Assembly: GCA_016219375.1 (NCBI GenBank)
Contig: JACRNC010000021.1
Coordinates: 124,001-188,000 of the forward strand
Direction: 5' to 3'
DNA length: 64,000 nt
Origin: Burkholderiales bacterium
GTDB lineage: Bacteria > Pseudomonadota > Gammaproteobacteria > Burkholderiales > Burkholderiaceae_C
The notes under the pieces are model-generated. The model was not told the DNA's origin and made no database searches. It saw nothing but the letters and a program-made list of their open reading frames with translations. The first letter of the stretch is position 1. The number at the start of each line of letters is the position of its first letter. The translations under genes were made by a program, and so were the position numbers. Shown here piece after piece: positions 1 to 64,000 of the stretch.

Positions 1-810
1 CACGATGTTGACGATGGCCTGCTCACCCCAGCCGTGCAGCCAGATGCGGTCGGTCAGGTTGGGCGCACCCACGGCCTGGTTGCCCTTGCCGTCGGCGCCG
101 TGGCAGGCGGCGCACACGGCGAACTTGGGCTTGCCCAGCTGGGCCATGACCGAGTTGTGCGGGCTGCCCGAGAGGCTGAGCACGTAGTGGGCGACATTGC
201 GCACGTCCTCAGCGCTGCCGACCGCCGCGGCCATAGGCGGCATGACGCCCATGCGGCCGTTGACCAGCGTGGTGTGGATGGCCTCGGGCGTGCCGCCGTG
301 CAGCCAGTCGTTGTCGGTCAGGTTGGGGAAGCTCTTGCCGCCGCGGGCGTCGGAGCCGTGGCAGGCCGCGCAGTTGTTCAGGAAGATGCGCTCGCCGATG
401 GCCATCGCCTCGCTGTCCTGGGCCAGCTGCTCGGTCTTCATGCCCATGTAGCGGGCATAGACGGGCTGCAGCTGCTCACGCGCCTTGTCGACCTCCTGGT
501 CGTACTGCTTGGCCGACGACCAGCCCAGCTTGCCCTGGAAGTCACCCATGCCCGGATAGAGCAGCAGATAGCCGACGGAGAAGACGATGGTGAGGATGAA
601 CAGGCCCATCCACCAGCGCGGCAGCGGGTTGTTCAGCTCGGTGAGGTCGCCGTCCCAGACGTGGCCGGTGGTCTCGGGCTTGTTGGGATCTTCGCCCGGG
701 CGCAGCTTGCGCTTGCTGGCCACGAAGAGCAGCAGCAGGCAGGCAAAGATGGACACGCCGGTGACGATGGCGACGTAGTGGGCCCAGCCCTGGTGGATGA
801 AGTCACTCAT
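1..810 (-). CDS. ccoP: cbb3-type cytochrome c oxidase subunit III (diheme), 3' end outside the window
   Basis: Membrane-anchored diheme cytochrome c that passes electrons from periplasmic cytochromes to the CcoN/CcoO core of the high-affinity cbb3 oxidase. The frame opens at an ATG at 810 (MSDFIHQGWAHYV) and is still open at base 1, giving 270 residues of an expected 300 or so. A membrane helix follows the start. Two heme c sites, both CAACH, lie at about residues 147-151 and 233-237. The start overlaps the ccoQ stop by 8 bases, so translation is probably coupled. It is the last gene of a minus-strand ccoI-S-N-O-Q-P run. Only the C-terminal tail is missing, because of the window edge. Confidence 0.93.
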   Translation of the reverse strand, partial: MSDFIHQGWAHYVAIVTGVSIFACLLLLFVASKRKLRPGEDPNKPETTGHVWDGDLTELNNPLPRWWMGLFILTIVFSVGYLLLYPGMGDFQGKLGWSSAKQYDQEVDKAREQLQPVYARYMGMKTEQLAQDSEAMAIGERIFLNNCAACHGSDARGGKSFPNLTDNDWLHGGTPEAIHTTLVNGRMGVMPPMAAAVGSAEDVRNVAHYVLSLSGSPHNSVMAQLGKPKFAVCAACHGADGKGNQAVGAPNLTDRIWLHGWGEQAIVNIV

Positions 811-973
811 GCTTGCTCCCTCCGGAGCCGGGGATGTTGTCGTTTTCGAAGGGCAGCCGGGCCGCTTCGTCGAAGCGGGCGCGGTTGCCGCGGGAGTAGG
901 CCCAGAACACGATGGCCAGGAAGGCCAGCAGGCTGAGGACCGTCACCACGCTGCGCAGGTCATTGAGATCCAT
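803..973 (-). CDS. ccoQ: cbb3-type cytochrome c oxidase subunit CcoQ
   Basis: Small single-helix subunit (56 aa) that in studied bacteria stabilises the CcoNOP complex. The protein starts MDLNDLRSVVTVLSLLAFLA, so one membrane helix spans about residues 8-25. A short charged tail follows (YSRGNRARFDEAARLPFEND), the usual FixQ/CcoQ shape. It lies between ccoO and ccoP and overlaps the ccoP start. The identification rests on position, size and topology more than on conserved residues. Confidence 0.86.
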   Translation of the reverse strand: MDLNDLRSVVTVLSLLAFLAIVFWAYSRGNRARFDEAARLPFENDNIPGSGGSKHE

Positions 974-997
974 GGCAGTTCCTTGCAGTCAGTCACT

Positions 998-1627
998 TCA
1001 CTTGACGCTCGTACCCAGCACCTGCAGGTAAGCGATCAACGCGTCCATCTCGGTCTTGCCCTTGAGCTGCTCGGGCGCCTGGGCGATCTCGGCCTCGGTG
1101 TAGGGCACGCCGACCTTGGTGAGGGCGCGCATGTGCGGCTGGATGGCCTCGGGCGTGAGCGCGGTCTGCTCCAGCCAAGGGAAGCCGGGCATGTTGGACT
1201 CGGGCACCACGTCACGCGGGTTGTGCAGGTGGATGCGGTGCCATTCGTCGCTGTAGCGGCCACCCACGCGGGCCAGGTCCGGGCCCGTGCGCTTGGAGCC
1301 CCACTGGAAGGGATGGTCGTAGACGAACTCGCCGGCCTTCGAGTAGGGGCCGTAGCGCAGCGTCTCCGCGCGCAGCGGGCGGATCATCTGCGAGTGGCAG
1401 TTGTAGCAACCTTCCCGCGTGTAGATGTCGCGCCCGGCAAGCTGCAGCGGGGTGTAGGGCTTGAGGCCTTCCACCGGCTGCGTCGTGGAGTGCTGGAAGA
1501 ACAGCGGCACGATCTCGACCAGGCCCCCGACCGAGACCACGATCAGGATCAGGACGATCATCAGGAAGTTGTTGGTCTCGATCTTCTCGTGGGAGAAGGT
1601 GGCGATCTTTTCGTTGTGGTCAGCCAT
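998..1627 (-). CDS. ccoO: cbb3-type cytochrome c oxidase subunit II (monoheme)
   Basis: Membrane-anchored monoheme cytochrome c of the cbb3 oxidase. It is 209 aa, a normal length. A membrane anchor at about residues 20-44 ([20 protein letters not shown]) is followed by a periplasmic domain with the heme site CYNCH at residues 74-78, continuing SQMIRP as in most CcoO/FixO proteins. The downstream SNMPGFPW supplies the likely methionine axial ligand. It lies 19 bases after ccoN and 24 bases before ccoQ on the same strand, consistent with one transcript. Confidence 0.96.
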
Positions 1628-1646
1628 GATTGCTTGACTCCTCGCT

Positions 1647-3140
1647 TCAGGCGCGCGCGGCGGCAGGGACGGCAGCCGCGGTGGCGCGGGCGGGGGTGAT
1701 GGCGGTCATCACGACGTTCCAGGCCATCAGGCACATGCCGCTGAGGTACAGCAGGCCGCCCAGGGTGCGGATGACGTAGAAGGGATAGGTGGCCTTCACG
1801 CTCTCAACGAAGGTGTAGGTCAGCGTGCCGTCCGGGTTGACCGCGCGCCACATCAGGCCCTGCATCACGCCGGCGATCCACATGGCTGCGATGTAGAGCA
1901 CGATGCCGATGGTGGCGATCCAGAAGTGCATGGTGATGGCCTGCACGCTGTGCATCTCGGTCTTGCCGTACATGCGCGGGATCAGGTAGTACAGCGAGCC
2001 CATCGTGATCAGGCCCACCCAGCCGAGCGCGCCGGAGTGCACGTGGCCCACGGTCCAGTCGGTGTAGTGCGACAGGGCGTTGACCGTCTTGATGGACATC
2101 ATCGGGCCCTCGAAGGTGGACATGCCGTAGAACGACAGGGCCACGATGAGGAACTTCAGGATCGGGTCGGTGCGCAGCTTGTGCCAGGCACCCGACAGGG
2201 TCATGATCCCGTTGATCATGCCGCCCCAGGACGGCGCCAGCAGGATCAGCGAGAACAGCATGCCGACGCTCTGCGCCCAGTCGGGCAGCGCGGTGTAGTG
2301 CAGGTGGTGCGGGCCCGCCCACATGTACGTGAAGATCAGCGCCCAGAAGTGGACGATGGACAGCCGGTAGCTGTAGACCGGACGGCCGGCCTGCTTGGGG
2401 ATGAAGTAGTACATCATCCCCAGGAAGCCCGCGGTCAGGAAGAAGCCCACGGCGTTATGGCCGTACCACCACTGCACCATCGCGTCCTGCACGCCGGCGT
2501 AGGCGGAGTAGCTCTTCATGATGCCGGCCGGGATCTCGGCGCTGTTGACCACGTGCAGCAGCGCGACGGCCAGGATGAAGCCGCCGTAGAACCAGTTGGC
2601 CACGTAGATGTGCTTGACGCGGCGGATGCCGATCGTGCCGAAGAACACGACGGCGTACGCCACCCACACCAGCGTGATGAGGATGTCGATGGGCCACTCC
2701 AGCTCGGCATATTCCTTGCCGGTGGTGAAGCCCAGCGGCAGCGAGATGGCGGCCGCCACGATCACCGCCTGCCAGCCCCAGAAGGTGAAGGCGGCCAGCT
2801 TGGGCGCGAACAGCGGCACCTGGCAGGTGCGCTGCACGACGTAGTAGGAGGTGGCGAACAGCGCGCAGCCGCCGAACGCGAAGATCACCGCGTTGGTGTG
2901 CAGCGGACGCAGGCGGCCGAAGTGCAGCCAGGGCAGATCGAAGTTGAGCTGAGGCCAGGCGAGTTGGGCGGCGATCCACACGCCGACCAGCATGCCGACC
3001 ACGCCCCACAGGACGGCCGCGAGTGCGAAATTGCGCACGACGCTGTCGTTGTAGGTCACCGCTTGGGTGCCTGCGGTATGCGCGGACGACGACCCGGCCA
3101 CAGCCGTGCCGCCACCCAGCGCTTGCGCTGTTGCTGCCAT
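1647..3140 (-). CDS. ccoN: cbb3-type cytochrome c oxidase subunit I, catalytic
   Basis: Catalytic heme b/heme b3-CuB subunit that reduces O2 to water with high affinity. It is 497 aa and rich in hydrophobic helices. Visible family signatures include [13 protein letters not shown] (heme-copper ligand histidine), [16 protein letters not shown] (CuB histidines) and [11 protein letters not shown] (heme ligands). I chose the ATG at 3140 because GGAGA sits 7 bases upstream. A GTG at 3155 in the same frame would add five residues but lacks a ribosome binding site. An FNR-type palindrome 58-71 bases upstream suggests induction at low oxygen. Confidence 0.96.
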
Positions 3141-3191
3141 GTTTCTTATCTCCACAGTAGGTGCGAAAAATTGTCGGAGGGCGGCAAACCC

Positions 3192-3359
3192 TCAGTCTTG
3201 ATCCGGGTCAAGCGGGCCGGAGGCACGCTCTTCAAAGATGCGCTGTCCTTCACGTTCGAGGTCTTCGAACTGGCCGGCTTTCAGGGCCCAGGCAAACAGG
3301 CCGATGATCAGCAGCGCCAGCACCACCGACAGCGGGACGAGCAGGTAGACGATTTCCAT
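3192..3359 (-). CDS. ccoS: cbb3 oxidase maturation protein CcoS
   Basis: Small single-helix membrane protein (55 aa) needed for cofactor insertion during cbb3 assembly. The protein begins MEIVYLLVPLSVVLALLIIG, the classic CcoS N-terminus. The helix covers about residues 3-24 and the tail is acidic, ending DPDQD. The frame is open further upstream, but homology places the start at 3359. Just upstream on the coding strand is a run of eight C, so the start lacks a clear ribosome binding site and may depend on coupling to ccoI, which ends 19 bases before it. Confidence 0.87.
   Translation of the reverse strand: MEIVYLLVPLSVVLALLIIGLFAWALKAGQFEDLEREGQRIFEERASGPLDPDQD
3198..3211 (-). promoter_or_regulatory. 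FNR/ANR-type box upstream of ccoN
   Basis: The sequence TTGATCCGGGTCAA matches the FNR consensus TTGAT-N4-ATCAA at 9 of 10 fixed positions. Its centre is 64 bases from the ccoN start. With the usual class II spacing of -41.5, transcription would begin near 3163, and ACAATT lies at about the -10 position. The box sits inside the last codons of ccoS. FNR-family control of cco operons is well known; its use here is inferred. Confidence 0.55.
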
Positions 3360-3378
3360 GGGGGGGGCCCTTGCCGGG

Positions 3379-5877
3379 CTAGCCTGGAGCGACCTGCGGT
3401 GCGCCGATCGGAGGGGATGAAGGGCCGGCTGGATCGTCGGCCGCACGCGCCAGGCGCACGGCGTTGCCGACCACCAGCAGCGAGCTCAAGGCCATGCCCA
3501 GGCCCGCGAGCCAGGGCGGCAGCCAGCCGATCAAAGCCAGCGGCACGCTCGCTGCGTTGTAGACCGCAGCCCAGGCGAGATTTTGACGGACGATGCGCAT
3601 GGTGCGGCGTGCAAGTTGCCACGCCGCGACGATGTCGGACGGCCGGCTGCCCAGCACGATGAAGTCCGCACGCGACTGCGCCAGCGCCGCGCCGTGGCCC
3701 ATCGCGAAGGACACGTCGGCGCGGGAGAGCACCGGTGCGTCGTTGATGCCGTCGCCCACGACGACCACGGTGCGCCCACCGGCCTGCGCGGCGGCCACCG
3801 CATCGAGCTTGTCCTGCGGCCTGGCACGGGCCTGCCAGCGGCCGGCATCAAGGCCCAGGCGCTCTGCCATGATGCCGACGCGCTGCGGCTGGTCGCCCGA
3901 CAGCAGGCTCACCTGCAGGCCATGAGCGCGCAGCGCCGAGACGGCCGAGCCGGCATCGGGGCGCAGGCTCTCGTCCATCGCGAAGGCGGCCTGCGGCACG
4001 CCGTTGCGGGCCAGGCAGACACGGGCGGGCTCAAGCTCGATAGCCGCATCGGCGGCAGCAGGATGCGCCACATTCCCGGCGCCCGCACCGGCATCCGCCC
4101 CGCCCTGCCCTGCCCAGTCGGCAGCGCCCAAACGCCACAGCGCGCCGGATTCATCACGGGCCTCGATGCCGCAGCCGGGCTGCTCGCGCAGATCGCGCCA
4201 GGCCACGTCGGCCGGCTGGCTGCAGGCTGCCGCCAGCGCCAGCGACAGCGGGTGGCGTGAATGCGCGGCCAAACTGGCGGCGCGGGCGAGCAGCGCATCC
4301 GCATCGGCGCCGGCAGCCGGGGCCACGCGCACGCCGGCCAGGCGCAGGCGGTCGTCGGTCAGCGTGCCGGTCTTGTCGAAGACCACCGTGTCGGCACGGG
4401 CCAGGGCCTCCAGCGCGTCGAAGCGCTGCACCAGCACGCCGCGGCGGGCCAGCGCCCCGGCAGCGGCAACCATCGCGGAGGGCGCAGCCAGCGACAGCGC
4501 GCATGGGCAGGTGACGATGAGCACGGCCACGGCCACCCACACCGCGCGGCTCGGGTCGATGAACCACCACACGATGCCCGCGCCCACGGCCAGCAGCAGC
4601 ACCGCCCACAGGAAGGGCGCGGCGATGCGGTCGGCCAGGCGCACCCAGGACGGCCGCTCGGCCATCGCCTGCTGCATCAGCCAGACGATGCGCTGGTACT
4701 GCGTCTGCTCGCCCAGGCGCTCCACGCGCATGCGCACCGGGCTGCTGAGGTTGTAGCTGCCGGCCAGCACGGCCTCGCCGGCCTGTCGCGGCAGCGGGCG
4801 CGACTCGCCCGTGAGCAGGGCCTCGTCGACTTCGGTGGGGCCGTCCAGCAGCGTGCCGTCGGCGGGAAAGGCCTGGCCGGCGGCGATGCGCACCTCGTCG
4901 CCCACCTGCAGCCGCACCGGGGAGATGCGCTCGCTGCCCGCAGGCGTGATGCGCTCCACGGTCTGCGGCAGGCGGTGCAAGACGCTGTCGAGCGCCTGCG
5001 TGGCCTGCCGGCGGGCGCGGGCCTCCAGCGCGCGGCCGGCCAGCAGGAAGGCGACGAACATGGTCAGCGAGTCGAAGTAGACCTCGCGCCCCCAGAACGA
5101 CGGCTCGCCGCTGCCCAACGTGGCAAAGGTAGCCCCGCTGCTGGCGATGAAGGTAACGACGATGCCCAGCGCCACCGGAACGTCCATGCCGATGCGCCGC
5201 TGGCGGATGGCGCGCCAGGCGCCGGCGTAGAACGGCGTGGCCGAGAACAGCACCACCGGCAGGCTGAGCAGCCAGCTGGCCCACTGCAGCATGCGCAGCA
5301 CGTCCAGGCCGATGTCCTCGGGCGACGAGACGTACGTCGGCATCGCATACATCATCACCTGCATCATGCAGAAGCCGGCGACGAAGAGCCGCCACAGCCC
5401 CTTGCGCGCCTCGCGGCGGTCGCGCTCGCGCTGATCGATGGCGGTGTCGGGGAAGGCCTGGTAGCCGGCACCCTCGATGGCCTGCACGACCTGCGAGGCC
5501 CGCGTGAGCGCCGGGTCCCACCAGACCTGCGCGCGGCGACTGGCCGCCTGCACGCTGACCTGCTGCACGCCGGGCACCTGACGCACCGCTTGCTCGATGA
5601 TGCCGGCGCACGCCGCACAATGGATGCCGTCCAGCACCAGCTGCGAGCAGGCCTGCTGGCCACCGCCCGGGCGGCTGGTGAAGCGCGTGTAGCGCGCCAG
5701 CTCCGCCTCGTCGTCCAGCGCCGCGGCCTCGCGGGCGGCGCGATCGGCATCCCTGGGCGCAGCCGAGCGGGGTGCCGGTGCCACGGCAGCGGCATTGCCA
5801 TCCGGGCCGCCGAACACGGCGGGCGACACGGCTGAGGCGGCAGAAGCGTCGGCAGGCACGGAAGAAGCAGGCGTCAC
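3379..5877 (-). CDS. ccoI: cation-translocating P-type ATPase, CcoI/FixI type
   Basis: Copper-exporting P1B-type ATPase that supplies copper for the CuB centre of cbb3 oxidase. It has 832 aa if the GTG at 5877 is used; the true start may lie further in, because the first 60 residues or so are Ala/Pro-rich and no good ribosome binding site is seen. Order: a heavy-metal domain with CAAC at residues 87-90, membrane helices, a TGES phosphatase loop, the CPC ion-binding helix (VTCPCALSLAAP), the DKTGTLT phosphorylation site, and the GDGINDAPVLSRADV hinge. Position directly before ccoS and ccoN supports the CcoI assignment over general copper efflux. Confidence 0.92.
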   Translation of the reverse strand: MTPASSVPADASAASAVSPAVFGGPDGNAAAVAPAPRSAAPRDADRAAREAAALDDEAELARYTRFTSRPGGGQQACSQLVLDGIHCAACAGIIEQAVRQVPGVQQVSVQAASRRAQVWWDPALTRASQVVQAIEGAGYQAFPDTAIDQRERDRREARKGLWRLFVAGFCMMQVMMYAMPTYVSSPEDIGLDVLRMLQWASWLLSLPVVLFSATPFYAGAWRAIRQRRIGMDVPVALGIVVTFIASSGATFATLGSGEPSFWGREVYFDSLTMFVAFLLAGRALEARARRQATQALDSVLHRLPQTVERITPAGSERISPVRLQVGDEVRIAAGQAFPADGTLLDGPTEVDEALLTGESRPLPRQAGEAVLAGSYNLSSPVRMRVERLGEQTQYQRIVWLMQQAMAERPSWVRLADRIAAPFLWAVLLLAVGAGIVWWFIDPSRAVWVAVAVLIVTCPCALSLAAPSAMVAAAGALARRGVLVQRFDALEALARADTVVFDKTGTLTDDRLRLAGVRVAPAAGADADALLARAASLAAHSRHPLSLALAAACSQPADVAWRDLREQPGCGIEARDESGALWRLGAADWAGQGGADAGAGAGNVAHPAAADAAIELEPARVCLARNGVPQAAFAMDESLRPDAGSAVSALRAHGLQVSLLSGDQPQRVGIMAERLGLDAGRWQARARPQDKLDAVAAAQAGGRTVVVVGDGINDAPVLSRADVSFAMGHGAALAQSRADFIVLGSRPSDIVAAWQLARRTMRIVRQNLAWAAVYNAASVPLALIGWLPPWLAGLGMALSSLLVVGNAVRLARAADDPAGPSSPPIGAPQVAPG

Positions 5878-5983
5878 GGCGGGCAGCGGCGGTGCGGGAC
5901 AGGCAGCAAGGCGGGCGGCAGGATGGCCGGCGCCGGACGCAGCAAGGGCTTGCCCACTTTAGGCAGCGACAGGAGACCTTGAG

Positions 5984-5997
5984 GTGATCTGTATCAA
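5984..5997. promoter_or_regulatory. possible FNR-like palindrome between ccoI and the DUF192 gene
   Basis: GTGATCTGTATCAA fits TTGAT-N4-ATCAA at 9 of 10 positions. It lies 107 bases upstream of the ccoI start on the minus strand, but it also overlaps the likely GTG start of the DUF192 gene. It could activate ccoI, block the DUF192 gene, or be chance. Confidence 0.28.
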
Positions 5998-6511
5998 GTC
6001 AAGCGGGGAAACACCGCACCGCACCCTTTCGGGGCGCAGGATTGTCGCCGCTTTGTGCACTGCAGCGGCGGCCGCATGTCTGACGGCCCTGACACCGACA
6101 GGCCCGGCGCAGGCGCAACCTGCCGCCGGCGTGCCCCAATCGCTGCCGGCCGTGCCGCTGCAGGCGGGGCTCTACATCATCCAGGCCGAAGTGGCCCGCA
6201 CACCGCTGGAGCGTCAGATCGGCCTGATGCACCGGCCCAGCCTGCCGGTCAACCGCGGCATGCTCTTCGTCTTCGAAGTGCCGGCCACGCAGTGCTTCTG
6301 GATGAAGGACACGCTGGTGCCGCTGTCGGCCGCCTTCCTGCAGGACGACGGCACCATCGTCAACGTCGTCGACATGCAGCCGCGCAGCGAGGTGTCGCAC
6401 TGCTCGGCACGGCCGGTGCGCTACGTGCTCGAGATGAACCAGGGCTGGTTCGCCAAGCGCGGCTTCAAGCCCGGCAGCCGCATCGCGGGGCCGCCGTTCA
6501 GCACGCGCTGA
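5984..6511 (+). CDS. DUF192 family exported protein
   Basis: Small exported protein of unknown biochemical role (175 aa). An N-terminal signal peptide is visible: a basic start (SGRRIVAAL), a hydrophobic Ala/Leu stretch and a cleavage-like PAQAQPAAG at about residues 41-49. The mature part has the DUF192 hallmarks RQIGLMHRPSLP and CFWMKDTLVPLSAAFL with the following INVVDMQP-like strand. The GTG start is supported by AGGAGA 7 bases upstream and by an in-frame stop 22 bases before it. It diverges from ccoI. The function is not established for the family. Confidence 0.82.
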   Translation: MICIKSSGETPHRTLSGRRIVAALCTAAAAACLTALTPTGPAQAQPAAGVPQSLPAVPLQAGLYIIQAEVARTPLERQIGLMHRPSLPVNRGMLFVFEVPATQCFWMKDTLVPLSAAFLQDDGTIVNVVDMQPRSEVSHCSARPVRYVLEMNQGWFAKRGFKPGSRIAGPPFSTR

Positions 6512-6560
6512 CGAGCGATGAACCGCTGCACGCCGGCCGGCGTGCCGAGTGCCTGGCGGC

Positions 6561-6755
6561 TCAACGCCGGGGCGCGCCGCAGGTATCCACGCCCAGCACG
6601 CCGTAGGCGGGGCAGTAGCGGAAGAGCCCGGTGAGCAGCGGCACCACGCCCACGTAGCCCCAGACGCCGATGGTGCCGGTTGCCGCCAGAGCGATCAGCG
6701 CCAAGCCGAAGACGATGCGGGCCGCGCGGTCCAGGGTGCCGACGTTGGCTTTCAT
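6561..6755 (-). CDS. DUF2892 family small inner-membrane protein
   Basis: A 64-residue protein beginning MKANVGTLDRAARIVFGLAL, the usual opening of the DUF2892 family, whose best known member is the membrane tail of YgaP. Two hydrophobic segments cover about residues 13-31 and 33-50, followed by FRYCPAYGVLGVDTC. The ATG at 6755 has GGGAG 7 bases upstream; the longer open frame upstream looks non-coding. Function is unknown. The two cysteines near the end are conserved in the family. Confidence 0.78.
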   Translation of the reverse strand: MKANVGTLDRAARIVFGLALIALAATGTIGVWGYVGVVPLLTGLFRYCPAYGVLGVDTCGAPRR

Positions 6756-6894
6756 GAAGAGCTCCCAGCAAGACAAGGCAGGGCTCCAGCATCGCGCGCC
6801 CGGCGCTCCTGGTACTTGCCCAGGGTCAAGCGAGAGCGGTGGAGAGGGCGGCCTCGCGGCCCGGGAGGCGATCGGCGCCCCCATCACCTGCCGC

Positions 6895-7980
6895 TCAGAT
6901 GCGCGGCGTGTCCACGCGCACGTCGCCGCACTGCGCGCGGTGGCGCAGGGCATGGTCCATCAGCACCAGGGCGAGCATGGCCTCGGCAATCGGCGTGGCG
7001 CGGATGCCGACGCAGGGGTCGTGGCGGCCGCGGGTCTCCACCGTCACCGGGTGGCCCTGCAGGTCGATGGAGCGGCGTGGCGTATGGATGGAGCTGGTGG
7101 GCTTGATGGCGATGGAGACGACGATCTCCTGCCCGGTGCTGATGCCGCCCAGCACGCCGCCGGCATGGTTGCTGGCAAATCCCTCGGGCGTGAGCTCATC
7201 GCCATGCACCGTGCCACGCTGGGCCACGCTGGCGAAGCCCGCGCCGATCTCCACGCCCTTGACGGCGTTGATGCCCATCATGGCGTGGGCGATGTCGGCG
7301 TCCAGCCGGTCGAAGAGCGGCTCGCCCAGGCCGACGGGCACGCCCTGGGCGCGCACCTCGATGCGCGCGCCGCATGAGTCGCCGGCCTTGCGCAGCGCAT
7401 CCATGTAGGCCTCCAGCTCGGCGATCTGCGAGGCATTGGGCGCAAAGAAGGGGTTTTGCGGCACATGCTCCCAGCCCTCGAAGGCGATGGGGATCTCGCC
7501 GAGCTGCGTCATGCAGCCGCGGAAGGTGGTGCCGTACTGCTGCTGCAGCCACTTGCGGGCCACGGCGCCGGCGCCGACCATCGGCGCGGTCAGACGGGCC
7601 GAGGAGCGCCCGCCGCCGCGCGGGTCGCGGATGCCGTACTTGTGCCAGTAGGTGTAGTCGGCATGGCCCGGGCGGAAGGTCTGCAGGATGTTGCCGTAGT
7701 CCTTGCTGCGCTGGTCGGTGTTGCGGATCAGCAGGCAGATGGGCGCGCCGGTGGTGCGGCCTTCATAGGTGCCGGAGAGGATCTCCACCGCATCCGGCTC
7801 GTTGCGCTGGGTGACGTGGCGCGAGGTGCCGGGGCGGCGGCGGTCGAGCTCGGGCTGGATGTCGGCCTCCGACAGCTCCAGCCCCGGCGGGCAGCCGTCG
7901 ATCACGCAGCCGATGGCCGGGCCGTGGGATTCGCCGAAGTTGGTGACGCGGAAAAGCTCGCCGAAGGTGCTGCCGGGCAT
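6895..7980 (-). CDS. aroC: chorismate synthase
   Basis: Last enzyme of the shikimate pathway: converts 5-enolpyruvylshikimate-3-phosphate to chorismate using reduced FMN. It is 361 aa when started at the ATG at 7980 ([20 protein letters not shown]), matching the usual N-terminus; a GTG at 8013 would add 11 residues. Signatures visible are [15 protein letters not shown] near the start, [14 protein letters not shown], and [11 protein letters not shown] with its conserved basic and serine residues. Length and motifs are normal. It appears to be transcribed alone; the next gene on this strand (CBS protein) starts 588 bases upstream. Confidence 0.96.
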
Positions 7981-8103
7981 GGTGTGCGCGATCTGGTGGA
8001 GCAGGCACGACACCGATCGGCCCGCAGAAACGAAAACGGGCGGATGACGCCCGCCCGTATTGTCGCAGCCACTGCCGTGGCGGCAGCCGGCAAAGGCGAC
8101 CGC

Positions 8104-8568
8104 TCAGGCCGCCGGCCGCGCGGCGTTTTCTTCCTCGACCGGCCAGTCGCGGATGTAGGCCTTGAGCATGCGGTTCTCGAAGTCCTGCGACTCGACCACC
8201 GCCTTGGCCACGTCGTAGAAGGACATCACGCCCATCAGCGTGCGGCCGTCGAGCACCGGCAGGTAGCGGGCATGGCGGCTGAGCATCATGCGGCGCACCT
8301 CATCCAGGTCGGTCTCGGGGGTGCAGGTCAGGGGATGGTCGTCCATGACGCCGCCCACCGTGGCGTTGCCGAAGCTGCCGCCGTTGCGCACCACGGCCTG
8401 CATCACCTCGCGGAAGGTGAGCATGCCGGCGACATCGCCGTGGTCCATGACCACCAGGGAGCCGATGTCGTGCTCGACCATGGTGCAGACCGCGGTGGCC
8501 AGGGACTGCTGGGGCGAGACGGTGAAGAGCACGCTGCCCTTGACGCGCAGGATGTCGCTGACTTTCAT
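8104..8568 (-). CDS. protein with a pair of CBS domains
   Basis: A 154-residue soluble protein made almost only of two CBS domains (about residues 5-60 and 70-130). Such pairs bind adenosyl nucleotides and act as energy or redox sensors. Visible repeats of the fold include the strands GSLVVMDHGDVAGMLTFREV and ARYLPVLDGRTLMGVMSFYD. The start MKVSDILRVKG has AAGGAAA just upstream. No output domain is attached, so its partner is unknown. It resembles the stand-alone CBS proteins of many proteobacteria. Confidence 0.88.
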   Translation of the reverse strand: MKVSDILRVKGSVLFTVSPQQSLATAVCTMVEHDIGSLVVMDHGDVAGMLTFREVMQAVVRNGGSFGNATVGGVMDDHPLTCTPETDLDEVRRMMLSRHARYLPVLDGRTLMGVMSFYDVAKAVVESQDFENRMLKAYIRDWPVEEENAARPAA

Positions 8569-8671
8569 GGGATTTCCTTTCACGGCGGCTGCGCCGGTGG
8601 CGCCCGGCTCAGCCAAATATAGACGCCGGCCGGCCGGCTCGAAAGCTCCGCCCTCGCTTGCCGCAGGGGGG

Positions 8672-9934
8672 CTAACCCGCAGGGCGCGGCCGCGGCAGCG
8701 CATCCTGCAGCATCAGATGGCCCAGCCCGGTGCGCGCCCACAGCACGGCCACCGGCTCGTCATGCTCCAGCAGCAGCGCGCGCACCAGCGGCTCAAGCGG
8801 CGTGGCGGGCGGCTCGCACAGCAGCACGTAGCGCGGGTCGCCCGGCTCATCCAGGCGGGCGATCCAGTCCAGATCGAGCAGCGCCTCCAGCGCCGGCTCG
8901 GCCTGCAGCGGGTCGCAGCGCAGCGCGAGGGCGGCCTCGTCCAGCGTCAGCCCGCCCTGCCCCGCGGCCCGCGCATCGCCCAGCACGCGCAGCAGCTGCA
9001 GCGCCAGGCGGAAGCGGTGGCCGGGCGTCTCGGGCTGGCGCACGGCGCGGATCTGCAGGCTGGGCATGTAGGCCGCCACCACCGCACCCAGCAGCAGGAT
9101 CACCCAGCCCGAGTACAGCCAGATGAGGAAGATGGGTACGGTGGCGAACGCGCCGTAGACCGTGGTGTAGAGCGGCGCGCTGCTCAGGTAGAGGGCCAGC
9201 ACGCGCTTGGCCGCCTCCAGCCCGAGCGAGACGAACCAGCCGCCCGCCCACGCATGGCGCCAGCGCACGTGGGTGTTGGGCACGTAGCGGAACAGCGCCG
9301 CCGCCCCGGCGGCCACCAGCAGCAGCTCGATGGCGTCCAGCACCAGGCGCACGCCGCCGGGCAGCGCCCCCACCCAGCCGCGCGAGGCCGACACGGCATA
9401 GGAGGTCATGGACAGGCTCACGCCCAGCAGCAGCGGGCCCAGCGTGGCCGCGGACCAGTAGACGAGCACGCGCTGCGTCAGCGGCCGGGCCTGGCGCACG
9501 CGCCAGATGTTGTTGAGCGTGCGGTCGATGGTCAGCATCAGCATCAGCGCCGAGGCCACCAGCAGGATCAGGCCCAGGCTGCCCAGCCGGCTGGCCTTGG
9601 AGGCGAAGTCGGTCAGCGCGGCCAGCACCGGGCGGGCGATGCTGTCGGGCACCAGCGCGTCGATCAGCCAGCGCTCCAGCGCCAGGCGGAAGCGGCCGAA
9701 CATCGGGAACGCGGTGAACACCGCCAGCGTCACCGCCAGGAAGGGCACCAGCGCGATGGTGGTGGTGAAGGTCAGGCTGCTGGCGGTCAGGCCCAGCCGG
9801 TCCTCGCGGAAGCGCGCGCGCAGCGTGGCCAGCGTGTCGCGCCAGGGCCAGGTGCGCAGGGCGGCCAGGAGCTCGGTGAGACGAGGCCGCCATCCGCCGC
9901 GGGCATGGGCGCGGGCACGGAGCGTGGAAATCAT
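8672..9934 (-). CDS. YihY/UPF0761 family membrane protein
   Basis: Inner-membrane protein of the YihY family (420 aa), formerly misnamed ribonuclease BN; the molecular role is unclear. Six membrane helices can be read, with the family segment LTFTTTIALVPFLAVTLAVF near residue 55 and GGWFVSLGLEAAKR in the middle. The C-terminal 130 residues or so are soluble and resemble a winged-helix-like extension common in betaproteobacterial members. It diverges from the DUF2069 gene over 199 bases of pyrimidine-rich DNA. Confidence 0.88.
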   Translation of the reverse strand: MISTLRARAHARGGWRPRLTELLAALRTWPWRDTLATLRARFREDRLGLTASSLTFTTTIALVPFLAVTLAVFTAFPMFGRFRLALERWLIDALVPDSIARPVLAALTDFASKASRLGSLGLILLVASALMLMLTIDRTLNNIWRVRQARPLTQRVLVYWSAATLGPLLLGVSLSMTSYAVSASRGWVGALPGGVRLVLDAIELLLVAAGAAALFRYVPNTHVRWRHAWAGGWFVSLGLEAAKRVLALYLSSAPLYTTVYGAFATVPIFLIWLYSGWVILLLGAVVAAYMPSLQIRAVRQPETPGHRFRLALQLLRVLGDARAAGQGGLTLDEAALALRCDPLQAEPALEALLDLDWIARLDEPGDPRYVLLCEPPATPLEPLVRALLLEHDEPVAVLWARTGLGHLMLQDALPRPRPAG

Positions 9935-10133
9935 GCTGGCTATGATCCCTCAATTCGGCCGGACCGCTCCCCTTGCGCCGACTGTGCCGGGCCGGTGCCG
10001 CCGCACGCGCCTGCTGCCCTGTTGCGCCGCGCGGTCATCTCCCACCCCCTCCCTTCCCTCTCTTCCCTCCTGCCCCTTCGCGCCGCCGCTGCCCCGTGCC
10101 CCGTCGTGCGCCGGCTCACTCCCCCTGCCACCC

Positions 10134-10532
10134 ATGTCCGCCGCCCCTTCTTCCGACTCCGCCGACCGCTGGCGGGCCATCGCCCTGGGCTGCACGCTGG
10201 GCCTCGTCGTGCTCGGGCTGGGCTGGGAGCTCTGGTGGGCGCCGCTGCCCGGCGGCACCGGCATGCTGGCGGTCAAGGTGATCCCGCTGGCGTTTGCCCT
10301 GCCGGGGCTGGCGCGCCACCGGCTCTACACCTACCGCTGGGTGTCGCTGCTGGTGTGGCTGTATGTGACCGAGGCCCTGGTGCGCGTGGCCGAGCCGCCA
10401 CCCGTGCGGCTGCTGGCCGGCGCGGAGCTCGCCCTGGCGCTGCTGCTGTTTGCCGCCTGCGGCATCTATGTGCGCGCCCGGCTGGCGGCCGGCCGGCGGC
10501 TGGCGGCGCAGGCGGGCGCCGGGGATGCCTGA
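10134..10532 (+). CDS. DUF2069 family membrane protein
   Basis: A 132-residue protein with four hydrophobic segments and the family features TYRWVSLLVWLYVTEALVR and a final LLFAACGIYVRARL. The frame is open far upstream, but MSAAPSSDSADRW at 10134 fits the family start. The stop overlaps the next gene's start (ATGCCTGA), so the two are probably co-translated. In many betaproteobacteria DUF2069 lies beside yihY and wrbA; here yihY is present but no wrbA is seen. Function unknown. Confidence 0.82.
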   Translation: MSAAPSSDSADRWRAIALGCTLGLVVLGLGWELWWAPLPGGTGMLAVKVIPLAFALPGLARHRLYTYRWVSLLVWLYVTEALVRVAEPPPVRLLAGAELALALLLFAACGIYVRARLAAGRRLAAQAGAGDA

Positions 10533-11946
10533 CGCCGCCGGGCTGCTGCGCCGGCTGCGTGAGCGGCTGGGCGAGCCGGCGGTGCTGACCGGCGACGGCC
10601 TGCAGGCCTTCGAGATGGACTGGCGCGGCCGCTGGGCCGGCCGGGCGCTGGCCGTGGTGCAGCCGCGATCGACGGCCGAGGTCGCCGACGCGGTGCGCCT
10701 GTGCGCCCATGCCGGCGTCAGCCTGGTGCCCCAGGGCGGCAACACCGGCACCGTGGGCGGCAGCGTGCCCGATGACAGCGGCGCACAGGTGGTGCTCAGC
10801 CTGCGCGCGATGAACCGCATCCGCGCCGTCGAGCCGGCCGGCCTGACCCTGACCGCCGAGGCCGGCTGCACCCTGGCCCAGGTGCAGCAGGCCGCGGCCG
10901 ATCACGACCTGCTCTACCCCCTGCGCCTGGCCAGCGAAGGCCAGTGCACCATCGGCGGCAACCTGGCCACCAACGCCGGCGGCACGCAGGTGCTGCGCTA
11001 CGGCAACACGCGCGAGCTGTGTTTGGCCCTGGAGGGCGTCACGCCGGCAGGCGATGTCTTCGGCAGTCTGTCCGGCCTGCGCAAGGACAACACCGGCTAC
11101 GACCTGCGCGATCTCTACATCGGCAGCGAAGGCACGCTGGGCGTCATCACCGCGGCCACGCTGCGGCTGTTCCCACGCCCGGTGGCCGGCGCCACCGCAT
11201 GGGTAGCCTGCGCCGGGCTCGCGCAGGCGGTCGCGCTGCTGCACCGGCTGCGGCGGCGCTTCGATGCGGCGCTCACCGCCTTCGAGGTCATCAACGCCAC
11301 GGCGCTAGCGATCGTCGCCCGCCACGAGCCGGCATGCGCCGCCCCGCTGCCGCACGCCGCGCCCTGGGCCGTGCTGCTGGAGCTGGGGTCGAGCGATGCG
11401 CAGGCCCCGCTGCGCGAGGCGCTGGCCGAGGAGCTGCACGCCGCGCAGCAGGCCGACACCGTGCTGGACGCCTGCATTGCGCAGCATGCCGCCCAGGCCG
11501 CGGCGCTGTGGCGCACGCGCGAGGCCATCCCCACAGCCCAGGCGCGCGACGGCCTCAATGTCAAGCACGACATCGCCGTGCCCACGCACGAGATCCCGGC
11601 CCTGGTCGGTGCCTTGTCCGCCGCCCTGGCACAGCGCTGGCCGGGCGCGCGGCTGGTGCTCTTCGGCCACCTGGGCGACGGCAACCTGCACTTCAACGTG
11701 GCGGCGCCGCCCGGCATGCCGGCAGGTGAGTTCCTGTCCGCGCACGAGGCGGCCATCAACACCGTGGTCTTCGACGAGGTGGCGCAGCGCGGCGGCTCCA
11801 TCGCCGCCGAGCACGGCATCGGCCGGCTGCGGCGCGACGCGCTGGCGCGCTACAAGGATGCGACCGCGCTGGCGCTGATGCGCAGCCTCAAGCGCGCGCT
11901 GGATCCGCAGGGGCTGATGAACCCGGGCTGCCTGCTGCCCGACTGA
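10525..11946 (+). CDS. FAD-binding oxidoreductase, GlcD / D-2-hydroxyacid dehydrogenase family
   Basis: Flavoprotein (473 aa) of the vanillyl-alcohol-oxidase/PCMH superfamily that oxidises a D-2-hydroxy acid, such as D-lactate, glycolate or D-2-hydroxyglutarate. The N-terminal FAD domain shows the PP-loop (PQGGNTGTVGGSVPD) and GGNLATNAGGTQVLRYGN. The C-terminal domain shows GHLGDGNLHFNV and the strongly conserved EHGIGRLRRD, whose histidines bind substrate or metal. The start at 10525 overlaps the DUF2069 stop by 8 bases. No GlcE/GlcF partners are adjacent, so a single-subunit enzyme is more likely than glycolate oxidase. The substrate cannot be read from sequence. Confidence 0.89.
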   Translation: MPDAAGLLRRLRERLGEPAVLTGDGLQAFEMDWRGRWAGRALAVVQPRSTAEVADAVRLCAHAGVSLVPQGGNTGTVGGSVPDDSGAQVVLSLRAMNRIRAVEPAGLTLTAEAGCTLAQVQQAAADHDLLYPLRLASEGQCTIGGNLATNAGGTQVLRYGNTRELCLALEGVTPAGDVFGSLSGLRKDNTGYDLRDLYIGSEGTLGVITAATLRLFPRPVAGATAWVACAGLAQAVALLHRLRRRFDAALTAFEVINATALAIVARHEPACAAPLPHAAPWAVLLELGSSDAQAPLREALAEELHAAQQADTVLDACIAQHAAQAAALWRTREAIPTAQARDGLNVKHDIAVPTHEIPALVGALSAALAQRWPGARLVLFGHLGDGNLHFNVAAPPGMPAGEFLSAHEAAINTVVFDEVAQRGGSIAAEHGIGRLRRDALARYKDATALALMRSLKRALDPQGLMNPGCLLPD

Positions 11947-12076
11947 AGGGCGGCGTGGCTCGCGGGATGCCGCTGCCGAGTCCTGGTTGGACGGTCCCCG
12001 CATCTCACGGGTGCAGCAGCGACGGCATTGACCCGCGACCGCCGCCCCTGAACGCTGCGTCGCCTCTGGCCCGGTG

Positions 12077-12517
12077 CTACTGCAGCGATCGCTTGGGCAG
12101 GCTTTGCGGCAGCGGCACGACCTCGATGTCGTCCTCGCGCAGCGCGCGCACCTCGTCGGCACTGGCCTGGCCGCGGATCGCGCGCTTGGGCGCCTCGCCG
12201 CGGTGGATGCGGCGGGCCTCGTCCGGGAAGGCGGCGCCCACGTCCTCGGTATGGGCCAGCACATGCTCCACGGCCTGCTCCCACAGCGCTTGCACGCCTT
12301 CCTCCAGCGAGCCGGGGCGCGGCCGGCTGGGCGATTCGTCGCTGCGGCCGCCGCCCAGGTTCAGGCGCGGGGCGCTGGGCAGCCGGGTGATGCCGGCATC
12401 GCCGCACATCGGGCAGGTCAGCAGCCCGCCGGCCTGCTGGGCCTGGTAGGCCTGCTCGTCGGCAAACCAGCCTTCAAAGGCATGCCCCTGCGCGCACTGC
12501 AAGCTCCAGACCTTCAT
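12077..12517 (-). CDS. DUF1178 family protein
   Basis: A 146-residue protein starting MKVWSLQCAQGHAFEGWFAD and containing CPMCGDAGITRLPSAP, the pattern of DUF1178. The cysteines C8 and the CPMC pair resemble a zinc ribbon. A variable charged linker follows, then a C-terminal helix region ending with the acidic EVRALREDDIEVVPLP. It is the last gene of the run nuoN-DUF2818-Nudix-DUF1178. The function is unknown. Confidence 0.86.
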   Translation of the reverse strand: MKVWSLQCAQGHAFEGWFADEQAYQAQQAGGLLTCPMCGDAGITRLPSAPRLNLGGGRSDESPSRPRPGSLEEGVQALWEQAVEHVLAHTEDVGAAFPDEARRIHRGEAPKRAIRGQASADEVRALREDDIEVVPLPQSLPKRSLQ

Positions 12518-12541
12518 CGCCTTCCCCGCAATGCCGGCGGC

Positions 12542-13192
12542 TCACCTGCCGGCGCCAGCCGGCGCGGGCTGCCACTCGGGCACCCAGGCGCCGCTGCGCC
12601 ACTGCTGCAGCCACAGCAGGCCGACCAGCGTCTTGGCATCGGTCAGCCGACCCTCGCGGGTCCAGGCCAGCAGCTCGGCCTCGGAGGCGGCGAACACGTC
12701 GAGGAACTCGCCCTCGTCCAGATGCCGCTCGCCGGCGGTCAGGCCGCTGGCCAGCCACACCTCGATGAACTCGGTGGAGTAGCTGATGACCGGGTGCAGC
12801 ACGCCGGCCCGCGCCCAGCGCGCCGCACGGTAGCCGGTCTCCTCGGCCAGCTCGCGCACCGCGCAGGCCAGCACCGATTCGCCCGGGTCGAGCTTGCCGG
12901 CCGGGAACTCGACGAAGCTGCGGTCCAGCGGGTAGCGGAACTGGCGCTCCATCACCAGCCGGCCGTCATCGAGCACCGGGATGATCATCACGGCGCCGGG
13001 GTGCACCACGTACTCGCGCGAGACCTCGTGCCCGTCGGGCAGCGCCACCTGATCCAGCCGCACGTCAAGGAAGGGCCCGCGCCAGACCTGCCGGCCGTGC
13101 AGGCGCTGCTCGCGCAGATGCGGCTCGGCAGCCGCGGCATCGACCGGCGGGCAGCGCCGCAGGCCGTCCTGGCGGGCGTCGTCCGCGGCCAT
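12542..13192 (-). CDS. Nudix hydrolase, ADP-ribose pyrophosphatase type
   Basis: Hydrolyses a nucleoside diphosphate linked to another group, most likely ADP-ribose. It is 216 aa with a complete Nudix box at residues 99-121: G99, E105, R113-E114, E117-E118, G120. The N-terminal strand domain before it (HPGAVMIIPVLDDGRLVMER) is typical of NudF-like proteins. The ATG at 13192 overlaps the DUF2818 stop in an ATGA junction, which fixes the start and points to coupling. Location behind nuo fits NAD-related housekeeping, but that is inference. Confidence 0.89.
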   Translation of the reverse strand: MAADDARQDGLRRCPPVDAAAAEPHLREQRLHGRQVWRGPFLDVRLDQVALPDGHEVSREYVVHPGAVMIIPVLDDGRLVMERQFRYPLDRSFVEFPAGKLDPGESVLACAVRELAEETGYRAARWARAGVLHPVISYSTEFIEVWLASGLTAGERHLDEGEFLDVFAASEAELLAWTREGRLTDAKTLVGLLWLQQWRSGAWVPEWQPAPAGAGR

Positions 13193-13497
13193 CAGGCGGG
13201 CCGCTGGCGGCGCAGGTGGCGCCAGACGAAGCCCGGGAAGGCCAGCGTCAGGTACAGGCACACCAGCACCGCATAGAAGGCCCAGCCCTGCGGCGCGGCC
13301 TGGCCCAGGCTGGACTCGATGGCCCGCGCCGCCGCCGTGGCCAGCGCGCAGTACACCGCCCACTCCAGCAGCCGCCACGCAAAGCCCTTGCCCGGCCGCA
13401 GCGGGCCGACGAGGAAGAGCCTGTCGTTGACGAAGGGCAGATTGGCGGCCAGCACCGCCATCAGCAGCACCGTCCAGACCGCTGCGCCGGCATCCAT
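13192..13497 (-). CDS. DUF2818 family membrane protein
   Basis: A 101-residue protein with three hydrophobic segments, beginning MDAGAAVWTVLLMAVLAANL and containing NDRLFLVGPLRPGKGFAWRL, as in the DUF2818 family found behind nuoN in Burkholderiales. I favour the ATG at 13497, which has AGGG 8 bases upstream, over the GTG at 13506. It starts 24 bases after nuoN and overlaps the Nudix gene by 4 bases. It may assist complex I, but nothing in the sequence proves this. Confidence 0.78.
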   Translation of the reverse strand: MDAGAAVWTVLLMAVLAANLPFVNDRLFLVGPLRPGKGFAWRLLEWAVYCALATAAARAIESSLGQAAPQGWAFYAVLVCLYLTLAFPGFVWRHLRRQRPA

Positions 13498-13521
13498 GAT
13501 CGACACCCTGCCTTCAGCCGC

Positions 13522-14997
13522 TCAGGTGGAGACGGCGTTGAGCACCGCCTGCGCGCACCAGTTCATCAGCCCGCCGGGCAGCAGACCGAAGACCAGCACC
13601 GCCAGGCCGTTGACGACCATCACCGCGCGGGCATCACCGCCCACGGGCAGCGGCGTGCTGTCCTGAGGCTCGTCGAAGTACATCAGCTTGACGACGCGCA
13701 GGTAGTAGAAGGCGCCGATCAGCGACAGCATCACCGCAGCGATCGCCAGGCCCAGGTAGAAGGTGTCGCCCGTCGCCACCAGCGCCTGCAGCACGACCAG
13801 CTTGGCGTAGAAGCCCACGGTCGGCGGCAGGCCGGCCAGCGAGAACATGAAGATCGCCATCATCGCGGCCAGCAGCGGGCTGCGGCGGTTCAGGCCGGCG
13901 AAGCTCGCCAGCGTGTCGGCCTCATGGCCCTCGCGGGCCAGCAGCATGATCATGCCGAAGGTGCCCAGCGTGGTGAACACATAGGTCACCATGTAGAACA
14001 TCGCCGCGCTGTAGCCGGTGGACTGCGTCGTGGCGCCCACCACGCCGCACGACAGGCCCAGCAGCACGAAGCCGATCTGCGCGATGGTGGAGTAGGCCAG
14101 CATGCGCTTGAGGTTGGTCTGCGCGATGGCAGCCAGGTTGCCCAGCACCAGCGAGGCCACGGCCAGCACCACCAGCATCATCTGCCAGTCCACCGCCGCA
14201 CCCAGCAGGCCTTCGACCAGCAGCCGCATGCAGATCGCAAAGGCCGCGAGCTTGGGCGCGCTGGCGATGAAGAGCGTGGCCACCGTGGGCGCGCCGTGAT
14301 AGACGTCGGGCACCCACATGTGGAAGGGCACGGCGCCCAGCTTGAAGGCCAGGCCGGCGACGATGAACACCAGGCCGAAGGCCATCACCTGCTTGTTGAG
14401 CTCGCCGGCGGCGACGATCTGGAAGATCTCCGGCAGGCTCAGCGAGCCGGTGGCGCCATAGACCATCGACAGGCCATAGAGCAGGAAGCCGCTGGACAGC
14501 GCGCCCAGCACGAAGTACTTCATCGCGGCCTCGGTGGCCAGCAGGTTGTCACGGCGCAGCGCCACCATCGCATACAGCGACAGCGTCATCACCTCCAGGC
14601 CCAGGTAGATCACCAGCAGGTGGTTGCCGGACATCATGATGTTGATGCCCAGCAGCGAAAACAGCGCCAGCGAGAACAGCTCACCCTTGAGGATCTCTCG
14701 CGAGGCGGCGTAGTGCTGCCCGTAGATCAGCGTGACGGCCGCGGCCACGGTGGCGAAGAAGGCCAGCAGGTGGCCGAACTGGTCGCTGACCACCAGGCGC
14801 TGCATGGCATAGCCCGCCTGGCCCGCATTGAAGTAGCCCAGGTGCAGACCGGCCACGCCGGCCAGGCCCAGCATCGTCAGCCAGTAGGTCGGCCGGCGGC
14901 GGGCGTCCTTCACGAACAGGTCCACCAGGGTCACTGCGCAGGCCAGGGCCAGCAGCAGGATCTCCGGCGCCACGGCGTGCCAATTCATCTCGTTCAT
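13522..14997 (-). CDS. nuoN: NADH-quinone oxidoreductase subunit N
   Basis: Antiporter-like proton-pumping subunit of the complex I membrane arm. It has 491 aa and about 14 membrane helices, the normal size. Visible family features include the lysine-bearing helix AMKYFVLGALSSGFLLYGLS, AFKLGAVPFHMWVPDVYHGAP and LKRMLAYSTIAQIGFVLLGL. The start MNEMNWHAVAPEI is 35 bases after nuoM. It is the last structural gene of the fourteen-gene nuo operon, with DUF2818 following. Confidence 0.97.
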   Translation of the reverse strand: MNEMNWHAVAPEILLLALACAVTLVDLFVKDARRRPTYWLTMLGLAGVAGLHLGYFNAGQAGYAMQRLVVSDQFGHLLAFFATVAAAVTLIYGQHYAASREILKGELFSLALFSLLGINIMMSGNHLLVIYLGLEVMTLSLYAMVALRRDNLLATEAAMKYFVLGALSSGFLLYGLSMVYGATGSLSLPEIFQIVAAGELNKQVMAFGLVFIVAGLAFKLGAVPFHMWVPDVYHGAPTVATLFIASAPKLAAFAICMRLLVEGLLGAAVDWQMMLVVLAVASLVLGNLAAIAQTNLKRMLAYSTIAQIGFVLLGLSCGVVGATTQSTGYSAAMFYMVTYVFTTLGTFGMIMLLAREGHEADTLASFAGLNRRSPLLAAMMAIFMFSLAGLPPTVGFYAKLVVLQALVATGDTFYLGLAIAAVMLSLIGAFYYLRVVKLMYFDEPQDSTPLPVGGDARAVMVVNGLAVLVFGLLPGGLMNWCAQAVLNAVST

Positions 14998-15032
14998 TTG
15001 CGTTCAGACCTTCTTGACGCTGCAGGCCGTCG

Positions 15033-16514
15033 TCAGAGCTTGCCCTGGCCGACGTGGCGGATCAGTTCGTTGACCGAGGCGTCCATGACGTCGGTGAACG
15101 GCCTGGGGTAGACGCCCATCCACAGCACGGCCACGGCGAGGATGGCCAGGATCCAGAACTCCCGACGGTTGAGGTCGGTCAGCTCGCGGACGTTGTCGTT
15201 GGCCACGGGGCCGAAGTACACCCGCTTGATCATCCACAGCGTGTAGGCCGCGCCCAGGATCAGCGCCGTGGCCGCCAGCAGGCCGATCCAGAAGTTGTGC
15301 TGCACCGCGCCCAGGATCACCATCCACTCGCCGACGAAGCCGGCGGTGGCCGGCAGGCCGCAGTTGGCCATGCCGAAGAGCACGGCAAAGGCAGCGAACT
15401 TGGGCATGGTGTTGACCACGCCTCCGTAGGCCGCGATCTCACGCGAGTGCACCCGGTCGTAGAGCACGCCGATGCACAGGAACATCGCGCCCGACACGAA
15501 GCCGTGGGCGATCATCTGCACCAGGCCGCCGGCAATGCCCAGCGAGCTGAACATGAAGGTGCCCAGGGTGACGAAGCCCATGTGCGCGATGGACGAGTAG
15601 GCCACCAGCTTCTTCATGTCCTGCTGCACCATCGCCACCAGGCCGATGTAGATCACCGCGATCAGCGACAGCGTGATCATCAGCGGCGCCCATTCCTGGC
15701 TGGCGTCCGGGGCGATCGGCAGCGAGAAACGCAGGAAGCCGTAGCAGCCCAGCTTCAGCATGATGGCCGCCAGCACCACCGAGCCGCCGGTGGGCGCCTC
15801 GACGTGGGCATCGGGCAGCCAGGTGTGCACCGGCCACATCGGCACCTTGACCGCAAACGCGGCGAAGAAGGCGAAGAACAGCAGCGTCTGGGTCTGCGCA
15901 TCCAGCGGCAGGCGGTGCCAGGCCAGGATGTCGAAGCTGCCGGAGGCGTTGTAGAGGTAGGCCAGCGCCACCAGCATCAGCAGCGAGCCCAGCAGCGTGT
16001 AGAGGAAGAACTTGAACGCCGCGTACACCCGGCGGGGGCCACCCCAGACGCCGATGATGATGTACATCGGGATCAGCGTGGCCTCGAAGAAGACGTAGAA
16101 CAGCAGGCCGTCCAGTGCGCTGAAGACGCCGATCATCAACCCAGAGAGGATCAGGAAGGCGCCCATGTACTGGTTGACGCGCTCAGTGATCACCTCCCAG
16201 CCGGCCAGCACGACGATGATGGTGATGAAGGCCGTCAGCGGCACGAACCACATCGAGATGCCGTCCACGCCCAGGTGGTAGTGCACCTGGAAGCGGTCGA
16301 TCCACAGCACCTTTTCGACGAACTGCATCGCCGCGGTGCCGGTGTCGAAGCCGAAGATGACGGGCAGCGTGGCCGCGAAGCCGACGACGGCGCCGATCAG
16401 CGCCGTCCAGCGCACCGAGCCGGCATGCTGGTCACGCCCGGCCAGCAGGAGCAGCAGGCCGAAGGCGATGGGCAACCAGATGGCGGACGAAAGGACGAAG
16501 GATTGGGTGGCCAT
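15033..16514 (-). CDS. nuoM: NADH-quinone oxidoreductase subunit M
   Basis: Antiporter-like proton-pumping subunit (493 aa). Conserved segments include VPLTAFITIIVVLAGWE with the glutamate of the proton path, FFEATLIPMYIIIGVWGG, AFAVKVPMWPVHTWLPDAHV and MKKLVAYSSIAHMGFVTLG. All charged residues expected in the two half-channels appear present. It lies 12 bases after nuoL on the same strand. Confidence 0.97.
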   Translation of the reverse strand: MATQSFVLSSAIWLPIAFGLLLLLAGRDQHAGSVRWTALIGAVVGFAATLPVIFGFDTGTAAMQFVEKVLWIDRFQVHYHLGVDGISMWFVPLTAFITIIVVLAGWEVITERVNQYMGAFLILSGLMIGVFSALDGLLFYVFFEATLIPMYIIIGVWGGPRRVYAAFKFFLYTLLGSLLMLVALAYLYNASGSFDILAWHRLPLDAQTQTLLFFAFFAAFAVKVPMWPVHTWLPDAHVEAPTGGSVVLAAIMLKLGCYGFLRFSLPIAPDASQEWAPLMITLSLIAVIYIGLVAMVQQDMKKLVAYSSIAHMGFVTLGTFMFSSLGIAGGLVQMIAHGFVSGAMFLCIGVLYDRVHSREIAAYGGVVNTMPKFAAFAVLFGMANCGLPATAGFVGEWMVILGAVQHNFWIGLLAATALILGAAYTLWMIKRVYFGPVANDNVRELTDLNRREFWILAILAVAVLWMGVYPRPFTDVMDASVNELIRHVGQGKL

Positions 16515-16526
16515 GCCGGGCGCGCC

Positions 16527-18530
16527 TCAACGGTACTTGAAGATGAACCAGGTCATCAGCGCCAGCACGCCGACGATCATGACCAGGGCATAGTGATAGA
16601 GATAGCCCGACTGGAAGAAGCGCGTCAGGGTGGCAAAGAGCCCGACCGCGCGCGCGGAGCCGTTGACGGCCAGGCCGTCGATCAGGCCCACGTCGCCGCC
16701 CTTCCACAGGCCGCGGCCCAGCAGCCGGGCGCCGGCGGCGATGATGTTCTCGTTGATCCAGTCCATGTAGTACTTGTTCTCGAGCACGCGCATCAGCAGC
16801 CCGCTGCGGGCCTTGATGGCGGCCGGGATGGACGGCTGCTTCATGTAGAACCACCAGGCCACCACCACGCCAGCCAGGGCCAGCCAGAACGGCGGCGTCT
16901 GCAGGCCGTGGGCCGCCATGCCCAGGGCGCCGTGGAAGACATGGGCCAGCTCGGCCATGGCCGGATGGCGCGCCGCGTCCACGGTGATGGCGTCCTTGAG
17001 GAAGTCGCCGAACAGCATCGGCTGGATGGTCAGGAAGCCGATCACCACCGACGGGATGGCCAGCAGCAGCAGCGGTGCGGTCACCACCCAGGGCGATTCG
17101 TGCGGCGTGTGGTCGCCGGGGTCGTCGTGATGCCCGTGGTCGTCTTCCGGGGGGAAAGGCTTGTGGTGGAAGTGCTCCTTGCCGTGGAAGACCAGGAAGT
17201 ACATCCGGAAGGAGTAGAAGGCGGTGACGAACACGCCGGCCAGCACGGCGAAGTGCGCGAAGCCAGCAGCCGGCAAGTTGCTGGCGCCCACCGCCTCGAT
17301 GATGCTGTCCTTGGAGTAGAAGCCCGAGAACAGCGGCGTGCCGATCAGCGCCAGCGAGCCCAGCAGCGACGTGATCCACGTGATGGGCATGTACTTGCGC
17401 AGGCCGCCCATGTTGCGGATGTCCTGGTCATGGTGCATGCCGATGATCACCGAGCCGGCCGCCAGGAAGAGCAGCGCCTTGAAGAAGGCGTGCGTCATCA
17501 GGTGGAAGACCGCCACCGAGTACGCCGAAGCGCCCAGGGCCACCGTCATGTAGCCCAGCTGCGAAAGCGTGGAGTAGGCCACCACCCGCTTGATGTCGTT
17601 CTGGATGATGCCCAGGAAGCCCATGAACAGCGCCGTGATGGAGCCGATCACCAGGATAAAGTTGAGCGCGGCATCCGACATCTCGAACAGCGGCGACATG
17701 CGCGCCACCATGAAGATGCCGGCCGTCACCATGGTGGCGGCGTGGATCAGCGCGGAGATGGGGGTCGGGCCCTCCATCGAGTCGGGCAGCCACACGTGCA
17801 GCGGGAACTGCGCGCTCTTGCCCATCGCGCCGATGAACAGACAGACGCAGATCACGGTGATCAGCATCCAGTCCTGGCCGGGGAAGGTCAGCGTGGCCAG
17901 CGTGGGGGCCTTGGCGAAGACCTCGGTGTAGTTGAGCGTGCCGGTGTAGGCCAGCAGCAGGCCGATGCCCAGGATGAAGCCGAAGTCGCCCACCCGGTTG
18001 ACCAGGAAGGCCTTCATGTTGGCGAAGATGGCCGTCGGCTTCTTGTACCAGAAGCCGATCAGCAGGTAGCTCACCAGGCCGACCGCCTCCCAGCCGAAGA
18101 ACAGCTGCAGCATGTTGTTGCTCATCACGAGCATCAACATCGAGAAGGTGAACAGCGAGATGTAGCTGAAGAAGCGCTGGTAGCCCGGGTCGTCGGCCAT
18201 GTAGCCCACCGTGTAGAGGTGGACCATGAGCGACACGAAGGTCACCACGCACATCATCATCGCGGTCAGGCCGTCGATCATGAAGCCGACCTCCATGCGC
18301 ACGCCGCCGACGACCATCCATTCGTAGATAGTCTGGTTGAAGCGCGCACCGTCCACGGCGACCGCCTTGAGCGTCATCGCCGACAGCACGAACGCGATGA
18401 ACACGCCCAGGATGGTGAAGAAATGCGCCCCGCGGCGGCCGACGGTCTTGCCGAACAGGCCGGCGATGATGGCGCCGGCCAGGGGCGCCAGTGGCACGGC
18501 CAGCAGGGTGGTAGCGGAAAGCTCGGTCAT
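16527..18530 (-). CDS. nuoL: NADH-quinone oxidoreductase subunit L
   Basis: Largest antiporter-like subunit (667 aa), carrying the distal proton channel and the long lateral helix. Features read are FFGWEAVGLVSYLLIGFWYK, GKSAQFPLHVWLPDSMEGPT, SALIHAATMVTAGIFMVAR and DIKRVVAYSTLSQLGYMTVA. A histidine-rich loop (PPEDDHGHHDDPGDHTPHE) lies at about residue 465 and is a common variable loop in this subunit. Length is slightly above the E. coli protein. It follows nuoK by 10 bases. Confidence 0.97.
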   Translation of the reverse strand: MTELSATTLLAVPLAPLAGAIIAGLFGKTVGRRGAHFFTILGVFIAFVLSAMTLKAVAVDGARFNQTIYEWMVVGGVRMEVGFMIDGLTAMMMCVVTFVSLMVHLYTVGYMADDPGYQRFFSYISLFTFSMLMLVMSNNMLQLFFGWEAVGLVSYLLIGFWYKKPTAIFANMKAFLVNRVGDFGFILGIGLLLAYTGTLNYTEVFAKAPTLATLTFPGQDWMLITVICVCLFIGAMGKSAQFPLHVWLPDSMEGPTPISALIHAATMVTAGIFMVARMSPLFEMSDAALNFILVIGSITALFMGFLGIIQNDIKRVVAYSTLSQLGYMTVALGASAYSVAVFHLMTHAFFKALLFLAAGSVIIGMHHDQDIRNMGGLRKYMPITWITSLLGSLALIGTPLFSGFYSKDSIIEAVGASNLPAAGFAHFAVLAGVFVTAFYSFRMYFLVFHGKEHFHHKPFPPEDDHGHHDDPGDHTPHESPWVVTAPLLLLAIPSVVIGFLTIQPMLFGDFLKDAITVDAARHPAMAELAHVFHGALGMAAHGLQTPPFWLALAGVVVAWWFYMKQPSIPAAIKARSGLLMRVLENKYYMDWINENIIAAGARLLGRGLWKGGDVGLIDGLAVNGSARAVGLFATLTRFFQSGYLYHYALVMIVGVLALMTWFIFKYR

Positions 18531-18540
18531 GCTGTGATCC

Positions 18541-18849
18541 TCAGCCCTTGAGCGTGTCCAGCTCTTCGACGCTGACCGTCGAGCGGTTGCGGAACAGCAC
18601 CACGAGGATGGCCAGGCCGATGGCCGACTCGGCGGCGGCGACGGTCAGGATGAAGAAGACGAACACCTGCCCGGACATGCTGCCCAGGTAGTGCGAGAAG
18701 GCGACGAAGTTCAGGTTGACGGCCAGCAGCATCAGCTCGATGGCCATCAGCATGACGATCAGGTTGCGCCGGTTCAGGAAGATGCCGATGACCGACATCG
18801 AGAACAGGATGGCGCCCAGCGAAAGGTAATGTCCGAGGGTGAGGGTCAT
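18541..18849 (-). CDS. nuoK: NADH-quinone oxidoreductase subunit K
   Basis: Small three-helix membrane subunit (102 aa) at the root of the membrane arm. The protein [20 protein letters not shown] is typical, and the two key membrane glutamates are present in [15 protein letters not shown] and [14 protein letters not shown]. The start overlaps the nuoJ stop by 4 bases (ATGA), giving translational coupling. Confidence 0.97.
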
Positions 18850-19502
18850 GCCTGGCCTCCGGGATTGGCGGCATCGGCCGCAGGTGCGGCGGGAGCAGCG
18901 GCCTGGGGACGCACGGCCGGCATCTTGACGATGCGCAGGCGGTCGGCCTTCTTGACCTTGACCTGCTCGGAAGGATCCTGGTGGCGCGAGTCCTTGCGCC
19001 CGCGCAGGGTCAGCGCGATGGCCGCGATGATGGCCACCAGCAGCAGCACGGCGGCGATCTGCACCGGGTAGACGTAGCGCGTGTAGAGCTCCGCACCCAG
19101 CGCCTTGGTGTTGCCCATCTGGGCCACATCAGCGGCCAGCGGCGCGGCCTCGTCCAGGCTGAAGCCGCGGTAGAGCACGAGGATCATCTCCAGCGCGATG
19201 ATGGCGCCCACCAGGCCGGCGACCGGGAAGTGCTTCCAGAAGCCGGCGCGCAGCGACTCGACGTTGATGTCCATCATCATCACAACGAAGAGGAACAGCA
19301 CCATCACGGCACCCACATAGACCAGCACCAGCGCGATGGCCAGGAACTCGGCCTGCAGCAGCATCCACACGCAGGCGGCGCTGAAGAAGGCGAGCACCAG
19401 GTGCAGCGCGGCGGCCACGGGGCTCTTGGCGGTGATGACGCGGAAGGCCGCGAACAGCAGCACCAGCGAGAAGACGGTGAACAGGGCGAAGTTGGTGTCC
19501 AT
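18846..19502 (-). CDS. nuoJ: NADH-quinone oxidoreductase subunit J
   Basis: Five-helix membrane subunit (218 aa) of complex I. Conserved stretches are [20 protein letters not shown] and [20 protein letters not shown] with the pi-bulge region in helix 3. The last 30 residues or so are Ala/Pro-rich ([18 protein letters not shown]), a low-complexity tail seen in several betaproteobacterial NuoJ. The start is 75 bases after nuoI, the widest gap inside the nuo operon. Confidence 0.96.
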
Positions 19503-19577
19503 AGCAGGTCCCAGCGACGTCGTGGCGACAAGGCGCCCGCCGGCCTGCAGGCCGGGGCGCGCTGCCGCCGCAGCGGC

Positions 19578-20075
19578 TCAGCGGTAGCGGGCGTCCGCCT
19601 CCTTGTTGGCGGCGATTTCCTTCTCGTAGCGGTCGCCGATGGCCAGGAGCATCTCCTTGGTGAAGTAGAGATCGCCGCGCTTCTCGCCGTGGTATTCGAG
19701 GATGTTGGTCTCGACGATGGAATCCACCGGGCAGCTCTCCTCGCAGAAGCCGCAGAAGATGCACTTGGTCAGGTCGATGTCGTAGCGCGTGGTGCGGCGG
19801 CTGCCGTCCTCGCGCTGCCCCGACTCGATGGTGATGGCCAGCGCCGGGCAGACGGCCTCGCAGAGCTTGCAGGCGATGCAGCGCTCCTCGCCGTTCTCGT
19901 AGCGGCGCAGGGCATGCAGGCCGCGAAAGCGCGGCGACAGCGGCGTCTTCTCCTCGGGGAACTGCACGGTGATGGTCGGCGACAGGAAGTGCCGGCCGGT
20001 CACCTTCAGGCCCTTGAGGAGCTCCAGCAGCATGAAGCTGGAGAGGAAATGCTTGACGGAAGCAATGGCGGACAT
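19578..20075 (-). CDS. nuoI: NADH-quinone oxidoreductase subunit I
   Basis: Peripheral-arm subunit (165 aa) holding two 4Fe-4S clusters (N6a and N6b) that pass electrons toward NuoB. Two ferredoxin motifs are complete: [12 protein letters not shown] and [12 protein letters not shown]. An N-terminal amphipathic helix ([20 protein letters not shown]) anchors it on the membrane. It starts 10 bases after nuoH. Confidence 0.97.
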
Positions 20076-20085
20076 GGCGGTCTCC

Positions 20086-21198
20086 TTACTTCCAGATGTT
20101 CCAGGGCGACTGGATCCACAGGCCGACGACGACCAGCCACACCAGCGTCACCGGGATGAAGATCTTCCAGCCCAGGCGCATGATCTGGTCGTAGCGGAAG
20201 CGGGGGAAGGTGGAGCGCACCCACAGGAAGACGGTGACGACGCAGAAGGTCTTGGCGAACAGCCAGAACCAGTTCCAGAACCACATGGAGCTCTGGATCC
20301 ACTGCGGCGTGTCCATGCCGACGAGCGAGAACGACACCGGCGCCGCCCAGCCGCCCAGGAACATCAGCACGGCCAACGCAGACACCAGGATCATGTTGGC
20401 GTACTCGGCCAGGAAGAACATCGCGAACGACATGCCCGAGTACTCGATCATGTGGCCGGCGACGATCTCGGACTCGCCTTCCACCACGTCGAACGGGTGG
20501 CGGTTGGTCTCGGCCAGGCCGGAGATGAAGTACACGACGGCGATCGGCAGCAGCGGCAGCCAGTTCCACGACAGCAGGTTCAGGCCCATGCCGGCGAAGG
20601 TGCCGCGGTTCTGCTGCATCACGATGTCGGTGACGTTCAGACTGGCGCTGACCATGATCACGACGACGAAGCAAAAGCCCATCGCGATCTCGTAGGACAC
20701 CATCTGCGCCGAGGCGCGCAGCGCACCGAGGAAGGCGTACTTCGAGTTGGACGCCCAGCCGGCGATGATCACGCCGTAGACCTCCAGCGACGTGATCGCC
20801 ATCAGGAACAGCAGCCCGGCGTTGACGTTGGCCAGCGCCGCTTCCGGCCCGAAGGGGATCACCGCCCATGCGGCCAGCGCCGGCATGATGGTCATGATCG
20901 GGCCGATCAGGAACAGCGGCTTGTTGGCCGCCGAGGGCAGGATGATCTCCTTGAAGATCAGCTTGACCGCATCGGCGATGGGCTGCAGCAGGCCCAGCGG
21001 GCCCACGCGGTTGGGACCCGGGCGGATCTGCGTCCAGCCGATGGCCTTGCGCTCCCACAGCGTCAGGTAGGCCACACAGATCATCAGCGGCAGCACCACC
21101 GCGACGATCTTGATGAGGTTCCACAGCACCGGCCACCAGTGCGTCGGCCAGGAGCCGTCCAGCAGGCCGCCGCCCCAGTTGTAGAAGGTGTCGATCAT
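20086..21198 (-). CDS. nuoH: NADH-quinone oxidoreductase subunit H
   Basis: Membrane subunit (370 aa) that with NuoB and NuoD forms the quinone chamber. Key segments are [40 protein letters not shown] with its cluster of acidic residues, and [20 protein letters not shown]. The frame is open upstream of the chosen ATG, but [11 protein letters not shown] at 21198, 17 bases after nuoG and with GAGGGG before it, is the right start. It is somewhat longer than the E. coli protein, as is usual in this order. Confidence 0.97.
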
Positions 21199-21215
21199 TT
21201 GCTTGCCCCTCCCGC

Positions 21216-23564
21216 TCAGGCGCGCTCGACCGCGATCGGGCCGAACATGGCACCCAGGGCGCAGGTATCGGGATGCCCGGCCGGCACATGGACCACGTTG
21301 GCCGGCAGCCCGGCGTCGAGCACGGCCGGCAGCACCGCACTGGCGGCACCCTGGCTCACGCGCACCTTGACGGCCTCGCCTGCGGCGCCCAGGCCGAGCT
21401 CCGACCACAGCGCCTGAGGCAGGCGCACCACTGGCGCGCGGCAGCCATCCGGCGTGGCCTGCAGCGGCGCGGAGCGGCGCACGATGGCGTCAGCCGAGTA
21501 GATCGGCACGCTGGCCAGGCGCTCCAGGCCGGCCGCCACGGGCGACAGGTCGGCCTGCTGCACGGCGGGCTCGTTGGACAGGCGGGCGGCAATGCGATCC
21601 TCCAGCCCCTGCACTTCGCCCAGCGCCTGCAGGCGCACTTCCTCAGAAGTCTCGAACTCGAAGCCCGGCAGCCCCAGCATATTGCCCAGCACGCGCAGCA
21701 CCTTCCACGCCGGGCGGGTCTCGCCCTGCGGCTTGACCACGCCGTGGAAGCTCTGCACCCGGCCTTCGGCATTGATGAAGGTGCCCGACGTCTCCGTGAA
21801 CGGCGCGATCGGCAGGATCACGTCGGCATAGTCCAATGCCGCGGTCTTGAAGGCCGTCATGGCCACGACCAGGCCAGAGCCCGCCAGCGCCTGGCGCGCG
21901 GCGGCACCGTTGGCGGCGTCCAGCTCGGGTTCGGCATTGAGCAGCACGCAAGCCTTCATCGGCGCGGCCAGCATGCGGCCGGCGTCCAGCCCGCCGGACT
22001 GCGGCTGGGCGCCGACGAGCTGAGCGCCGACGGTGTTGGCGGCCTCGGTCAGGTAGCCGACGCTCGCCCCCGTGTGCTGCGCGATCCAGGTGGCCAGCGC
22101 CAGCAGCGTGGACGCCTGCGGATGCTGTGCGGCAGCGTTGCCCAGCAGCACGGCCTTGCGCTCGCCCGACAGCAGGCTGCGCGCCACCGCCTGGGCGGCA
22201 TCGGATGCCTGCACGCCGGCCACCGGTGCAGCCACGCCGCGCTCAGCGGCCACGGCCGCGGCCACTTCGGCCAGTGCAGCCGCCCATTGGCCCGGCGCCA
22301 CGCTCACACGCGCGGCGACCGGAATCAGCCAGTCATCCGTGCCGGCACCGATGGCCGCCAGCTGCCCGCCCTTGCGCACCGCCTGGCGCAGGCGCTGGGC
22401 GAAGAGCGGGTGGTCCTTGCGCAGGAAGGAGCCGACCACCAGCGCGCGGTCCAGCGTGGACAGGCTGGCGATAGGCAGGCCCAGCCAGCGTGCCTTGCCG
22501 GACACGGTGTTGCCGAAGTCGGCATGGCGCAGACGATGGTCGATGTTGTCGCTGCCCAGGCCGCGCATCAGGTGGCCGAGCAGGAAGAGCTCTTCCACCG
22601 TGCTGTGCGGCGTGGCCAGGGCGCAGAGGCTCTCGGCGCCGAACTCCGCCTTCACGCGCTTGAGACCATCGGCCACGTATTCCAGCGCGGTGGTCCAGTC
22701 CACCACCTGCCACTGCCCGCCCTGCTTGATCATGGGCTGGGTCAGGCGGTCTTCGCCGTTGAGCGCGTCGTAGGAGAAGCGGTCACGGTCAGCCAGCCAG
22801 CATTCGTTGACGGCCTCGTTCTCGAGCGGCAGCACGCGGGCCACACGGCCGCCCTTGACCTGCACGATCAGGTTGGCGCCGGTGGAGTCATGCGGGCTGA
22901 CCGACTTGCGGCGCGACAGCTCCCAGCTGCGGGCGCTGTAGCGGAAGGGCCGGCTGGTGAGCGCACCGACCGGGCACAGGTCGATCATGTTGCCCGACAG
23001 CTCCGACTCGATGCTGCCTTCCAAGAAGGTGGTGATCTCCGAGTGCTCGCCCCGGTTGATCATGCCGAGCTCCATCTGCCCGGCGATTTCCTGGCCGAAG
23101 CGCACGCAGCGCGTGCAGTGGATGCAGCGGCTCATCTCTTCCATCGAGACGAGCGGGCCGGCGTCCTTGCGCGGCACGACGCGCTTTTCCTCGCTGTAGC
23201 GCGAGTTGGACTTGCCGTAGCCCACGGCCAGGTCCTGCAGCTGGCATTCGCCGCCCTGGTCGCAGATGGGGCAGTCCAGCGGGTGATTGATGAGCAGGAA
23301 CTCCATCACCGCCTTCTGGGCGTTGGTGGCCTTCTCGCTCAGGGTGCGCACGATCATGCCCTGCGTCACCGGGGTGGCGCAGGCCGGCATGGGCTTGGGC
23401 GCCTTCTCGATGTCGACCAGGCACATGCGGCAGTTGGCCGCGATCGACAGCTTCTTGTGGTAGCAGAAGTGGGGGATGTAGGTGCCGGCCTTCTCGGCGG
23501 CATGCATCACCATGCTGCCTTCGGGCACCTCGACCTTGCGGCCGTCCAGTTCGATTTCGATCAT
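21216..23564 (-). CDS. nuoG: NADH-quinone oxidoreductase subunit G
   Basis: Large peripheral-arm iron-sulfur subunit (782 aa). The N-terminal part carries the 2Fe-2S site ([15 protein letters not shown] ... C), the His-ligated 4Fe-4S site in [14 protein letters not shown], and [11 protein letters not shown] with a later C (DLCPVGAL). The rest is a molybdopterin-oxidoreductase-like domain without catalytic cofactor, as in all NuoG. The start [16 protein letters not shown] at 23564 is set by homology; the open frame continues 87 codons upstream into nuoF but is not used. Confidence 0.96.
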
Positions 23565-23581
23565 GTTCAGACTCGCCCTGC

Positions 23582-24958
23582 TCAGACAGAGGCCACCGGG
23601 GCCTTCGCAGTGGGGGTCGGCACGGCGGGCACCAGGCAGCGCTTGTGCTCGACGTGGTAGGCGAACTCGTCGCGGAAGTGCTTGAGCATCGCGCGCACCG
23701 GCATGGCCGCGGCATCGCCAAGCGCGCAGATGGTGCGGCCCTGGATGTTGTCGGCAACCGAGTTCAGCAGGTCCAGGTCCTCCATGCGGCCCTGGCCGTG
23801 CTCGATGCGCTCGACCATGCGCCACAGCCAGCCCGTGCCTTCACGGCAGGGCGTGCACTGGCCGCAGGACTCGTGCATGTAGAAGTAGGACAGGCGCAGC
23901 AGGCTGCTGACCATGCAGCGGCTGTCGTCCATGACGATCACCGCGCCCGAGCCCAGCATGGAGCCGGCCTTGGCGATGGCGTCGTAGTCCATCGTGGTGT
24001 CCAGCATGATGGACGCCGGCAGCACCGGGGCGGACGAGCCGCCGGGGATCACCGCCTTGAGCTTGCGCCCGGGGCGCACGCCGCCGGCCAGCTCCAGCAG
24101 CGTGGAGAACGGCGTACCCAGCGGGATCTCATAGTTGCCGGGGCGCTGCACGTCGCCGACCACCGAGAAGATCTTGGTGCCGCCGTTGTTGGGCTTGCCG
24201 CACTCCAGGTAGGCCTGGCCGCCGTTGCGGATGATCCAGGGCACCGCGGCGAAGGTCTCCGTGTTGTTGATCGTGGTCGGCTTGCCGTAGAGGCCGAAGC
24301 TGGCGGGGAACGGCGGCTTGAAGCGCGGCTGGCCCTTCTTGCCCTCCAGCGACTCCAGCAGCGCGGTCTCTTCACCGCAGATGTAGGCGCCGAAGCCGTG
24401 ATGGGCGTGCAGCTGGAAGCCGAAGCCGCTGCCCAGGATGTTGTCACCTAGGTAGCCGGCGGCGCGGGCTTCTTCCAGGGCGGCCTCGAAGCGCTCGTAG
24501 ACCTCGAAGATCTCGCCGTGGATGTAGTTGTAGCCCACGGAGATGCCCATCGCATAGGCGGCGATGATCATCCCCTCGATGACGATGTGCGGGTTGTAGC
24601 GCAGGATGTCGCGGTCCTTGCACGTGCCCGGCTCGCCCTCGTCGGAGTTGCACACCAGGTACTTCTGCACCGGCAGCGCGCGCGGCATGAAGCTCCACTT
24701 CAGGCCCGTCGGGAAGCCCGCACCGCCGCGGCCGCGCAGGCCCGAGGCCTTGACCTCGGCCACGACTTGCTCGGGCGTCATCGCTTCGCCGCCGGCCTGG
24801 CCCAGCACCTTGCGCAGGGCCTGGTAGCCGCCGCGGGCTTCGTAGTCCTTCAGGCGCCAGTTACTACCGTCCAACCCGGCATAGATCTGCGGGTTGATGT
24901 GGCGGCCGTGGAAGCAGGTTTCGAGGCCGGTGGCCTGGAAGCGGGAAAGGTCGGGCAT
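23582..24958 (-). CDS. nuoF: NADH-quinone oxidoreductase subunit F
   Basis: NADH-binding flavoprotein subunit (458 aa) carrying FMN and 4Fe-4S cluster N3. The glycine-rich nucleotide site [16 protein letters not shown] and the FMN-binding [15 protein letters not shown] are both present. The cluster ligands are in [12 protein letters not shown] plus a later cysteine (ICALGDAAA). The C-terminal extension after residue 430 is short and Pro/Ala-rich. It lies 31 bases after nuoE. Confidence 0.97.
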
Positions 24959-24989
24959 GGTGGGATCGTCCGGCTGGTCTGCTGCGGGC

Positions 24990-25475
24990 TCAGTCGGCTT
25001 GCGACTTCAGCACGTCGATGAGTTCGTCCAGCTTGTCGGCCTGCATGTAGCTGAGCATCTGCCGGTCGTTGACCAGCATCACCGGCGCATCGGCGCAGGC
25101 GCCGAGGCATTCGCACTGCTGCACGGTGAAGAGACCGTCGGCCGTGGTGCCGCCCTGCTCCACCCCCAGCTTGCTGCACAGGTGGTCCAGCGCGGTCTGG
25201 CCGTCGCGCAGGCGGCACGGCAGGTTGGTGCAGACGTTGAGCTTGTACTTGCCCACCGGCTGCTGGTTGTACATGTTGTAGAAGGTCACGACCTCGTGCA
25301 CCGCGATCACCGGCATGCCGAGGTAGTCGGCCACCAGGCGCTCGCTGTCGGGCGACACCCAGCCCTGCTCCTGCTGGACGATGGACAGGCAGGCCATCAC
25401 CGCGGACTGCTTCTGGTCGGCGGGGTACTTGGCGACCTCGCGGTCGAATCGGGCTCGGGTCTCGGCGCTCAGCAT
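24990..25475 (-). CDS. nuoE: NADH-quinone oxidoreductase subunit E
   Basis: Thioredoxin-like subunit (161 aa) with the 2Fe-2S cluster N1a. Ligands are in CTNLPC (first cysteine) and in [11 protein letters not shown]. The helical N-terminal part ([18 protein letters not shown]) is the usual contact to NuoF. The open frame runs upstream into nuoD; the start at 25475 ([18 protein letters not shown]) is the conserved one. Spacing of 47 bases after nuoD fits the operon. Confidence 0.96.
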
Positions 25476-25522
25476 GGCGTTCTTGGGTAGCAGGTCGGCG
25501 GCCTCGTGGGGCGCGGCGGCGT

Positions 25523-26776
25523 TCAGCGGTCGATCTCGCCGAACACGATGTCCATCGTGCCGATCACGGCCACGGCATCGGCAATCATGTGGCCGCGCGA
25601 CATCTCGTCCATCGCAGCCAGGTGGGCGAAGCCGGGGGCGCGGATCTTCAGGCGGTAGGGCTTGTTGGCGCCGTCGCTGACCAGGTAGATGCCGAACTCG
25701 CCCTTGGGATGCTCGACGGCGGCATAGGCCTCGCCCTCGGGCACATGGAAGCCCTCGGTGAACAGCTTGAAGTGGTGGATCAGCTGCTCCATGCTGGTCT
25801 TCATCTCCACGCGCGAAGGCGGTGCCACCTTGTGGTTGTCGGTGATGACCGGGCCGGGGTTGTCGCGCAGCCACTTCACGCACTGCTGGATGATGCGGTT
25901 GGACTGACGCATCTCCTCCACGCGCACAACGTAGCGGTCGTAGCAGTCGCCGTTGGTGCCCAGCGGCACATCGAAGTCCATGCGGTCATAGACGTCGTAG
26001 GGCTGCGTCTTGCGCAGGTCCCAGGCGATGCCCGAGCCGCGCAGCATCGGGCCGGTGAAGCCCAGGTTCAGCGCGCGCTCGGGGGAGACGACGCCGATGC
26101 CGACCGTGCGCTGCTTCCAGATGCGGTTGTCGGTCAGCAGCGTCTCGTAGTCGTCGACGTTCTTCGGGAAGCGGCGGGTGAAGTCCTCGATGAAGTCCAG
26201 CAGGCTGCCCTGCCGGTTGTCGTTCATCCGCGCGATCGCCTTGGCGTTGTGGATCTTCGAGACCTTGTACTGCGGCATCGAGTCCGGCAGGTCGCGGTAG
26301 ACGCCGCCCGGACGGAAGTAGGCCGCGTGCATGCGTGCACCGGACACCGCCTCGTACATGTCGAAGAGGTCTTCCCGCTCGCGGAAGCAGTAGATCAGCA
26401 TGTTCATCGCGCCGCAGTCCAGCCCGTGCGCGCCAAGCCACAGCAGGTGGTTCAGCAGCCGGGTGATCTCGGCGAACATGACGCGGATGTACTGCGCGCG
26501 GATCGGCACCTCGATGCCCATCATCCGCTCGATGGCCAGGCAGTAGGCGTGCTCGTTGCACATCATCGAGACGTAGTCCAGCCGGTCCATGTAGGGCAGC
26601 GACTGGATGAAGGTCTTCGACTCGGCCAGCTTCTCGGTGGCGCGGTGCAGCAGCCCGATGTGCGGGTCGGCACGCTGGATCACCTCGCCGTCGAGCTCCA
26701 GCACCAGGCGCAGCACGCCGTGCGCAGCCGGGTGCTGAGGACCGAAGTTCAGCGTGTAGTTCTTGATTTCAGCCAT
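25523..26776 (-). CDS. nuoD: NADH-quinone oxidoreductase subunit D
   Basis: Quinone-site subunit (417 aa) related to NiFe-hydrogenase large subunits but without the metal cysteines. Conserved features are [32 protein letters not shown], the quinone-site tyrosine in [20 protein letters not shown], and the C-terminal [10 protein letters not shown]. It is encoded separately from nuoC, unlike the fused NuoCD of enterobacteria. Confidence 0.98.
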
Positions 26777-26797
26777 GTTGGACGCTGGACGTGGCGA

Positions 26798-27409
26798 TCA
26801 GTGCAGGCCGCCGTAGTGCTCTTCGCGGATCACGCGCGGCGTGAGCTCGCGCGGCTCGATCGTCACCGGCTGGTAGATGACGCGCTTTTGCTCTTCGTCG
26901 TAGCGCATCTCCACGTGCCCGGTGGTCGGGAAGTCCTTGCGGAAGGGGTGGCCGATGAAGCCGTAGTCGGTCAGGATGCGGCGCAGGTCGTCATGGCCGT
27001 CGAAGACGATGCCGTAGAGGTCGAAAGCCTCGCGCTCGAACCAGTTGGCCGACTTCCAGATCGGCGTGACCGAGGCCACCGCAGGCAGGTCGTCGTCAGG
27101 GCAGAACACGCGCACGCGCAGCCGCCAGTTCTTGGTGAGCGACAGCAGGTGCACGACCACGGCGAAGCGCGGGCCTTCAGCCAGCGTCGAGGCGCCGTCC
27201 TTGTACGACTGGTAGTCCATGCCGCACAGGTCGATCAGTTGCTCGAAGGCCAGCGACGGATGCTCGTGCAGCGCGGTGGCCACGGCAAGGTAGTCGGCCG
27301 CAGCCACGGTCAGCGTGAGCTCGTCGCGCTGGCGCACCAGGCGCTTGGCGCGGTCGCCCAGGACGGACTGCAGCGCGGCCTGGAGGTCTTCTAGGGACGG
27401 GGAGGTCAT
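26798..27409 (-). CDS. nuoC: NADH-quinone oxidoreductase subunit C
   Basis: Structural peripheral-arm subunit (203 aa). The 30-kDa-subunit signature is complete: [20 protein letters not shown] followed by [20 protein letters not shown]. The C-terminal [20 protein letters not shown] is typical of betaproteobacteria. It lies 33 bases after nuoB and 21 bases before nuoD. Confidence 0.97.
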
Positions 27410-27442
27410 GTCGTGGGGCAGCAGGCCGGCAGCCTGAGGCGT

Positions 27443-27919
27443 TCAGCGGGCGATGGTGTTTTCGCGGCGGATCTTGGACTGCAGCTGCAGCACGCCGTAG
27501 AGCAGCGCCTCGGCCGTGGGCGGGCAGCCCGGCACGTAGACGTCCACCGGCACGATGCGGTCGCAGCCGCGCACCACCGAGTAGCTGTAGTGGTAGTAGC
27601 CGCCGCCGTTGGCGCACGAGCCCATGCTGATCACCCAGCGCGGCTCGGCCATCTGGTCGTAGACCTTGCGCAGCGCCGGCGCCATCTTGTTGCACAGCGT
27701 GCCGGCCACGATCATCAGATCGGACTGCCGCGGGCTCGGGCGGAACAGCATGCCGAAGCGGTCGATGTCGTAGCGGGATGCGCCCGCGTGCATCATCTCC
27801 ACGGCACAGCAGGCCAACCCGAAGGTCATCGGCCACAGCGACCCGGTCTTGGACCAGTTGATCAGCTTGTCGGCCGACGTGGTGAGGAAGCCCTCTTTGA
27901 AAACGCCTTCGATACCCAT
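27443..27919 (-). CDS. nuoB: NADH-quinone oxidoreductase subunit B
   Basis: Subunit holding the terminal 4Fe-4S cluster N2 next to the quinone site (158 aa). The cluster cysteines are visible: the tandem pair in [14 protein letters not shown], one in [13 protein letters not shown] and one in [15 protein letters not shown]. The N-terminus [19 protein letters not shown] is typical of the order. It lies 16 bases after nuoA. Confidence 0.98.
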
Positions 27920-27935
27920 GTCTTTGCTCAGCAGA

Positions 27936-28295
27936 TCATTCCCAGTCGAGGGCGCCCTTCTTCCACTCGTAGGCGAAGCCGACCACGAGGATGCCCAGGA
28001 AGAGCATCACCGCCCAGAAGCCGGTGGCGCCGATCTCCTGCAGCGACACCGCCCACGGGAACAGGAAGGCGATCTCGAGGTCGAAGAGGATGAAGAGGAT
28101 GGCCACGAGGTAGTAGCGCACATCGAACTTCATGCGCGCGTCCTCGAAGGCCTCGAAGCCGCATTCGTAGGGGGAGTTCTTGGCCCGGTCCGGCCGGCGC
28201 GGCCCGAGCAGGAAGCCCAGCGCCTGGGGCAGGACGCCGACACCCACGCCGACCAGGATGAACAAGATGACGGGGAGGTACTGTTCCAGGGTCAT
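27936..28295 (-). CDS. nuoA: NADH-quinone oxidoreductase subunit A
   Basis: First gene of the nuo operon. A three-helix membrane subunit (119 aa) with the conserved loop [20 protein letters not shown] between helices 1 and 2 and the acidic helix [16 protein letters not shown]. The start [16 protein letters not shown] at 28295 is clear. The 198 bases upstream, up to the tRNA-Leu, contain a very GC-rich stretch (about 28340-28378) able to form stable hairpins, so the mRNA leader may be structured. Confidence 0.97.
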
Positions 28296-28493
28296 GTCGG
28301 CTCGTGGGCGATGGGTCTTGTTGTGCGCGGCAGCCCGGCCGCGGGGCTCGCCGCCGCCCCGCCGCAGCGGGGCCGATAGCTGGCAAGGCCAAAAATAAAG
28401 CGCGCTGTCGAAACCGCTGCGGCCTAGGCCGCCTGCCTGTCTCGTTCAACGCGCCCATGGCGGTGGGCACTGCCCTCCAACCTATTGTTCTTA

Positions 28494-28578
28494 TGGTGCC
28501 GACGGCGAGACTCGAACTCGCACAGCTTTCGCCACTACCCCCTCAAGATAGCGTGTCTACCAATTTCACCACGTCGGC
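28494..28578 (-). tRNA. tRNA-Leu, anticodon GAG
   Basis: An 85-base tRNA including an encoded CCA end. The acceptor stem pairs GCCGACG with CGTCGGC. The D-loop AAATTGGTAGACACG and the T-arm GCGAG-TTCGAGT-CTCGC are standard, and the long variable arm marks a leucine tRNA. The anticodon stem CTATC/GGTAG encloses the loop TTGAGGG, giving anticodon GAG (codons CUC and CUU). The tRNA lies between secG and nuoA, all on the minus strand. Confidence 0.96.
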
Positions 28579-28915
28579 ATGGCGGCTTGCCGTCCGGCCG
28601 GCCACACGACACCCCCGGCTGCGCCAGGAGTGATCAGCGTGCGCTGCGCCGGGTCGCCCCGGGCAAACGCCCCGGGCCTGCATCAACCGATGTCGATCAG
28701 CCCGGGCAACCCGACCGGAGGACTTGCCCCGGAAATCATCAAAAACCTTCAGCCCCGGCAGTGAGGGAATGCACTGGACTGCAAAAGCTCTCGATTGTAG
28801 CCCGATCCCCTCGGATACGCCAGTCTGGCGCTGCACTCGCCAGCACGAGCGTCAACGGCGTGCAAGCCCGCGTGACGCCTTGCGCGGCAGCGCAGCAATC
28901 ACGCGGGACGGCTCG
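28579..28915. other. intergenic region between secG and tRNA-Leu with a candidate promoter
   Basis: No gene is seen in these 337 bases. On the minus strand a TACAAT hexamer (28794-28799) is a good -10 element. The matching -35 (CTGGCG, 18 bases upstream) is poor. It could drive the tRNA and perhaps contribute to nuo transcription. A run of five T (minus strand, near 28745) after a CCGGGGC stretch may mark the end of the secG transcript, but the hairpin before it is weak. Confidence 0.4.
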
Positions 28916-29287
28916 TCACTTGGTCGGGATCATTGCGGCGCCGGATGCCGGGGCCGCGGGGATGGCCGGAGCAGCCGGGCTGGCGGCGCTGGCCGCCTGC
29001 GGCGGAGCCACACGCTCCAGCACGCTGGTGCCGGCCGGCTGCTGCGCGCGGTGGTTGCCCAGGTAGGCCAGGCCCAGCGTGCAGACGAAGAAGACGGTGG
29101 CGCAGACCGCCGTCGAGCGCGACAGGAAGTTGGCGCTGCCGGTGGCGCCGAAGAGGCTGCCCGCTGCGCCGCTGCCGAAGGAGGCGCCCATGTCGGCGCC
29201 TTTGCCGTGCTGCACCAGCACCAGACCGATCATGCCGAGCGCCGACAGGATCTGGACGATCGAAACCAAGGTCACCATCCATTGCAT
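28916..29287 (-). CDS. secG: preprotein translocase subunit SecG
   Basis: Small two-helix subunit of the SecYEG channel (123 aa). The N-terminal helix (MVTLVSIVQILSALGMIGLV), the conserved loop VLVQHGKGADMGASFGSGAA and SLFGATGSANFLSRSTAV before helix 2 are diagnostic. The last 45 residues are Ala/Pro-rich and variable, as often in this order. It follows tpiA on the same strand by 46 bases, a conserved pairing. Confidence 0.95.
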   Translation of the reverse strand: MQWMVTLVSIVQILSALGMIGLVLVQHGKGADMGASFGSGAAGSLFGATGSANFLSRSTAVCATVFFVCTLGLAYLGNHRAQQPAGTSVLERVAPPQAASAASPAAPAIPAAPASGAAMIPTK

Positions 29288-29333
29288 GGCGTGTTGTCTC
29301 CAAGTTCAGTCAATGAGTTTGCGTGAGGCCGGC

Positions 29334-30080
29334 TTAGCCGGCAGCGCGGCAGATGGCCACGAAGTCAGATGCCTTGAGGGAGGCCCCGCCGATCAGGCCG
29401 CCGTCGATGTCGGGCTGGGCGAAGAGCGTGGCCGCGTTGTCAGGCTTGACACTGCCGCCGTAGAGCACTCGCATGGCATCGGCCCGCTGGGTCGCCGCGC
29501 GCAACTGGACACGAAGCAGCGCGTGGACCTCCTGGGCCTGCTCGGGCGTGGCGGTCTTGCCGGTGCCGATGGCCCAGACGGGCTCGTAGGCGACGACGAT
29601 CTCGCCGACGCAGGGGCCCAGGGTGTGGATCACGGCCGACAACTGGCGCTTGACCACGGCTTCGGTCTGGCCGGACTCGCGCTCGGCCAGGGTCTCGCCG
29701 ACGCAGACGATGGGCGTGATGCCGCGCGCCAGCGCGATCTTGGCCTTGTCGGCCACGGCCTGGTCGCCCTCGGCGTGATAGGCCCGGCGCTCGGAGTGGC
29801 CGACGATGACGTAGCGGCAGCCGAACTCGGCCAGCATGCCCGCCGACACCTCGCCGGTGTAGGCACCGTGTTCGTGGGCCGAGCAATCCTGCGCGCCCCA
29901 GGCCACGCCGCTGCCGGCCAGGGCCTGCGCCACGTCGCCCAGGTAGGGCGAGGGCACGCAGACGGCAACGTCGCACTTGAACGGTTGTCCGGCCAGGATG
30001 CCGGCCAGCAGCTCGGCATTGGCAGCACGGCTGCCGTGCATCTTCCAGTTGCCGGCAACGAGCGGGGTACGGTCGGTCAT
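29334..30080 (-). CDS. tpiA: triose-phosphate isomerase
   Basis: Glycolytic TIM-barrel enzyme interconverting dihydroxyacetone phosphate and glyceraldehyde 3-phosphate. It is 248 aa, normal. Catalytic residues are all present: N and K in AGNWKMHG near the start, the electrophilic histidine in IVGHSERR, and the base glutamate in [16 protein letters not shown]. The phosphate-binding YGGSVKPDN lies near the C-terminus. It sits between the MDR oxidoreductase gene and secG. Confidence 0.97.
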
Positions 30081-30126
30081 GGTGTGAAGGAATGGAAATC
30101 AGAGAAGGCGATGAGCGGCGACCTGC

Positions 30127-31125
30127 TCACCAGCTGAGCAGCAGCTTGCCGACATGGCCGCCGGCGTCCATGCGCGCATGCGCTTGGGCAACCTGCTCTG
30201 CGGCATAGACGCGGTCGATGACCGGACGCATGCGGCCCTGCTCCAGCCACGGCCACACCTGCTCGCGCACGGCGCGGGCGATGGCTGCCTTGAAGGCGAC
30301 CGGGCGGGCGCGCAGCGTGGAGCCGGTGATGGTGAGGCGGCGCATCATCAACTGGGCGGCGTTGAAGCCGGCCTTCACGCCGCCCTGCACGGCGATGATC
30401 ACCAGCCGGCCGTCCTCGGCCAGGCAGTCGACCTCGCGGGCGACGTAGTCACCGGCGACCATGTCGAGGATGACATCCACGCCGCGGCCGTCGGTCAGGC
30501 GCCGGGCCTCGACGGAGAAGTCGGCCTCGCGGTAGTTGATGGCATGGTCAGCGCCCAACTGCTGGCAGGCGGCCAGCTTGTCGGCGCTGCCGGCCGTGGC
30601 GATCACCCGCGCACCCCAGGCCTTGGCCATCTGGATGGCGGCCACGCCGATGCCGCTGCTGCCGCCCTGCACGAGCAGGGTTTCGCCCGGCTGCAGGCGC
30701 GCACGGTCGAAGACGTTGGACCAGACGGTGAAGACGGTCTCGGGCAGGCTGGCGGCCTCGACATCGCTCAGGCCAGCCGGCACAGGCAGGCACTGACCGA
30801 CGGGGGCCACGGCGTACTCGGCATAGCCGCCGCCGGACAGCAGCGCGCAGACGCGGTCGCCCACGCTCAGGCCCGCCTGGGCCAGGGCCGGGGCATCACC
30901 GGATTCGATGACGCCGGCCACCTCCAGCCCGGGCAGCTCGCTGGCGCCGGGCGGTGGCGGATACAGGCCCTTGCGCTGCATGACATCCGGGCGGTTGATG
31001 CCGCTGGCCTTCACGCGGATCAGGGCCTCGCCCGCACCGGCCACCGGTCGCTCACGCGTGACCATGCGCAGCACCTCCGGCCCGCCGGGCTGGGTGATGG
31101 CAATGGCACGCATGGAGGACGTCAT
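30127..31125 (-). CDS. NAD(P)H quinone oxidoreductase-like protein, zinc-less MDR family
   Basis: Medium-chain dehydrogenase/reductase of the quinone oxidoreductase branch (332 aa), probably reducing quinones or enones with NADPH. The N-terminal GroES-like domain has VKASGINRPDVMQRKGLYPP without zinc ligands. The nucleotide fold shows LVQGGSSGIGVAAIQMAKAW. The start at 31125 (MTSSMRAIAITQPGG) is chosen over longer options; the ATG at 31113 is also possible. It lies 57 bases after pnp and 46 before tpiA on the same strand. The substrate is unknown. Confidence 0.88.
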   Translation of the reverse strand: MTSSMRAIAITQPGGPEVLRMVTRERPVAGAGEALIRVKASGINRPDVMQRKGLYPPPPGASELPGLEVAGVIESGDAPALAQAGLSVGDRVCALLSGGGYAEYAVAPVGQCLPVPAGLSDVEAASLPETVFTVWSNVFDRARLQPGETLLVQGGSSGIGVAAIQMAKAWGARVIATAGSADKLAACQQLGADHAINYREADFSVEARRLTDGRGVDVILDMVAGDYVAREVDCLAEDGRLVIIAVQGGVKAGFNAAQLMMRRLTITGSTLRARPVAFKAAIARAVREQVWPWLEQGRMRPVIDRVYAAEQVAQAHARMDAGGHVGKLLLSW

Positions 31126-31182
31126 GGCACGGTCGGGGCCGGGCGACGATGAGACCATCGCCGCCCGATGCCGCATCGGCGG

Positions 31183-33309
<2,127 letters not shown>

Positions 33310-33370
33310 GCGGGTCTCCGGTATGAGAGGCGCCTGGTGGCGCGGGACACGGAGTCGGCCGGCGTGATGC

Positions 33371-33416
33371 CATTCCAGCAGGGTGCAGGGTGCAGGGTGC
33401 TCACCCTGCTGGAATG
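33371..33416 (-). promoter_or_regulatory. perfect 15-bp hairpin in the pnp mRNA leader
   Basis: CATTCCAGCAGGGTG (33371-33385) and its exact reverse complement CACCCTGCTGGAATG (33402-33416) flank a 16-base loop. The left arm and loop hold three tandem copies of GCAGGGT, so the stem can also form in shorter registers. It ends 62 bases before the pnp start, close to where the RNase III-cleaved hairpin lies in E. coli pnp. Confidence 0.7.
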
Positions 33417-33445
33417 ACACGACAACGCGACTGGCGGCTGACTCC

Positions 33446-33487
33446 AAAAAACAAAGAGCCTGTGCTGGGCAGTCCAGACAGGCTCTT
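33446..33487 (-). terminator. intrinsic terminator after rpsO
   Basis: Read on the minus strand, AAGAGCCTGT pairs perfectly with ACAGGCTCTT (10 bp, 14-base loop) and is followed by TGTTTTTT. It lies 17 bases after the rpsO stop and before pnp. It probably ends most rpsO transcripts, with read-through or a separate promoter feeding pnp. Confidence 0.88.
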
Positions 33488-33504
33488 GGCGCTCGATGCG
33501 ACCC

Positions 33505-33768
33505 TTACTTGCGCAGGCCCAGCTTCTGGATCAGCGCGGTGTAGCGGTCGGCGTCGCGGGACTTGAGGTAGTCCAGCAGCTTGCGGCGGCGGCTGACCAT
33601 GCGCAGCAGACCGCGACGACCGTGGTGGTCCTTGGCGTGCGTCTTGAAGTGCGGGGTCAGCTCGTTGATGCGGGCCGTCAGCAGGGCAACCTGCACCTCG
33701 GGCGAGCCGGTGTCGGCGGTGCCACGGGCGTTGGCCTGGATGATGTCGGCCTTGTTGATGTTGGACAT
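33505..33768 (-). CDS. rpsO: 30S ribosomal protein S15
   Basis: Primary 16S rRNA-binding protein of the small subunit platform (87 aa; the family is 87-89). The sequence [20 protein letters not shown] and [20 protein letters not shown] are the S15 signature with the conserved basic RNA-binding residues. The ATG at 33768 ([11 protein letters not shown]) has AAGGAAA upstream. It is transcribed ahead of pnp. A leader of about 160 bases with two strong hairpins precedes it and may mediate S15 feedback. Confidence 0.97.
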
Positions 33769-33803
33769 GGTGTCGTTTCCTTGTGAAATGAGGAACCGGC
33801 CCA

Positions 33804-33882
33804 CGGCCGCGATCGATAAGGCGATCGGCCGAAAGCGGTTTCCTCGGTCTGACTTGCGGAACGCGGGTGAAACCGACCCGCG
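33804..33882 (-). promoter_or_regulatory. structured rpsO leader, two hairpins
   Basis: Hairpin A spans 33862-33882 (CGCGGGT/ACCCGCG, loop GAAACCG on the plus strand). Hairpin B spans 33804-33831 (CGGCC plus GATCG paired with CGATCGGCCG, a 2-base bulge and a 6-base loop) and lies 36-63 bases before the rpsO start. S15 autoregulates through leader structure in several phyla; that it does so here is inference. Confidence 0.45.
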
Positions 33883-33937
33883 CCGTGCTGGCGCTGCGCT
33901 GACGAAGGGATAGCCCCACGTCGGGCACAGCCGGCCG

Positions 33938-33943
33938 AGTATA
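33938..33943 (-). promoter_or_regulatory. candidate -10 element of the rpsO promoter
   Basis: On the minus strand TATACT, inside GCGCTATACTCGG, is a good -10 hexamer 170 bases before the rpsO ATG. No clear TTGACA is found 16-18 bases upstream, which is usual for promoters in GC-rich betaproteobacteria. Confidence 0.4.
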
Positions 33944-34035
33944 GCGCAGGCGGGCTGCGCGGCGGCGGCCTCCCGGTGCGGCGGGATGGGCTGGGGCACG
34001 GCCTTGTCCCGCGGGGAAGGACGACCGGCGTTGCG

Positions 34036-34086
34036 GGTCGTTCGCGGGGTCGTTCGCGGGGTATTTCGCGGGTCTTTTTGGCGGGT
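34036..34086 (+). repeat. 12-base imperfect tandem repeat upstream of hsp20
   Basis: Two exact copies of CGTTCGCGGGGT (34039-34050 and 34051-34062) are followed by two degraded copies ending at about 34086, all sharing a TTCGCGGGT-like core. The array abuts the CTTGAA element of the candidate heat-shock promoter. Confidence 0.7.
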
Positions 34087-34115
34087 CTTGAAAGGCTGCG
34101 GCTCGCGCCCAAGTA
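34087..34115 (+). promoter_or_regulatory. candidate sigma-32 (heat-shock) promoter of hsp20
   Basis: CTTGAA (34087-34092) matches the sigma-32 -35 core. Fifteen bases later CCCAAGTA (34108-34115) resembles the -10 consensus CCCCATNTA. The pair lies about 100 bases before the small heat-shock gene, which makes the match more credible than chance. No experimental support. Confidence 0.45.
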
Positions 34116-34217
34116 GCGCAGCAACGGGGCGGCTGCAACCCTGCGGCAGCCGATGCCGCGCGGTGGAGCCCCGATTTCAGCCCGTTTGCATGTCACCCGC
34201 TCTCATAGGAGGTTCAC

Positions 34218-34682
34218 ATGTTCCTGATGCCTGTTTCGTCCCGCCATGCCACGCTGTCGCCGGAGTTCTCCCGCGCGGTGGATCGCCTGTTCGACGACAC
34301 CTTCGACCGCTTCTTCGGCTCTCGCCAGCAGGAAGGCGGTGATGCCGCGGTGGCGCAGCGCTCGCCGGCGCTGGACGTGGCGGAGAATGATGCCGGCTAC
34401 ACCGTCACCATCGACTTGCCCGGCGTGGCCAAGGAAGACGTGAAGGTGTCAATCGACGGCCGCCGCGTCAACGTGGAGGCCCAGACCCGCTCCACGCAGG
34501 ACAAGAAGGAAGGCGAGCGCGTGATCTACCGCGAGCGCTCGGTCTCCAGCTACAGCCGCAGCTTCACCCTGCCGGTAGAGATTGACCAGGGCGCCTGCCA
34601 GGCCAAGCTGGAGCACGGTGTGCTGACGCTGTCGCTGGCCAAGAAGGTGGCGCCGACGGCCACGCAGCTCACCGTGAGCTGA
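34218..34682 (+). CDS. Hsp20/alpha-crystallin family small heat-shock protein
   Basis: ATP-independent holdase chaperone (154 aa) that binds unfolding proteins in the cytoplasm. An N-terminal region of about 50 residues precedes the alpha-crystallin domain (about 50-145), with DVAENDAGYTVTIDLPGVAK and the hallmark LEHGVLTLSLAKK. The last residues (QLTVS) offer an LxV form of the IxI/V oligomerisation motif. AGGAGG lies 5 bases before the ATG. It is convergent with tsaD, with no strong terminator between them. Confidence 0.94.
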   Translation: MFLMPVSSRHATLSPEFSRAVDRLFDDTFDRFFGSRQQEGGDAAVAQRSPALDVAENDAGYTVTIDLPGVAKEDVKVSIDGRRVNVEAQTRSTQDKKEGERVIYRERSVSSYSRSFTLPVEIDQGACQAKLEHGVLTLSLAKKVAPTATQLTVS

Positions 34683-34778
34683 TCGCAGCGGATCGGCGGC
34701 GGATCGAACGCCACGGGCCCGGTCGCTCACCCTGCACGGGGCGGGCGCCGGGCCTGTCTCGCCTCTCGAGCAGAAGGC

Positions 34779-35867
34779 CTACAGGCTGGCCAGGTCCCAG
34801 CGCGGCACGACATCGAAGGCGTAGTCGCGGCGCGGCTGCTCGCGGCCGGTCTGCAGGCGCAGCGCGGCCGCCAGGGCGATCATGGCGCCGTTGTCGGTGC
34901 ACAGGGCGAGCTCGGGATAGTGCACGCGCACGCCGCGCCGGCTGCATTGCGTGCTGAGCTGCTCGCGCAAACGACGGTTAGCGCCGACTCCACCGGCCAC
35001 GACCAGGCGCTTGAGCCCGGTCTGCTTGAGCGCGGCCAGCGACTTGGCCACCAGCACATCGACGATGGCCGCCTGCGTGGACGCCGCCAGGTCGATGCGC
35101 TGCTGCTCGCACGGCGACTGGCCCAGCTTGCTCACCTGCGTGCGCACGGCGGTCTTGAGGCCGGCGAAGGAGAAATCCAGGTTGCCGCTGTGCAGCAGCG
35201 GGCGCGGCAGATCGAAGGCCCTGGGGTCACCCGTCTCGGCCAGCCGGGCCAGCGCCGGGCCGCCTGGGTAGCCCAGGCCGAGCAGCTTGGCGGACTTGTC
35301 GAAGGCCTCGCCGGCGGCGTCGTCCACCGTCTCGCCCAGCAGCTCGTAGCGGCCCACCCCGTCCACGCGCATCAGCTGCGTGTGGCCGCCGGACACCAGC
35401 AGGGCGATGAAGGGGAATTCGGGCGGATCGGCCGACAGGAAGGGCGACAGCAGGTGGCCTTCCAGGTGGTGGATGCCGATGATGGGCTTGCCCAGCGCCA
35501 GGCCCAGCGCGGCAGCCACGCCGGCCCCCACCAGCAGCGCGCCGGCCAGGCCGGGGCCGCGGGTGTAGGCAATGGCGTCCACCGAGCTCAGCTGGGCGCC
35601 GGCTTCGGCCAGCACCTGGCGGGCCAGGGGCACGACGCGGCGGATGTGGTCGCGCGAGGCCAGCTCCGGCACCACGCCGCCGTAGGCCTGATGCATGTCG
35701 ATCTGGCTGTGCAAGGCGTGGGCGAGCAGCGCGGGCACGGCGCCGGGACGGGTCTCGACCAGGGCGACGCCGGTCTCGTCGCAGGAGGATTCGATGCCGA
35801 GGATGCGGATGCCGGCTGACTGGGCCGAGGCCGGCAGGGCCGGCGCGCCGGCGGTGGGGGCGTTCAT
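34779..35867 (-). CDS. tsaD: tRNA N6-threonylcarbamoyladenosine transferase TsaD
   Basis: Transfers threonylcarbamoyl from threonylcarbamoyl-AMP to A37 of ANN-decoding tRNAs, together with TsaB and TsaE. It is 362 aa, slightly long because of an Ala/Pro-rich start ([19 protein letters not shown]). Motifs: [16 protein letters not shown], the metal-binding histidines in [22 protein letters not shown], and [13 protein letters not shown] near the C-terminus. Members of this family were formerly called glycoprotease Gcp. It is divergent from the NasT-type regulator gene. Confidence 0.96.
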
Positions 35868-35969
35868 ATCCAGGCGAGTCTATCGGCGGGCCGCGGCCCG
35901 CAAGCTCCCTGCTGCCCGCCGCCCCACTGCGGGGCCCGGATTGGCGTGGAATTTGCTGCCCGCTGGTGC

Positions 35970-36605
35970 ATGCCTCACTCCCCTGCCTCGCTGCGCCTGG
36001 TCATCGTGGCGCCGGAATCGCTGGCGCCCGACCCGTCGGATGCCGAGGCGCGGCAGGAGGCCGAGCGCTCGCGCAGCCTGCGCATCGGGCTGCTGGAGGC
36101 GGGCTACAACATCGTGGCCGTGCTGCCGGCGGATGCCTTCCTGCCCGACCGCATCGCGCAGATCCAGCCCGACATGATCGTGGTCGATGCCGAGAGCCAG
36201 GCGCGCGACATCCTGGAGCACGTGGTCTTCGCCACGCGCGACGACCGCCGGCCCATCGTCATGTTCACCGACGACGAGGACACCAGCCACGTGGGGGACG
36301 CCATCGCCGCCGGCGTGTCGGCCTATGTGGTGGCCGGCCTGGCCAGCGAGCGCATCAAGCCGGTGCTGGAGGTGGCCATGCTGCGCTTTCGCCATGAGGA
36401 AAACCTGCGCCGCGAGCTGGCCGACGCCCGCACCCAGCTGGAGGAGCGCAAGCTCATCGACCGCGCCAAAGGCCTGCTGATGGCCAGGCAGGGCTGCAGC
36501 GAGCAGGAGGCCTATGCCCGGCTGCGCAAGACGGCGATGGACCGCGGCCTGAAGCTGGCCGAGGTGGCGCAGCGGCTGATCGACGTGGCGGACATGCTGG
36601 GCTGA
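35970..36605 (+). CDS. nasT: NasT-type response regulator with ANTAR RNA-binding domain
   Basis: Transcription antiterminator for nitrate assimilation (211 aa). The N-terminal half (about residues 8-125) is a receiver-like fold with the acidic pocket strand PDMIVVDAESQARDI. The C-terminal ANTAR domain (about 145-205) has the conserved pattern ERKLIDRAKGLLMARQGCSE and AYARLRKTAMDRGLKLAEVA. ANTAR proteins bind paired hairpins in nascent RNA and stop terminator formation. Exactly such a pair follows 156 bases downstream in front of nrtA. The ATG at 35970 is preferred over an upstream GTG. A dedicated NasS nitrate sensor gene is not adjacent. Confidence 0.92.
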   Translation: MPHSPASLRLVIVAPESLAPDPSDAEARQEAERSRSLRIGLLEAGYNIVAVLPADAFLPDRIAQIQPDMIVVDAESQARDILEHVVFATRDDRRPIVMFTDDEDTSHVGDAIAAGVSAYVVAGLASERIKPVLEVAMLRFRHEENLRRELADARTQLEERKLIDRAKGLLMARQGCSEQEAYARLRKTAMDRGLKLAEVAQRLIDVADMLG

Positions 36606-36633
36606 GGCAGGTTGAGGCCGGCTGAGGCGGGCG

Positions 36634-36648
36634 GCACCACGCCGGTGC
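36634..36648 (+). promoter_or_regulatory. perfect NtrC-type enhancer site
   Basis: GCACCACGCCGGTGC is an exact GCACC-N5-GGTGC palindrome, the NtrC consensus. Its centre is about 119 bases upstream of the predicted sigma-54 start site, a normal enhancer distance. This implies activation of nrtABC under nitrogen limitation. Confidence 0.72.
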
Positions 36649-36733
36649 TGCACAGCCGGCCGCTCGTGCGTGCGCGGGCACGGCCACCGCACATCGATCC
36701 CCCGCTTGAGCCGACATGGTGCAGCCGCGCCTG

Positions 36734-36749
36734 GCACGGCTCGTGCAAC
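36734..36749 (+). promoter_or_regulatory. sigma-54 promoter of the nrtABC operon
   Basis: TGGCACGGCTCGTGCA has the invariant GG (-24) and GC (-12) with the right 10-base spacing (consensus TGGCAC-N5-TTGCW, one mismatch). Transcription would begin near 36760, immediately before the first ANTAR hairpin. Confidence 0.75.
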
Positions 36750-36760
36750 GCATATGGCGA

Positions 36761-36816
36761 GGTCAACGGCGACCTCCCCTGATTCCCTCTTCGTGTGCGG
36801 CTCAACGGCGGGCCGC
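36761..36816 (+). ncRNA. ANTAR two-hairpin antitermination element in the nrt leader
   Basis: Hairpin P1 (36761-36778) pairs GAGGTC with GACCTC around the loop AACGGC. Hairpin P2 (36797-36816) pairs GCGGCTC with GGGCCGC, with one G-U pair, around the same loop AACGGC. Both loops are six bases with A at position 1 and G at position 4, the defining features of ANTAR targets. The linker is 18 bases. The neighbouring NasT-type gene is the expected binding partner. Confidence 0.82.
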
Positions 36817-36828
36817 CCACCCTGGACG

Positions 36829-36905
36829 ACGGCGTCCCCACGTCTGACGGCTGCATGCCCTGGCATGCGGATGCGTCGGAGCGTGAGGACGCCGTTTTCT
36901 TTTTG
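36829..36905 (+). terminator. leader intrinsic terminator (attenuator) before nrtA
   Basis: ACGGCGTCC (36829-36837) pairs exactly with GGACGCCGT (36887-36895), followed by TTTCTTTTT. Between the arms sits a second perfect hairpin, GCATGCC/GGCATGC (36853-36868). It starts 12 bases after ANTAR hairpin P2 and ends 70 bases before the nrtA start, as expected for an attenuator relieved by NasT. Confidence 0.82.
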
Positions 36906-36974
36906 GCCCTCGGCCTTCAACCGCCCCGCCCCACTCAACCGCCCCGACCCATGAAAACCCCACAGGACACCAAG

Positions 36975-38198
36975 ATGAGCCGTCGTACCTTGATGCAGGT
37001 GGCTGCCGCCGCCAGCGCGTCGTCGCTGCTGCCCGGGCTGCAGGCCGGCGCCTGGGCCCAGGGCTCGGACAAGCCCGAGAAGGAGGAAGTGCGCATCGGC
37101 TTCATCCCGCTGACGGACTGCGCCTCGGTGGTGATGGCCTCGGTGCTGGGCTTCGACAAGAAGTACGGCGTGAAGATCATTCCGTCCAAGGAGGCGTCCT
37201 GGGCCGGCGTGCGCGACAAGCTGGTCAACGGCGAGCTCGACATGGCCCATGTGCTGTGGGGCCTGGTCTACGGCGTGCACATGGGCGCCGGCGGGCCGAA
37301 GAAGGACATGGCCGTGCTGATGAACCTGAACCACAACGGCCAGGCCATCTCGCTGTCGAAGAAGCTGGCCGACGCCGGCGCGGTGGACGGCACCAGCCTG
37401 GCCAAGACCATGTCGGCCAACAAGCGCGAATACACCTTCGCGCAGACCTTCCCCACCGGCACGCATGCCATGTGGCTGTACTACTGGCTGGCCACCTACG
37501 GCATCAACCCGATGAAGGATGCCAAGGTCATCACCGTGCCGCCGCCGCAGATGGTGGCCAACATGCGCGTGGGCAACATGGACGGCTTCTGCGTGGGCGA
37601 GCCCTGGAACCACCGGGCCATTGCCGACGGCATCGGCATCACCGCGGCCACCACGCAGGACATCTGGCGCGACCACCCGGAAAAGGCGCTGGGCACCACG
37701 GCCGACTTCGTCAGGAAGTACCCCAACACCTGCCGCGCCGTGATCGCCGCGGTGCTGGAGGCCAGCCGCTGGATCGACGCCGGGCTGCAGAACAAGCTGA
37801 AGATGGCCGAGACCATCGCCGGCAAGGCCTATGTGAACACCGGCGTAGACGTGATCAACCAGCGCATCCTGGGCCGCTACCAGAACGGCCTGGGCAAGAC
37901 CTGGGACGACCCCAACCACATGAAGTTCTTCAACGACGGCGCGGTGAACTTCCCGTACCTGACCGACGGCATGTGGTTCCTGACCCAGCACAAGCGCTGG
38001 GGGCTGATCAAGGAGCACCCGGACTACCTGGGCGTGGCCCGGCAGATCAACCAGATCGAGCTCTACAAGCAGGGCGCGGCGCTGGCCAAGGTCAGCGTGC
38101 CCAAGGAGCCGATGCGCAGCAGCAAGCTGATCGACGGCACGGTGTGGGACGGCAAGAACCCCAAGGCCTATGCCGACGGCTTCAAGATCCGCGCCTGA
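36975..38198 (+). CDS. nrtA: nitrate ABC transporter substrate-binding protein (NrtA/CmpA family)
   Basis: Periplasmic or lipid-anchored binding protein of the nitrate/nitrite/cyanate/bicarbonate importer family (407 aa). It opens with a twin-arginine signal, MSRRTLMQVAAAASASSLLP, cut near AWAQ, so it is probably Tat-exported and not a cytoplasmic NasS sensor. The mature part starts VRIGFIPLTDCASVVMASVL, the family hallmark, with TGTHAMWLYYWLATYGINP later. I chose 36975, with AGGA 7 bases upstream; an ATG at 36951 lacks a ribosome binding site. Nitrate as substrate is inferred from the NasT/ANTAR leader. Confidence 0.91.
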   Translation: MSRRTLMQVAAAASASSLLPGLQAGAWAQGSDKPEKEEVRIGFIPLTDCASVVMASVLGFDKKYGVKIIPSKEASWAGVRDKLVNGELDMAHVLWGLVYGVHMGAGGPKKDMAVLMNLNHNGQAISLSKKLADAGAVDGTSLAKTMSANKREYTFAQTFPTGTHAMWLYYWLATYGINPMKDAKVITVPPPQMVANMRVGNMDGFCVGEPWNHRAIADGIGITAATTQDIWRDHPEKALGTTADFVRKYPNTCRAVIAAVLEASRWIDAGLQNKLKMAETIAGKAYVNTGVDVINQRILGRYQNGLGKTWDDPNHMKFFNDGAVNFPYLTDGMWFLTQHKRWGLIKEHPDYLGVARQINQIELYKQGAALAKVSVPKEPMRSSKLIDGTVWDGKNPKAYADGFKIRA

Positions 38199-38234
38199 CG
38201 GCGCCCGCATGACGACTTCTTCAGGAGAGCAATC

Positions 38235-39188
38235 ATGGTGAGTGCCGTCTTCCACAGCCCGCGGGCGCTGCCCGTGGCCCCTGCATCGCCAGCCGCGTCC
38301 ACCGCGGCCTCGCACGTGCCGGCCAGCGCGCCGACATCAGCGGAGCCCACTGCTGCAGGTGGGGCTGCCACGGGTTCGGCAGAGCCCGGCCCGGCCCACC
38401 CCAGCCGCCCCCCGCGCGACTGGAGCGGCCTGGCCGTCAAGCTGCTTGCACCCACCGCAGGCTTGGCGCTGCTGATCGGCATCTGGGCCCTGCTGACGAT
38501 GAAGGAGGGCACGGGCTTCCCCACGCCGCTGCAGACCTGGCAGGCCGCCGTGGCGCTCTTCAGCGACCCGTTCTACAGCAACGGGCCGAATGACCAGGGC
38601 ATCGGCTGGAACGTGCTGTTCTCGCTGCAGCGCGTGGCGATGGGCTTCGGGCTGGCCGCGCTCGTGGGCATTCCGCTGGGCTTTGCGCTCGGGCGCTTCG
38701 CCTTCTTCAACCAGATGGTCTCGCCCATCGTCAGCCTGCTGCGGCCGGTGTCGCCGCTGGCCTGGCTGCCCATTGGCCTCCTGGTGTTCAAGTCAGCCAA
38801 CCCGGCAGCCATCTGGACGATCTTCATCTGCTCGATCTGGCCGATGATCATCAACACCGCCGTGGGCGTGCAGCGCGTGCCGCAGGACTACCTGAACGTG
38901 GCGCGGGTGCTCAACCTGAGCGAGTGGAAGGTGATCACGCGCATCCTCTTCCCCGCGGTGCTGCCCTACATGCTGACCGGCGTGCGCCTGTCGGTGGGCA
39001 CCGCCTGGCTGGTGATCGTGGCCGCCGAGATGCTCACCGGTGGCGTGGGCATCGGCTTCTGGGTGTGGGACGAGTGGAACAACCTCAACGTCGCCCACAT
39101 CATCATCGCGATTTTCGTCATCGGCATCGTCGGCCTGCTGCTGGAGCAGGCGCTGGTGGCGGTGGCGCGTCGCTTCAGCTTCGAGTGA
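38235..39188 (+). CDS. nrtB: nitrate ABC transporter permease
   Basis: Inner-membrane permease (317 aa), SsuC/TauC/NrtB branch. The first 70 residues are Ala/Pro/Ser-rich and probably cytoplasmic, longer than usual. About six helices follow, starting LLAPTAGLALLIGIWALLTM. The EAA loop contacting the ATPase is visible in SEWKVITRILFPAVLPYMLT. AGGAGAG lies just before the ATG. It stands 36 bases after nrtA and 28 bases before the ATPase gene. Confidence 0.93.
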   Translation: MVSAVFHSPRALPVAPASPAASTAASHVPASAPTSAEPTAAGGAATGSAEPGPAHPSRPPRDWSGLAVKLLAPTAGLALLIGIWALLTMKEGTGFPTPLQTWQAAVALFSDPFYSNGPNDQGIGWNVLFSLQRVAMGFGLAALVGIPLGFALGRFAFFNQMVSPIVSLLRPVSPLAWLPIGLLVFKSANPAAIWTIFICSIWPMIINTAVGVQRVPQDYLNVARVLNLSEWKVITRILFPAVLPYMLTGVRLSVGTAWLVIVAAEMLTGGVGIGFWVWDEWNNLNVAHIIIAIFVIGIVGLLLEQALVAVARRFSFE

Positions 39189-39216
39189 ACCGACTCACAC
39201 AGAAAGGGCCCGCGCC

Positions 39217-40020
39217 ATGACCGGCTTCATCGACATCCGCGACGCGGAGATGGTGTTCCACACCAAGCAGGGACGCTTCCATGCCCTGCGCGACATCAAC
39301 CTGCGGATCGAGCGCGGCCAGTTCGTCGCCCTGATCGGGCACTCGGGCTGCGGCAAGTCGACGCTGCTCAACCTGATTGCCGGGCTGCTCAAGGCCACGG
39401 GCGGCGCGCTGATCTGCGACGGGCGCGAGATCGCCGCCCCGGGCCCCGAGCGCGCGGTGGTCTTCCAGAACCACTCGCTGCTGCCGTGGCTGACCTGCTT
39501 CGACAACGTCTACCTGGCGGTGGAGCGGGTGTTTGCGGCCAGGGAGGGCAAGGCGCAGCTCAAGGCGCGCACCACTGCGGCGCTGGAGCTGGTGGGCATG
39601 GCGCACGCGGCCACCAAGCGCCCGCATGAGATCTCCGGCGGCATGAAGCAGCGCGTGGGCATCGCCCGGGCGCTGGCGATGGAGCCCAAGGTGCTGCTGA
39701 TGGACGAGCCCTTCGGTGCGCTGGATGCGCTCACCCGGGCGCACCTGCAGGACGAGCTTCTCAAGATCGTGGCCCGCACGCAGAGCACCGTGGTCATGGT
39801 GACCCACGACGTGGACGAGGCGGTGCTGCTGTCCGACCGCATCGTGATGATGACCAACGGCCCGGCCGCGACCATCGGCGAGGTGCTGGACGTGCCGCTG
39901 GCCCGGCCGCGCGACCGCGTGGCGCTGGCGGAAGACCCGGCCTACATGCATTGCCGCAAGGCGGTGCTGGACTTCCTCTACACCCGCCACGGCGCGCCCC
40001 GGGAAAAGCTGGCCGCCTGA
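39217..40020 (+). CDS. nrtC: nitrate ABC transporter ATP-binding protein
   Basis: ATPase of the nitrate importer (267 aa). Walker A GHSGCGKST, Q-loop VVFQNHSLLPWLTCF, signature ISGGMKQRVGIARALA, Walker B VLLMDEPFGALDAL and the H-loop VTHDVDEAV are all intact. It lacks the C-terminal NrtA-like regulatory domain of cyanobacterial NrtC, so it corresponds to NrtD in that system. It is the last gene of the operon: no nitrite or nitrate reductase genes follow. The 3' end borders a possible second sigma-54 promoter. Confidence 0.93.
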   Translation: MTGFIDIRDAEMVFHTKQGRFHALRDINLRIERGQFVALIGHSGCGKSTLLNLIAGLLKATGGALICDGREIAAPGPERAVVFQNHSLLPWLTCFDNVYLAVERVFAAREGKAQLKARTTAALELVGMAHAATKRPHEISGGMKQRVGIARALAMEPKVLLMDEPFGALDALTRAHLQDELLKIVARTQSTVVMVTHDVDEAVLLSDRIVMMTNGPAATIGEVLDVPLARPRDRVALAEDPAYMHCRKAVLDFLYTRHGAPREKLAA

Positions 40021-40036
40021 ACGCCGGCCCGTGGAT

Positions 40037-40051
40037 GCACCGCTGAGGAGC
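40037..40051 (+). promoter_or_regulatory. NtrC-like palindrome before the candidate sRNA promoter
   Basis: GCACCGCTGAGGAGC fits GCACC-N5-GGTGC with one mismatch. It is centred about 43 bases before the predicted start site, closer than usual for NtrC enhancers, so its role is uncertain. Confidence 0.4.
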
Positions 40052-40060
40052 ACATACCGC

Positions 40061-40076
40061 TGGCACAGCGCTTGCA
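40061..40076 (+). promoter_or_regulatory. sigma-54 promoter downstream of nrtC
   Basis: TGGCACAGCGCTTGCA is a near-perfect sigma-54 promoter (consensus TGGCACG-N4-TTGCW), 41 bases after the nrtC stop. Predicted transcription starts near 40087. No protein gene lies downstream on this strand. Confidence 0.78.
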
Positions 40077-40086
40077 ATTCGTCACC

Positions 40087-40198
40087 TGACTGTTGCGGCA
40101 GTCAAGCGGATGTCTCCTGTCTCCTCAGCGAGGTCACGCTTTGCGGGCGAACCTCGATTCGGCCTCCCGGTCTGCCGGCCGGGGGGCCGCTTCTTTTT
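40087..40198 (+). ncRNA. candidate sigma-54-dependent small RNA (about 112 nt)
   Basis: No recognisable coding sequence lies here. The predicted transcript starts with a perfect hairpin TGACTG/CAGTCA (loop TTGCGG, 40087-40104). An unpaired CU-rich stretch follows with two tandem TGTCTCC copies (40111-40124), which contain the Shine-Dalgarno-complementary TCTCCT twice. Then come a second hairpin, CGAGGT/ACCTCG (40129-40156), and an intrinsic terminator (40160-40198). The whole unit lies between nrtC and the convergent lgt gene. It could also be the leader of a lost downstream gene. Existence is inferred from signals only. Confidence 0.55.
40160..40198 (+). terminator. intrinsic terminator of the candidate small RNA
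   Basis: CGGCCTCCC (40160-40168) pairs with GGGGGGCCG (40181-40189), nine pairs with one G-U, followed by C and TTCTTTTT. The T-tract exists only on the plus strand, so the terminator serves plus-strand transcripts (nrtABC read-through or the candidate sRNA), not lgt. Confidence 0.8.
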
Positions 40199-40219
40199 CC
40201 CGGGCCGCCGCGGTGGTGA

Positions 40220-41020
40220 TCAGCCGGCCCGGTTGCGGCCGGCCCAGGCCCACATCGCCACGCCGGCCAGCACCATCGGGATGCACAGCCACTGGCCCAT
40301 GCTGAGGTTGAGCGCCAGCAGGCCCAGGAAGTCATCCGGCTCGCGGAAGTACTCCGCCGCAAAGCGCAGCACGCCGTAGCCGATCAGGAAGGCGGCCGAC
40401 ACCCGGCCCAGCGGGCGCGGCCGGCGGCCGAACCACCACAGCACGGCGAACAGCAGCACGCCCTCCAGCGCGAACTGGTAGAGCTGCGACGGGTGCCGCG
40501 GCAGCGGGCTGCCCGACTGCGGGAACACCATCGCCCACGGCAGCGACGGATCGGCAAATCGGCCCCAGAGCTCGCCGTTGATGAAGTTGCCCAGCCGCCC
40601 CATCGCCAGGCCGATGGGCACGCAGGGCGCCACCAGGTCGGACACGTCGAAGAAGCTGCGGCCGCGCTGGCGGCCGAACAGCGCCAGCGCCAGCAGCACG
40701 CCGATCAGCCCGCCGTGGAAGGACATGCCGCCCTGCCAGACGGCAAAGGCCTCCAGCGGATGGGCCAGGTAGTAGGCCGGCTTGTAGAAGAGCACATAGC
40801 CCAGCCGCCCGCCCAGCACCACGCCCAGCACGGCGTAGAAGAGCAGGTCCTCGACGTCCTTGCCCTGCCAGCCGCGGCCGGCGAAGGGCTCGCGTGCCGC
40901 GCGCCGGCGGGCCAGCATCAGGAACAGGAGGAAGGCTGCCAGGTAGCTCAGGCCGTACCAGTGCACGGCCAGCGGGCCCAGGCGGAAGGCGATGGGGTCG
41001 AACTGCGGATGGACCAGCAT
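40220..41020 (-). CDS. lgt: phosphatidylglycerol-prolipoprotein diacylglyceryl transferase
   Basis: Inner-membrane enzyme that adds diacylglycerol to the lipobox cysteine of prolipoproteins, the first step of lipoprotein maturation. It has 266 aa and about seven helices. The Lgt signature [13 protein letters not shown] with its essential arginine and asparagine residues is present, as are [19 protein letters not shown] near the start and [16 protein letters not shown]. It is convergent with nrtABC, and its start is 68 bases from the 3' end of the LysR gene. Confidence 0.96.
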
Positions 41021-41088
41021 GGGCAGGGCAGCGGGGCTGAAAGAGACGGAAGAGAGACGGACGAGACGGAACGGGAAGGCGGCGAACC

Positions 41089-42141
41089 TTAACAGCGGGT
41101 GCCGCGGCGGGCCGAGCGCTCGCGACGGTTCGTCCCGACAGCGGCGCCCAGCTCGCCCAGCCTCTGCTGCACGAAGCCGACGAAGCGGGCCACGCAGGCC
41201 GGCGCATCAGGCCGCCACAGCAGGCTGGTCTCGCACTCCGGCGCGCCGGCGGCCAGCGCCGCCGGCAGCGCGCGGTAGACCACGCCCGGCCGCTGCAGCT
41301 GGGTCACCGTCTCCGGCACCCAGGCCAGGCCCAGGCCGGCGGAGACCAGGTTGACGATGGTCTGCATCTGGATGGCCTCCTGGGCGATGCGCGGTGAGGC
41401 GCCCTGGGCGTGATACCAGCTGAGCACCGCGTCGAACAGCGAGGGCGCGATGTCGCGGGGGAAGAGCACCAGCGGCTCGCGCAGCAAAGCTGACCGCGAC
41501 AGCCGCGGCGCGCGGGCCAGCGCGTGGTCCTGCGGCAGCGCCAGCACCATGCGCTCGCGCCCAACGGTGCCCCCCGGCCAGCCGGCCGGCGCCATGCCCG
41601 GCGCATGCAGCACGAAGCCGGCGTCCAGCTCGGCCTGCTGGAGCGCGCGCAGCTGCACGTCGGTGGTCGCCTCGCGCAGCTCCACCGTCACGCCCGCATG
41701 CGCCGCACGGAAGGCGAGCAGCCAGTGCGGCAGCGCACCGAAGCCCACGGTAGAGACAAAGCCCAGCCGCAGCCGGCCGCTGTCGCCCCGGCCGATGGCG
41801 CGGGCCTGCTCGATCAGCGCCTCGCCCTGGCGGAGCCAGTCGCGCACCGGCTCCAGCAGCGCCGCGCCGGCCTCGGTCAGCGCCACGCTGCGCCGCGTGC
41901 GCGCCAGCAGCGGCACGCCGACATGCCGCTCCAGCTGCTGGATGGCCAGCGTGAGCGCCGGCTGGGTCATGTGCAGCCGCTCGGCCGCGCGGCCGAAGTG
42001 CAGCGCCTCGGCCACGGCCAGGAACTGCCGCCACAGGCGGACCTCGTGCCCGGTCAGACGGGGCGGTGCGGCATGCGGGCTCGGCGTGTGGACGGGGTGC
42101 TGATCGGCGTGCTGGGCTGCGGGCGTGGGGGCGGACGGCAT
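41089..42141 (-). CDS. LysR-family transcriptional regulator
   Basis: DNA-binding activator or repressor (350 aa). An N-terminal extension of about 30 residues precedes the winged helix-turn-helix (about 33-92: [24 protein letters not shown]-type recognition). A two-lobe effector domain follows, with [20 protein letters not shown]. It diverges from ilvD over 150 bases that hold a perfect T-N11-A LysR box, so it probably controls itself and ilvD. The effector is not readable from sequence; an intermediate of branched-chain amino acid synthesis would fit. Confidence 0.9.
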
Positions 42142-42159
42142 GTCGGGCTCGGCGGCTGC

Positions 42160-42182
42160 ATTGATCAGCCCAGCATATCAAT
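42160..42182. promoter_or_regulatory. LysR-type operator between the regulator and ilvD
   Basis: ATTGAT and ATCAAT form a perfect inverted repeat separated by 11 bases (CAGCCCAGCAT), the classical LysR recognition geometry. It lies 18-40 bases upstream of the -35 hexamer proposed for ilvD. Confidence 0.65.
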
Positions 42183-42199
42183 CAGCAGGCCGCAATAAA

Positions 42200-42230
42200 T
42201 TGGACCCGCATGGCGAGGCAGTCGCATACT
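42200..42230 (+). promoter_or_regulatory. candidate sigma-70 promoter of ilvD
   Basis: TTGGAC (42200-42205) and CATACT (42225-42230) are separated by 19 bases, a little long. Transcription would start near 42237, 55 bases before the ilvD ATG. The LysR box sits immediately upstream, in an activating position. Confidence 0.4.
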
Positions 42231-42291
42231 GCGCGCCTCACCTCGACGGCGAGCCGGCACCGCACGGCCGCCCTGCCCCACGGAGAACCCC

Positions 42292-43980
42292 ATGAGCCTG
42301 AACCGCCGCTCCAGCAACATCACCCAGGGCGTCGCCCGCGCGCCCAACCGCTCCATGTACTACGGCATGGGCTACAAGACCGAGGACTTCCAGAAACCCA
42401 TGGTCGGCGTGGCCAACGGGCACTCCACCATCACGCCGTGCAACTCCGGCCTGCAGCGCCTGGCCGATGCGGCCGTCGATGCGCTCAAAGCGGCCGGCGC
42501 CAATCCGCAGATCTTCGGCACGCCCACGATCAGCGACGGCATGGCGATGGGCACCGAGGGCATGAAGTACAGCTTGGTGTCGCGCGAGGTCATCGCCGAC
42601 TGCGTGGAGACCTGCGTGGGCGGCCAGTGGATGGACGGCGTGGTCACCATCGGCGGCTGCGACAAGAACATGCCCGGCGCCATGATGGGCATGCTGCGCG
42701 CCAACGTGCCGGGCATCTTCGTCTACGGCGGCACCATCCTGCCGGGCAAGTACAAGGGCCAGGACCTCAACATCGTCAGCGTCTTCGAGGCCGTGGGCGA
42801 GTTCACCGCCGGCCGCATGTCCGAGGAAGACTTCTGCGAGATCGAGAAGCGCGCCATCCCCGGCACCGGCTCCTGCGGCGGCATGTACACCGCCAACACC
42901 ATGAGCTCGTCCTTCGAGGCCCTGGGCATGAGCCTGCCGGCGGCCAGCTGCGCGGCCAACGTCGAGGACGAGATCATCGACATCACCCGCCGCTCGGCCG
43001 AGGCGGTGGTCAACGCCATCAAGCTCGATCTGAAGCCGCGCGACATCGTCACGCGCAAGTCCATCGAGAACGCGATTGCCGTGATCATGGCCACCGGCGG
43101 CTCGACCAACGCGGTGCTGCACTACCTGGCCATCGCGCACTGCGCGGGCGTGGACTTCACCATCGACGACATCGAGCGCATCCGCCAGAAGGTGCCGGTG
43201 ATATGTGACCTGAAGCCCTCCGGCAAGTACCTGGCCATCGACCTGCACCGCGCCGGCGGCATCCCGCAGGTGATGAAGATGCTGCTGGGCGCGGGCCTGC
43301 TGCACGGCGACTGCATCACCATCACCGGTAAGACCGTGGCCGAGAACCTCAAGGACGTGCCCGACCAGCCGCGCGCCGACCAGGACGTGATCCGCCCGCT
43401 CGACAAGCCGCTCTACGCGCAGGGCCACCTGGCGATCCTGAAGGGCAACCTGGCGCCCGAGGGCAGCGTGGCCAAGATCACCGGGCTGAAGAACCCGGTC
43501 ATCACCGGCCCGGCGCGCGTGTTCGACGACGAGCAGTCGGCCCTGGCCGCGATCATGGCCAAGCAGATCAAGGCCGGCGACGTGATGGTGCTGCGCTACC
43601 TCGGCCCCAAGGGCGGCCCCGGCATGCCGGAGATGCTCGCCCCCACCGGCGCGCTGATCGGCCAGGGCCTGGGCGAGAGCGTGGGCCTGATCACCGACGG
43701 CCGCTTCTCCGGCGGCACCTGGGGCATGGTGGTCGGCCACGTGGCGCCCGAGGCAGCCGTGGGCGGCGTGATCGCGCTGGTGCAGGAAGGCGACTCCATC
43801 ACCATCGACGCGCACCGGCTGCTGCTGCAGCTCAACGTGCCGGACGAGGAGATCGCCCGCCGCCGCGCCGCCTGGGTCGCGCCCGCCCCACGCTACACCC
43901 GCGGCGTGCTGGCCAAGTTCGCCTTCAACGCGGCCAGCGCCAGCCAGGGCGCGGTGCTGGACAAGTTCGACGGCAAGTGA
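42292..43980 (+). CDS. ilvD: dihydroxy-acid dehydratase
   Basis: Third common step of valine, isoleucine and leucine synthesis: dehydrates 2,3-dihydroxy-acids to 2-keto acids using an iron-sulfur cluster. It is 562 aa, the compact form of the family. Cluster cysteines are visible in [16 protein letters not shown] and [20 protein letters not shown], and the C-terminal [18 protein letters not shown] is typical. GGAGA precedes the ATG at 42292. The gene is single and ends at a strong terminator. Confidence 0.97.
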
Positions 43981-44010
43981 GCCAGGCGGCGTTGCGCCGC
44001 TGGGAACGAC

Positions 44011-44037
44011 AAGGGGCCCTTTCGCGGGCCCCTTTTC
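44011..44037 (+). terminator. intrinsic terminator after ilvD
   Basis: AAGGGGCCC and GGGCCCCTT form a perfect 9-bp stem with loop TTTCGC, followed by TTCC. It lies 30 bases after the ilvD stop. Confidence 0.85.
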
Positions 44038-44073
44038 CTGATGGCAGCGTGAACGGCGTCACGGCTGGCCGCC

Positions 44074-44322
44074 TCAGCGGCGCCGACGCCCCTTGTGGTC
44101 CATGCCCATGGTCGCCAGATTCTTGACGCGGCGCTGCGCGCGCTTCTTGTCCATCTCGTCCATGGCGCGGCGCTGGTAGTACCCGGTGCCGTCGGCCCAG
44201 GCCCACCAGACCACCGCCAGCACGAAAGGCGCAAGGATGATCCACCACGACCAGCTTGCCGGCGGGCCGAATTCGAGCAGCTTGAGGGCCAGCAGCAGCA
44301 CGCCGATCAGTACAAACCACAT
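44074..44322 (-). CDS. small Trp-rich membrane protein (TIGR04438-like)
   Basis: An 82-residue protein of the small Trp-rich type found in Burkholderiales. The start MWFVLIGVLLLALKLLEFGP at 44322 gives one helix; a second follows at SWSWWIILAPFVLAVVWWAW with five tryptophans. The C-terminal third is strongly basic (KKRAQRRVKNL, HKGRRRR). The frame is open 12 codons further upstream, but this Met is the natural start. The function is unknown. It diverges from the cytochrome c gene over 66 bases. Confidence 0.8.
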   Translation of the reverse strand: MWFVLIGVLLLALKLLEFGPPASWSWWIILAPFVLAVVWWAWADGTGYYQRRAMDEMDKKRAQRRVKNLATMGMDHKGRRRR

Positions 44323-44339
44323 GAGCTCGAATCTCTTTC

Positions 44340-44345
44340 TAGAAT
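44340..44345 (+). promoter_or_regulatory. candidate -10 element of the cytochrome c promoter
   Basis: TAGAAT lies 43 bases before the cytochrome c ATG, in a CTAGAATC context also seen before other genes of this window. No good -35 is visible, and the promoter region overlaps the start of the divergent Trp-rich gene. Confidence 0.4.
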
Positions 44346-44388
44346 CTTCGGGTTGCACTCTATGACAACCGTCCCGCGAAAGGATCCC

Positions 44389-44700
44389 ATGAAAGCCCTC
44401 CTCAGCCTTCTGATCGCGTCATCGGCCCTGGTTGCCGCCCCGGCGTTCGCCAGCCAGGATCTGGCCCAGAAGAAGAACTGCATGTCCTGCCACGGCGTGG
44501 ACAAAAAGATCGTCGGCCCGTCCTTCCAGGACGTGGCGGCCAAGTACGCGGCCGACAAGACCGCCGCCGACAAGCTGGCCCAGAAGATCCAGAAGGGCGG
44601 CGCCGGCGTGTGGGGCCCCATCCCCATGCCGCCCAACGCGCTCAGCGACGCCGAGGCCAAGAGCCTGGCCCAGTGGGTGCTGGCGCAGAAGAAGAAGTGA
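44389..44700 (+). CDS. periplasmic class I cytochrome c (c-551/c5-like)
   Basis: Small soluble electron carrier (103 aa). A Sec signal peptide (MKALLSLLIASSALVAAPAF, cut after AFAS) leaves a mature protein of about 80 residues. A single heme site, CMSCH, occurs near mature residue 12, and the axial methionine is in GPIPMPPNALSDAEA. It probably delivers electrons to a terminal oxidase such as cbb3, but the partner cannot be read. AAAGGA lies 4 bases upstream of the ATG. A strong terminator follows. Confidence 0.93.
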   Translation: MKALLSLLIASSALVAAPAFASQDLAQKKNCMSCHGVDKKIVGPSFQDVAAKYAADKTAADKLAQKIQKGGAGVWGPIPMPPNALSDAEAKSLAQWVLAQKKK

Positions 44701-44730
44701 TGCGCTGAGCCGTCCCCCGGCACAAAGCGA

Positions 44731-44757
44731 AAGCCCCGCCTAGGCGGGGCTTTTTCT
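44731..44757 (+). terminator. intrinsic terminator after the cytochrome c gene
   Basis: AAGCCCCGCC and GGCGGGGCTT form a perfect 10-bp inverted repeat with a TA centre, followed by TTTTC. It lies 30 bases after the stop. Confidence 0.92.
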
Positions 44758-44823
44758 TGGCCCGGCCCAAGGGCGCCGGGCGGCCGGCGGGGCAAGGCGC
44801 TGGCCCTGCACCCGCGGCGGCGG

Positions 44824-46533
44824 TCAGTCGTTGGCGAAGATGTCCACGTCCTTGGTCTCGGGCACGAACAGCAGGCCGATGACCAGGGTGACCGCAGCGA
44901 TCACGATGGGGTACCACAGGCCGTAGTAGATGTTGCCGTTCTGCGCGACCATGGCAAAGGCGATGGTCGGCATCAGCCCACCGAACCAGCCGTTGCCCAC
45001 GTGGTAGGGCAAGCTCATCGAGGTGTAGCGGATGCGGGTCGGGAAGAGCTCCACCAGCATGGCCGCGATCGGGCCGTAGACCATCGTGACGTAGAGCACC
45101 AGCACGGTCAGGATGGCGACGATCATCGGCTTGTTCATCTTGGCCGGGTCAGCCTTGGCCGGGTAGCCGGCGGCCTGCATCGCGGCAGCCACTTCCTTCT
45201 TGAAGGCGGCGATCTTCTCGGCGCTTTCCGGGGCGAACTTGTGGCCGCCGGCGATGCGCTCGGCGTTGAGCGCCGTGATCTCCTTGTCGCCGATCTTCAC
45301 GCTGGCCACCGTGCCGGCCGGCGCCTCCACCGTGGAGTAGCTGGCCGAGGCCTGGGCCAGGGCGCGCTTGACGATGTCGCAGGAGGTGTGGAAGTCCACG
45401 TCGCGCGCCACCGGGTTGCCCTGGAAGGAGCACTGCGCCGGGTCGGCCGTGACCACGATTTGCGCGGTCTGCTGCGCCTTGGCCAGGTCCGGGTTGGCGG
45501 CGGCGGTCAGCGCCTTGAACAGCGGGAAGTACGTCAAGGCGGCGAGCAGGAGGCCCGTCATGATGATGGGCTTGCGGCCGATCTTGTCCGACAGCGTGCC
45601 GAACACCACGAAGAAGGGCGTGGCGATCAGCAGAGAGATGGCCACCAGGATGTTGGCGATGGCGCCGTCCACCTTCAGCACGCTCTGCAGGAAGAAGAGC
45701 GCGTAGAACTGGCCGGAGTACCACACCACGGCCTGGCCGGCGACGATGCCGATCAGGGCCAGGATGACGATCTTCAGGTTCTTCCACTGGCCGAAGGATT
45801 CAGCCAGCGGCGCCTTGGAGTGCTTGCCCTCGGCCTTCATCTTCTTGAAGGCGGGCGACTCGTTCATCGTCATGCGGATCCACACGCTGATGGCCAGCAG
45901 CAGGATGGAGACGAGGAACGGCACGCGCCAGCCCCAGTCAGCAAAGGCCTCTTCGCCCACCGCGGTGCGGGTGCCCAGGATGACCAGCAGCGACAGGAAC
46001 AGGCCCATCGTGGCGGTGGTCTGGATCCAGGAGGTGTAGGCGCCGCGCTTGCCGTGCGGGGCGTGCTCGGCCACGTAGGTGGCTGCACCGCCGTACTCAC
46101 CGCCCAGCGCCAGGCCCTGGGCCATGCGCAGCACGATCAGGATGACCGGTGCGGCGATGCCGATGGACGCGTAGCTGGGCAGGATGCCGACGATGAAGGT
46201 GGAGGCGCCCATCAGCAGGATGGTCACCATGAAGGTGTACTTGCGGCCGATCATGTCGCCCAGGCGACCGAAGACCAGCGCGCCGAAGGGCCGCACGATG
46301 AAGCCGGCGGCAAACGCCAGCAGCGCGAAGATGAAGGCCGCGCTCGGGTCCAGGCCGGAGAAGAACTGCTTGGCGATGATGGCCGCCAGCGATCCGTAGA
46401 GGTAGAAGTCGTACCACTCGAAAACGGTCCCCAGGCTGGACGCAAAGATGACCTTCTTTTCCTCGCGGGTCATCGGCCCCGACACCGCCGGAGCGGCGCC
46501 CGCTCGGGCCGTGGATTGGACGGACGTATTCAC
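44824..46533 (-). CDS. MFS transporter, metabolite:H+ symporter (MHS) family, with a large soluble insert
   Basis: Proton symporter for an organic acid or similar solute (569 aa, against 430-450 usual). It has twelve helices with the MHS signatures SLGTVFEWYDFYLYGSLAAI, RPFGALVFGRLGDMIGRKYT and ALGGEYGGAATYVAEHAPHG. Between two helices, at about residues 345-450, lies a hydrophilic stretch with two cysteines (AQCSFQGN and HTSCDIVKRA) and a helical, Lys/Ala-rich end. The GTG start at 46533 has GGAGA 6 bases upstream; a GTG at 46551 is less likely. The substrate is unknown. Proximity to acs hints at a short-chain acid. Confidence 0.88.
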   Translation of the reverse strand: MNTSVQSTARAGAAPAVSGPMTREEKKVIFASSLGTVFEWYDFYLYGSLAAIIAKQFFSGLDPSAAFIFALLAFAAGFIVRPFGALVFGRLGDMIGRKYTFMVTILLMGASTFIVGILPSYASIGIAAPVILIVLRMAQGLALGGEYGGAATYVAEHAPHGKRGAYTSWIQTTATMGLFLSLLVILGTRTAVGEEAFADWGWRVPFLVSILLLAISVWIRMTMNESPAFKKMKAEGKHSKAPLAESFGQWKNLKIVILALIGIVAGQAVVWYSGQFYALFFLQSVLKVDGAIANILVAISLLIATPFFVVFGTLSDKIGRKPIIMTGLLLAALTYFPLFKALTAAANPDLAKAQQTAQIVVTADPAQCSFQGNPVARDVDFHTSCDIVKRALAQASASYSTVEAPAGTVASVKIGDKEITALNAERIAGGHKFAPESAEKIAAFKKEVAAAMQAAGYPAKADPAKMNKPMIVAILTVLVLYVTMVYGPIAAMLVELFPTRIRYTSMSLPYHVGNGWFGGLMPTIAFAMVAQNGNIYYGLWYPIVIAAVTLVIGLLFVPETKDVDIFAND

Positions 46534-46967
46534 TGCAGTCTCCTGTCGCACGTGTTGAAAGACCCGGACGGACTACCCGGATCAACGCGCTCAATTTATC
46601 CCGGCGTGTCAAGCGCCGGGATTGGTGACATTGCGGGGGTGGCCGATAAAACAGCCCGCCGGCGCGATATGAAAACCCTGATGCGGGTTTTGTCCATGCC
46701 GCCCGACCAAACGCCAATATTTTGACAAAGCCCGCGGCCAGATAAGCGAGGCCGACGGCTGTACCGAGAGGGGCCCTGGCGCCAGAGCAGCAGCCGCACG
46801 ACCAGGCCCGGACCAGGAGAACCGAAACAGCCGACCCGCGAGCGAAAATACCCCACCTTCCGAATCGGAATATGGGGCACCCCGCCCGGCTGAAAGCCGG
46901 AGGCAGTCGATATCAGGAAAAGATATGCCGCCCGCAGCCCGGCTGCGAGCGACAAATACCCGACGCT
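46534..46967. other. palindrome-rich intergenic region between the MHS gene and acs
   Basis: These 434 bases hold no gene and look less GC-rich than their surroundings. Three inverted repeats stand out. CCCGGCG/CGCCGGG (46600-46620, plus a flanking T-A pair) encloses a minus-strand TTGACA. AAAACCC/GGGTTTT (46672-46691, loop TGATGC) could act as a terminator in either direction. TTCCGA-A-TCGGAA (46858-46870) is nested inside a CCCC/GGGG pair. The minus-strand promoter of the transporter is probably here. Confidence 0.6.
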
Positions 46968-48956
46968 TTAATTGGCCTTGGCCAGCTGGTCGAGAATCGC
47001 CGGGTTTTCCAGCGTGGAGGTGTCCTGGGTGATGGATTCACCGCGGGCCACCGAGCGCAGCAGGCGGCGCATGATCTTGCCGCTGCGGGTCTTGGGCAGG
47101 TTGTCGCCGAAGCGGATGTCCTTGGGCTTGGCGATGGGCCCGATCTCCTTGGCGACGTGGTTGCGCAGCTCGTTGGCCAGCTGCCGGGCCTCCTCGCCCT
47201 CCGGGCGGGGCCGCTTGAGCACGACGAAGGCGCAGACGGCCTCGCCGGTCAGGTCGTCCGGGCGGCCCACCACGGCCGCCTCGGCCACCAGCGGGTGCGA
47301 CACGAGGGCGGATTCGACCTCCATGGTGCCCATGCGGTGGCCCGAGACGTTGAGCACGTCGTCGATGCGGCCGGTGATGGTGAAGTAGCCCGACTCGGCG
47401 TCGCGCACCGCGCCATCGCCGGCCAGGTAGTAGCGGCCCTGGAAGTCCGCCGGGAAGTAGCTCTTCTTGAAGCGCTCCGGGTCGCCCCAGATGGTGCGGA
47501 TCATGCCGGGCCAGGGGCGCTTGACCACCAGGATGCCGCCCTGGCCCCAGGGCACGTCACGGCCGGTCTCATCGACCACGTCGGCGAAGATGCCCGGGAA
47601 GGGCAGCGTGCACGAGCCGGGCAGCAGCGGCGTGGCCCCTGGCAGCGGCGTGATCATGTGGCCGCCGGTCTCGGTCTGCCAGAAGGTGTCGACGATGGGG
47701 CAGCGGCCGCCGCCCACGTTGGCGTGGTACCACTCCCAGGCGGCCGGGTTGATGGGCTCGCCCACCGAGCCGAGGATGCGCAGCGACGAGAGGTCGTAGC
47801 GCTTGGGGTGGATATCTGAGTTGGCCTCGGCCGCCTTGATCAGGGAGCGGATGGCCGTCGGCGCGGTGTAGAAGATCGTGACCTTGTGGTCCTGGATCAT
47901 GCGCCAGAAGCGGCCGGCGTCCGGGTAGGTCGGCACGCCCTCGAAGACCACCTGCGTGGCGCCGCAGGCCAGCGGGCCGTAGGCGATGTAGGTGTGGCCG
48001 GTGACCCAGCCGATGTCAGCCGTGCACCAGAAGACATCGCCGTCATGCAGATCGAAGGTCCACTTGGTGGTCAGCGCCGCCTGCACCAGATAGCCGCCGG
48101 TGGAGTGCTGCACGCCCTTGGGCTTGCCAGTGGAGCCGGAGGTGTAGAGCAGGAAGAGCGGATGCTCGGCCTCCACCCATTCGGGCTCGCAGGTGGCGGG
48201 CTGCTCGGCCACCGCGTCGTGCAGCCAGACATCGCGGCCGACCTGCATGCCGACGGCACCGCCGGTGCGGCGCCAGACGATGACGCGCCGGATGCTCTCG
48301 CAGCCGCCCATGGCAAAGGCCTCGTCGACGATGGCCTTGATGGGCAGCGCCTTGCCGCCACGCACCTGCTCGTCGGCGGTGATCAGGGCCACGGCGCCGG
48401 CGTCCTGGATGCGGTCGCGCAGCGACTGCGCGGAGAAGCCGCCGAAGACCACCGAATGCGTGGCGCCGATGCGGGCGCAGGCCTGCATGGCGACGACGCC
48501 CTCCACCGACATCGGCATGTAGATGACGACGCGGTCGCCTTTCTTCACACCCTGGGCCTTGAGCGCATTGGCCAGGCGGCAGGTGCGCTCCAGCAGCTCG
48601 CGGTAGGTGACGGGGGTGACCTGGCCGTCGTCGCTTTCGAAGCGGATGGCGACACGGTCGCCACGGCCGGCTTCCACATGCCGGTCCAGGCAGTTGTAGG
48701 AGGCGTTGAGCCGGCCGTCGTCGAACCAGCGGAAGAACGGCGCGTTGGACTCGTCCAGCACGCGGGTGAAGGGCTGCTTCCAGCTGATCAGGTCGCGGGC
48801 CAGGCGGGCCCAGTAGCCGGTGTAGTCGCGCTCGGCCTCGGAGACCAGTTCCCGATAGGCCTGCATGCCGGGGACGTGAGCGGATTGGGCAAGGCCGGCA
48901 GGCGGGGCGTAGAGGGAAACGGACGGGGACTCGGAGGACGAGAGGGCTTGCGACAT
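46968..48956 (-). CDS. acs: acetyl-CoA synthetase
   Basis: AMP-forming acetate:CoA ligase (662 aa) that activates acetate via acetyl-AMP. Adenylate-forming motifs are complete: [37 protein letters not shown], and the C-terminal [14 protein letters not shown], whose lysine is the regulatory acetylation site. The ATG at 48956 has AGGAGA 5 bases upstream. It is a single gene divergent from mrpA. The MHS transporter downstream may import its substrate, though 434 bases separate them. Confidence 0.96.
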
Positions 48957-49267
48957 GGGATCTCCTGGGCAACACAACCGGTGCGTCGATCGCCCCGGGG
49001 TACAGGGCGACGCGCTGACGGTCGGCGACTCTACCCCCCTGATTTAGGGTCTGCCAGCACGGGCTATCCCTGCCATCAGTGCGGTCGGCCCGCGCGGACG
49101 CCCCGGCCTGCGCCCTTGCAGGCGTTCCTAGAATCGCCCGTTAGCGCGCTGCCTGACACTTTTCTGTCAGGCAGCAGCCTGCCGCACAGGCACCCTTCAT
49201 CCCGCCCGGCCTTCTTCCCCCCACCCCGCCCCACGATGACCCCGCGCCCGCCCTGCGCACGCGCCGC
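48957..49267. other. divergent promoter region between acs and mrpA
   Basis: No gene is seen in these 311 bases. Toward mrpA, TAGAAT (49129-49134) is a candidate -10. A perfect 11-bp inverted repeat, GCTGCCTGACA/TGTCAGGCAGC with loop CTTTTC, follows at 49148-49175, just after the predicted start site, so it would form a hairpin in the mrp leader or serve as an operator. No clear promoter was found for acs. Confidence 0.5.
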
Positions 49268-52144
49268 ATGACCGCCCCGCCGACGACCATGCTGATGGCG
49301 CTGCTGTTGCTGCCACTGGCGGGGTCGCTGGCGTTGGCGCTGTGGCCGCGGGCCGGGCGGCGCACGGCGGCCGGCATCGCAGGCGGCGTCGCGCTGGCGG
49401 CCCTGGCGCTGGTGGTGGCGGTGGCGCCGGCCGCTCACGCCGGCACGGTGCTGCGCTGGTCGGTGGACTGGCTGCCGGCGCTGGGCCTGTCGCTGGGCTT
49501 TCGTCTGGATGGACTGGCCTGGCTGTTCGCCCTGCTGATCACCGCCATCGGCGCGCTGGTGGTGCTGTATGCCGCCTGGTACCTGGGCCCAGACGACCCG
49601 GCGCCGCGCTTCTTCGCCACGCTGCTGGTCTTCATGGCGGCGATGCTGGGCGTGGTGCTGGCCGCGGACCTCATCCTGCTGGTGGTGTGCTGGGAGCTGA
49701 CCAGCCTGAGCTCCTTCCTGCTCATCGGCTACTGGCGGCAGCGCGAGGACGCGCGCGAAGGCGCGACGATGGCGCTGGCCGTCACGGGCGCGGGCGGGCT
49801 GTGCCTGCTGGGCGGCGTGCTGCTGCTCGGGCACATCGTGGGCAGCACGCAGCTCGATGCGGTGCTGGCAGCCGGGCCGCGCATCGTCGCCCATCCGCTC
49901 TACATGGCGGCGCTGGTGCTGGTGCTGCTGGGCTGCTTCACCAAGAGCGCGCAGGTGCCCTTCCACTTCTGGCTGCCGCACGCGATGGCGGCGCCCACGC
50001 CGGTGTCCGCCTACCTGCACTCGGCCACGATGGTGAAGGCCGGCGTCTTCCTGCTGGCGCGGCTGTATCCGGCGCTGGGCGGCGGCGAGGCCTGGTTCTG
50101 GCTGGTGACGCTGACCGGGGCGGCCACGCTGCTGGTGGGCGCGTGGGTGGCCGTCTCCCAGCACGACCTGAAGGGCCTGCTGGCCTGGTCCACCATCAGC
50201 CACCTGGGGCTGATCACGCTGCTCTTCGGCCTGGGCGAGCCGCTGGCCGTAGTGGCAGGCGTGTTCCACATCATCAACCACGCCACCTTCAAGGCCAGCC
50301 TCTTCATGGCCGCCGGCATCGTCGACCACGAGACCGGCACGCGCGACCTGCGCCGGCTGGGCGGGCTGGCCGCCCTGATGCCGATCACCGCCACGCTGGC
50401 CACCGTGGCCGCCGCGGCGATGGCCGGCGTGCCGCTGCTCAACGGCTTTCTGTCCAAGGAGATGTTCTTTGCCGAGGCGCTGGCGGCCGGCACAGCGCCC
50501 GTGATGCGCGTCGCGCTGCCGGTGGTGGCCACGCTGGGCGGCGCCTTCAGCGTGGCCTACAGCCTGCGCCTGGTGCACGAGGCCTTCTTCGGCGGCCCGC
50601 CCCGCTCCCTGCCCCGCCCCGCGGCCGAGGTACACGAGCCGCCGCGGGCCATGCGGCTGCCGGTGGAGCTGCTGGTGGTGCTGTGCCTGGCCGTGGGGCT
50701 CTTTCCCGCGGCCATCGTCGGGCCGACCCTGGCGGCTGCGGCGCAGGCCGCGGTCTTCGGCGGCGCGGCGGGCGAGCTGCCGGTCTATGAGCTGGCCGTC
50801 TGGCATGGGCTGAATGCGCCACTGGCCATGAGCGCGCTGGCGCTGGCCGGCGGAGCGGCGCTGCACCTGCTGCTGCGCCGCCGCTGGGGCCAGCGCGCAC
50901 TGCACGACCTGCCGGGCCTGCATCCGAAGCACGACGCGCGCGATCGCTTCCGGCACCTGCTGGCGGCGGCTGCGGCGCTGGCCGGCCGCGTCACCGCCAG
51001 CCTGGGCCGCGGCAGCCTGCAGCGCTACCTGCTGTGGTTCATCGCCACGGCGCTGGCTGCAGGGCTGTGGCCGCTGTGGCGCCAGCCGATCGCGCTGCCG
51101 CCGCTGCATCTGGGCGGGCTGGATACGCCCGTGGTCATGGTCGCCCTCATCGGCATGGCCGCCACGCTGGCCACCACGCTGCTGCACCGCCAGCGCCTGA
51201 CCGCGCTGGTGCTGATGGGCGCAGCCGGGCTGGTGGTGTGCCTGGCCTTCGTGCACCTGTCGGCGCCGGACCTGGCGCTGACCCAGCTGCTGGTGGAGAT
51301 GGTGAGCATCGTGCTGATGATGCTGGCCCTGCGCTGGCTGCCCGAGCGCAGCCTGGACGCTGGCGACCCGCTGCCGCGCCGGCTGCGCGATGCGCTGCTG
51401 TGCGCGGCCGCCGGGCTGGGCGTGGCTGCGCTGGTCTGGGCGGTGCAGGGGCTCTCGTACGAAAGCCTGTCGCCCTATTACCTGGAGAACACCCTGCCGC
51501 TGGGCGGCGGCGCCAACGCGGTCAACGTGATCATCGTGGACTTCCGCGGCTTCGACACGCTGGGCGAGATCACGGTGCTGGCCATGGCCGCGCTCATCAT
51601 CCATGCCCTGCTGGGCGACCACCACCCCGCGGCGCGCCACGATGGCGACGGCGACGCCGGCCCGCCGCGGTCATTGATGCTGGGCGTGGTGGCGCGGCTG
51701 GTGCTGCCCTTCACCGCGCTGGTGTCGCTCTACCTGCTGCTGCGCGGGCACAACCTGCCGGGCGGCGGCTTCATCGCCGGGCTGGTGCTGGCCATCGGGC
51801 TGATCCTGCAGTCGGTCGCCAGCGGCCATGCCTCGGCCGAGCGGCGCACCGGCGTCGACTTCCGCGCCTGGATCGGCTGGGGCCTGCTGGTGGCCGGCGG
51901 CACGGGCGTAGGCAGCTGGTTCTTCGGCGCGCCCTTCCTCACCAGCACCTACGACTACCCCTGGCTGCCTGGTGTGGGCGGTGTGCCGCTGGCCAGCGCA
52001 GCGGTGTTCGACGGCGGCGTGTACCTCGTGGTGGTGGGCGCGACACTGGTGGCGCTGGGCGCCCTGGCGGGCCTGTCGCGTGCGTCTGAAGCATCGCGTT
52101 TGTCGCCCCGCGGCCCGGCCGCGCCTTCCGAAGGGGCGTGCTGA
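49268..52144 (+). CDS. mrpA: Mrp-type monovalent cation/H+ antiporter, fused A and B subunits
   Basis: Largest subunit of the multi-gene Mrp (Pha/Mnh) antiporter, related to NuoL (958 aa). The N-terminal 500 residues are antiporter-like: VCWELTSLSSFLLIGYWRQR with the key glutamate, SAQVPFHFWLPHAMAAPTPV, SAYLHSATMVKAGVFLLARL. The middle holds MrpA-specific helices (ALTQLLVEMVSIVLMMLALR). The last 150 or so match MrpB (LRGHNLPGGGFIAGLVLAIG). This A-B fusion is the Pha-type layout. It opens a six-gene operon with ATGA overlaps. It exchanges Na+ or K+ for H+; which ion is not decidable here. Confidence 0.94.
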   Translation: MTAPPTTMLMALLLLPLAGSLALALWPRAGRRTAAGIAGGVALAALALVVAVAPAAHAGTVLRWSVDWLPALGLSLGFRLDGLAWLFALLITAIGALVVLYAAWYLGPDDPAPRFFATLLVFMAAMLGVVLAADLILLVVCWELTSLSSFLLIGYWRQREDAREGATMALAVTGAGGLCLLGGVLLLGHIVGSTQLDAVLAAGPRIVAHPLYMAALVLVLLGCFTKSAQVPFHFWLPHAMAAPTPVSAYLHSATMVKAGVFLLARLYPALGGGEAWFWLVTLTGAATLLVGAWVAVSQHDLKGLLAWSTISHLGLITLLFGLGEPLAVVAGVFHIINHATFKASLFMAAGIVDHETGTRDLRRLGGLAALMPITATLATVAAAAMAGVPLLNGFLSKEMFFAEALAAGTAPVMRVALPVVATLGGAFSVAYSLRLVHEAFFGGPPRSLPRPAAEVHEPPRAMRLPVELLVVLCLAVGLFPAAIVGPTLAAAAQAAVFGGAAGELPVYELAVWHGLNAPLAMSALALAGGAALHLLLRRRWGQRALHDLPGLHPKHDARDRFRHLLAAAAALAGRVTASLGRGSLQRYLLWFIATALAAGLWPLWRQPIALPPLHLGGLDTPVVMVALIGMAATLATTLLHRQRLTALVLMGAAGLVVCLAFVHLSAPDLALTQLLVEMVSIVLMMLALRWLPERSLDAGDPLPRRLRDALLCAAAGLGVAALVWAVQGLSYESLSPYYLENTLPLGGGANAVNVIIVDFRGFDTLGEITVLAMAALIIHALLGDHHPAARHDGDGDAGPPRSLMLGVVARLVLPFTALVSLYLLLRGHNLPGGGFIAGLVLAIGLILQSVASGHASAERRTGVDFRAWIGWGLLVAGGTGVGSWFFGAPFLTSTYDYPWLPGVGGVPLASAAVFDGGVYLVVVGATLVALGALAGLSRASEASRLSPRGPAAPSEGAC

Positions 52145-52145
52145 C

Positions 52146-52490
52146 ATGGCGCTCCTGTTGTCCCTGGCCGTCGGCCTGCTCACCGCCTGCGGGCTGTGGC
52201 TGATGCTGCGCCCGCGCAGCTTCGACGTGATCCTGGGCCTGACGCTGTTGAGCTATGCCGTCAACCTGTTCATCTTCAGCATGGGCCGGCTCAAGGTGGA
52301 CGCCGCGCCCATCGTGGACAAGCTGCGCCCGGCCACGCTGTCCACCCATGCCGATCCGCTGCCGCAGGCGCTGGTGCTCACGGCCATCGTCATCAGCTTG
52401 GCGATGACGGCCCTGCTGCTGGCCATCGCGCTGCGCAGCCGCGCCCACACCGGCACCGACCACGTCGACGGCGAGGAGCCGCGCGCATGA
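52146..52490 (+). CDS. mrpC: Mrp antiporter subunit C
   Basis: NuoK-like three-helix subunit (114 aa). Family stretches are ACGLWLMLRPRSFDVILGLT and SYAVNLFIFSMGRL, followed by DPLPQALVLTAIVISLAMTA, the MrpC hallmark. It starts one base after the mrpA stop codon and overlaps mrpD by 4 bases. Confidence 0.95.
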   Translation: MALLLSLAVGLLTACGLWLMLRPRSFDVILGLTLLSYAVNLFIFSMGRLKVDAAPIVDKLRPATLSTHADPLPQALVLTAIVISLAMTALLLAIALRSRAHTGTDHVDGEEPRA

Positions 52491-54133
52491 CGGGCTGGCC
52501 GCACCTCATCGTCCTGCCCATCGTGCTGCCGCTGCTGGCCGGCGCGGCGCTGCTGCTGGTGGAGCGCCATCGCCCGGGCTGGACGCCGCCGCTGTCGCTG
52601 GCCGCCACGCTGGGCCAGGCACTCATCGCGCTGCTGCTGTTCAGTCAGGCCAGCGGCGGCCAGGTGCAGGCCTATCTGCTGGGCAACTGGGTGGCGCCCT
52701 TCGGCATTGCGCTGGCGCTGGACCGGCTGGACGCGCTGATGCTGGTGCTCACAGCTATCGTGGCCGTTGCCGCGCTGCTGCAGGCCCGCGGGCGCCACGA
52801 GCAGCGCGGCGCTCACTTCCACGCCCTCTTCCAGTTCCAGCTCATGGGCTTGAACGGCGCCTTCCTCACCGCGGACCTGTTCAACCTCTTCGTGTTCTTC
52901 GAGGTGCTGCTGGCCGCCAGCTACGGCCTGCTGCTGCACGGCGGCGGCGCGCGACGGCTGCGCGCGGCCGTGCATTACGTCGTCTTCAACTTGGCGGCCT
53001 CGGCTCTCTTCCTCATCGCGGTCAGCCTGCTCTATGGCCTGGCGGGCACGCTGAACATGGCTGATCTGGCGTGCAAGCTGCCGCTGCTCTCCGGCACGCC
53101 GGCCGTGCTGGCCCAGTCGGCCGTGCTGCTGCTGGTCGTCGTCTTCGCGGTCAAGGCCGCGCTGCTGCCGCTTTACTTCTGGCTGCCGCAAACCTATGCC
53201 GCGGCCACGGCGCCGGTGGCGGCGCTGTTCGCCATCATGACCAAGGTGGGCGTCTACGCCATCCTGCGCGTGACCACCCTGCTGGCGGCCGGCACCGGCT
53301 GGGCCGCGATGGTGCAGGGCCCCGTCACCGTGCTGGCGCTGGCCACCCTGCTGCTGGCCGCCGCCGGCGCGCTGGCGGCGCAGACGCTGCGCACGCTCAT
53401 CGCCCACCTGCTGATCGCCTCCGTGGGCACGCTGCTGCTGGGCGTGGGCCTGGGCACGCCGCAGGCGCTGGCCGCTGCGCTCTTCTACCTGCTCAACACC
53501 ACGCTGGCGGCCGCCGCGTGGTTTCTGCTGGCCGAGCGCCTGCGCGGCGCGCGCGGGGGGCTGGACGCCCTGCAGGCCCTGCCGTTGCAACGCGCCGGGC
53601 GGCGGCTGGGGTGGCTCTTCTTCGTGCTGGCCATCGCCGCCGCCGGCCTGCCGCCGCTGGGCGGCTTCCTGGGCAAGGCCCTGCTGCTGCAGGCGGCCGG
53701 CACGACGCCCTGGGCCGGTTGGGCCCTGGCCGCCGTGCTGGCCTCCAGCCTGCTGATGGTGGTGGCGCTGGCCCGGGCCGGGGTCACGCTGTTCTGGCAG
53801 GCGCCGCTGGCCGATGACGGCGATGACGGCAAGCCCGATGCTGGCGCCGCGCCCGGCGGACTCACCCGCCCGGCCCATCAGGCTGCGGCAACGCACGCCA
53901 GCGAGGCAACGGACGCCCCCGCCCCGCCGCCCCGCCGCGCCGGCCTGGCCTTGCTCACCTTGGGCGTGCTCGCCATCGCCGTGGCTGCCGGCCCGCTGGA
54001 CCGCATCACCCGCGCGACGGCGACGCAGCTGATGCAGCCCGCCGACTACATCCGCGCCGTCCTCGCTCAGCCCGCCGTGCCACCGGCCCACGACGTGCGC
54101 CGCGAGATGCGCGAGCGCGGCGACAGCAAATGA
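52487..54133 (+). CDS. mrpD: Mrp antiporter subunit D
   Basis: NuoM/NuoN-like antiporter subunit (548 aa) with about 14 helices. Visible features are LFNLFVFFEVLLAASYGLLL with the proton-path glutamate, AVKAALLPLYFWLPQTYAAA and VGVYAILRVTTLLAAG. The region at about residues 440-485 is a low-complexity, charged and Ala/Pro-rich loop (DDGDDGKPDAGAAPGG) longer than usual. The start overlaps the mrpC stop (ATGA), which fixes it. Confidence 0.94.
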   Translation: MTGWPHLIVLPIVLPLLAGAALLLVERHRPGWTPPLSLAATLGQALIALLLFSQASGGQVQAYLLGNWVAPFGIALALDRLDALMLVLTAIVAVAALLQARGRHEQRGAHFHALFQFQLMGLNGAFLTADLFNLFVFFEVLLAASYGLLLHGGGARRLRAAVHYVVFNLAASALFLIAVSLLYGLAGTLNMADLACKLPLLSGTPAVLAQSAVLLLVVVFAVKAALLPLYFWLPQTYAAATAPVAALFAIMTKVGVYAILRVTTLLAAGTGWAAMVQGPVTVLALATLLLAAAGALAAQTLRTLIAHLLIASVGTLLLGVGLGTPQALAAALFYLLNTTLAAAAWFLLAERLRGARGGLDALQALPLQRAGRRLGWLFFVLAIAAAGLPPLGGFLGKALLLQAAGTTPWAGWALAAVLASSLLMVVALARAGVTLFWQAPLADDGDDGKPDAGAAPGGLTRPAHQAAATHASEATDAPAPPPRRAGLALLTLGVLAIAVAAGPLDRITRATATQLMQPADYIRAVLAQPAVPPAHDVRREMRERGDSK

Positions 54134-54654
54134 GCCCCGCCATGCGACGCCTGCTGCCCTCCCCGCTGCTCAGTGCCGCGCTGCTGATCGCCTGGCTGGC
54201 GCTCAACCAGTCGGCCTCGACGGGCCACTTGATCCTGGGCGCGGTGTTCGCCGTGGCCATCCCGCTGCTCACCGCCCGGCTGCGTGCCGCACCGGACGGC
54301 GAGCCCGCGCCGCCCCGCCGCCCGGCCCTGGCCCGCTGGCGGGCCGCCCTGCGCCTGGCCGGCGTGGTGGCCGGGGACATCGTGCGCGCCAATCTGCAGG
54401 TCGCGCGCCGCATCCTGGGGCCGGAGTCGGCCATCCGCCCCGGCTATGTGTGGCTGCCGCTCACCCTGCGCCACCCGCACGGCCGCGTGCTGCTGGCCGG
54501 CATCATCACCATGACGCCGGGCACGCTGTCGGCCCGCTTCAGCGACGACGGCACCCACCTGCTCATCCACGCCTTCGACCTGGACGACCCGGTCGCGCTG
54601 ATCGCCGAGATCCGGGCGCGCTACGAGGCCCCGCTGCTGGAGATCTTCGAATGA
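54130..54654 (+). CDS. mrpE: Mrp antiporter subunit E
   Basis: Small membrane subunit (174 aa) of the Mrp antiporter. Two N-terminal helices (LLSAALLIAWLALNQSAS, HLILGAVFAVAIPLLTARL) precede the conserved VVAGDIVRANLQVARRILGP and TLRHPHGRVLLAGIITMTPG. The C-terminal domain (DDGTHLLIHAFDLDDP) is the soluble MrpE part. It overlaps mrpD and mrpF by 4 bases each. Confidence 0.94.
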   Translation: MSPAMRRLLPSPLLSAALLIAWLALNQSASTGHLILGAVFAVAIPLLTARLRAAPDGEPAPPRRPALARWRAALRLAGVVAGDIVRANLQVARRILGPESAIRPGYVWLPLTLRHPHGRVLLAGIITMTPGTLSARFSDDGTHLLIHAFDLDDPVALIAEIRARYEAPLLEIFE

Positions 54655-54938
54655 CGCCCGCCACCGGTTGGCTGGCCGCCGTGCTGCCCTGGGCCCTGGC
54701 CGGCTTCGCCGTGGCGCTGGGGCTCAACGCCTGGCGGCTGCTGCGCGGCCCCTCGCTGGCCGACCGCATCCTGGCGCTGGACACGCTCTACATCAACACG
54801 CTCGCGCTGCTGGTGCTGGTGGGCATCCGCCTGGACAGCACGCTGTACTTCGAGGTGGCGCTGCTCATCGCGCTGCTGGGCTTCGTCGGCACCGTGGCGC
54901 TGTCCAAGTTCGTGCTGCGTGGAGACATCACGCGATGA
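54651..54938 (+). CDS. mrpF: Mrp antiporter subunit F
   Basis: Three-helix subunit (95 aa). The family signature RLLRGPSLADRILALDTLYI with its central aspartates is present, followed by EVALLIALLGFVGTVALSKF. The start lies in an ATGA overlap with mrpE and its end in one with mrpG. A role in ion binding is reported for the conserved aspartate in other species. Confidence 0.94.
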   Translation: MTPATGWLAAVLPWALAGFAVALGLNAWRLLRGPSLADRILALDTLYINTLALLVLVGIRLDSTLYFEVALLIALLGFVGTVALSKFVLRGDITR

Positions 54939-55381
54939 GCGCCGCGATGCCGATGTGGTTGGACGCCCTGCTCGCCGCGCTCGTGGTGCTGGGTACGGCG
55001 TTTGCGCTGGTCGGCTCCTGGGGCCTGGCCAAGCTCGGCGACTTCCTCAAGCGGCTGCATGGGCCGACCAAGTCCACCACGCTGGGCGTGGGCTGCGTGC
55101 TGCTGGCCTCCATCGGCTGGTTCGGCTGGCAGGGCCAGTGGAGCGCGCACGAATTGCTGATCACGCTGTTCCTCTTCCTCACCGCGCCGGTGTCGGCCCA
55201 CCTGCTGATCCAGGCCGCCATCAAGCTCGACCCGCGGCTGCGCCCGCCGCCCGCGCCTGGTGAACAGCCCCAGGCCGACGCCGCAGGCACTGGGCGGGCC
55301 CGGCCAATACCCACCGCCGCAGCCGGCGCGACATCTTCCCGCCACCCGGACGCCGGCCCAGGCGAGCCACCGGCCGGCTGA
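54935..55381 (+). CDS. mrpG: Mrp antiporter subunit G
   Basis: NuoJ-distant three-helix subunit (148 aa) closing the mrp operon. The core has FALVGSWGLAKLGDFLKRLH and GPTKSTTLGVGCVLLASIG, with TAPVSAHLLIQAAIKLD. The last 45 residues (RPPPAPGEQPQADAAGTG onward) form a Pro/Ala-rich tail absent from shorter family members. The start overlaps mrpF by 4 bases; fumarase starts 51 bases after the stop. Confidence 0.92.
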   Translation: MSAAMPMWLDALLAALVVLGTAFALVGSWGLAKLGDFLKRLHGPTKSTTLGVGCVLLASIGWFGWQGQWSAHELLITLFLFLTAPVSAHLLIQAAIKLDPRLRPPPAPGEQPQADAAGTGRARPIPTAAAGATSSRHPDAGPGEPPAG

Positions 55382-55432
55382 CACCCGCGGCGGCAAAATG
55401 GCGGTTTCGCGTTCTCTCCTCCCCACACCGCC

Positions 55433-56959
55433 ATGCCCACGACCATCCGCCAGGACGACCTGATCGAGTCCGTCGCCGCTGCGCTGCAGTACATCAGCTA
55501 CTACCACCCGGCCGACTACATCGCCCACCTGGCGCGGGCTTATGAGCGTGAGCAATCGCCCGCGGCCAAGGACGCCATCGCGCAGATCCTGACCAACTCG
55601 CGCATGTGCGCCGAGGGCCGTCGCCCCATCTGCCAGGACACCGGCATCGTCAACGTCTTCCTCAAGATCGGCATGGACGTGCGCTGGGAAGGCTTCACCG
55701 GCTCCATCCAGGACGCCATCGACGAAGGCGTGCGCCGCGGCTACAACAACCCGGACAACAAGCTGCGCGCCTCGGTGCTGGCCGACCCCATCTTCGAGCG
55801 CAAGAACACCAAGGACAACACGCCGGCCGTCGTCTTCATGGAGGTCGTGCCCGGCGACAAGGTGGACGTGACCGTGGCGGCCAAGGGCGGCGGCTCCGAG
55901 AACAAGTCCAAGGTCTACATGCTCAACCCGAGCGACGACATCGTCGACTGGGTGCTCAAGACGGTGCCCACGATGGGCGCCGGCTGGTGCCCGCCGGGCA
56001 TGCTGGGCATCGGCGTGGGCGGCACGGCAGAGAAGGCTGCCCTGCTCGCCAAGGAAGCGCTGATGGACGACATCGACATGTACGAGCTGCTGCAGCGCGG
56101 CCCGAGCAACAAGCTGGAGGAACTGCGCATCGAGCTGTATGAGAAGGTCAACGCGCTGGGCATCGGCGCGCAGGGCCTGGGCGGCCTGACGACGGTTCTC
56201 GACGTCAAGATCAAGACCTGGCCGACGCACGCGGCGAGCAAGCCCATCGCCATGATCCCCAACTGCGCGGCCACCCGGCATGCGCACTTCGTGCTCGACG
56301 GCTCGGGCCCCGCCTTCCTGGAGCCGCCGTCGCTGGACCTGTGGCCCGATGTGCACTGGGCACCCGACTACAACAAAAGCAAGCGCGTGGACCTCAACAC
56401 GCTCACGCGCGAGGAAGTGGCCAGCTGGAAGCCCGGCCAGACCCTGCTGCTCAACGGCAAGATGCTCACCGGCCGCGACGCCGCGCACAAGCGCATCCAG
56501 GACATGCTGAACAAGGGCGAGCCGCTGCCGGTGGACTTCACCAACCGCGTCATCTACTACGTCGGCCCGGTGGACCCGGTACGCGACGAGGTCGTCGGCC
56601 CCGCCGGCCCGACCACCGCCACCCGCATGGACAAGTTCACCGAGATGATGCTGGCCAAGACCGGCCTGATCGCGATGGTGGGCAAGGCCGAGCGCGGCCC
56701 CGCCGCCATCGAGGCCATCCGCAAGCACCAGTCAGCCTACCTGATGGCCGTGGGCGGCTCCGCCTACCTTGTCTCCAAGGCCATCAAGGCCGCCAAGGTC
56801 GTCGGCTTCGAAGACCTGGGCATGGAAGCCATCTACGAGTTCGACGTGGTGGACATGCCCGTCACCGTGGCCGTGGACGCGGGCGGCACCTCCGCCCACA
56901 TCACCGGCCCGCGCGAGTGGCAGGCCAAGATCGGCAAGATCCCGGTGGCGGTGGCCTGA
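55433..56959 (+). CDS. fumarate hydratase, class I (iron-sulfur)
   Basis: TCA-cycle enzyme adding water to fumarate to give malate, using an oxygen-sensitive 4Fe-4S cluster (508 aa, single chain). The N-terminal alpha domain (about 1-285) has RMCAEGRRPICQDTGIVNVF and IPNCAATRHAHFVLDGSGPA; the C-terminal beta domain has GRDAAHKRIQDMLNKGEPLP. It resembles FumA/FumB-type enzymes. It lies just after mrpG but has its own possible -10 (CAAAAT, 55394-55399) and ends at a strong terminator. Confidence 0.94.
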   Translation: MPTTIRQDDLIESVAAALQYISYYHPADYIAHLARAYEREQSPAAKDAIAQILTNSRMCAEGRRPICQDTGIVNVFLKIGMDVRWEGFTGSIQDAIDEGVRRGYNNPDNKLRASVLADPIFERKNTKDNTPAVVFMEVVPGDKVDVTVAAKGGGSENKSKVYMLNPSDDIVDWVLKTVPTMGAGWCPPGMLGIGVGGTAEKAALLAKEALMDDIDMYELLQRGPSNKLEELRIELYEKVNALGIGAQGLGGLTTVLDVKIKTWPTHAASKPIAMIPNCAATRHAHFVLDGSGPAFLEPPSLDLWPDVHWAPDYNKSKRVDLNTLTREEVASWKPGQTLLLNGKMLTGRDAAHKRIQDMLNKGEPLPVDFTNRVIYYVGPVDPVRDEVVGPAGPTTATRMDKFTEMMLAKTGLIAMVGKAERGPAAIEAIRKHQSAYLMAVGGSAYLVSKAIKAAKVVGFEDLGMEAIYEFDVVDMPVTVAVDAGGTSAHITGPREWQAKIGKIPVAVA

Positions 56960-57024
56960 AAGGCTCGGTCGCCTCGGGTCGCCCTTCGCCGCCACTTGTG
57001 GCCCCTGCGGGCCACACCATGAAG

Positions 57025-57053
57025 AAGGCCGCTCGATGAGAGCGGCCTTTTTC
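57025..57053 (+). terminator. intrinsic terminator after fumarase
   Basis: AAGGCCGCTC and GAGCGGCCTT form a perfect 10-bp stem with a 5-base loop, followed by TTTTC. It begins 66 bases after the stop. In the other direction the minus-strand YqjK-like gene also ends here. Confidence 0.92.
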
Positions 57054-57086
57054 ATTCGGGGCGGCTCGACCGCAGTTGACCGCGCC

Positions 57087-57485
57087 TTAGCGGCCGGGCG
57101 ACGCCTGTCCCGGCAGGAACTGGCGGATGCGCTCGACCAGCGTTTCGCGCAGGTGGTCGGCCAGACGGTCGGTGAGCGTGGCGCCGGTGCGCTCGCGCAT
57201 CAGATCCTGGTGCTGGCGCAGCTTGCGCCACAGGCCCCAGATGACAAAGCCGCGGCGCGCCCAGCGGAAGGCCGCGCGGGGACGCAGCAGGCCCAAGACC
57301 AGCGCGCCGGCGAAGATCGCCTGAGGATGGGCCCGCACCCAGCGCACACCGGCGCGCACGCGGTCCACGCTGGTGGCCACGGGCCGCAGGGCCTCGGCCT
57401 GGGTGGCCCACTGCTGGCGCAGGGCCTGGCTGTGCAGCACCAGCCTCTGCTTGCGCAGGGCCAGCTCAAGATCGCGCTCGTTCAT
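57087..57485 (-). CDS. YqjK-like protein
   Basis: A 132-residue basic protein with one hydrophobic segment (HPQAIFAGALVLGLLRPR, about residues 53-70). The N-terminal half is a charged helix rich in Q and R (ERDLELALRKQRLVLHSQAL). It follows a YqjE-like and a YqjD-like gene in the same order as the E. coli yqjCDEK set, which supports the name more than sequence does. The start overlaps the yqjE stop (ATGA). Function unknown. Confidence 0.7.
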   Translation of the reverse strand: MNERDLELALRKQRLVLHSQALRQQWATQAEALRPVATSVDRVRAGVRWVRAHPQAIFAGALVLGLLRPRAAFRWARRGFVIWGLWRKLRQHQDLMRERTGATLTDRLADHLRETLVERIRQFLPGQASPGR

Positions 57486-57934
57486 GGCAGGTCCACCGGC
57501 GAGCTGCGGGCGGGCAGCTCGTCACGCGGCGGCAGGGCCGCGCGGTCGCGGCGCAGCTCGGCCAGGCTGGCGGCGAACAGGCCGGACGGCGCATGCAGGT
57601 GGCGCATGGCCTGCCACAGCGACACGCCGCCGCCCACGATGAAGGCCAAGGTGATCAGCCCCAGGGCCAGCAGCCGGTTGTGCTCCCACAGCAGCACGGT
57701 GATGAACATGGCCAGGAAGACCAGGCCCACGCCCATCAGCAGGAAGGCCGCCGCGCCCCAGCTCAGCGTGCGCAGCAGCCGGGTCTTTTCTTCCTCCAGC
57801 TCGGTGGACAGCAGCTGCAGCCGGGTGTGCAGCAGCTCCACCGAGGTGGCCATCAGGCCCTGGACCGATGCGAACAACCCCGCAGGGGCAGCCGCGCGAC
57901 CGTCGGCCGCCGTGTCGTAGGGATCAGGGGTCAT
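57482..57934 (-). CDS. YqjE-like, phage-holin-family membrane protein
   Basis: A 150-residue protein with two adjacent helices (SWGAAAFLLMGVGLVFLAMF and ALGLITLAFIVGGGVSLWQA). Before them is an amphipathic helix, SVELLHTRLQLLSTELEEEK, typical of YqjE/holin superfamily III. The C-terminus is short and charged. The frame is open far upstream, but MTPDPYDTAADG at 57934 is the natural start. It lies between the DUF883 and YqjK-like genes. Probably associated with stress or stationary phase; not proven. Confidence 0.82.
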   Translation of the reverse strand: MTPDPYDTAADGRAAAPAGLFASVQGLMATSVELLHTRLQLLSTELEEEKTRLLRTLSWGAAAFLLMGVGLVFLAMFITVLLWEHNRLLALGLITLAFIVGGGVSLWQAMRHLHAPSGLFAASLAELRRDRAALPPRDELPARSSPVDLP

Positions 57935-57975
57935 CGACGGCTCCGGGTTCGGGCGGCGGCTCGTGGCGGGGGTGC

Positions 57976-58284
57976 TCAGCGGCGGCCGATCAGCAGGCCG
58001 ATCACCAAGCCCACGCCGGCGGCCACGCCCACGGCCTTCCAGGGGTTGTCGTGCACGTAGTCGTCGGTGGCGCGGCCGGCGGCCTTGGCCTTGCCGACGA
58101 CGGCAGCCTGGGCGTCCGACAGGTTGGCGCGGGCGGTGGCCAGCGTGTCCTGGATGCGGGCGCGCAGGCCGGCGACCTCGGTGCTGGCCTGGCCGGCGGT
58201 GGCATGCAGCAGTTGCTCGGCGTCGGACATCACGCGCTTGAGATCGGCGACCAATTGGTCCTTGGGCGACGTTGTGGTGTTCAT
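57976..58284 (-). CDS. DUF883 family protein (YqjD/ElaB-like)
   Basis: A 102-residue protein, helical and hydrophilic over about residues 8-75, ending in a C-terminal tail anchor (AVGVAAGVGLVIGLLIGRR). The family feature DYVHDNPWKAVGVAAGVGLV is exact. In E. coli such proteins (YqjD, ElaB) attach ribosomes to the membrane in stationary phase. The ATG at 58284 has GAGGAG 9 bases upstream. First gene of the three-gene minus-strand set. Confidence 0.88.
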   Translation of the reverse strand: MNTTTSPKDQLVADLKRVMSDAEQLLHATAGQASTEVAGLRARIQDTLATARANLSDAQAAVVGKAKAAGRATDDYVHDNPWKAVGVAAGVGLVIGLLIGRR

Positions 58285-58500
58285 GGATGCAGCTCCTCGG
58301 GTGACAGGGATGACAACACAGAGCAAGCGTAGCCGCGGAGCGGACAAGCGGAAAGGCCGCTGTCAGCCCAGTCCGGCACCCAGGCGCGGCCCTGGCGCCA
58401 GTCTTTGCGATGGCGCAAGCGCGCCCTGCTTGGTGTCGGCAATCGCGCCACGCCGGGCCTGGGCCCGGATGGACGAACGCCGCGGCTGTTGCCAGCCCGC

Positions 58501-58522
58501 GGCGTCGTCGAGGCGTCGTCGA
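58501..58522. repeat. 11-base direct tandem repeat
   Basis: GGCGTCGTCGA occurs twice in direct succession in the non-coding 281 bases between the DUF883 gene and the reductase gene. No other feature is seen in that stretch. Confidence 0.6.
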
Positions 58523-58565
58523 GGCAGCCGGTCCATGCGCCCGGCGCGTGCGGCGCAGGACCGGA

Positions 58566-59600
58566 TCAGCCGGCCGCGTGCTTGTCCGCCTCGCTGGTGA
58601 AGGCATCGGCGTAGAAGGCCGCTTCCGGCAGGCCCCGCTGGGCGACGAAGTCGCGCTTGGCGGACTCCACCATCACCGGCGCGCCGCAGGCATAGACCTC
58701 GTGGCCGGACAGGTCGGGCAGGTCTGCCATCACCACCTGATGGACGAAGCCGGTGCGGCCGGCCCATGCGTCGTCGGCCTTGGGCTCGGAGAGCACCGGC
58801 ACGTAGCGCAGGTGCGGCAGGCGCGCAGCCGCCGCCTCGGCCCAGTCGTGCAGATAGAGATCGGCCTTGCTGCGGCAGCCCCAGTAGAGCACCGTGGGCC
58901 GCGTGATGCCCTTGGCCTCCATCTCTTCGATGATGGCCTTGATGGGTGCGAAGCCGGTGCCCGAGGCCAGCAGGACGATGGGCTTGCTGCTGTCCTCGCG
59001 AAGGAAGAACGTGCCGAAGGGGCCTTCCACGCGCAGGATGTCCTTCTCCTTCATGGCCGAGAAGACGTGGTCGGTGAACTTGCCGCCCGGCATGTGGCGG
59101 ATGTGCAGTTCGATCTCGGTGTTGGGCTTCTGCGGCGCGCTGGCCATCGAGTAGCTGCGGCGGCTGCCGTCGCGCAGGATGAACTCCACATACTGCCCGG
59201 CGTGGTAGCCGAAGGTGGTGTTGGCCGGCAGCTGCAGGCGCAGGATGACGACGTCGGGCGCGGCCTTGGTCAGGCTGTTGACGCGCGAGGGCATCTTCAT
59301 CACGGGGAAGTCGTCGGCGCCGACCACCTCGCGCGCCTCCAGCACCACGTCGGTCTGCGGCGTGGCGCAGCAGGTCAGGATGTAGCCGGCGGCCTCCTCG
59401 GCTTCGCTCAGCGCCTTGGCCTGATGCGCGCCGTGGATGACACGGCCGTCGAGCATCTTGCACTTGCACGAGCCGCAGGCGCCGTCCTTGCAGCCATAGG
59501 GCAGGCCTACGCCCTGCCGCATCGCGGCGGCCAGGATGGCTTCGTCACGGGCCACTTCGAAGGCATGCCCACTGGGCTGCACGGTCACGTTGAAGGTCAT
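58566..59600 (-). CDS. ferredoxin-type flavin reductase (CDP-6-deoxy-delta-3,4-glucoseen reductase-like)
   Basis: Iron-sulfur flavoprotein reductase (344 aa). The N-terminal plant-type 2Fe-2S domain has C37, C42 and C45 (YGCKDGACGSCKC) and a fourth cysteine in YILTCCATP. An FAD domain follows with SRRSYSMASAP-type binding, then an NAD(P) domain with LLASGTGFAPIKAIIEE and a CGAPVMVE end. Family members are annotated AscD-like or oxygenase reductases. No sugar-biosynthesis or oxygenase genes are adjacent, so the partner is unknown. The start is 59600; the frame is open upstream without coding signs. Confidence 0.88.
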   Translation of the reverse strand: MTFNVTVQPSGHAFEVARDEAILAAAMRQGVGLPYGCKDGACGSCKCKMLDGRVIHGAHQAKALSEAEEAAGYILTCCATPQTDVVLEAREVVGADDFPVMKMPSRVNSLTKAAPDVVILRLQLPANTTFGYHAGQYVEFILRDGSRRSYSMASAPQKPNTEIELHIRHMPGGKFTDHVFSAMKEKDILRVEGPFGTFFLREDSSKPIVLLASGTGFAPIKAIIEEMEAKGITRPTVLYWGCRSKADLYLHDWAEAAAARLPHLRYVPVLSEPKADDAWAGRTGFVHQVVMADLPDLSGHEVYACGAPVMVESAKRDFVAQRGLPEAAFYADAFTSEADKHAAG

Positions 59601-59978
59601 GTCGGCTCTTGTCTTGGCAATGTCGGACGGGATGCCGGCAGCGGGCTTCATCCAGCGGCTGCGGCGCGATGGGCCGCGTGGGGCGGCGGCAAACCTGTCA
59701 TTGTGCCGGCCACACCCCCGGCCCGCCGGGGCGAATGGGCGACGGCGGCGTCGCGCGCTTGTCCTTGGCTGGCAGGGGCGGCATGGCCTGCGGGGCGACC
59801 ACGGCGCCGACAGGCGGGCGCAGCATCGCCCTATCCGCCTTATCGATTGGCCTGCGCGGCCTGCGGTGCCCGCACGCCCCTCGATAGCCTGCGTGCCCTG
59901 CATTGCCGGCCCAAGGTCGCTGCAGCGCCTGCCTCACCGCATGCACGCGCCCTGATGCGCCGCGCTATCGTGCGCGCC
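59601..59978. other. intergenic region without recognised gene
   Basis: These 378 bases between the divergent reductase and SDR genes hold no open frame that looks like a protein. I see no tRNA, terminator or clear promoter. The SDR gene could start at an ATG at 59955 inside this stretch. Confidence 0.5.
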
Positions 59979-60911
59979 ATGCTGCAACCCGCCGTCTCCC
60001 GCCCCGCTGCTTTCCGCCGCCCACGCCTGCTCATCGTCGGCTGCGGCGATGTCGGCCTGCGCGCCGCCCGGCTGCTCAGCCCGCGGCTGCGCGTGCGCGC
60101 CGTCACCTCGCAGCCCGGGCGCCTGGGCGAGCTGCGTGCCGCCGGCCTGCTGCCGCTGCTGGCCGATCTGGACCAGCCCGCCACGCTGGCGCGCCTGTCC
60201 GCACTGGCGCCGCGCGTGCTGCACCTGGCGCCGCCGCCTGCTCACGGCGACACCGACCCGCGCACCGCCGCGCTGATCGCTGCCCTGCAGCGCCGCAGCC
60301 GGCCGCAGCGGCTGGTCTACGGCAGCACCACCGGCGTCTATGGCGATGCCGGCGGCGCCTTGTTCGACGAGACACGGCGCCTGAACCCCGCCAGTGCCCG
60401 CGCACGCCGGCGCGTCGATGCCGAGGCCCAGCTGCGCGCCGCCGGCCGGCGCCTGGGGATGGCCGTCACCTTGCTGCGCATCCCCGGCATCTACGCACCC
60501 GACCGCCCCGGCGGCCACCCGCGCGAGCGCCTGTTGCGCGGCGACCCGGTGCTGGCCGCGGCCGATGACGTGCACACCAACCACATCCATGCCGATGACC
60601 TGGCCCGCGCCTGCGTGGCCGCGCTCTTCCGCGGCCGGCCGCAGCGCGCGGTCCACGTCTGCGACGACACCGATCTGAAGATGGGCGACTACTTCGACCT
60701 GGCGGCCGACCTGTGCGGCCTGCCGCGGCCGCCGCGCCTGAGCCGCACCGAGCTGGCCGCCCGCGTGAGCCCCATGCAGCTGTCCTTCATGAGCGAGTCG
60801 CGCCGGCTCTCCAACGCGCGCATGAAGCGCGAGCTGCGCCTGAAGCTGCGCCATCCCAGCGTCGCCGACGGCCTGAAGCCTGACGCCGCGCCGCAGCGCG
60901 CCGGCATCTGA
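59979..60911 (+). CDS. NAD(P)-dependent atypical SDR / epimerase-like protein
   Basis: Rossmann-fold protein (310 aa) of the extended or atypical short-chain dehydrogenase group. The dinucleotide site LLIVGCGDVGLRAARLL (GxGxxG) is at residues 13-29, and LVYGSTTGVYGDAGG carries the usual serine/tyrosine strand, although the YxxxK lysine is not obvious. The domain ends with NHIHADDLARACVAALFRGR, typical of the YeeZ-like branch. The start at 59979 is chosen; 59955 is an alternative. Substrate unknown. Confidence 0.82.
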   Translation: MLQPAVSRPAAFRRPRLLIVGCGDVGLRAARLLSPRLRVRAVTSQPGRLGELRAAGLLPLLADLDQPATLARLSALAPRVLHLAPPPAHGDTDPRTAALIAALQRRSRPQRLVYGSTTGVYGDAGGALFDETRRLNPASARARRRVDAEAQLRAAGRRLGMAVTLLRIPGIYAPDRPGGHPRERLLRGDPVLAAADDVHTNHIHADDLARACVAALFRGRPQRAVHVCDDTDLKMGDYFDLAADLCGLPRPPRLSRTELAARVSPMQLSFMSESRRLSNARMKRELRLKLRHPSVADGLKPDAAPQRAGI

Positions 60912-60923
60912 GGCGCCGGCTCG

Positions 60924-60929
60924 TAAAAT
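60924..60929 (+). promoter_or_regulatory. candidate -10 element of the ilvE promoter
   Basis: TAAAAT lies 43 bases before the ilvE ATG. It sits in the loop of a CCGGC/GCCGG hairpin followed by TTTTT, which may also end the SDR transcript. No good -35 is seen. Confidence 0.4.
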
Positions 60930-60971
60930 CGCCGGTTTTTGCAAGCAGCATTCCCTGCGAGGAGCAGCCCC

Positions 60972-61895
60972 ATGGCCATGGACGACCGCGACGGCAAGAT
61001 CTGGATGGACGGGCAACTGGTGGAGTGGCGCGACGCCAGGATCCACGTCCTGACCCACACCCTGCACTACGGCTGCGGCGTCTTCGAGGGCGTGCGCGCC
61101 TACAAGACCGAAGCCGGCACCGCCATCTTCCGCCTGCGCGAGCACACCGAGCGCCTGTTCAACAGCGCCAAGATCCTGCGCATGCAGATCCCCTTCTCCT
61201 TCGAGGAGGTGATGCAGGCCCAGATCGACGTCATCCGCGCCAACAACCTCGAGAGCGGCTACCTGCGCCCGCTGGTGTGGCTGGGCTCCGAGAAGATGGG
61301 CGTGAGCCCCAAGGGCGCCAAGGTGCACCTCATGGTCGCCGCCTGGCCCTGGGGCGCCTACCTGGGCGAGGACGGCCTGGCCCGCGGCATCCGCGTCAAG
61401 ACCTCCAGCTTCACCCGCCACCACGTCAACATCACGATGTGCAATGCCAAGGCGGTGAGCAACTACACCAACTCCATCCTGGCCAACCTGGAAGCCACCG
61501 ACGACGGCTACGACGAGGCCCTGCTGCTCGACCCGCAAGGCTTCGTCAGCGAAGGCGCGGGCGAGAACATCTTCGTCGTGCGCGAAGGCAAGGTCTACAC
61601 GCCGGATCTGTCGGCCGGCGCGCTCAACGGCATCACCCGCAACGTGATCTTCCGCATCTGCGCCGACCTGGGCATCACCATCGTCGAGAAGCGCATCACC
61701 CGCGACGAGGTCTACATCGCCGACGAGGCCTTCTTCACCGGCACCGCCGCTGAAGTGACCCCTATCCGCGAGCTCGACCGCGTGCAGATCGGCGCCGGCA
61801 AGCGCGGCCCGGTGACCGAGAAGATCCAGAACGCCTTCTTCGACATCGTGAACGGCCGCAACCCCAAGTACGCCGAGTGGCTGACCCGCGTCTGA
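60972..61895 (+). CDS. ilvE: branched-chain amino acid aminotransferase
   Basis: PLP enzyme making the final step of valine, leucine and isoleucine synthesis, or the first step of their breakdown (307 aa). Class IV features are HVLTHTLHYGCGVFEGVRAY, the PLP lysine in CNAKAVSNYTNSILANLEA, and DPQGFVSEGAGENIFVVREG. AGGAG lies 7 bases before the ATG at 60972. It forms a probable operon with the small zinc-finger gene 19 bases later, ending at a terminator. Confidence 0.96.
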   Translation: MAMDDRDGKIWMDGQLVEWRDARIHVLTHTLHYGCGVFEGVRAYKTEAGTAIFRLREHTERLFNSAKILRMQIPFSFEEVMQAQIDVIRANNLESGYLRPLVWLGSEKMGVSPKGAKVHLMVAAWPWGAYLGEDGLARGIRVKTSSFTRHHVNITMCNAKAVSNYTNSILANLEATDDGYDEALLLDPQGFVSEGAGENIFVVREGKVYTPDLSAGALNGITRNVIFRICADLGITIVEKRITRDEVYIADEAFFTGTAAEVTPIRELDRVQIGAGKRGPVTEKIQNAFFDIVNGRNPKYAEWLTRV

Positions 61896-61914
61896 AGCCC
61901 GGAGAGCACCCGCG

Positions 61915-62124
61915 ATGAAGGACCACACCACCAACGTCGTCGAAGTCGGCCCCGAGGACCTGCAGGGCTACGGCCAGATCTTCTGCCCCAATCCCAAGAT
62001 GCCGCTGTGGAGCAACCACCCGCGCGTCTTCCTGGGCTTCTCGCATGGCGACCAGGTCAAGTGCCCGTACTGCAGCACGGTCTACAAGCTGAAGGACGGC
62101 GCCAAGGCTTCGCACGGCCACTGA
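61915..62124 (+). CDS. CHCC-type zinc-finger protein
   Basis: A 69-residue soluble protein of the zf-CHCC type, related to the NDUFS6 subunit of mitochondrial complex I. Candidate zinc ligands are C24, H35 or H44, C50 and C53 (FCPNPKMPLWSNHPRVFLGF, KCPYCSTVYKL). It lies directly after ilvE, a common arrangement in betaproteobacteria. Its role is unknown; a link to complex I is suggested only by family resemblance. Confidence 0.9.
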   Translation: MKDHTTNVVEVGPEDLQGYGQIFCPNPKMPLWSNHPRVFLGFSHGDQVKCPYCSTVYKLKDGAKASHGH

Positions 62125-62157
62125 GCGCTTCGACGCAGACCTGCCAGCCACCATCCG

Positions 62158-62184
62158 AAGCCCGGCCCGTCCGGGCTTTCGCTT
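62158..62184 (+). terminator. intrinsic terminator after ilvE and the zinc-finger gene
   Basis: AAGCCCGG and CCGGGCTT form an 8-bp perfect stem with loop CCCGT, followed by TCGCTTTT. It lies 33 bases after the stop. Confidence 0.82.
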
Positions 62185-62229
62185 TTCGGCGCAACGCGGG
62201 ACGGCGTCGCCCCCACGGGAGCCGCCGCC

Positions 62230-62235
62230 TACAAT
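62230..62235 (+). promoter_or_regulatory. candidate -10 element very close to purU
   Basis: TACAAT ends 10 bases before the purU ATG. If used, transcription would start at about 62242-62243 and the mRNA would have almost no leader. No ribosome binding site is present before the ATG. Confidence 0.45.
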
Positions 62236-62245
62236 CCCGCGGGTC

Positions 62246-63130
62246 ATGAAGCGCCCGCATGAATTCGTCCTCACCCTCTCGTGCCGCGACACGAAAGGCA
62301 TCGTCCACGCCGTCTCGGGCCTGCTCTACCAGGCCGGCTGCAACATCATCGACTCGCAGCAGTTTGGCGATGTGCAGAGCGAAGACAGCACGGGCCTCTT
62401 CTTCATGCGCGTGCATTTCGCCGCGCCCGAGCACCTGGCCGATGCGCAGACCCTGCAGCGCCTGTTCGCCCATGTGCGCGAGCAGTTCGGCATGACGGCG
62501 CGCATCCAGTCGCTGGCACGCAAGCCGCGCCTGCTGGTCATGGTCAGCAAGCACGGCCACTGCCTCAACGACCTGCTGTTCCGCTGGCGCTCCGGCTGGC
62601 TGGACGTGGACATCCCGGCCATCGTCTCCAACCACCCGGATTTCGCCGAGCTGGCCGGCAGCTACGGCCTGGCCTTCCACCATCTGCCCCTGCCCACCGG
62701 CTCCACCGCGGAGACCAAGCGCGCGCAGGAAGAGCAGGTGCAGCAGCTCGTCAGCGAGCTCGAAGTGGATCTCGTCGTCCTCGCCCGCTACATGCAGATC
62801 CTGTCGCCGGCCTTCTGCGACTTCCTCAAGGGCCGGGCGATCAACATCCACCACAGCTTCCTGCCCAGCTTCAAGGGCGCCAAGCCCTACTACCAGGCGC
62901 ATGACCGCGGCGTGAAGCTCATCGGCGCCACGGCCCACTACGTCACCGCCGACCTCGACGAAGGCCCGATCATCGAGCAGGACGTGGCCCGCGTGGACCA
63001 CAGCCTGAGCCCGGAAGACTTCACCGCCGTCGGCCGCGATGTCGAATGCGTGGTGCTGGCGCGGGCCGTGAAGTGGCACGTGGAACACCGCGTGCTGATG
63101 AACGGCCACAAGACCGTCATCTTCAAGTGA
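62246..63130 (+). CDS. purU: formyltetrahydrofolate deformylase
   Basis: Hydrolyses 10-formyltetrahydrofolate to formate and tetrahydrofolate, balancing one-carbon pools (294 aa). An N-terminal ACT domain (about 6-85: LTLSCRDTKGIVHAVSGLLY) is followed by a formyltransferase-like catalytic domain with INIHHSFLPSFKGAKPYYQA and IGATAHYVTADLDEGPII, which carry the catalytic N/H/D set. The start is clear by homology, although no Shine-Dalgarno is visible. The following gene starts 5 bases after the stop, so the two are probably co-transcribed. Confidence 0.96.
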   Translation: MKRPHEFVLTLSCRDTKGIVHAVSGLLYQAGCNIIDSQQFGDVQSEDSTGLFFMRVHFAAPEHLADAQTLQRLFAHVREQFGMTARIQSLARKPRLLVMVSKHGHCLNDLLFRWRSGWLDVDIPAIVSNHPDFAELAGSYGLAFHHLPLPTGSTAETKRAQEEQVQQLVSELEVDLVVLARYMQILSPAFCDFLKGRAINIHHSFLPSFKGAKPYYQAHDRGVKLIGATAHYVTADLDEGPIIEQDVARVDHSLSPEDFTAVGRDVECVVLARAVKWHVEHRVLMNGHKTVIFK

Positions 63131-63135
63131 ACGCC

Positions 63136-63585
63136 ATGGCCCGTCGCCCTGCCCCGCCGCCGTCCTCGCCGGACAGCCCCGACGACATCGAGCTGCAGTT
63201 CTACGAGGCGCTGCGCCAGGCGGACATCGACAAGCTCATGAGCCTGTGGGCCGACGAGGACGAGATCGCCTGCGTGCACCCGGGCGGCCCGCGCGTGCTG
63301 GGCCCGCAGGCCGTGCGCGCCAGCTTCGAGAGCATCTTCTCGCACGGTGCGGTGGACGTGCAGCCCGAGGCCGTGCGCCGCCTGGTCACGCATGCCTGCG
63401 CGGTGCACCACATGGTCGAGCGCGTGCAGGGCCTCACCCGCGAGGGCCCGCAGACGGCATACGTGGTGGCCACCAACGTCTACGTGCGCACGCCGCTGGG
63501 CTGGCGCATGCTGGTCCACCACGCCAGCCCGGGCACCGACGAGTCCGGCGCCGAGCTGGGTGACAACGGCGCGCTGCTGCACTGA
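63136..63585 (+). CDS. SnoaL/NTF2-like protein
   Basis: A 149-residue soluble protein with the NTF2-like cone fold of DUF4440/SnoaL proteins: DIELQFYEALRQADIDKLMS, LWADEDEIACVHPGGPRVLG and a final strand WRMLVHHASPG. Such proteins are small enzymes or ligand binders. It begins 5 bases after purU stops, so it is probably co-transcribed. No catalytic role can be assigned. Confidence 0.85.
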   Translation: MARRPAPPPSSPDSPDDIELQFYEALRQADIDKLMSLWADEDEIACVHPGGPRVLGPQAVRASFESIFSHGAVDVQPEAVRRLVTHACAVHHMVERVQGLTREGPQTAYVVATNVYVRTPLGWRMLVHHASPGTDESGAELGDNGALLH

Positions 63586-63672
63586 CAGCACGACAGGCTG
63601 TGGCAGCCCAGTCGGCCCTCACTGCCCCGGGTTTCGCGCCGCCTCCGACACGCCGCTGCCGATCATCGCCAC

Positions 63673-64000
63673 ATGGACAGCTACCGCTCGCCGCCGTGGC
63701 TTGTCGCCCCGGGCACCTGGGGCGGCAACCTGCAGACCATCTGGCCCGCGCTCTTCGCCCAGGCCGGCGGTCCGCCTCCGAGCTGGCGGCGCGAGCGCTG
63801 GCCCACGCCGGACGGCGACTTCATCGACGTCGATCGGCTGGAGCCGGATGTGGGCGCCGATGCGATGCCCGCCGCAGGCCGGCCGTTGCTCGTCCTCTTC
63901 CACGGCCTGGAGGGCTCCTCGGCCAGCCACTACGCCCGTGCGTTCGGCGCCTGGGCGCGCAGCCAGGGCTGGCGCTATGCCGTCCCGCACTTTCGCGGCT
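63673..64000 (+). CDS. YheT-type alpha/beta hydrolase, 3' end outside the window
   Basis: N-terminal 109 residues of an alpha/beta hydrolase of the YheT (UPF0017) family, cut by the window edge. The oxyanion segment LLVLFHGLEGSSASHYARAF and the preceding strand order fit the family, as does APGTWGGNLQTIWPALF near the start. The nucleophile serine and the rest of the triad lie beyond the window. The ATG at 63673 follows 87 non-coding bases. Confidence 0.88.
   Translation, partial: MDSYRSPPWLVAPGTWGGNLQTIWPALFAQAGGPPPSWRRERWPTPDGDFIDVDRLEPDVGADAMPAAGRPLLVLFHGLEGSSASHYARAFGAWARSQGWRYAVPHFRG

Follow-up and report, generated by a model that had tools for sequence, protein, structure and literature searches.

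A putative sigma-54-dependent small RNA family first seen between nrtC and lgt in Aquabacterium, with members in other genera

The window, a stretch of 64,000 nt from a Burkholderiales genome (GenBank assembly GCA_016219375.1, contig JACRNC010000021.1) that we placed with Aquabacterium in a genus group of 42 genomes, displays the gene order tsaD-nasT-nrtABC-RNA-lgt. On the forward strand, a NasT-like regulator with an ANTAR domain (35946..36605; PF03861) precedes the genes of a nitrate-type ABC transporter (36951..40020; PF13379, PF00528 and PF00005), which were named nrtA, nrtB and nrtC from family and gene order. The stop codon of nrtC (40018..40020; ABC_tran, PF00005) forms the upstream edge of the gap studied here, and lgt (40220..41020, reverse strand, stop codon at 40220-40222; PF01790) is the convergent neighbour. 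The leader of nrtA (36732-36910) has a sigma-54-type promoter of its own, TGGCACGGCTCGTGCA. It also contains two hairpins, both with the hexaloop AACGGC (A1, G4), as well as a long terminator hairpin; with an ANTAR-domain protein encoded upstream, it looks like a classical ANTAR antitermination leader.

Within the nrtC-lgt gap, a small RNA of about 112 nt is predicted on the forward strand (40087..40198), with its 5' end placed from a promoter and its 3' end from a terminator. The promoter, TGGCACAGCGCTTGCA (-24/-12 type, TGGCAC-N5-TTGCA; forward strand, 40061..40076), had been picked out in the original prediction as a near-consensus sigma-54 site, and it is indeed the only exact match to TGGCAC-N5-TTGCW in 64 kb, where 0.12 would be expected and 10 of 100 shuffled sequences held at least one; it stands in the same place in relatives and was conserved in 24 of 24 loci. 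No sigma-70-type promoter was seen within 39000-41200. A hairpin starting at the predicted +1 was likewise recovered, TGACTGTTGCGGCAGTCA (40087..40104), with seven pairs, one of them G-U, and an inner pair probability of 0.95 in the window copy; helix 1 covaries in relatives. It is followed by a C/U-rich linker (40105..40128) containing TGTCTCC twice and leading into a conserved core, CTCCTCAGC (40121-40129), which we propose as the seed. The core reads YTCCTCAGC in 35 of the 36 members compared, ten of which had been selected by a pattern already containing it, the sole exception being L047 with CTTCTCAGC; the GG and GC of the promoter are invariant in the same 36 members, which were picked partly by promoter.

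The C/U stretch had been described as single-stranded, and in the 11 relatives folded it is indeed mostly unpaired. Two of them (L024, L037) have its first bases paired to the 5' end, and several folds from other genera use its final two to four bases to close hairpin 2. The window copy, however, is divergent, and its core is partly paired in the ensemble. A similar division applies to the second hairpin claimed for the window (40129..40156; CGAGGT at 40129-40134 with ACCTCG at 40151-40156), which is well supported in relatives but has a probability of 0.32 in the window, where it does not belong to the minimum-energy fold and costs 1.3 kcal/mol to force. The intrinsic terminator (40160..40198; hairpin 40160-40189, T-tract 40191-40198) was also part of the original prediction. 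Within 39000-41200 no other terminator-like site occurs on either strand, though with 0.7 expected a single site is near chance; the terminator helix, helix 3, covaries in relatives. Folded as a whole, the RNA is more stable than its shuffles (z = -2.83, one in 200 as good). No ATG or GTG frame of at least eight codons lies wholly inside the window RNA; one ATG frame of 89 codons (40110-40379) starts within it and runs antisense into lgt; it mostly overlies that gene and is taken as chance.

When the window element was searched by BLAST against 41 genus genomes, the only matches other than itself were to the promoter, in two genomes and in front of nrtA; this outcome resembled a refutation and was overturned by comparing the lgt side. 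Lgt was matched in 39 genomes and 30 Lgt loci were read; 25 of these, the window included, revealed a sigma-54-type promoter followed by the RNA and its terminator. The five loci without the full element comprise two in which no nrtC was found (L019, L039), two in which nrtC adjoins lgt (L032, L042) and one with a terminator remnant (L020). Identity to NrtC is as low as about 51% for the ABC ATPase encoded upstream at L021 and L036. The core is TTCCTCAGC in 23 of the 24 Aquabacterium relatives, and that of the window matches the members from other genera. The lgt frame overlaps the 3' end of the RNA by 23-40 nt, roughly the terminator, in 24 of the 25 elements and does not overlap it in the window, and an internal ATG or GTG frame of at least eight codons occurs in a single element of the 25; the part of the RNA clear of lgt thus takes in hairpin 1, the linker and almost the whole of hairpin 2, with no small frame conserved in it.

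The 24 relatives, with the window left out, were aligned (alignment A3) to a consensus of three helices in which 98.4% of the cells pair. Both sides have changed in 15 of the 36 pairs, against a shuffle mean of 6.5 with none of 500 shuffles as high; related rows can beat shuffles without structure, and the slid controls, which preserve relatedness, gave 1 to 6 double-sided changes. Covariation was counted fully on A3 alone, since the alignments A4 and A5 misplace hairpin 2. A covariance model built from A3, R1, found the window element as its best match in the source genome (40094-40196, 32.4 bits, the next reaching 14.7), with E = 1.8e-6 within the window; the E-values of this model and of R2, described below, are rough. 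R1 matched 33 of the 41 genus genomes, with one copy each and always within about 80 nt of lgt. Among the 30 genomes of good quality 26 had a match and four had none, and the match in G031 is, by reading, the terminator remnant L020.

Association of promoter and RNA was tested on loci found by the RNA sequence pattern TTCCTCAGCGGGGGTC alone, in named genomes, which gave 93 stretches. R1 matched 25 of them (18/80 and 7/13), and seven further rows were opposite-strand terminators. With L120 omitted, its 5' end being cut off, a sigma-54 promoter lies 24-25 nt before the start of the R1 model in all 24 loci (17/17 and 7/7; many of them from genomes already in the genus set, and thus not 24 extra species), while the upstream control windows of the same test gave 0 of 330 (0/232 and 0/98). 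Carriers of the RNA among the named genomes include A. fontiphilum and A. parvum.

Outside Aquabacterium, a promoter-plus-core pattern occurred in 20 of 399 genomes of the family, against three for the reversed control. Fifteen of these matches were accepted, five in Aquabacterium (including the window) and ten in other genera; L157, L166, L167, L168 and L172 were dropped on reading. R1 gave ten matches of around 30 bits outside the genus, two of which are members, namely L147, at the same place as L173, and L154, which has a promoter with CGGCAC and is the eleventh member outside the genus. Seven of the ten were dropped because promoter or core is missing, and the R1 match L150 is RF02278-like by eye. 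The eleven members fall into six genus groups (g12, g59, g60, g78, g91 and g94). They are shorter, with 88-96 nt, and reveal hairpin 1, a C/U linker ending in CTCCTCAGCAGGG, a short hairpin 2 and the terminator, folds having been computed for six of them; R1 scores on the ten given to it ranged from 15.7 to 35.4 bits. A second model, R2, was built from five members of other genera and covers hairpin 1 and the terminator, not hairpin 2. It scores the window at 26.8 bits, its sole window match at E <= 1; this score alone is not decisive, as R2 also scores RNAs of the RF02278 type (L007 20.0 bits, L008 19.9, L150 27.7). At the level of the order, R2 yielded three matches in 399 genomes (E <= 1e-4, strict filters), all of them terminators without core or promoter, and this negative is weak because the same search misses the window copy too.

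Neighbours of these members vary, upstream and downstream, while promoter and RNA persist. Five of the eleven follow NrtC (L154, L163, L169, L170, L171). Four have a divergent TsaD match 24-52 nt away (L173-L176) and L165 has TsaD at 593 nt; no match to NasT or NrtABC was found in the flanks, about 1.5 kb on each side, of these five tsaD-side loci. At L164 the promoter lies within the 3' end of a GGDEF/EAL gene. Downstream and on the opposite strand we found Lgt (L169, L170), an Fer2 ferredoxin (L165, L174, L175), Hsp70 (L154, L163, L176) and an Fer4 protein (L171); for L164 and L173 the downstream side was judged only by eye. The occurrence of a tsaD-RNA order beside the window order, with nasT and nrtABC in between, suggests that the RNA is independent of the nitrate uptake genes.

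These neighbourhoods bear on two explanations that would do without a free-standing RNA gene. The main alternative named in the original prediction was a leader whose downstream gene has been lost; the gene might also have been displaced, and an antiterminated nitrate-assimilation leader would be an instance. The RNA does lie beside nrtABC, the leader of nrtA in the window likewise combines a sigma-54-type promoter with two hairpins and a terminator, and the sRNA promoter is 93% like the nrtA promoter of G034 and G039 over 28-29 nt; L171 moreover holds about 0.8 kb of frames without a Pfam match, so that a small gene is possible there. We nevertheless regard this explanation as very unlikely: lgt is on the opposite strand in all 25 genus loci read, the nameable downstream genes of the other genera (Lgt, Fer2, Hsp70, Fer4 protein) are opposite as well, and the conserved portion is the linker core, hairpin 1 of the window having no A1-G4 hexaloop. 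ANTAR antitermination leaders consist of two hairpins with A1/G4 hexaloops before a co-directional gene; as such a leader the window RNA was rejected, its loop being TTGCGG or TGCG and lgt lying on the other strand. The RNA might instead be a product of the 3' UTR of the nrtABC mRNA, as GlnZ is of glnA, with the sigma-54-like site incidental (GlnZ is the Enterobacteriaceae sRNA considered below). In the genus, as in five loci from other genera, it does lie behind nrtC in the same orientation, yet the promoter keeps its fixed distance in 24 of 24 loci, and the five tsaD-side loci carry RNA and promoter with no NrtABC match in the stretch, which makes this origin highly improbable.

A free-standing sigma-54-dependent sRNA, as originally proposed, is thus supported by the comparison, given the fixed spacing of promoter and RNA in 24 of 24 loci, the covariation and the opposite strand of all named downstream genes. 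The search across relatives that had been suggested as a check found promoter, structure and terminator kept, without a conserved small frame. As related RNAs occur in most genus genomes checked and in several other genera, we take the RNA family to be real; judged by sequence comparison, it is conserved and apparently undescribed, although sigma-54-dependent sRNAs as such are already known. Its plan would be a sigma-54 promoter, hairpin 1, a linker with YUCCUCAGC, hairpin 2 and a terminator, and the window fits this plan, hairpin 2 weakly.

The earlier statement that no homologue is known has held up so far: no family of Rfam 15 reaches its cut-off in the 14 loci scanned, six Aquabacterium loci yielding nothing that reaches a gathering score and seven loci of other genera nothing at E <= 1, and in the portions of the open-access literature covered, neither this RNA nor any sigma-54-dependent sRNA in Burkholderiales was found described. 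Weak matches in the window (sX13, ctRNA, ncS54 and others) all fall under the gathering scores, and a weak match to narK RNA (RF03032) at L037 1366-1406 covers mainly promoter letters. The consensus of narK RNA itself begins with GGCaCAgcucUUGCU and reads like a sigma-54 promoter.

The closest known systems are S17 of Bordetella, BdhR1 and RF02278, the "Betaproteobacteria toxic sRNA", a family characterised by toxicity in E. coli upon overexpression. Like S17 and RF02278, the window RNA is a betaproteobacterial sRNA in which a hairpin and a terminator accompany a single-stranded C/U-rich stretch (TGTCTCCTC in the window). The S17 study reports pairing with ribosome-binding sites enhanced by Hfq, repression of BP2158 by the C/U-rich site through pairing in the 5' UTR, established with compensatory mutations, and synthesis from a sigma-A promoter with RNase E processing (PMC11722255). 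The window RNA departs from S17 in its sigma-54 promoter, its 5' hairpin and its YUCCUCAGC core. RF02278 members are reported to be present fourfold in Herbaspirillum seropedicae (PMC7011215).

Could the RNA then be a divergent member of RF02278 and S17 with a swapped promoter? The start UGUCUCCUC and the GAUUC before the terminator, which mark RF02278, are present letter for letter in the window, TGTCTCCTC and GATTC being identical to the RF02278 consensus; the order of C/U start, hairpin and terminator is shared, and R2 gives 20.0 bits to L007, the RF02278 RNA of the same genome, and 19.9 to L008. The GAUUC is not characteristic of the Aquabacterium relatives. We consider membership unlikely, as the RF02278 model reaches 19.9 bits in the window (40118-40195) against a gathering score of 50, matches neither seven members of other genera at E <= 1 nor the L037 element at E <= 5, and has a separate, clear member in the same genome at 65.1 bits (L007). 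On the best reading of these comparisons, the window RNA would work like S17 without being an RF02278 member, its manner of action probably being the same base pairing at ribosome-binding sites. Since two further loci, L008 and L009, score 28 bits and carry TGTCTCCTC, several sRNAs with C/U seeds appear to exist in this one genome.

Other nitrogen- or sigma-54-related sRNAs are more distant. NrsZ of Pseudomonas aeruginosa is a nitrogen-response sRNA dependent on NtrB/C and RpoN; compared by description and Rfam scans, it differs in its size of about 226 nt, its position between ntrC and PA5126 and its activation of rhlA (PMC8395346). CrcZ of Pseudomonas is also RpoN-dependent, but is described there as a 407-nt Hfq decoy with A-rich motifs under CbrB, and the same source presents both as sigma-54-dependent sRNAs important for nutrient control in Pseudomonas (PMC8395346). 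In Enterobacteriaceae, an sRNA tied to nitrogen limitation is reported to be released from the 3' UTR of the glutamine synthetase mRNA (PMC9731577), in contrast to the window RNA with its own promoter. NcS25 of Burkholderia cenocepacia, also a Burkholderiales sRNA, represses a porin via the Shine-Dalgarno region and touches nitrogen metabolism; it differs from the window RNA in that, according to its report, an upstream sigma-54 motif is absent and nitrogen depletion brings no change (PMC10117139).

As for regulation of the RNA, the NtrC of the source genome surpasses its NCBIfam cut-off (637 bits), and two RpoN genes (L232, L233) surpass theirs; four further proteins match the NtrC family below the cut-off. 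NtrC sites follow the consensus TGCACC-N5-GGTGCA, and upstream of the window promoter the palindrome TGCACCGCTGAGGAGCA (forward strand, 40036..40052) agrees with it at 11 of 12 positions, a level equalled in none of 50 shuffles. It is absent at this level from the other 24 Aquabacterium loci, and its centre lies about 43 nt before the RNA start, close for an enhancer; for both reasons the site is doubtful. A scan of 35 loci for the consensus, L154 being left out, revealed sites of 11/12 in the window, upstream, and in L169 and L173, downstream of the terminator, as well as sites of 10/12 downstream of the terminator in L171 and L164 and inside lgt in L044. The downstream palindromes lie at +123 (L169), +139 (L173), +143 (L171) and +158 (L164) from the promoter. 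In 29 of the 35 loci, NtrC-like sites were no better than in shuffles, and control by NtrC is therefore plausible for some loci and conjectural for most. A real sigma-54 sRNA might hence answer to an activator other than NtrC and to a signal other than nitrogen limitation, a possibility that we hold to be the less probable one but still appreciable: conservation of the NtrC-like sites is lacking, some RNA loci have no nrt genes close by, and the four additional NtrC-family proteins could include other activators. NtrC is favoured by the nrtABC context in Aquabacterium and by the strong matches to its consensus in the window, L169 and L173.

Taking this together, we consider it likely that 40061-40198 is an independent gene for a trans-acting sRNA transcribed with sigma-54, probably controlled by NtrC, whose linker pairs with Shine-Dalgarno regions. 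RNA polymerase with sigma-54 would transcribe it, most likely under NtrC when nitrogen is short, into an RNA that runs from a 5' hairpin through a largely exposed C/U linker, which contains YUCCUCAGC as its core, to hairpin 2 and a terminator, the U tail of which would suit Hfq, if Hfq takes part. The core is complementary to GCUGAGGA, a Shine-Dalgarno-like sequence, and the linker may pair with Shine-Dalgarno regions of this type and block translation of a set of mRNAs, the outcome being a repressing arm for nitrogen limitation. For environmental betaproteobacteria, such a family, conserved and with promoter and core fixed, would mean that the nitrogen response has an RNA arm as well. The proposal is directly testable, because the predictions for promoter, seed and 5' end are exact to the base.

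Candidate targets were sought with the pattern GCTGAGGAR-N4..9-ATG, which gave 45 sites in eight chosen genomes against six for the reversed pattern, a control blind to Shine-Dalgarno enrichment. Thirty of the 45 were read, and only two proteins, KdsA and an RND-type protein named by eye, were each common to two genomes, so that the candidates are few and hardly shared between species; seven of the 30 candidates were annotated, and duplexes with the window linker were computed for ten, picked by hand. Three candidates are related to nitrogen: in G024, UrtE and UAAP2 both exceed the NCBIfam cut-off, and in the source genome a LivM-like permease falls short of it; the genes for all three are weak candidates and serve as leads. 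A wider proposal, in which a sigma-54 sRNA family untied to the nitrate operon acts as a nitrogen-starvation brake that silences many mRNAs, among them those of urtE, UAAP2 and the LivM-like gene, and is activated in some genera from NtrC sites downstream of the terminator, appears to us speculative and rather doubtful.

Two further observations concern the nitrate genes of the window. The sequence CGCTGAGGAG (40041-40050, nrtC 3' region) is the exact complement of CTCCTCAGCG of the core (40121-40130), which would allow the sRNA to pair with the nrtABC mRNA; a complementary stretch of this kind within 120 nt is at most 6 long at the other 24 loci. The sRNA promoter (40060-40088) shares its 93% identity over 28-29 nt with the nrtA promoter of G034 and G039 at loci L016 and L017, near 1501-1528, and by eye it is closer to these than to the nrtA promoter of the window itself; an exchange of promoters via recombination is possible.
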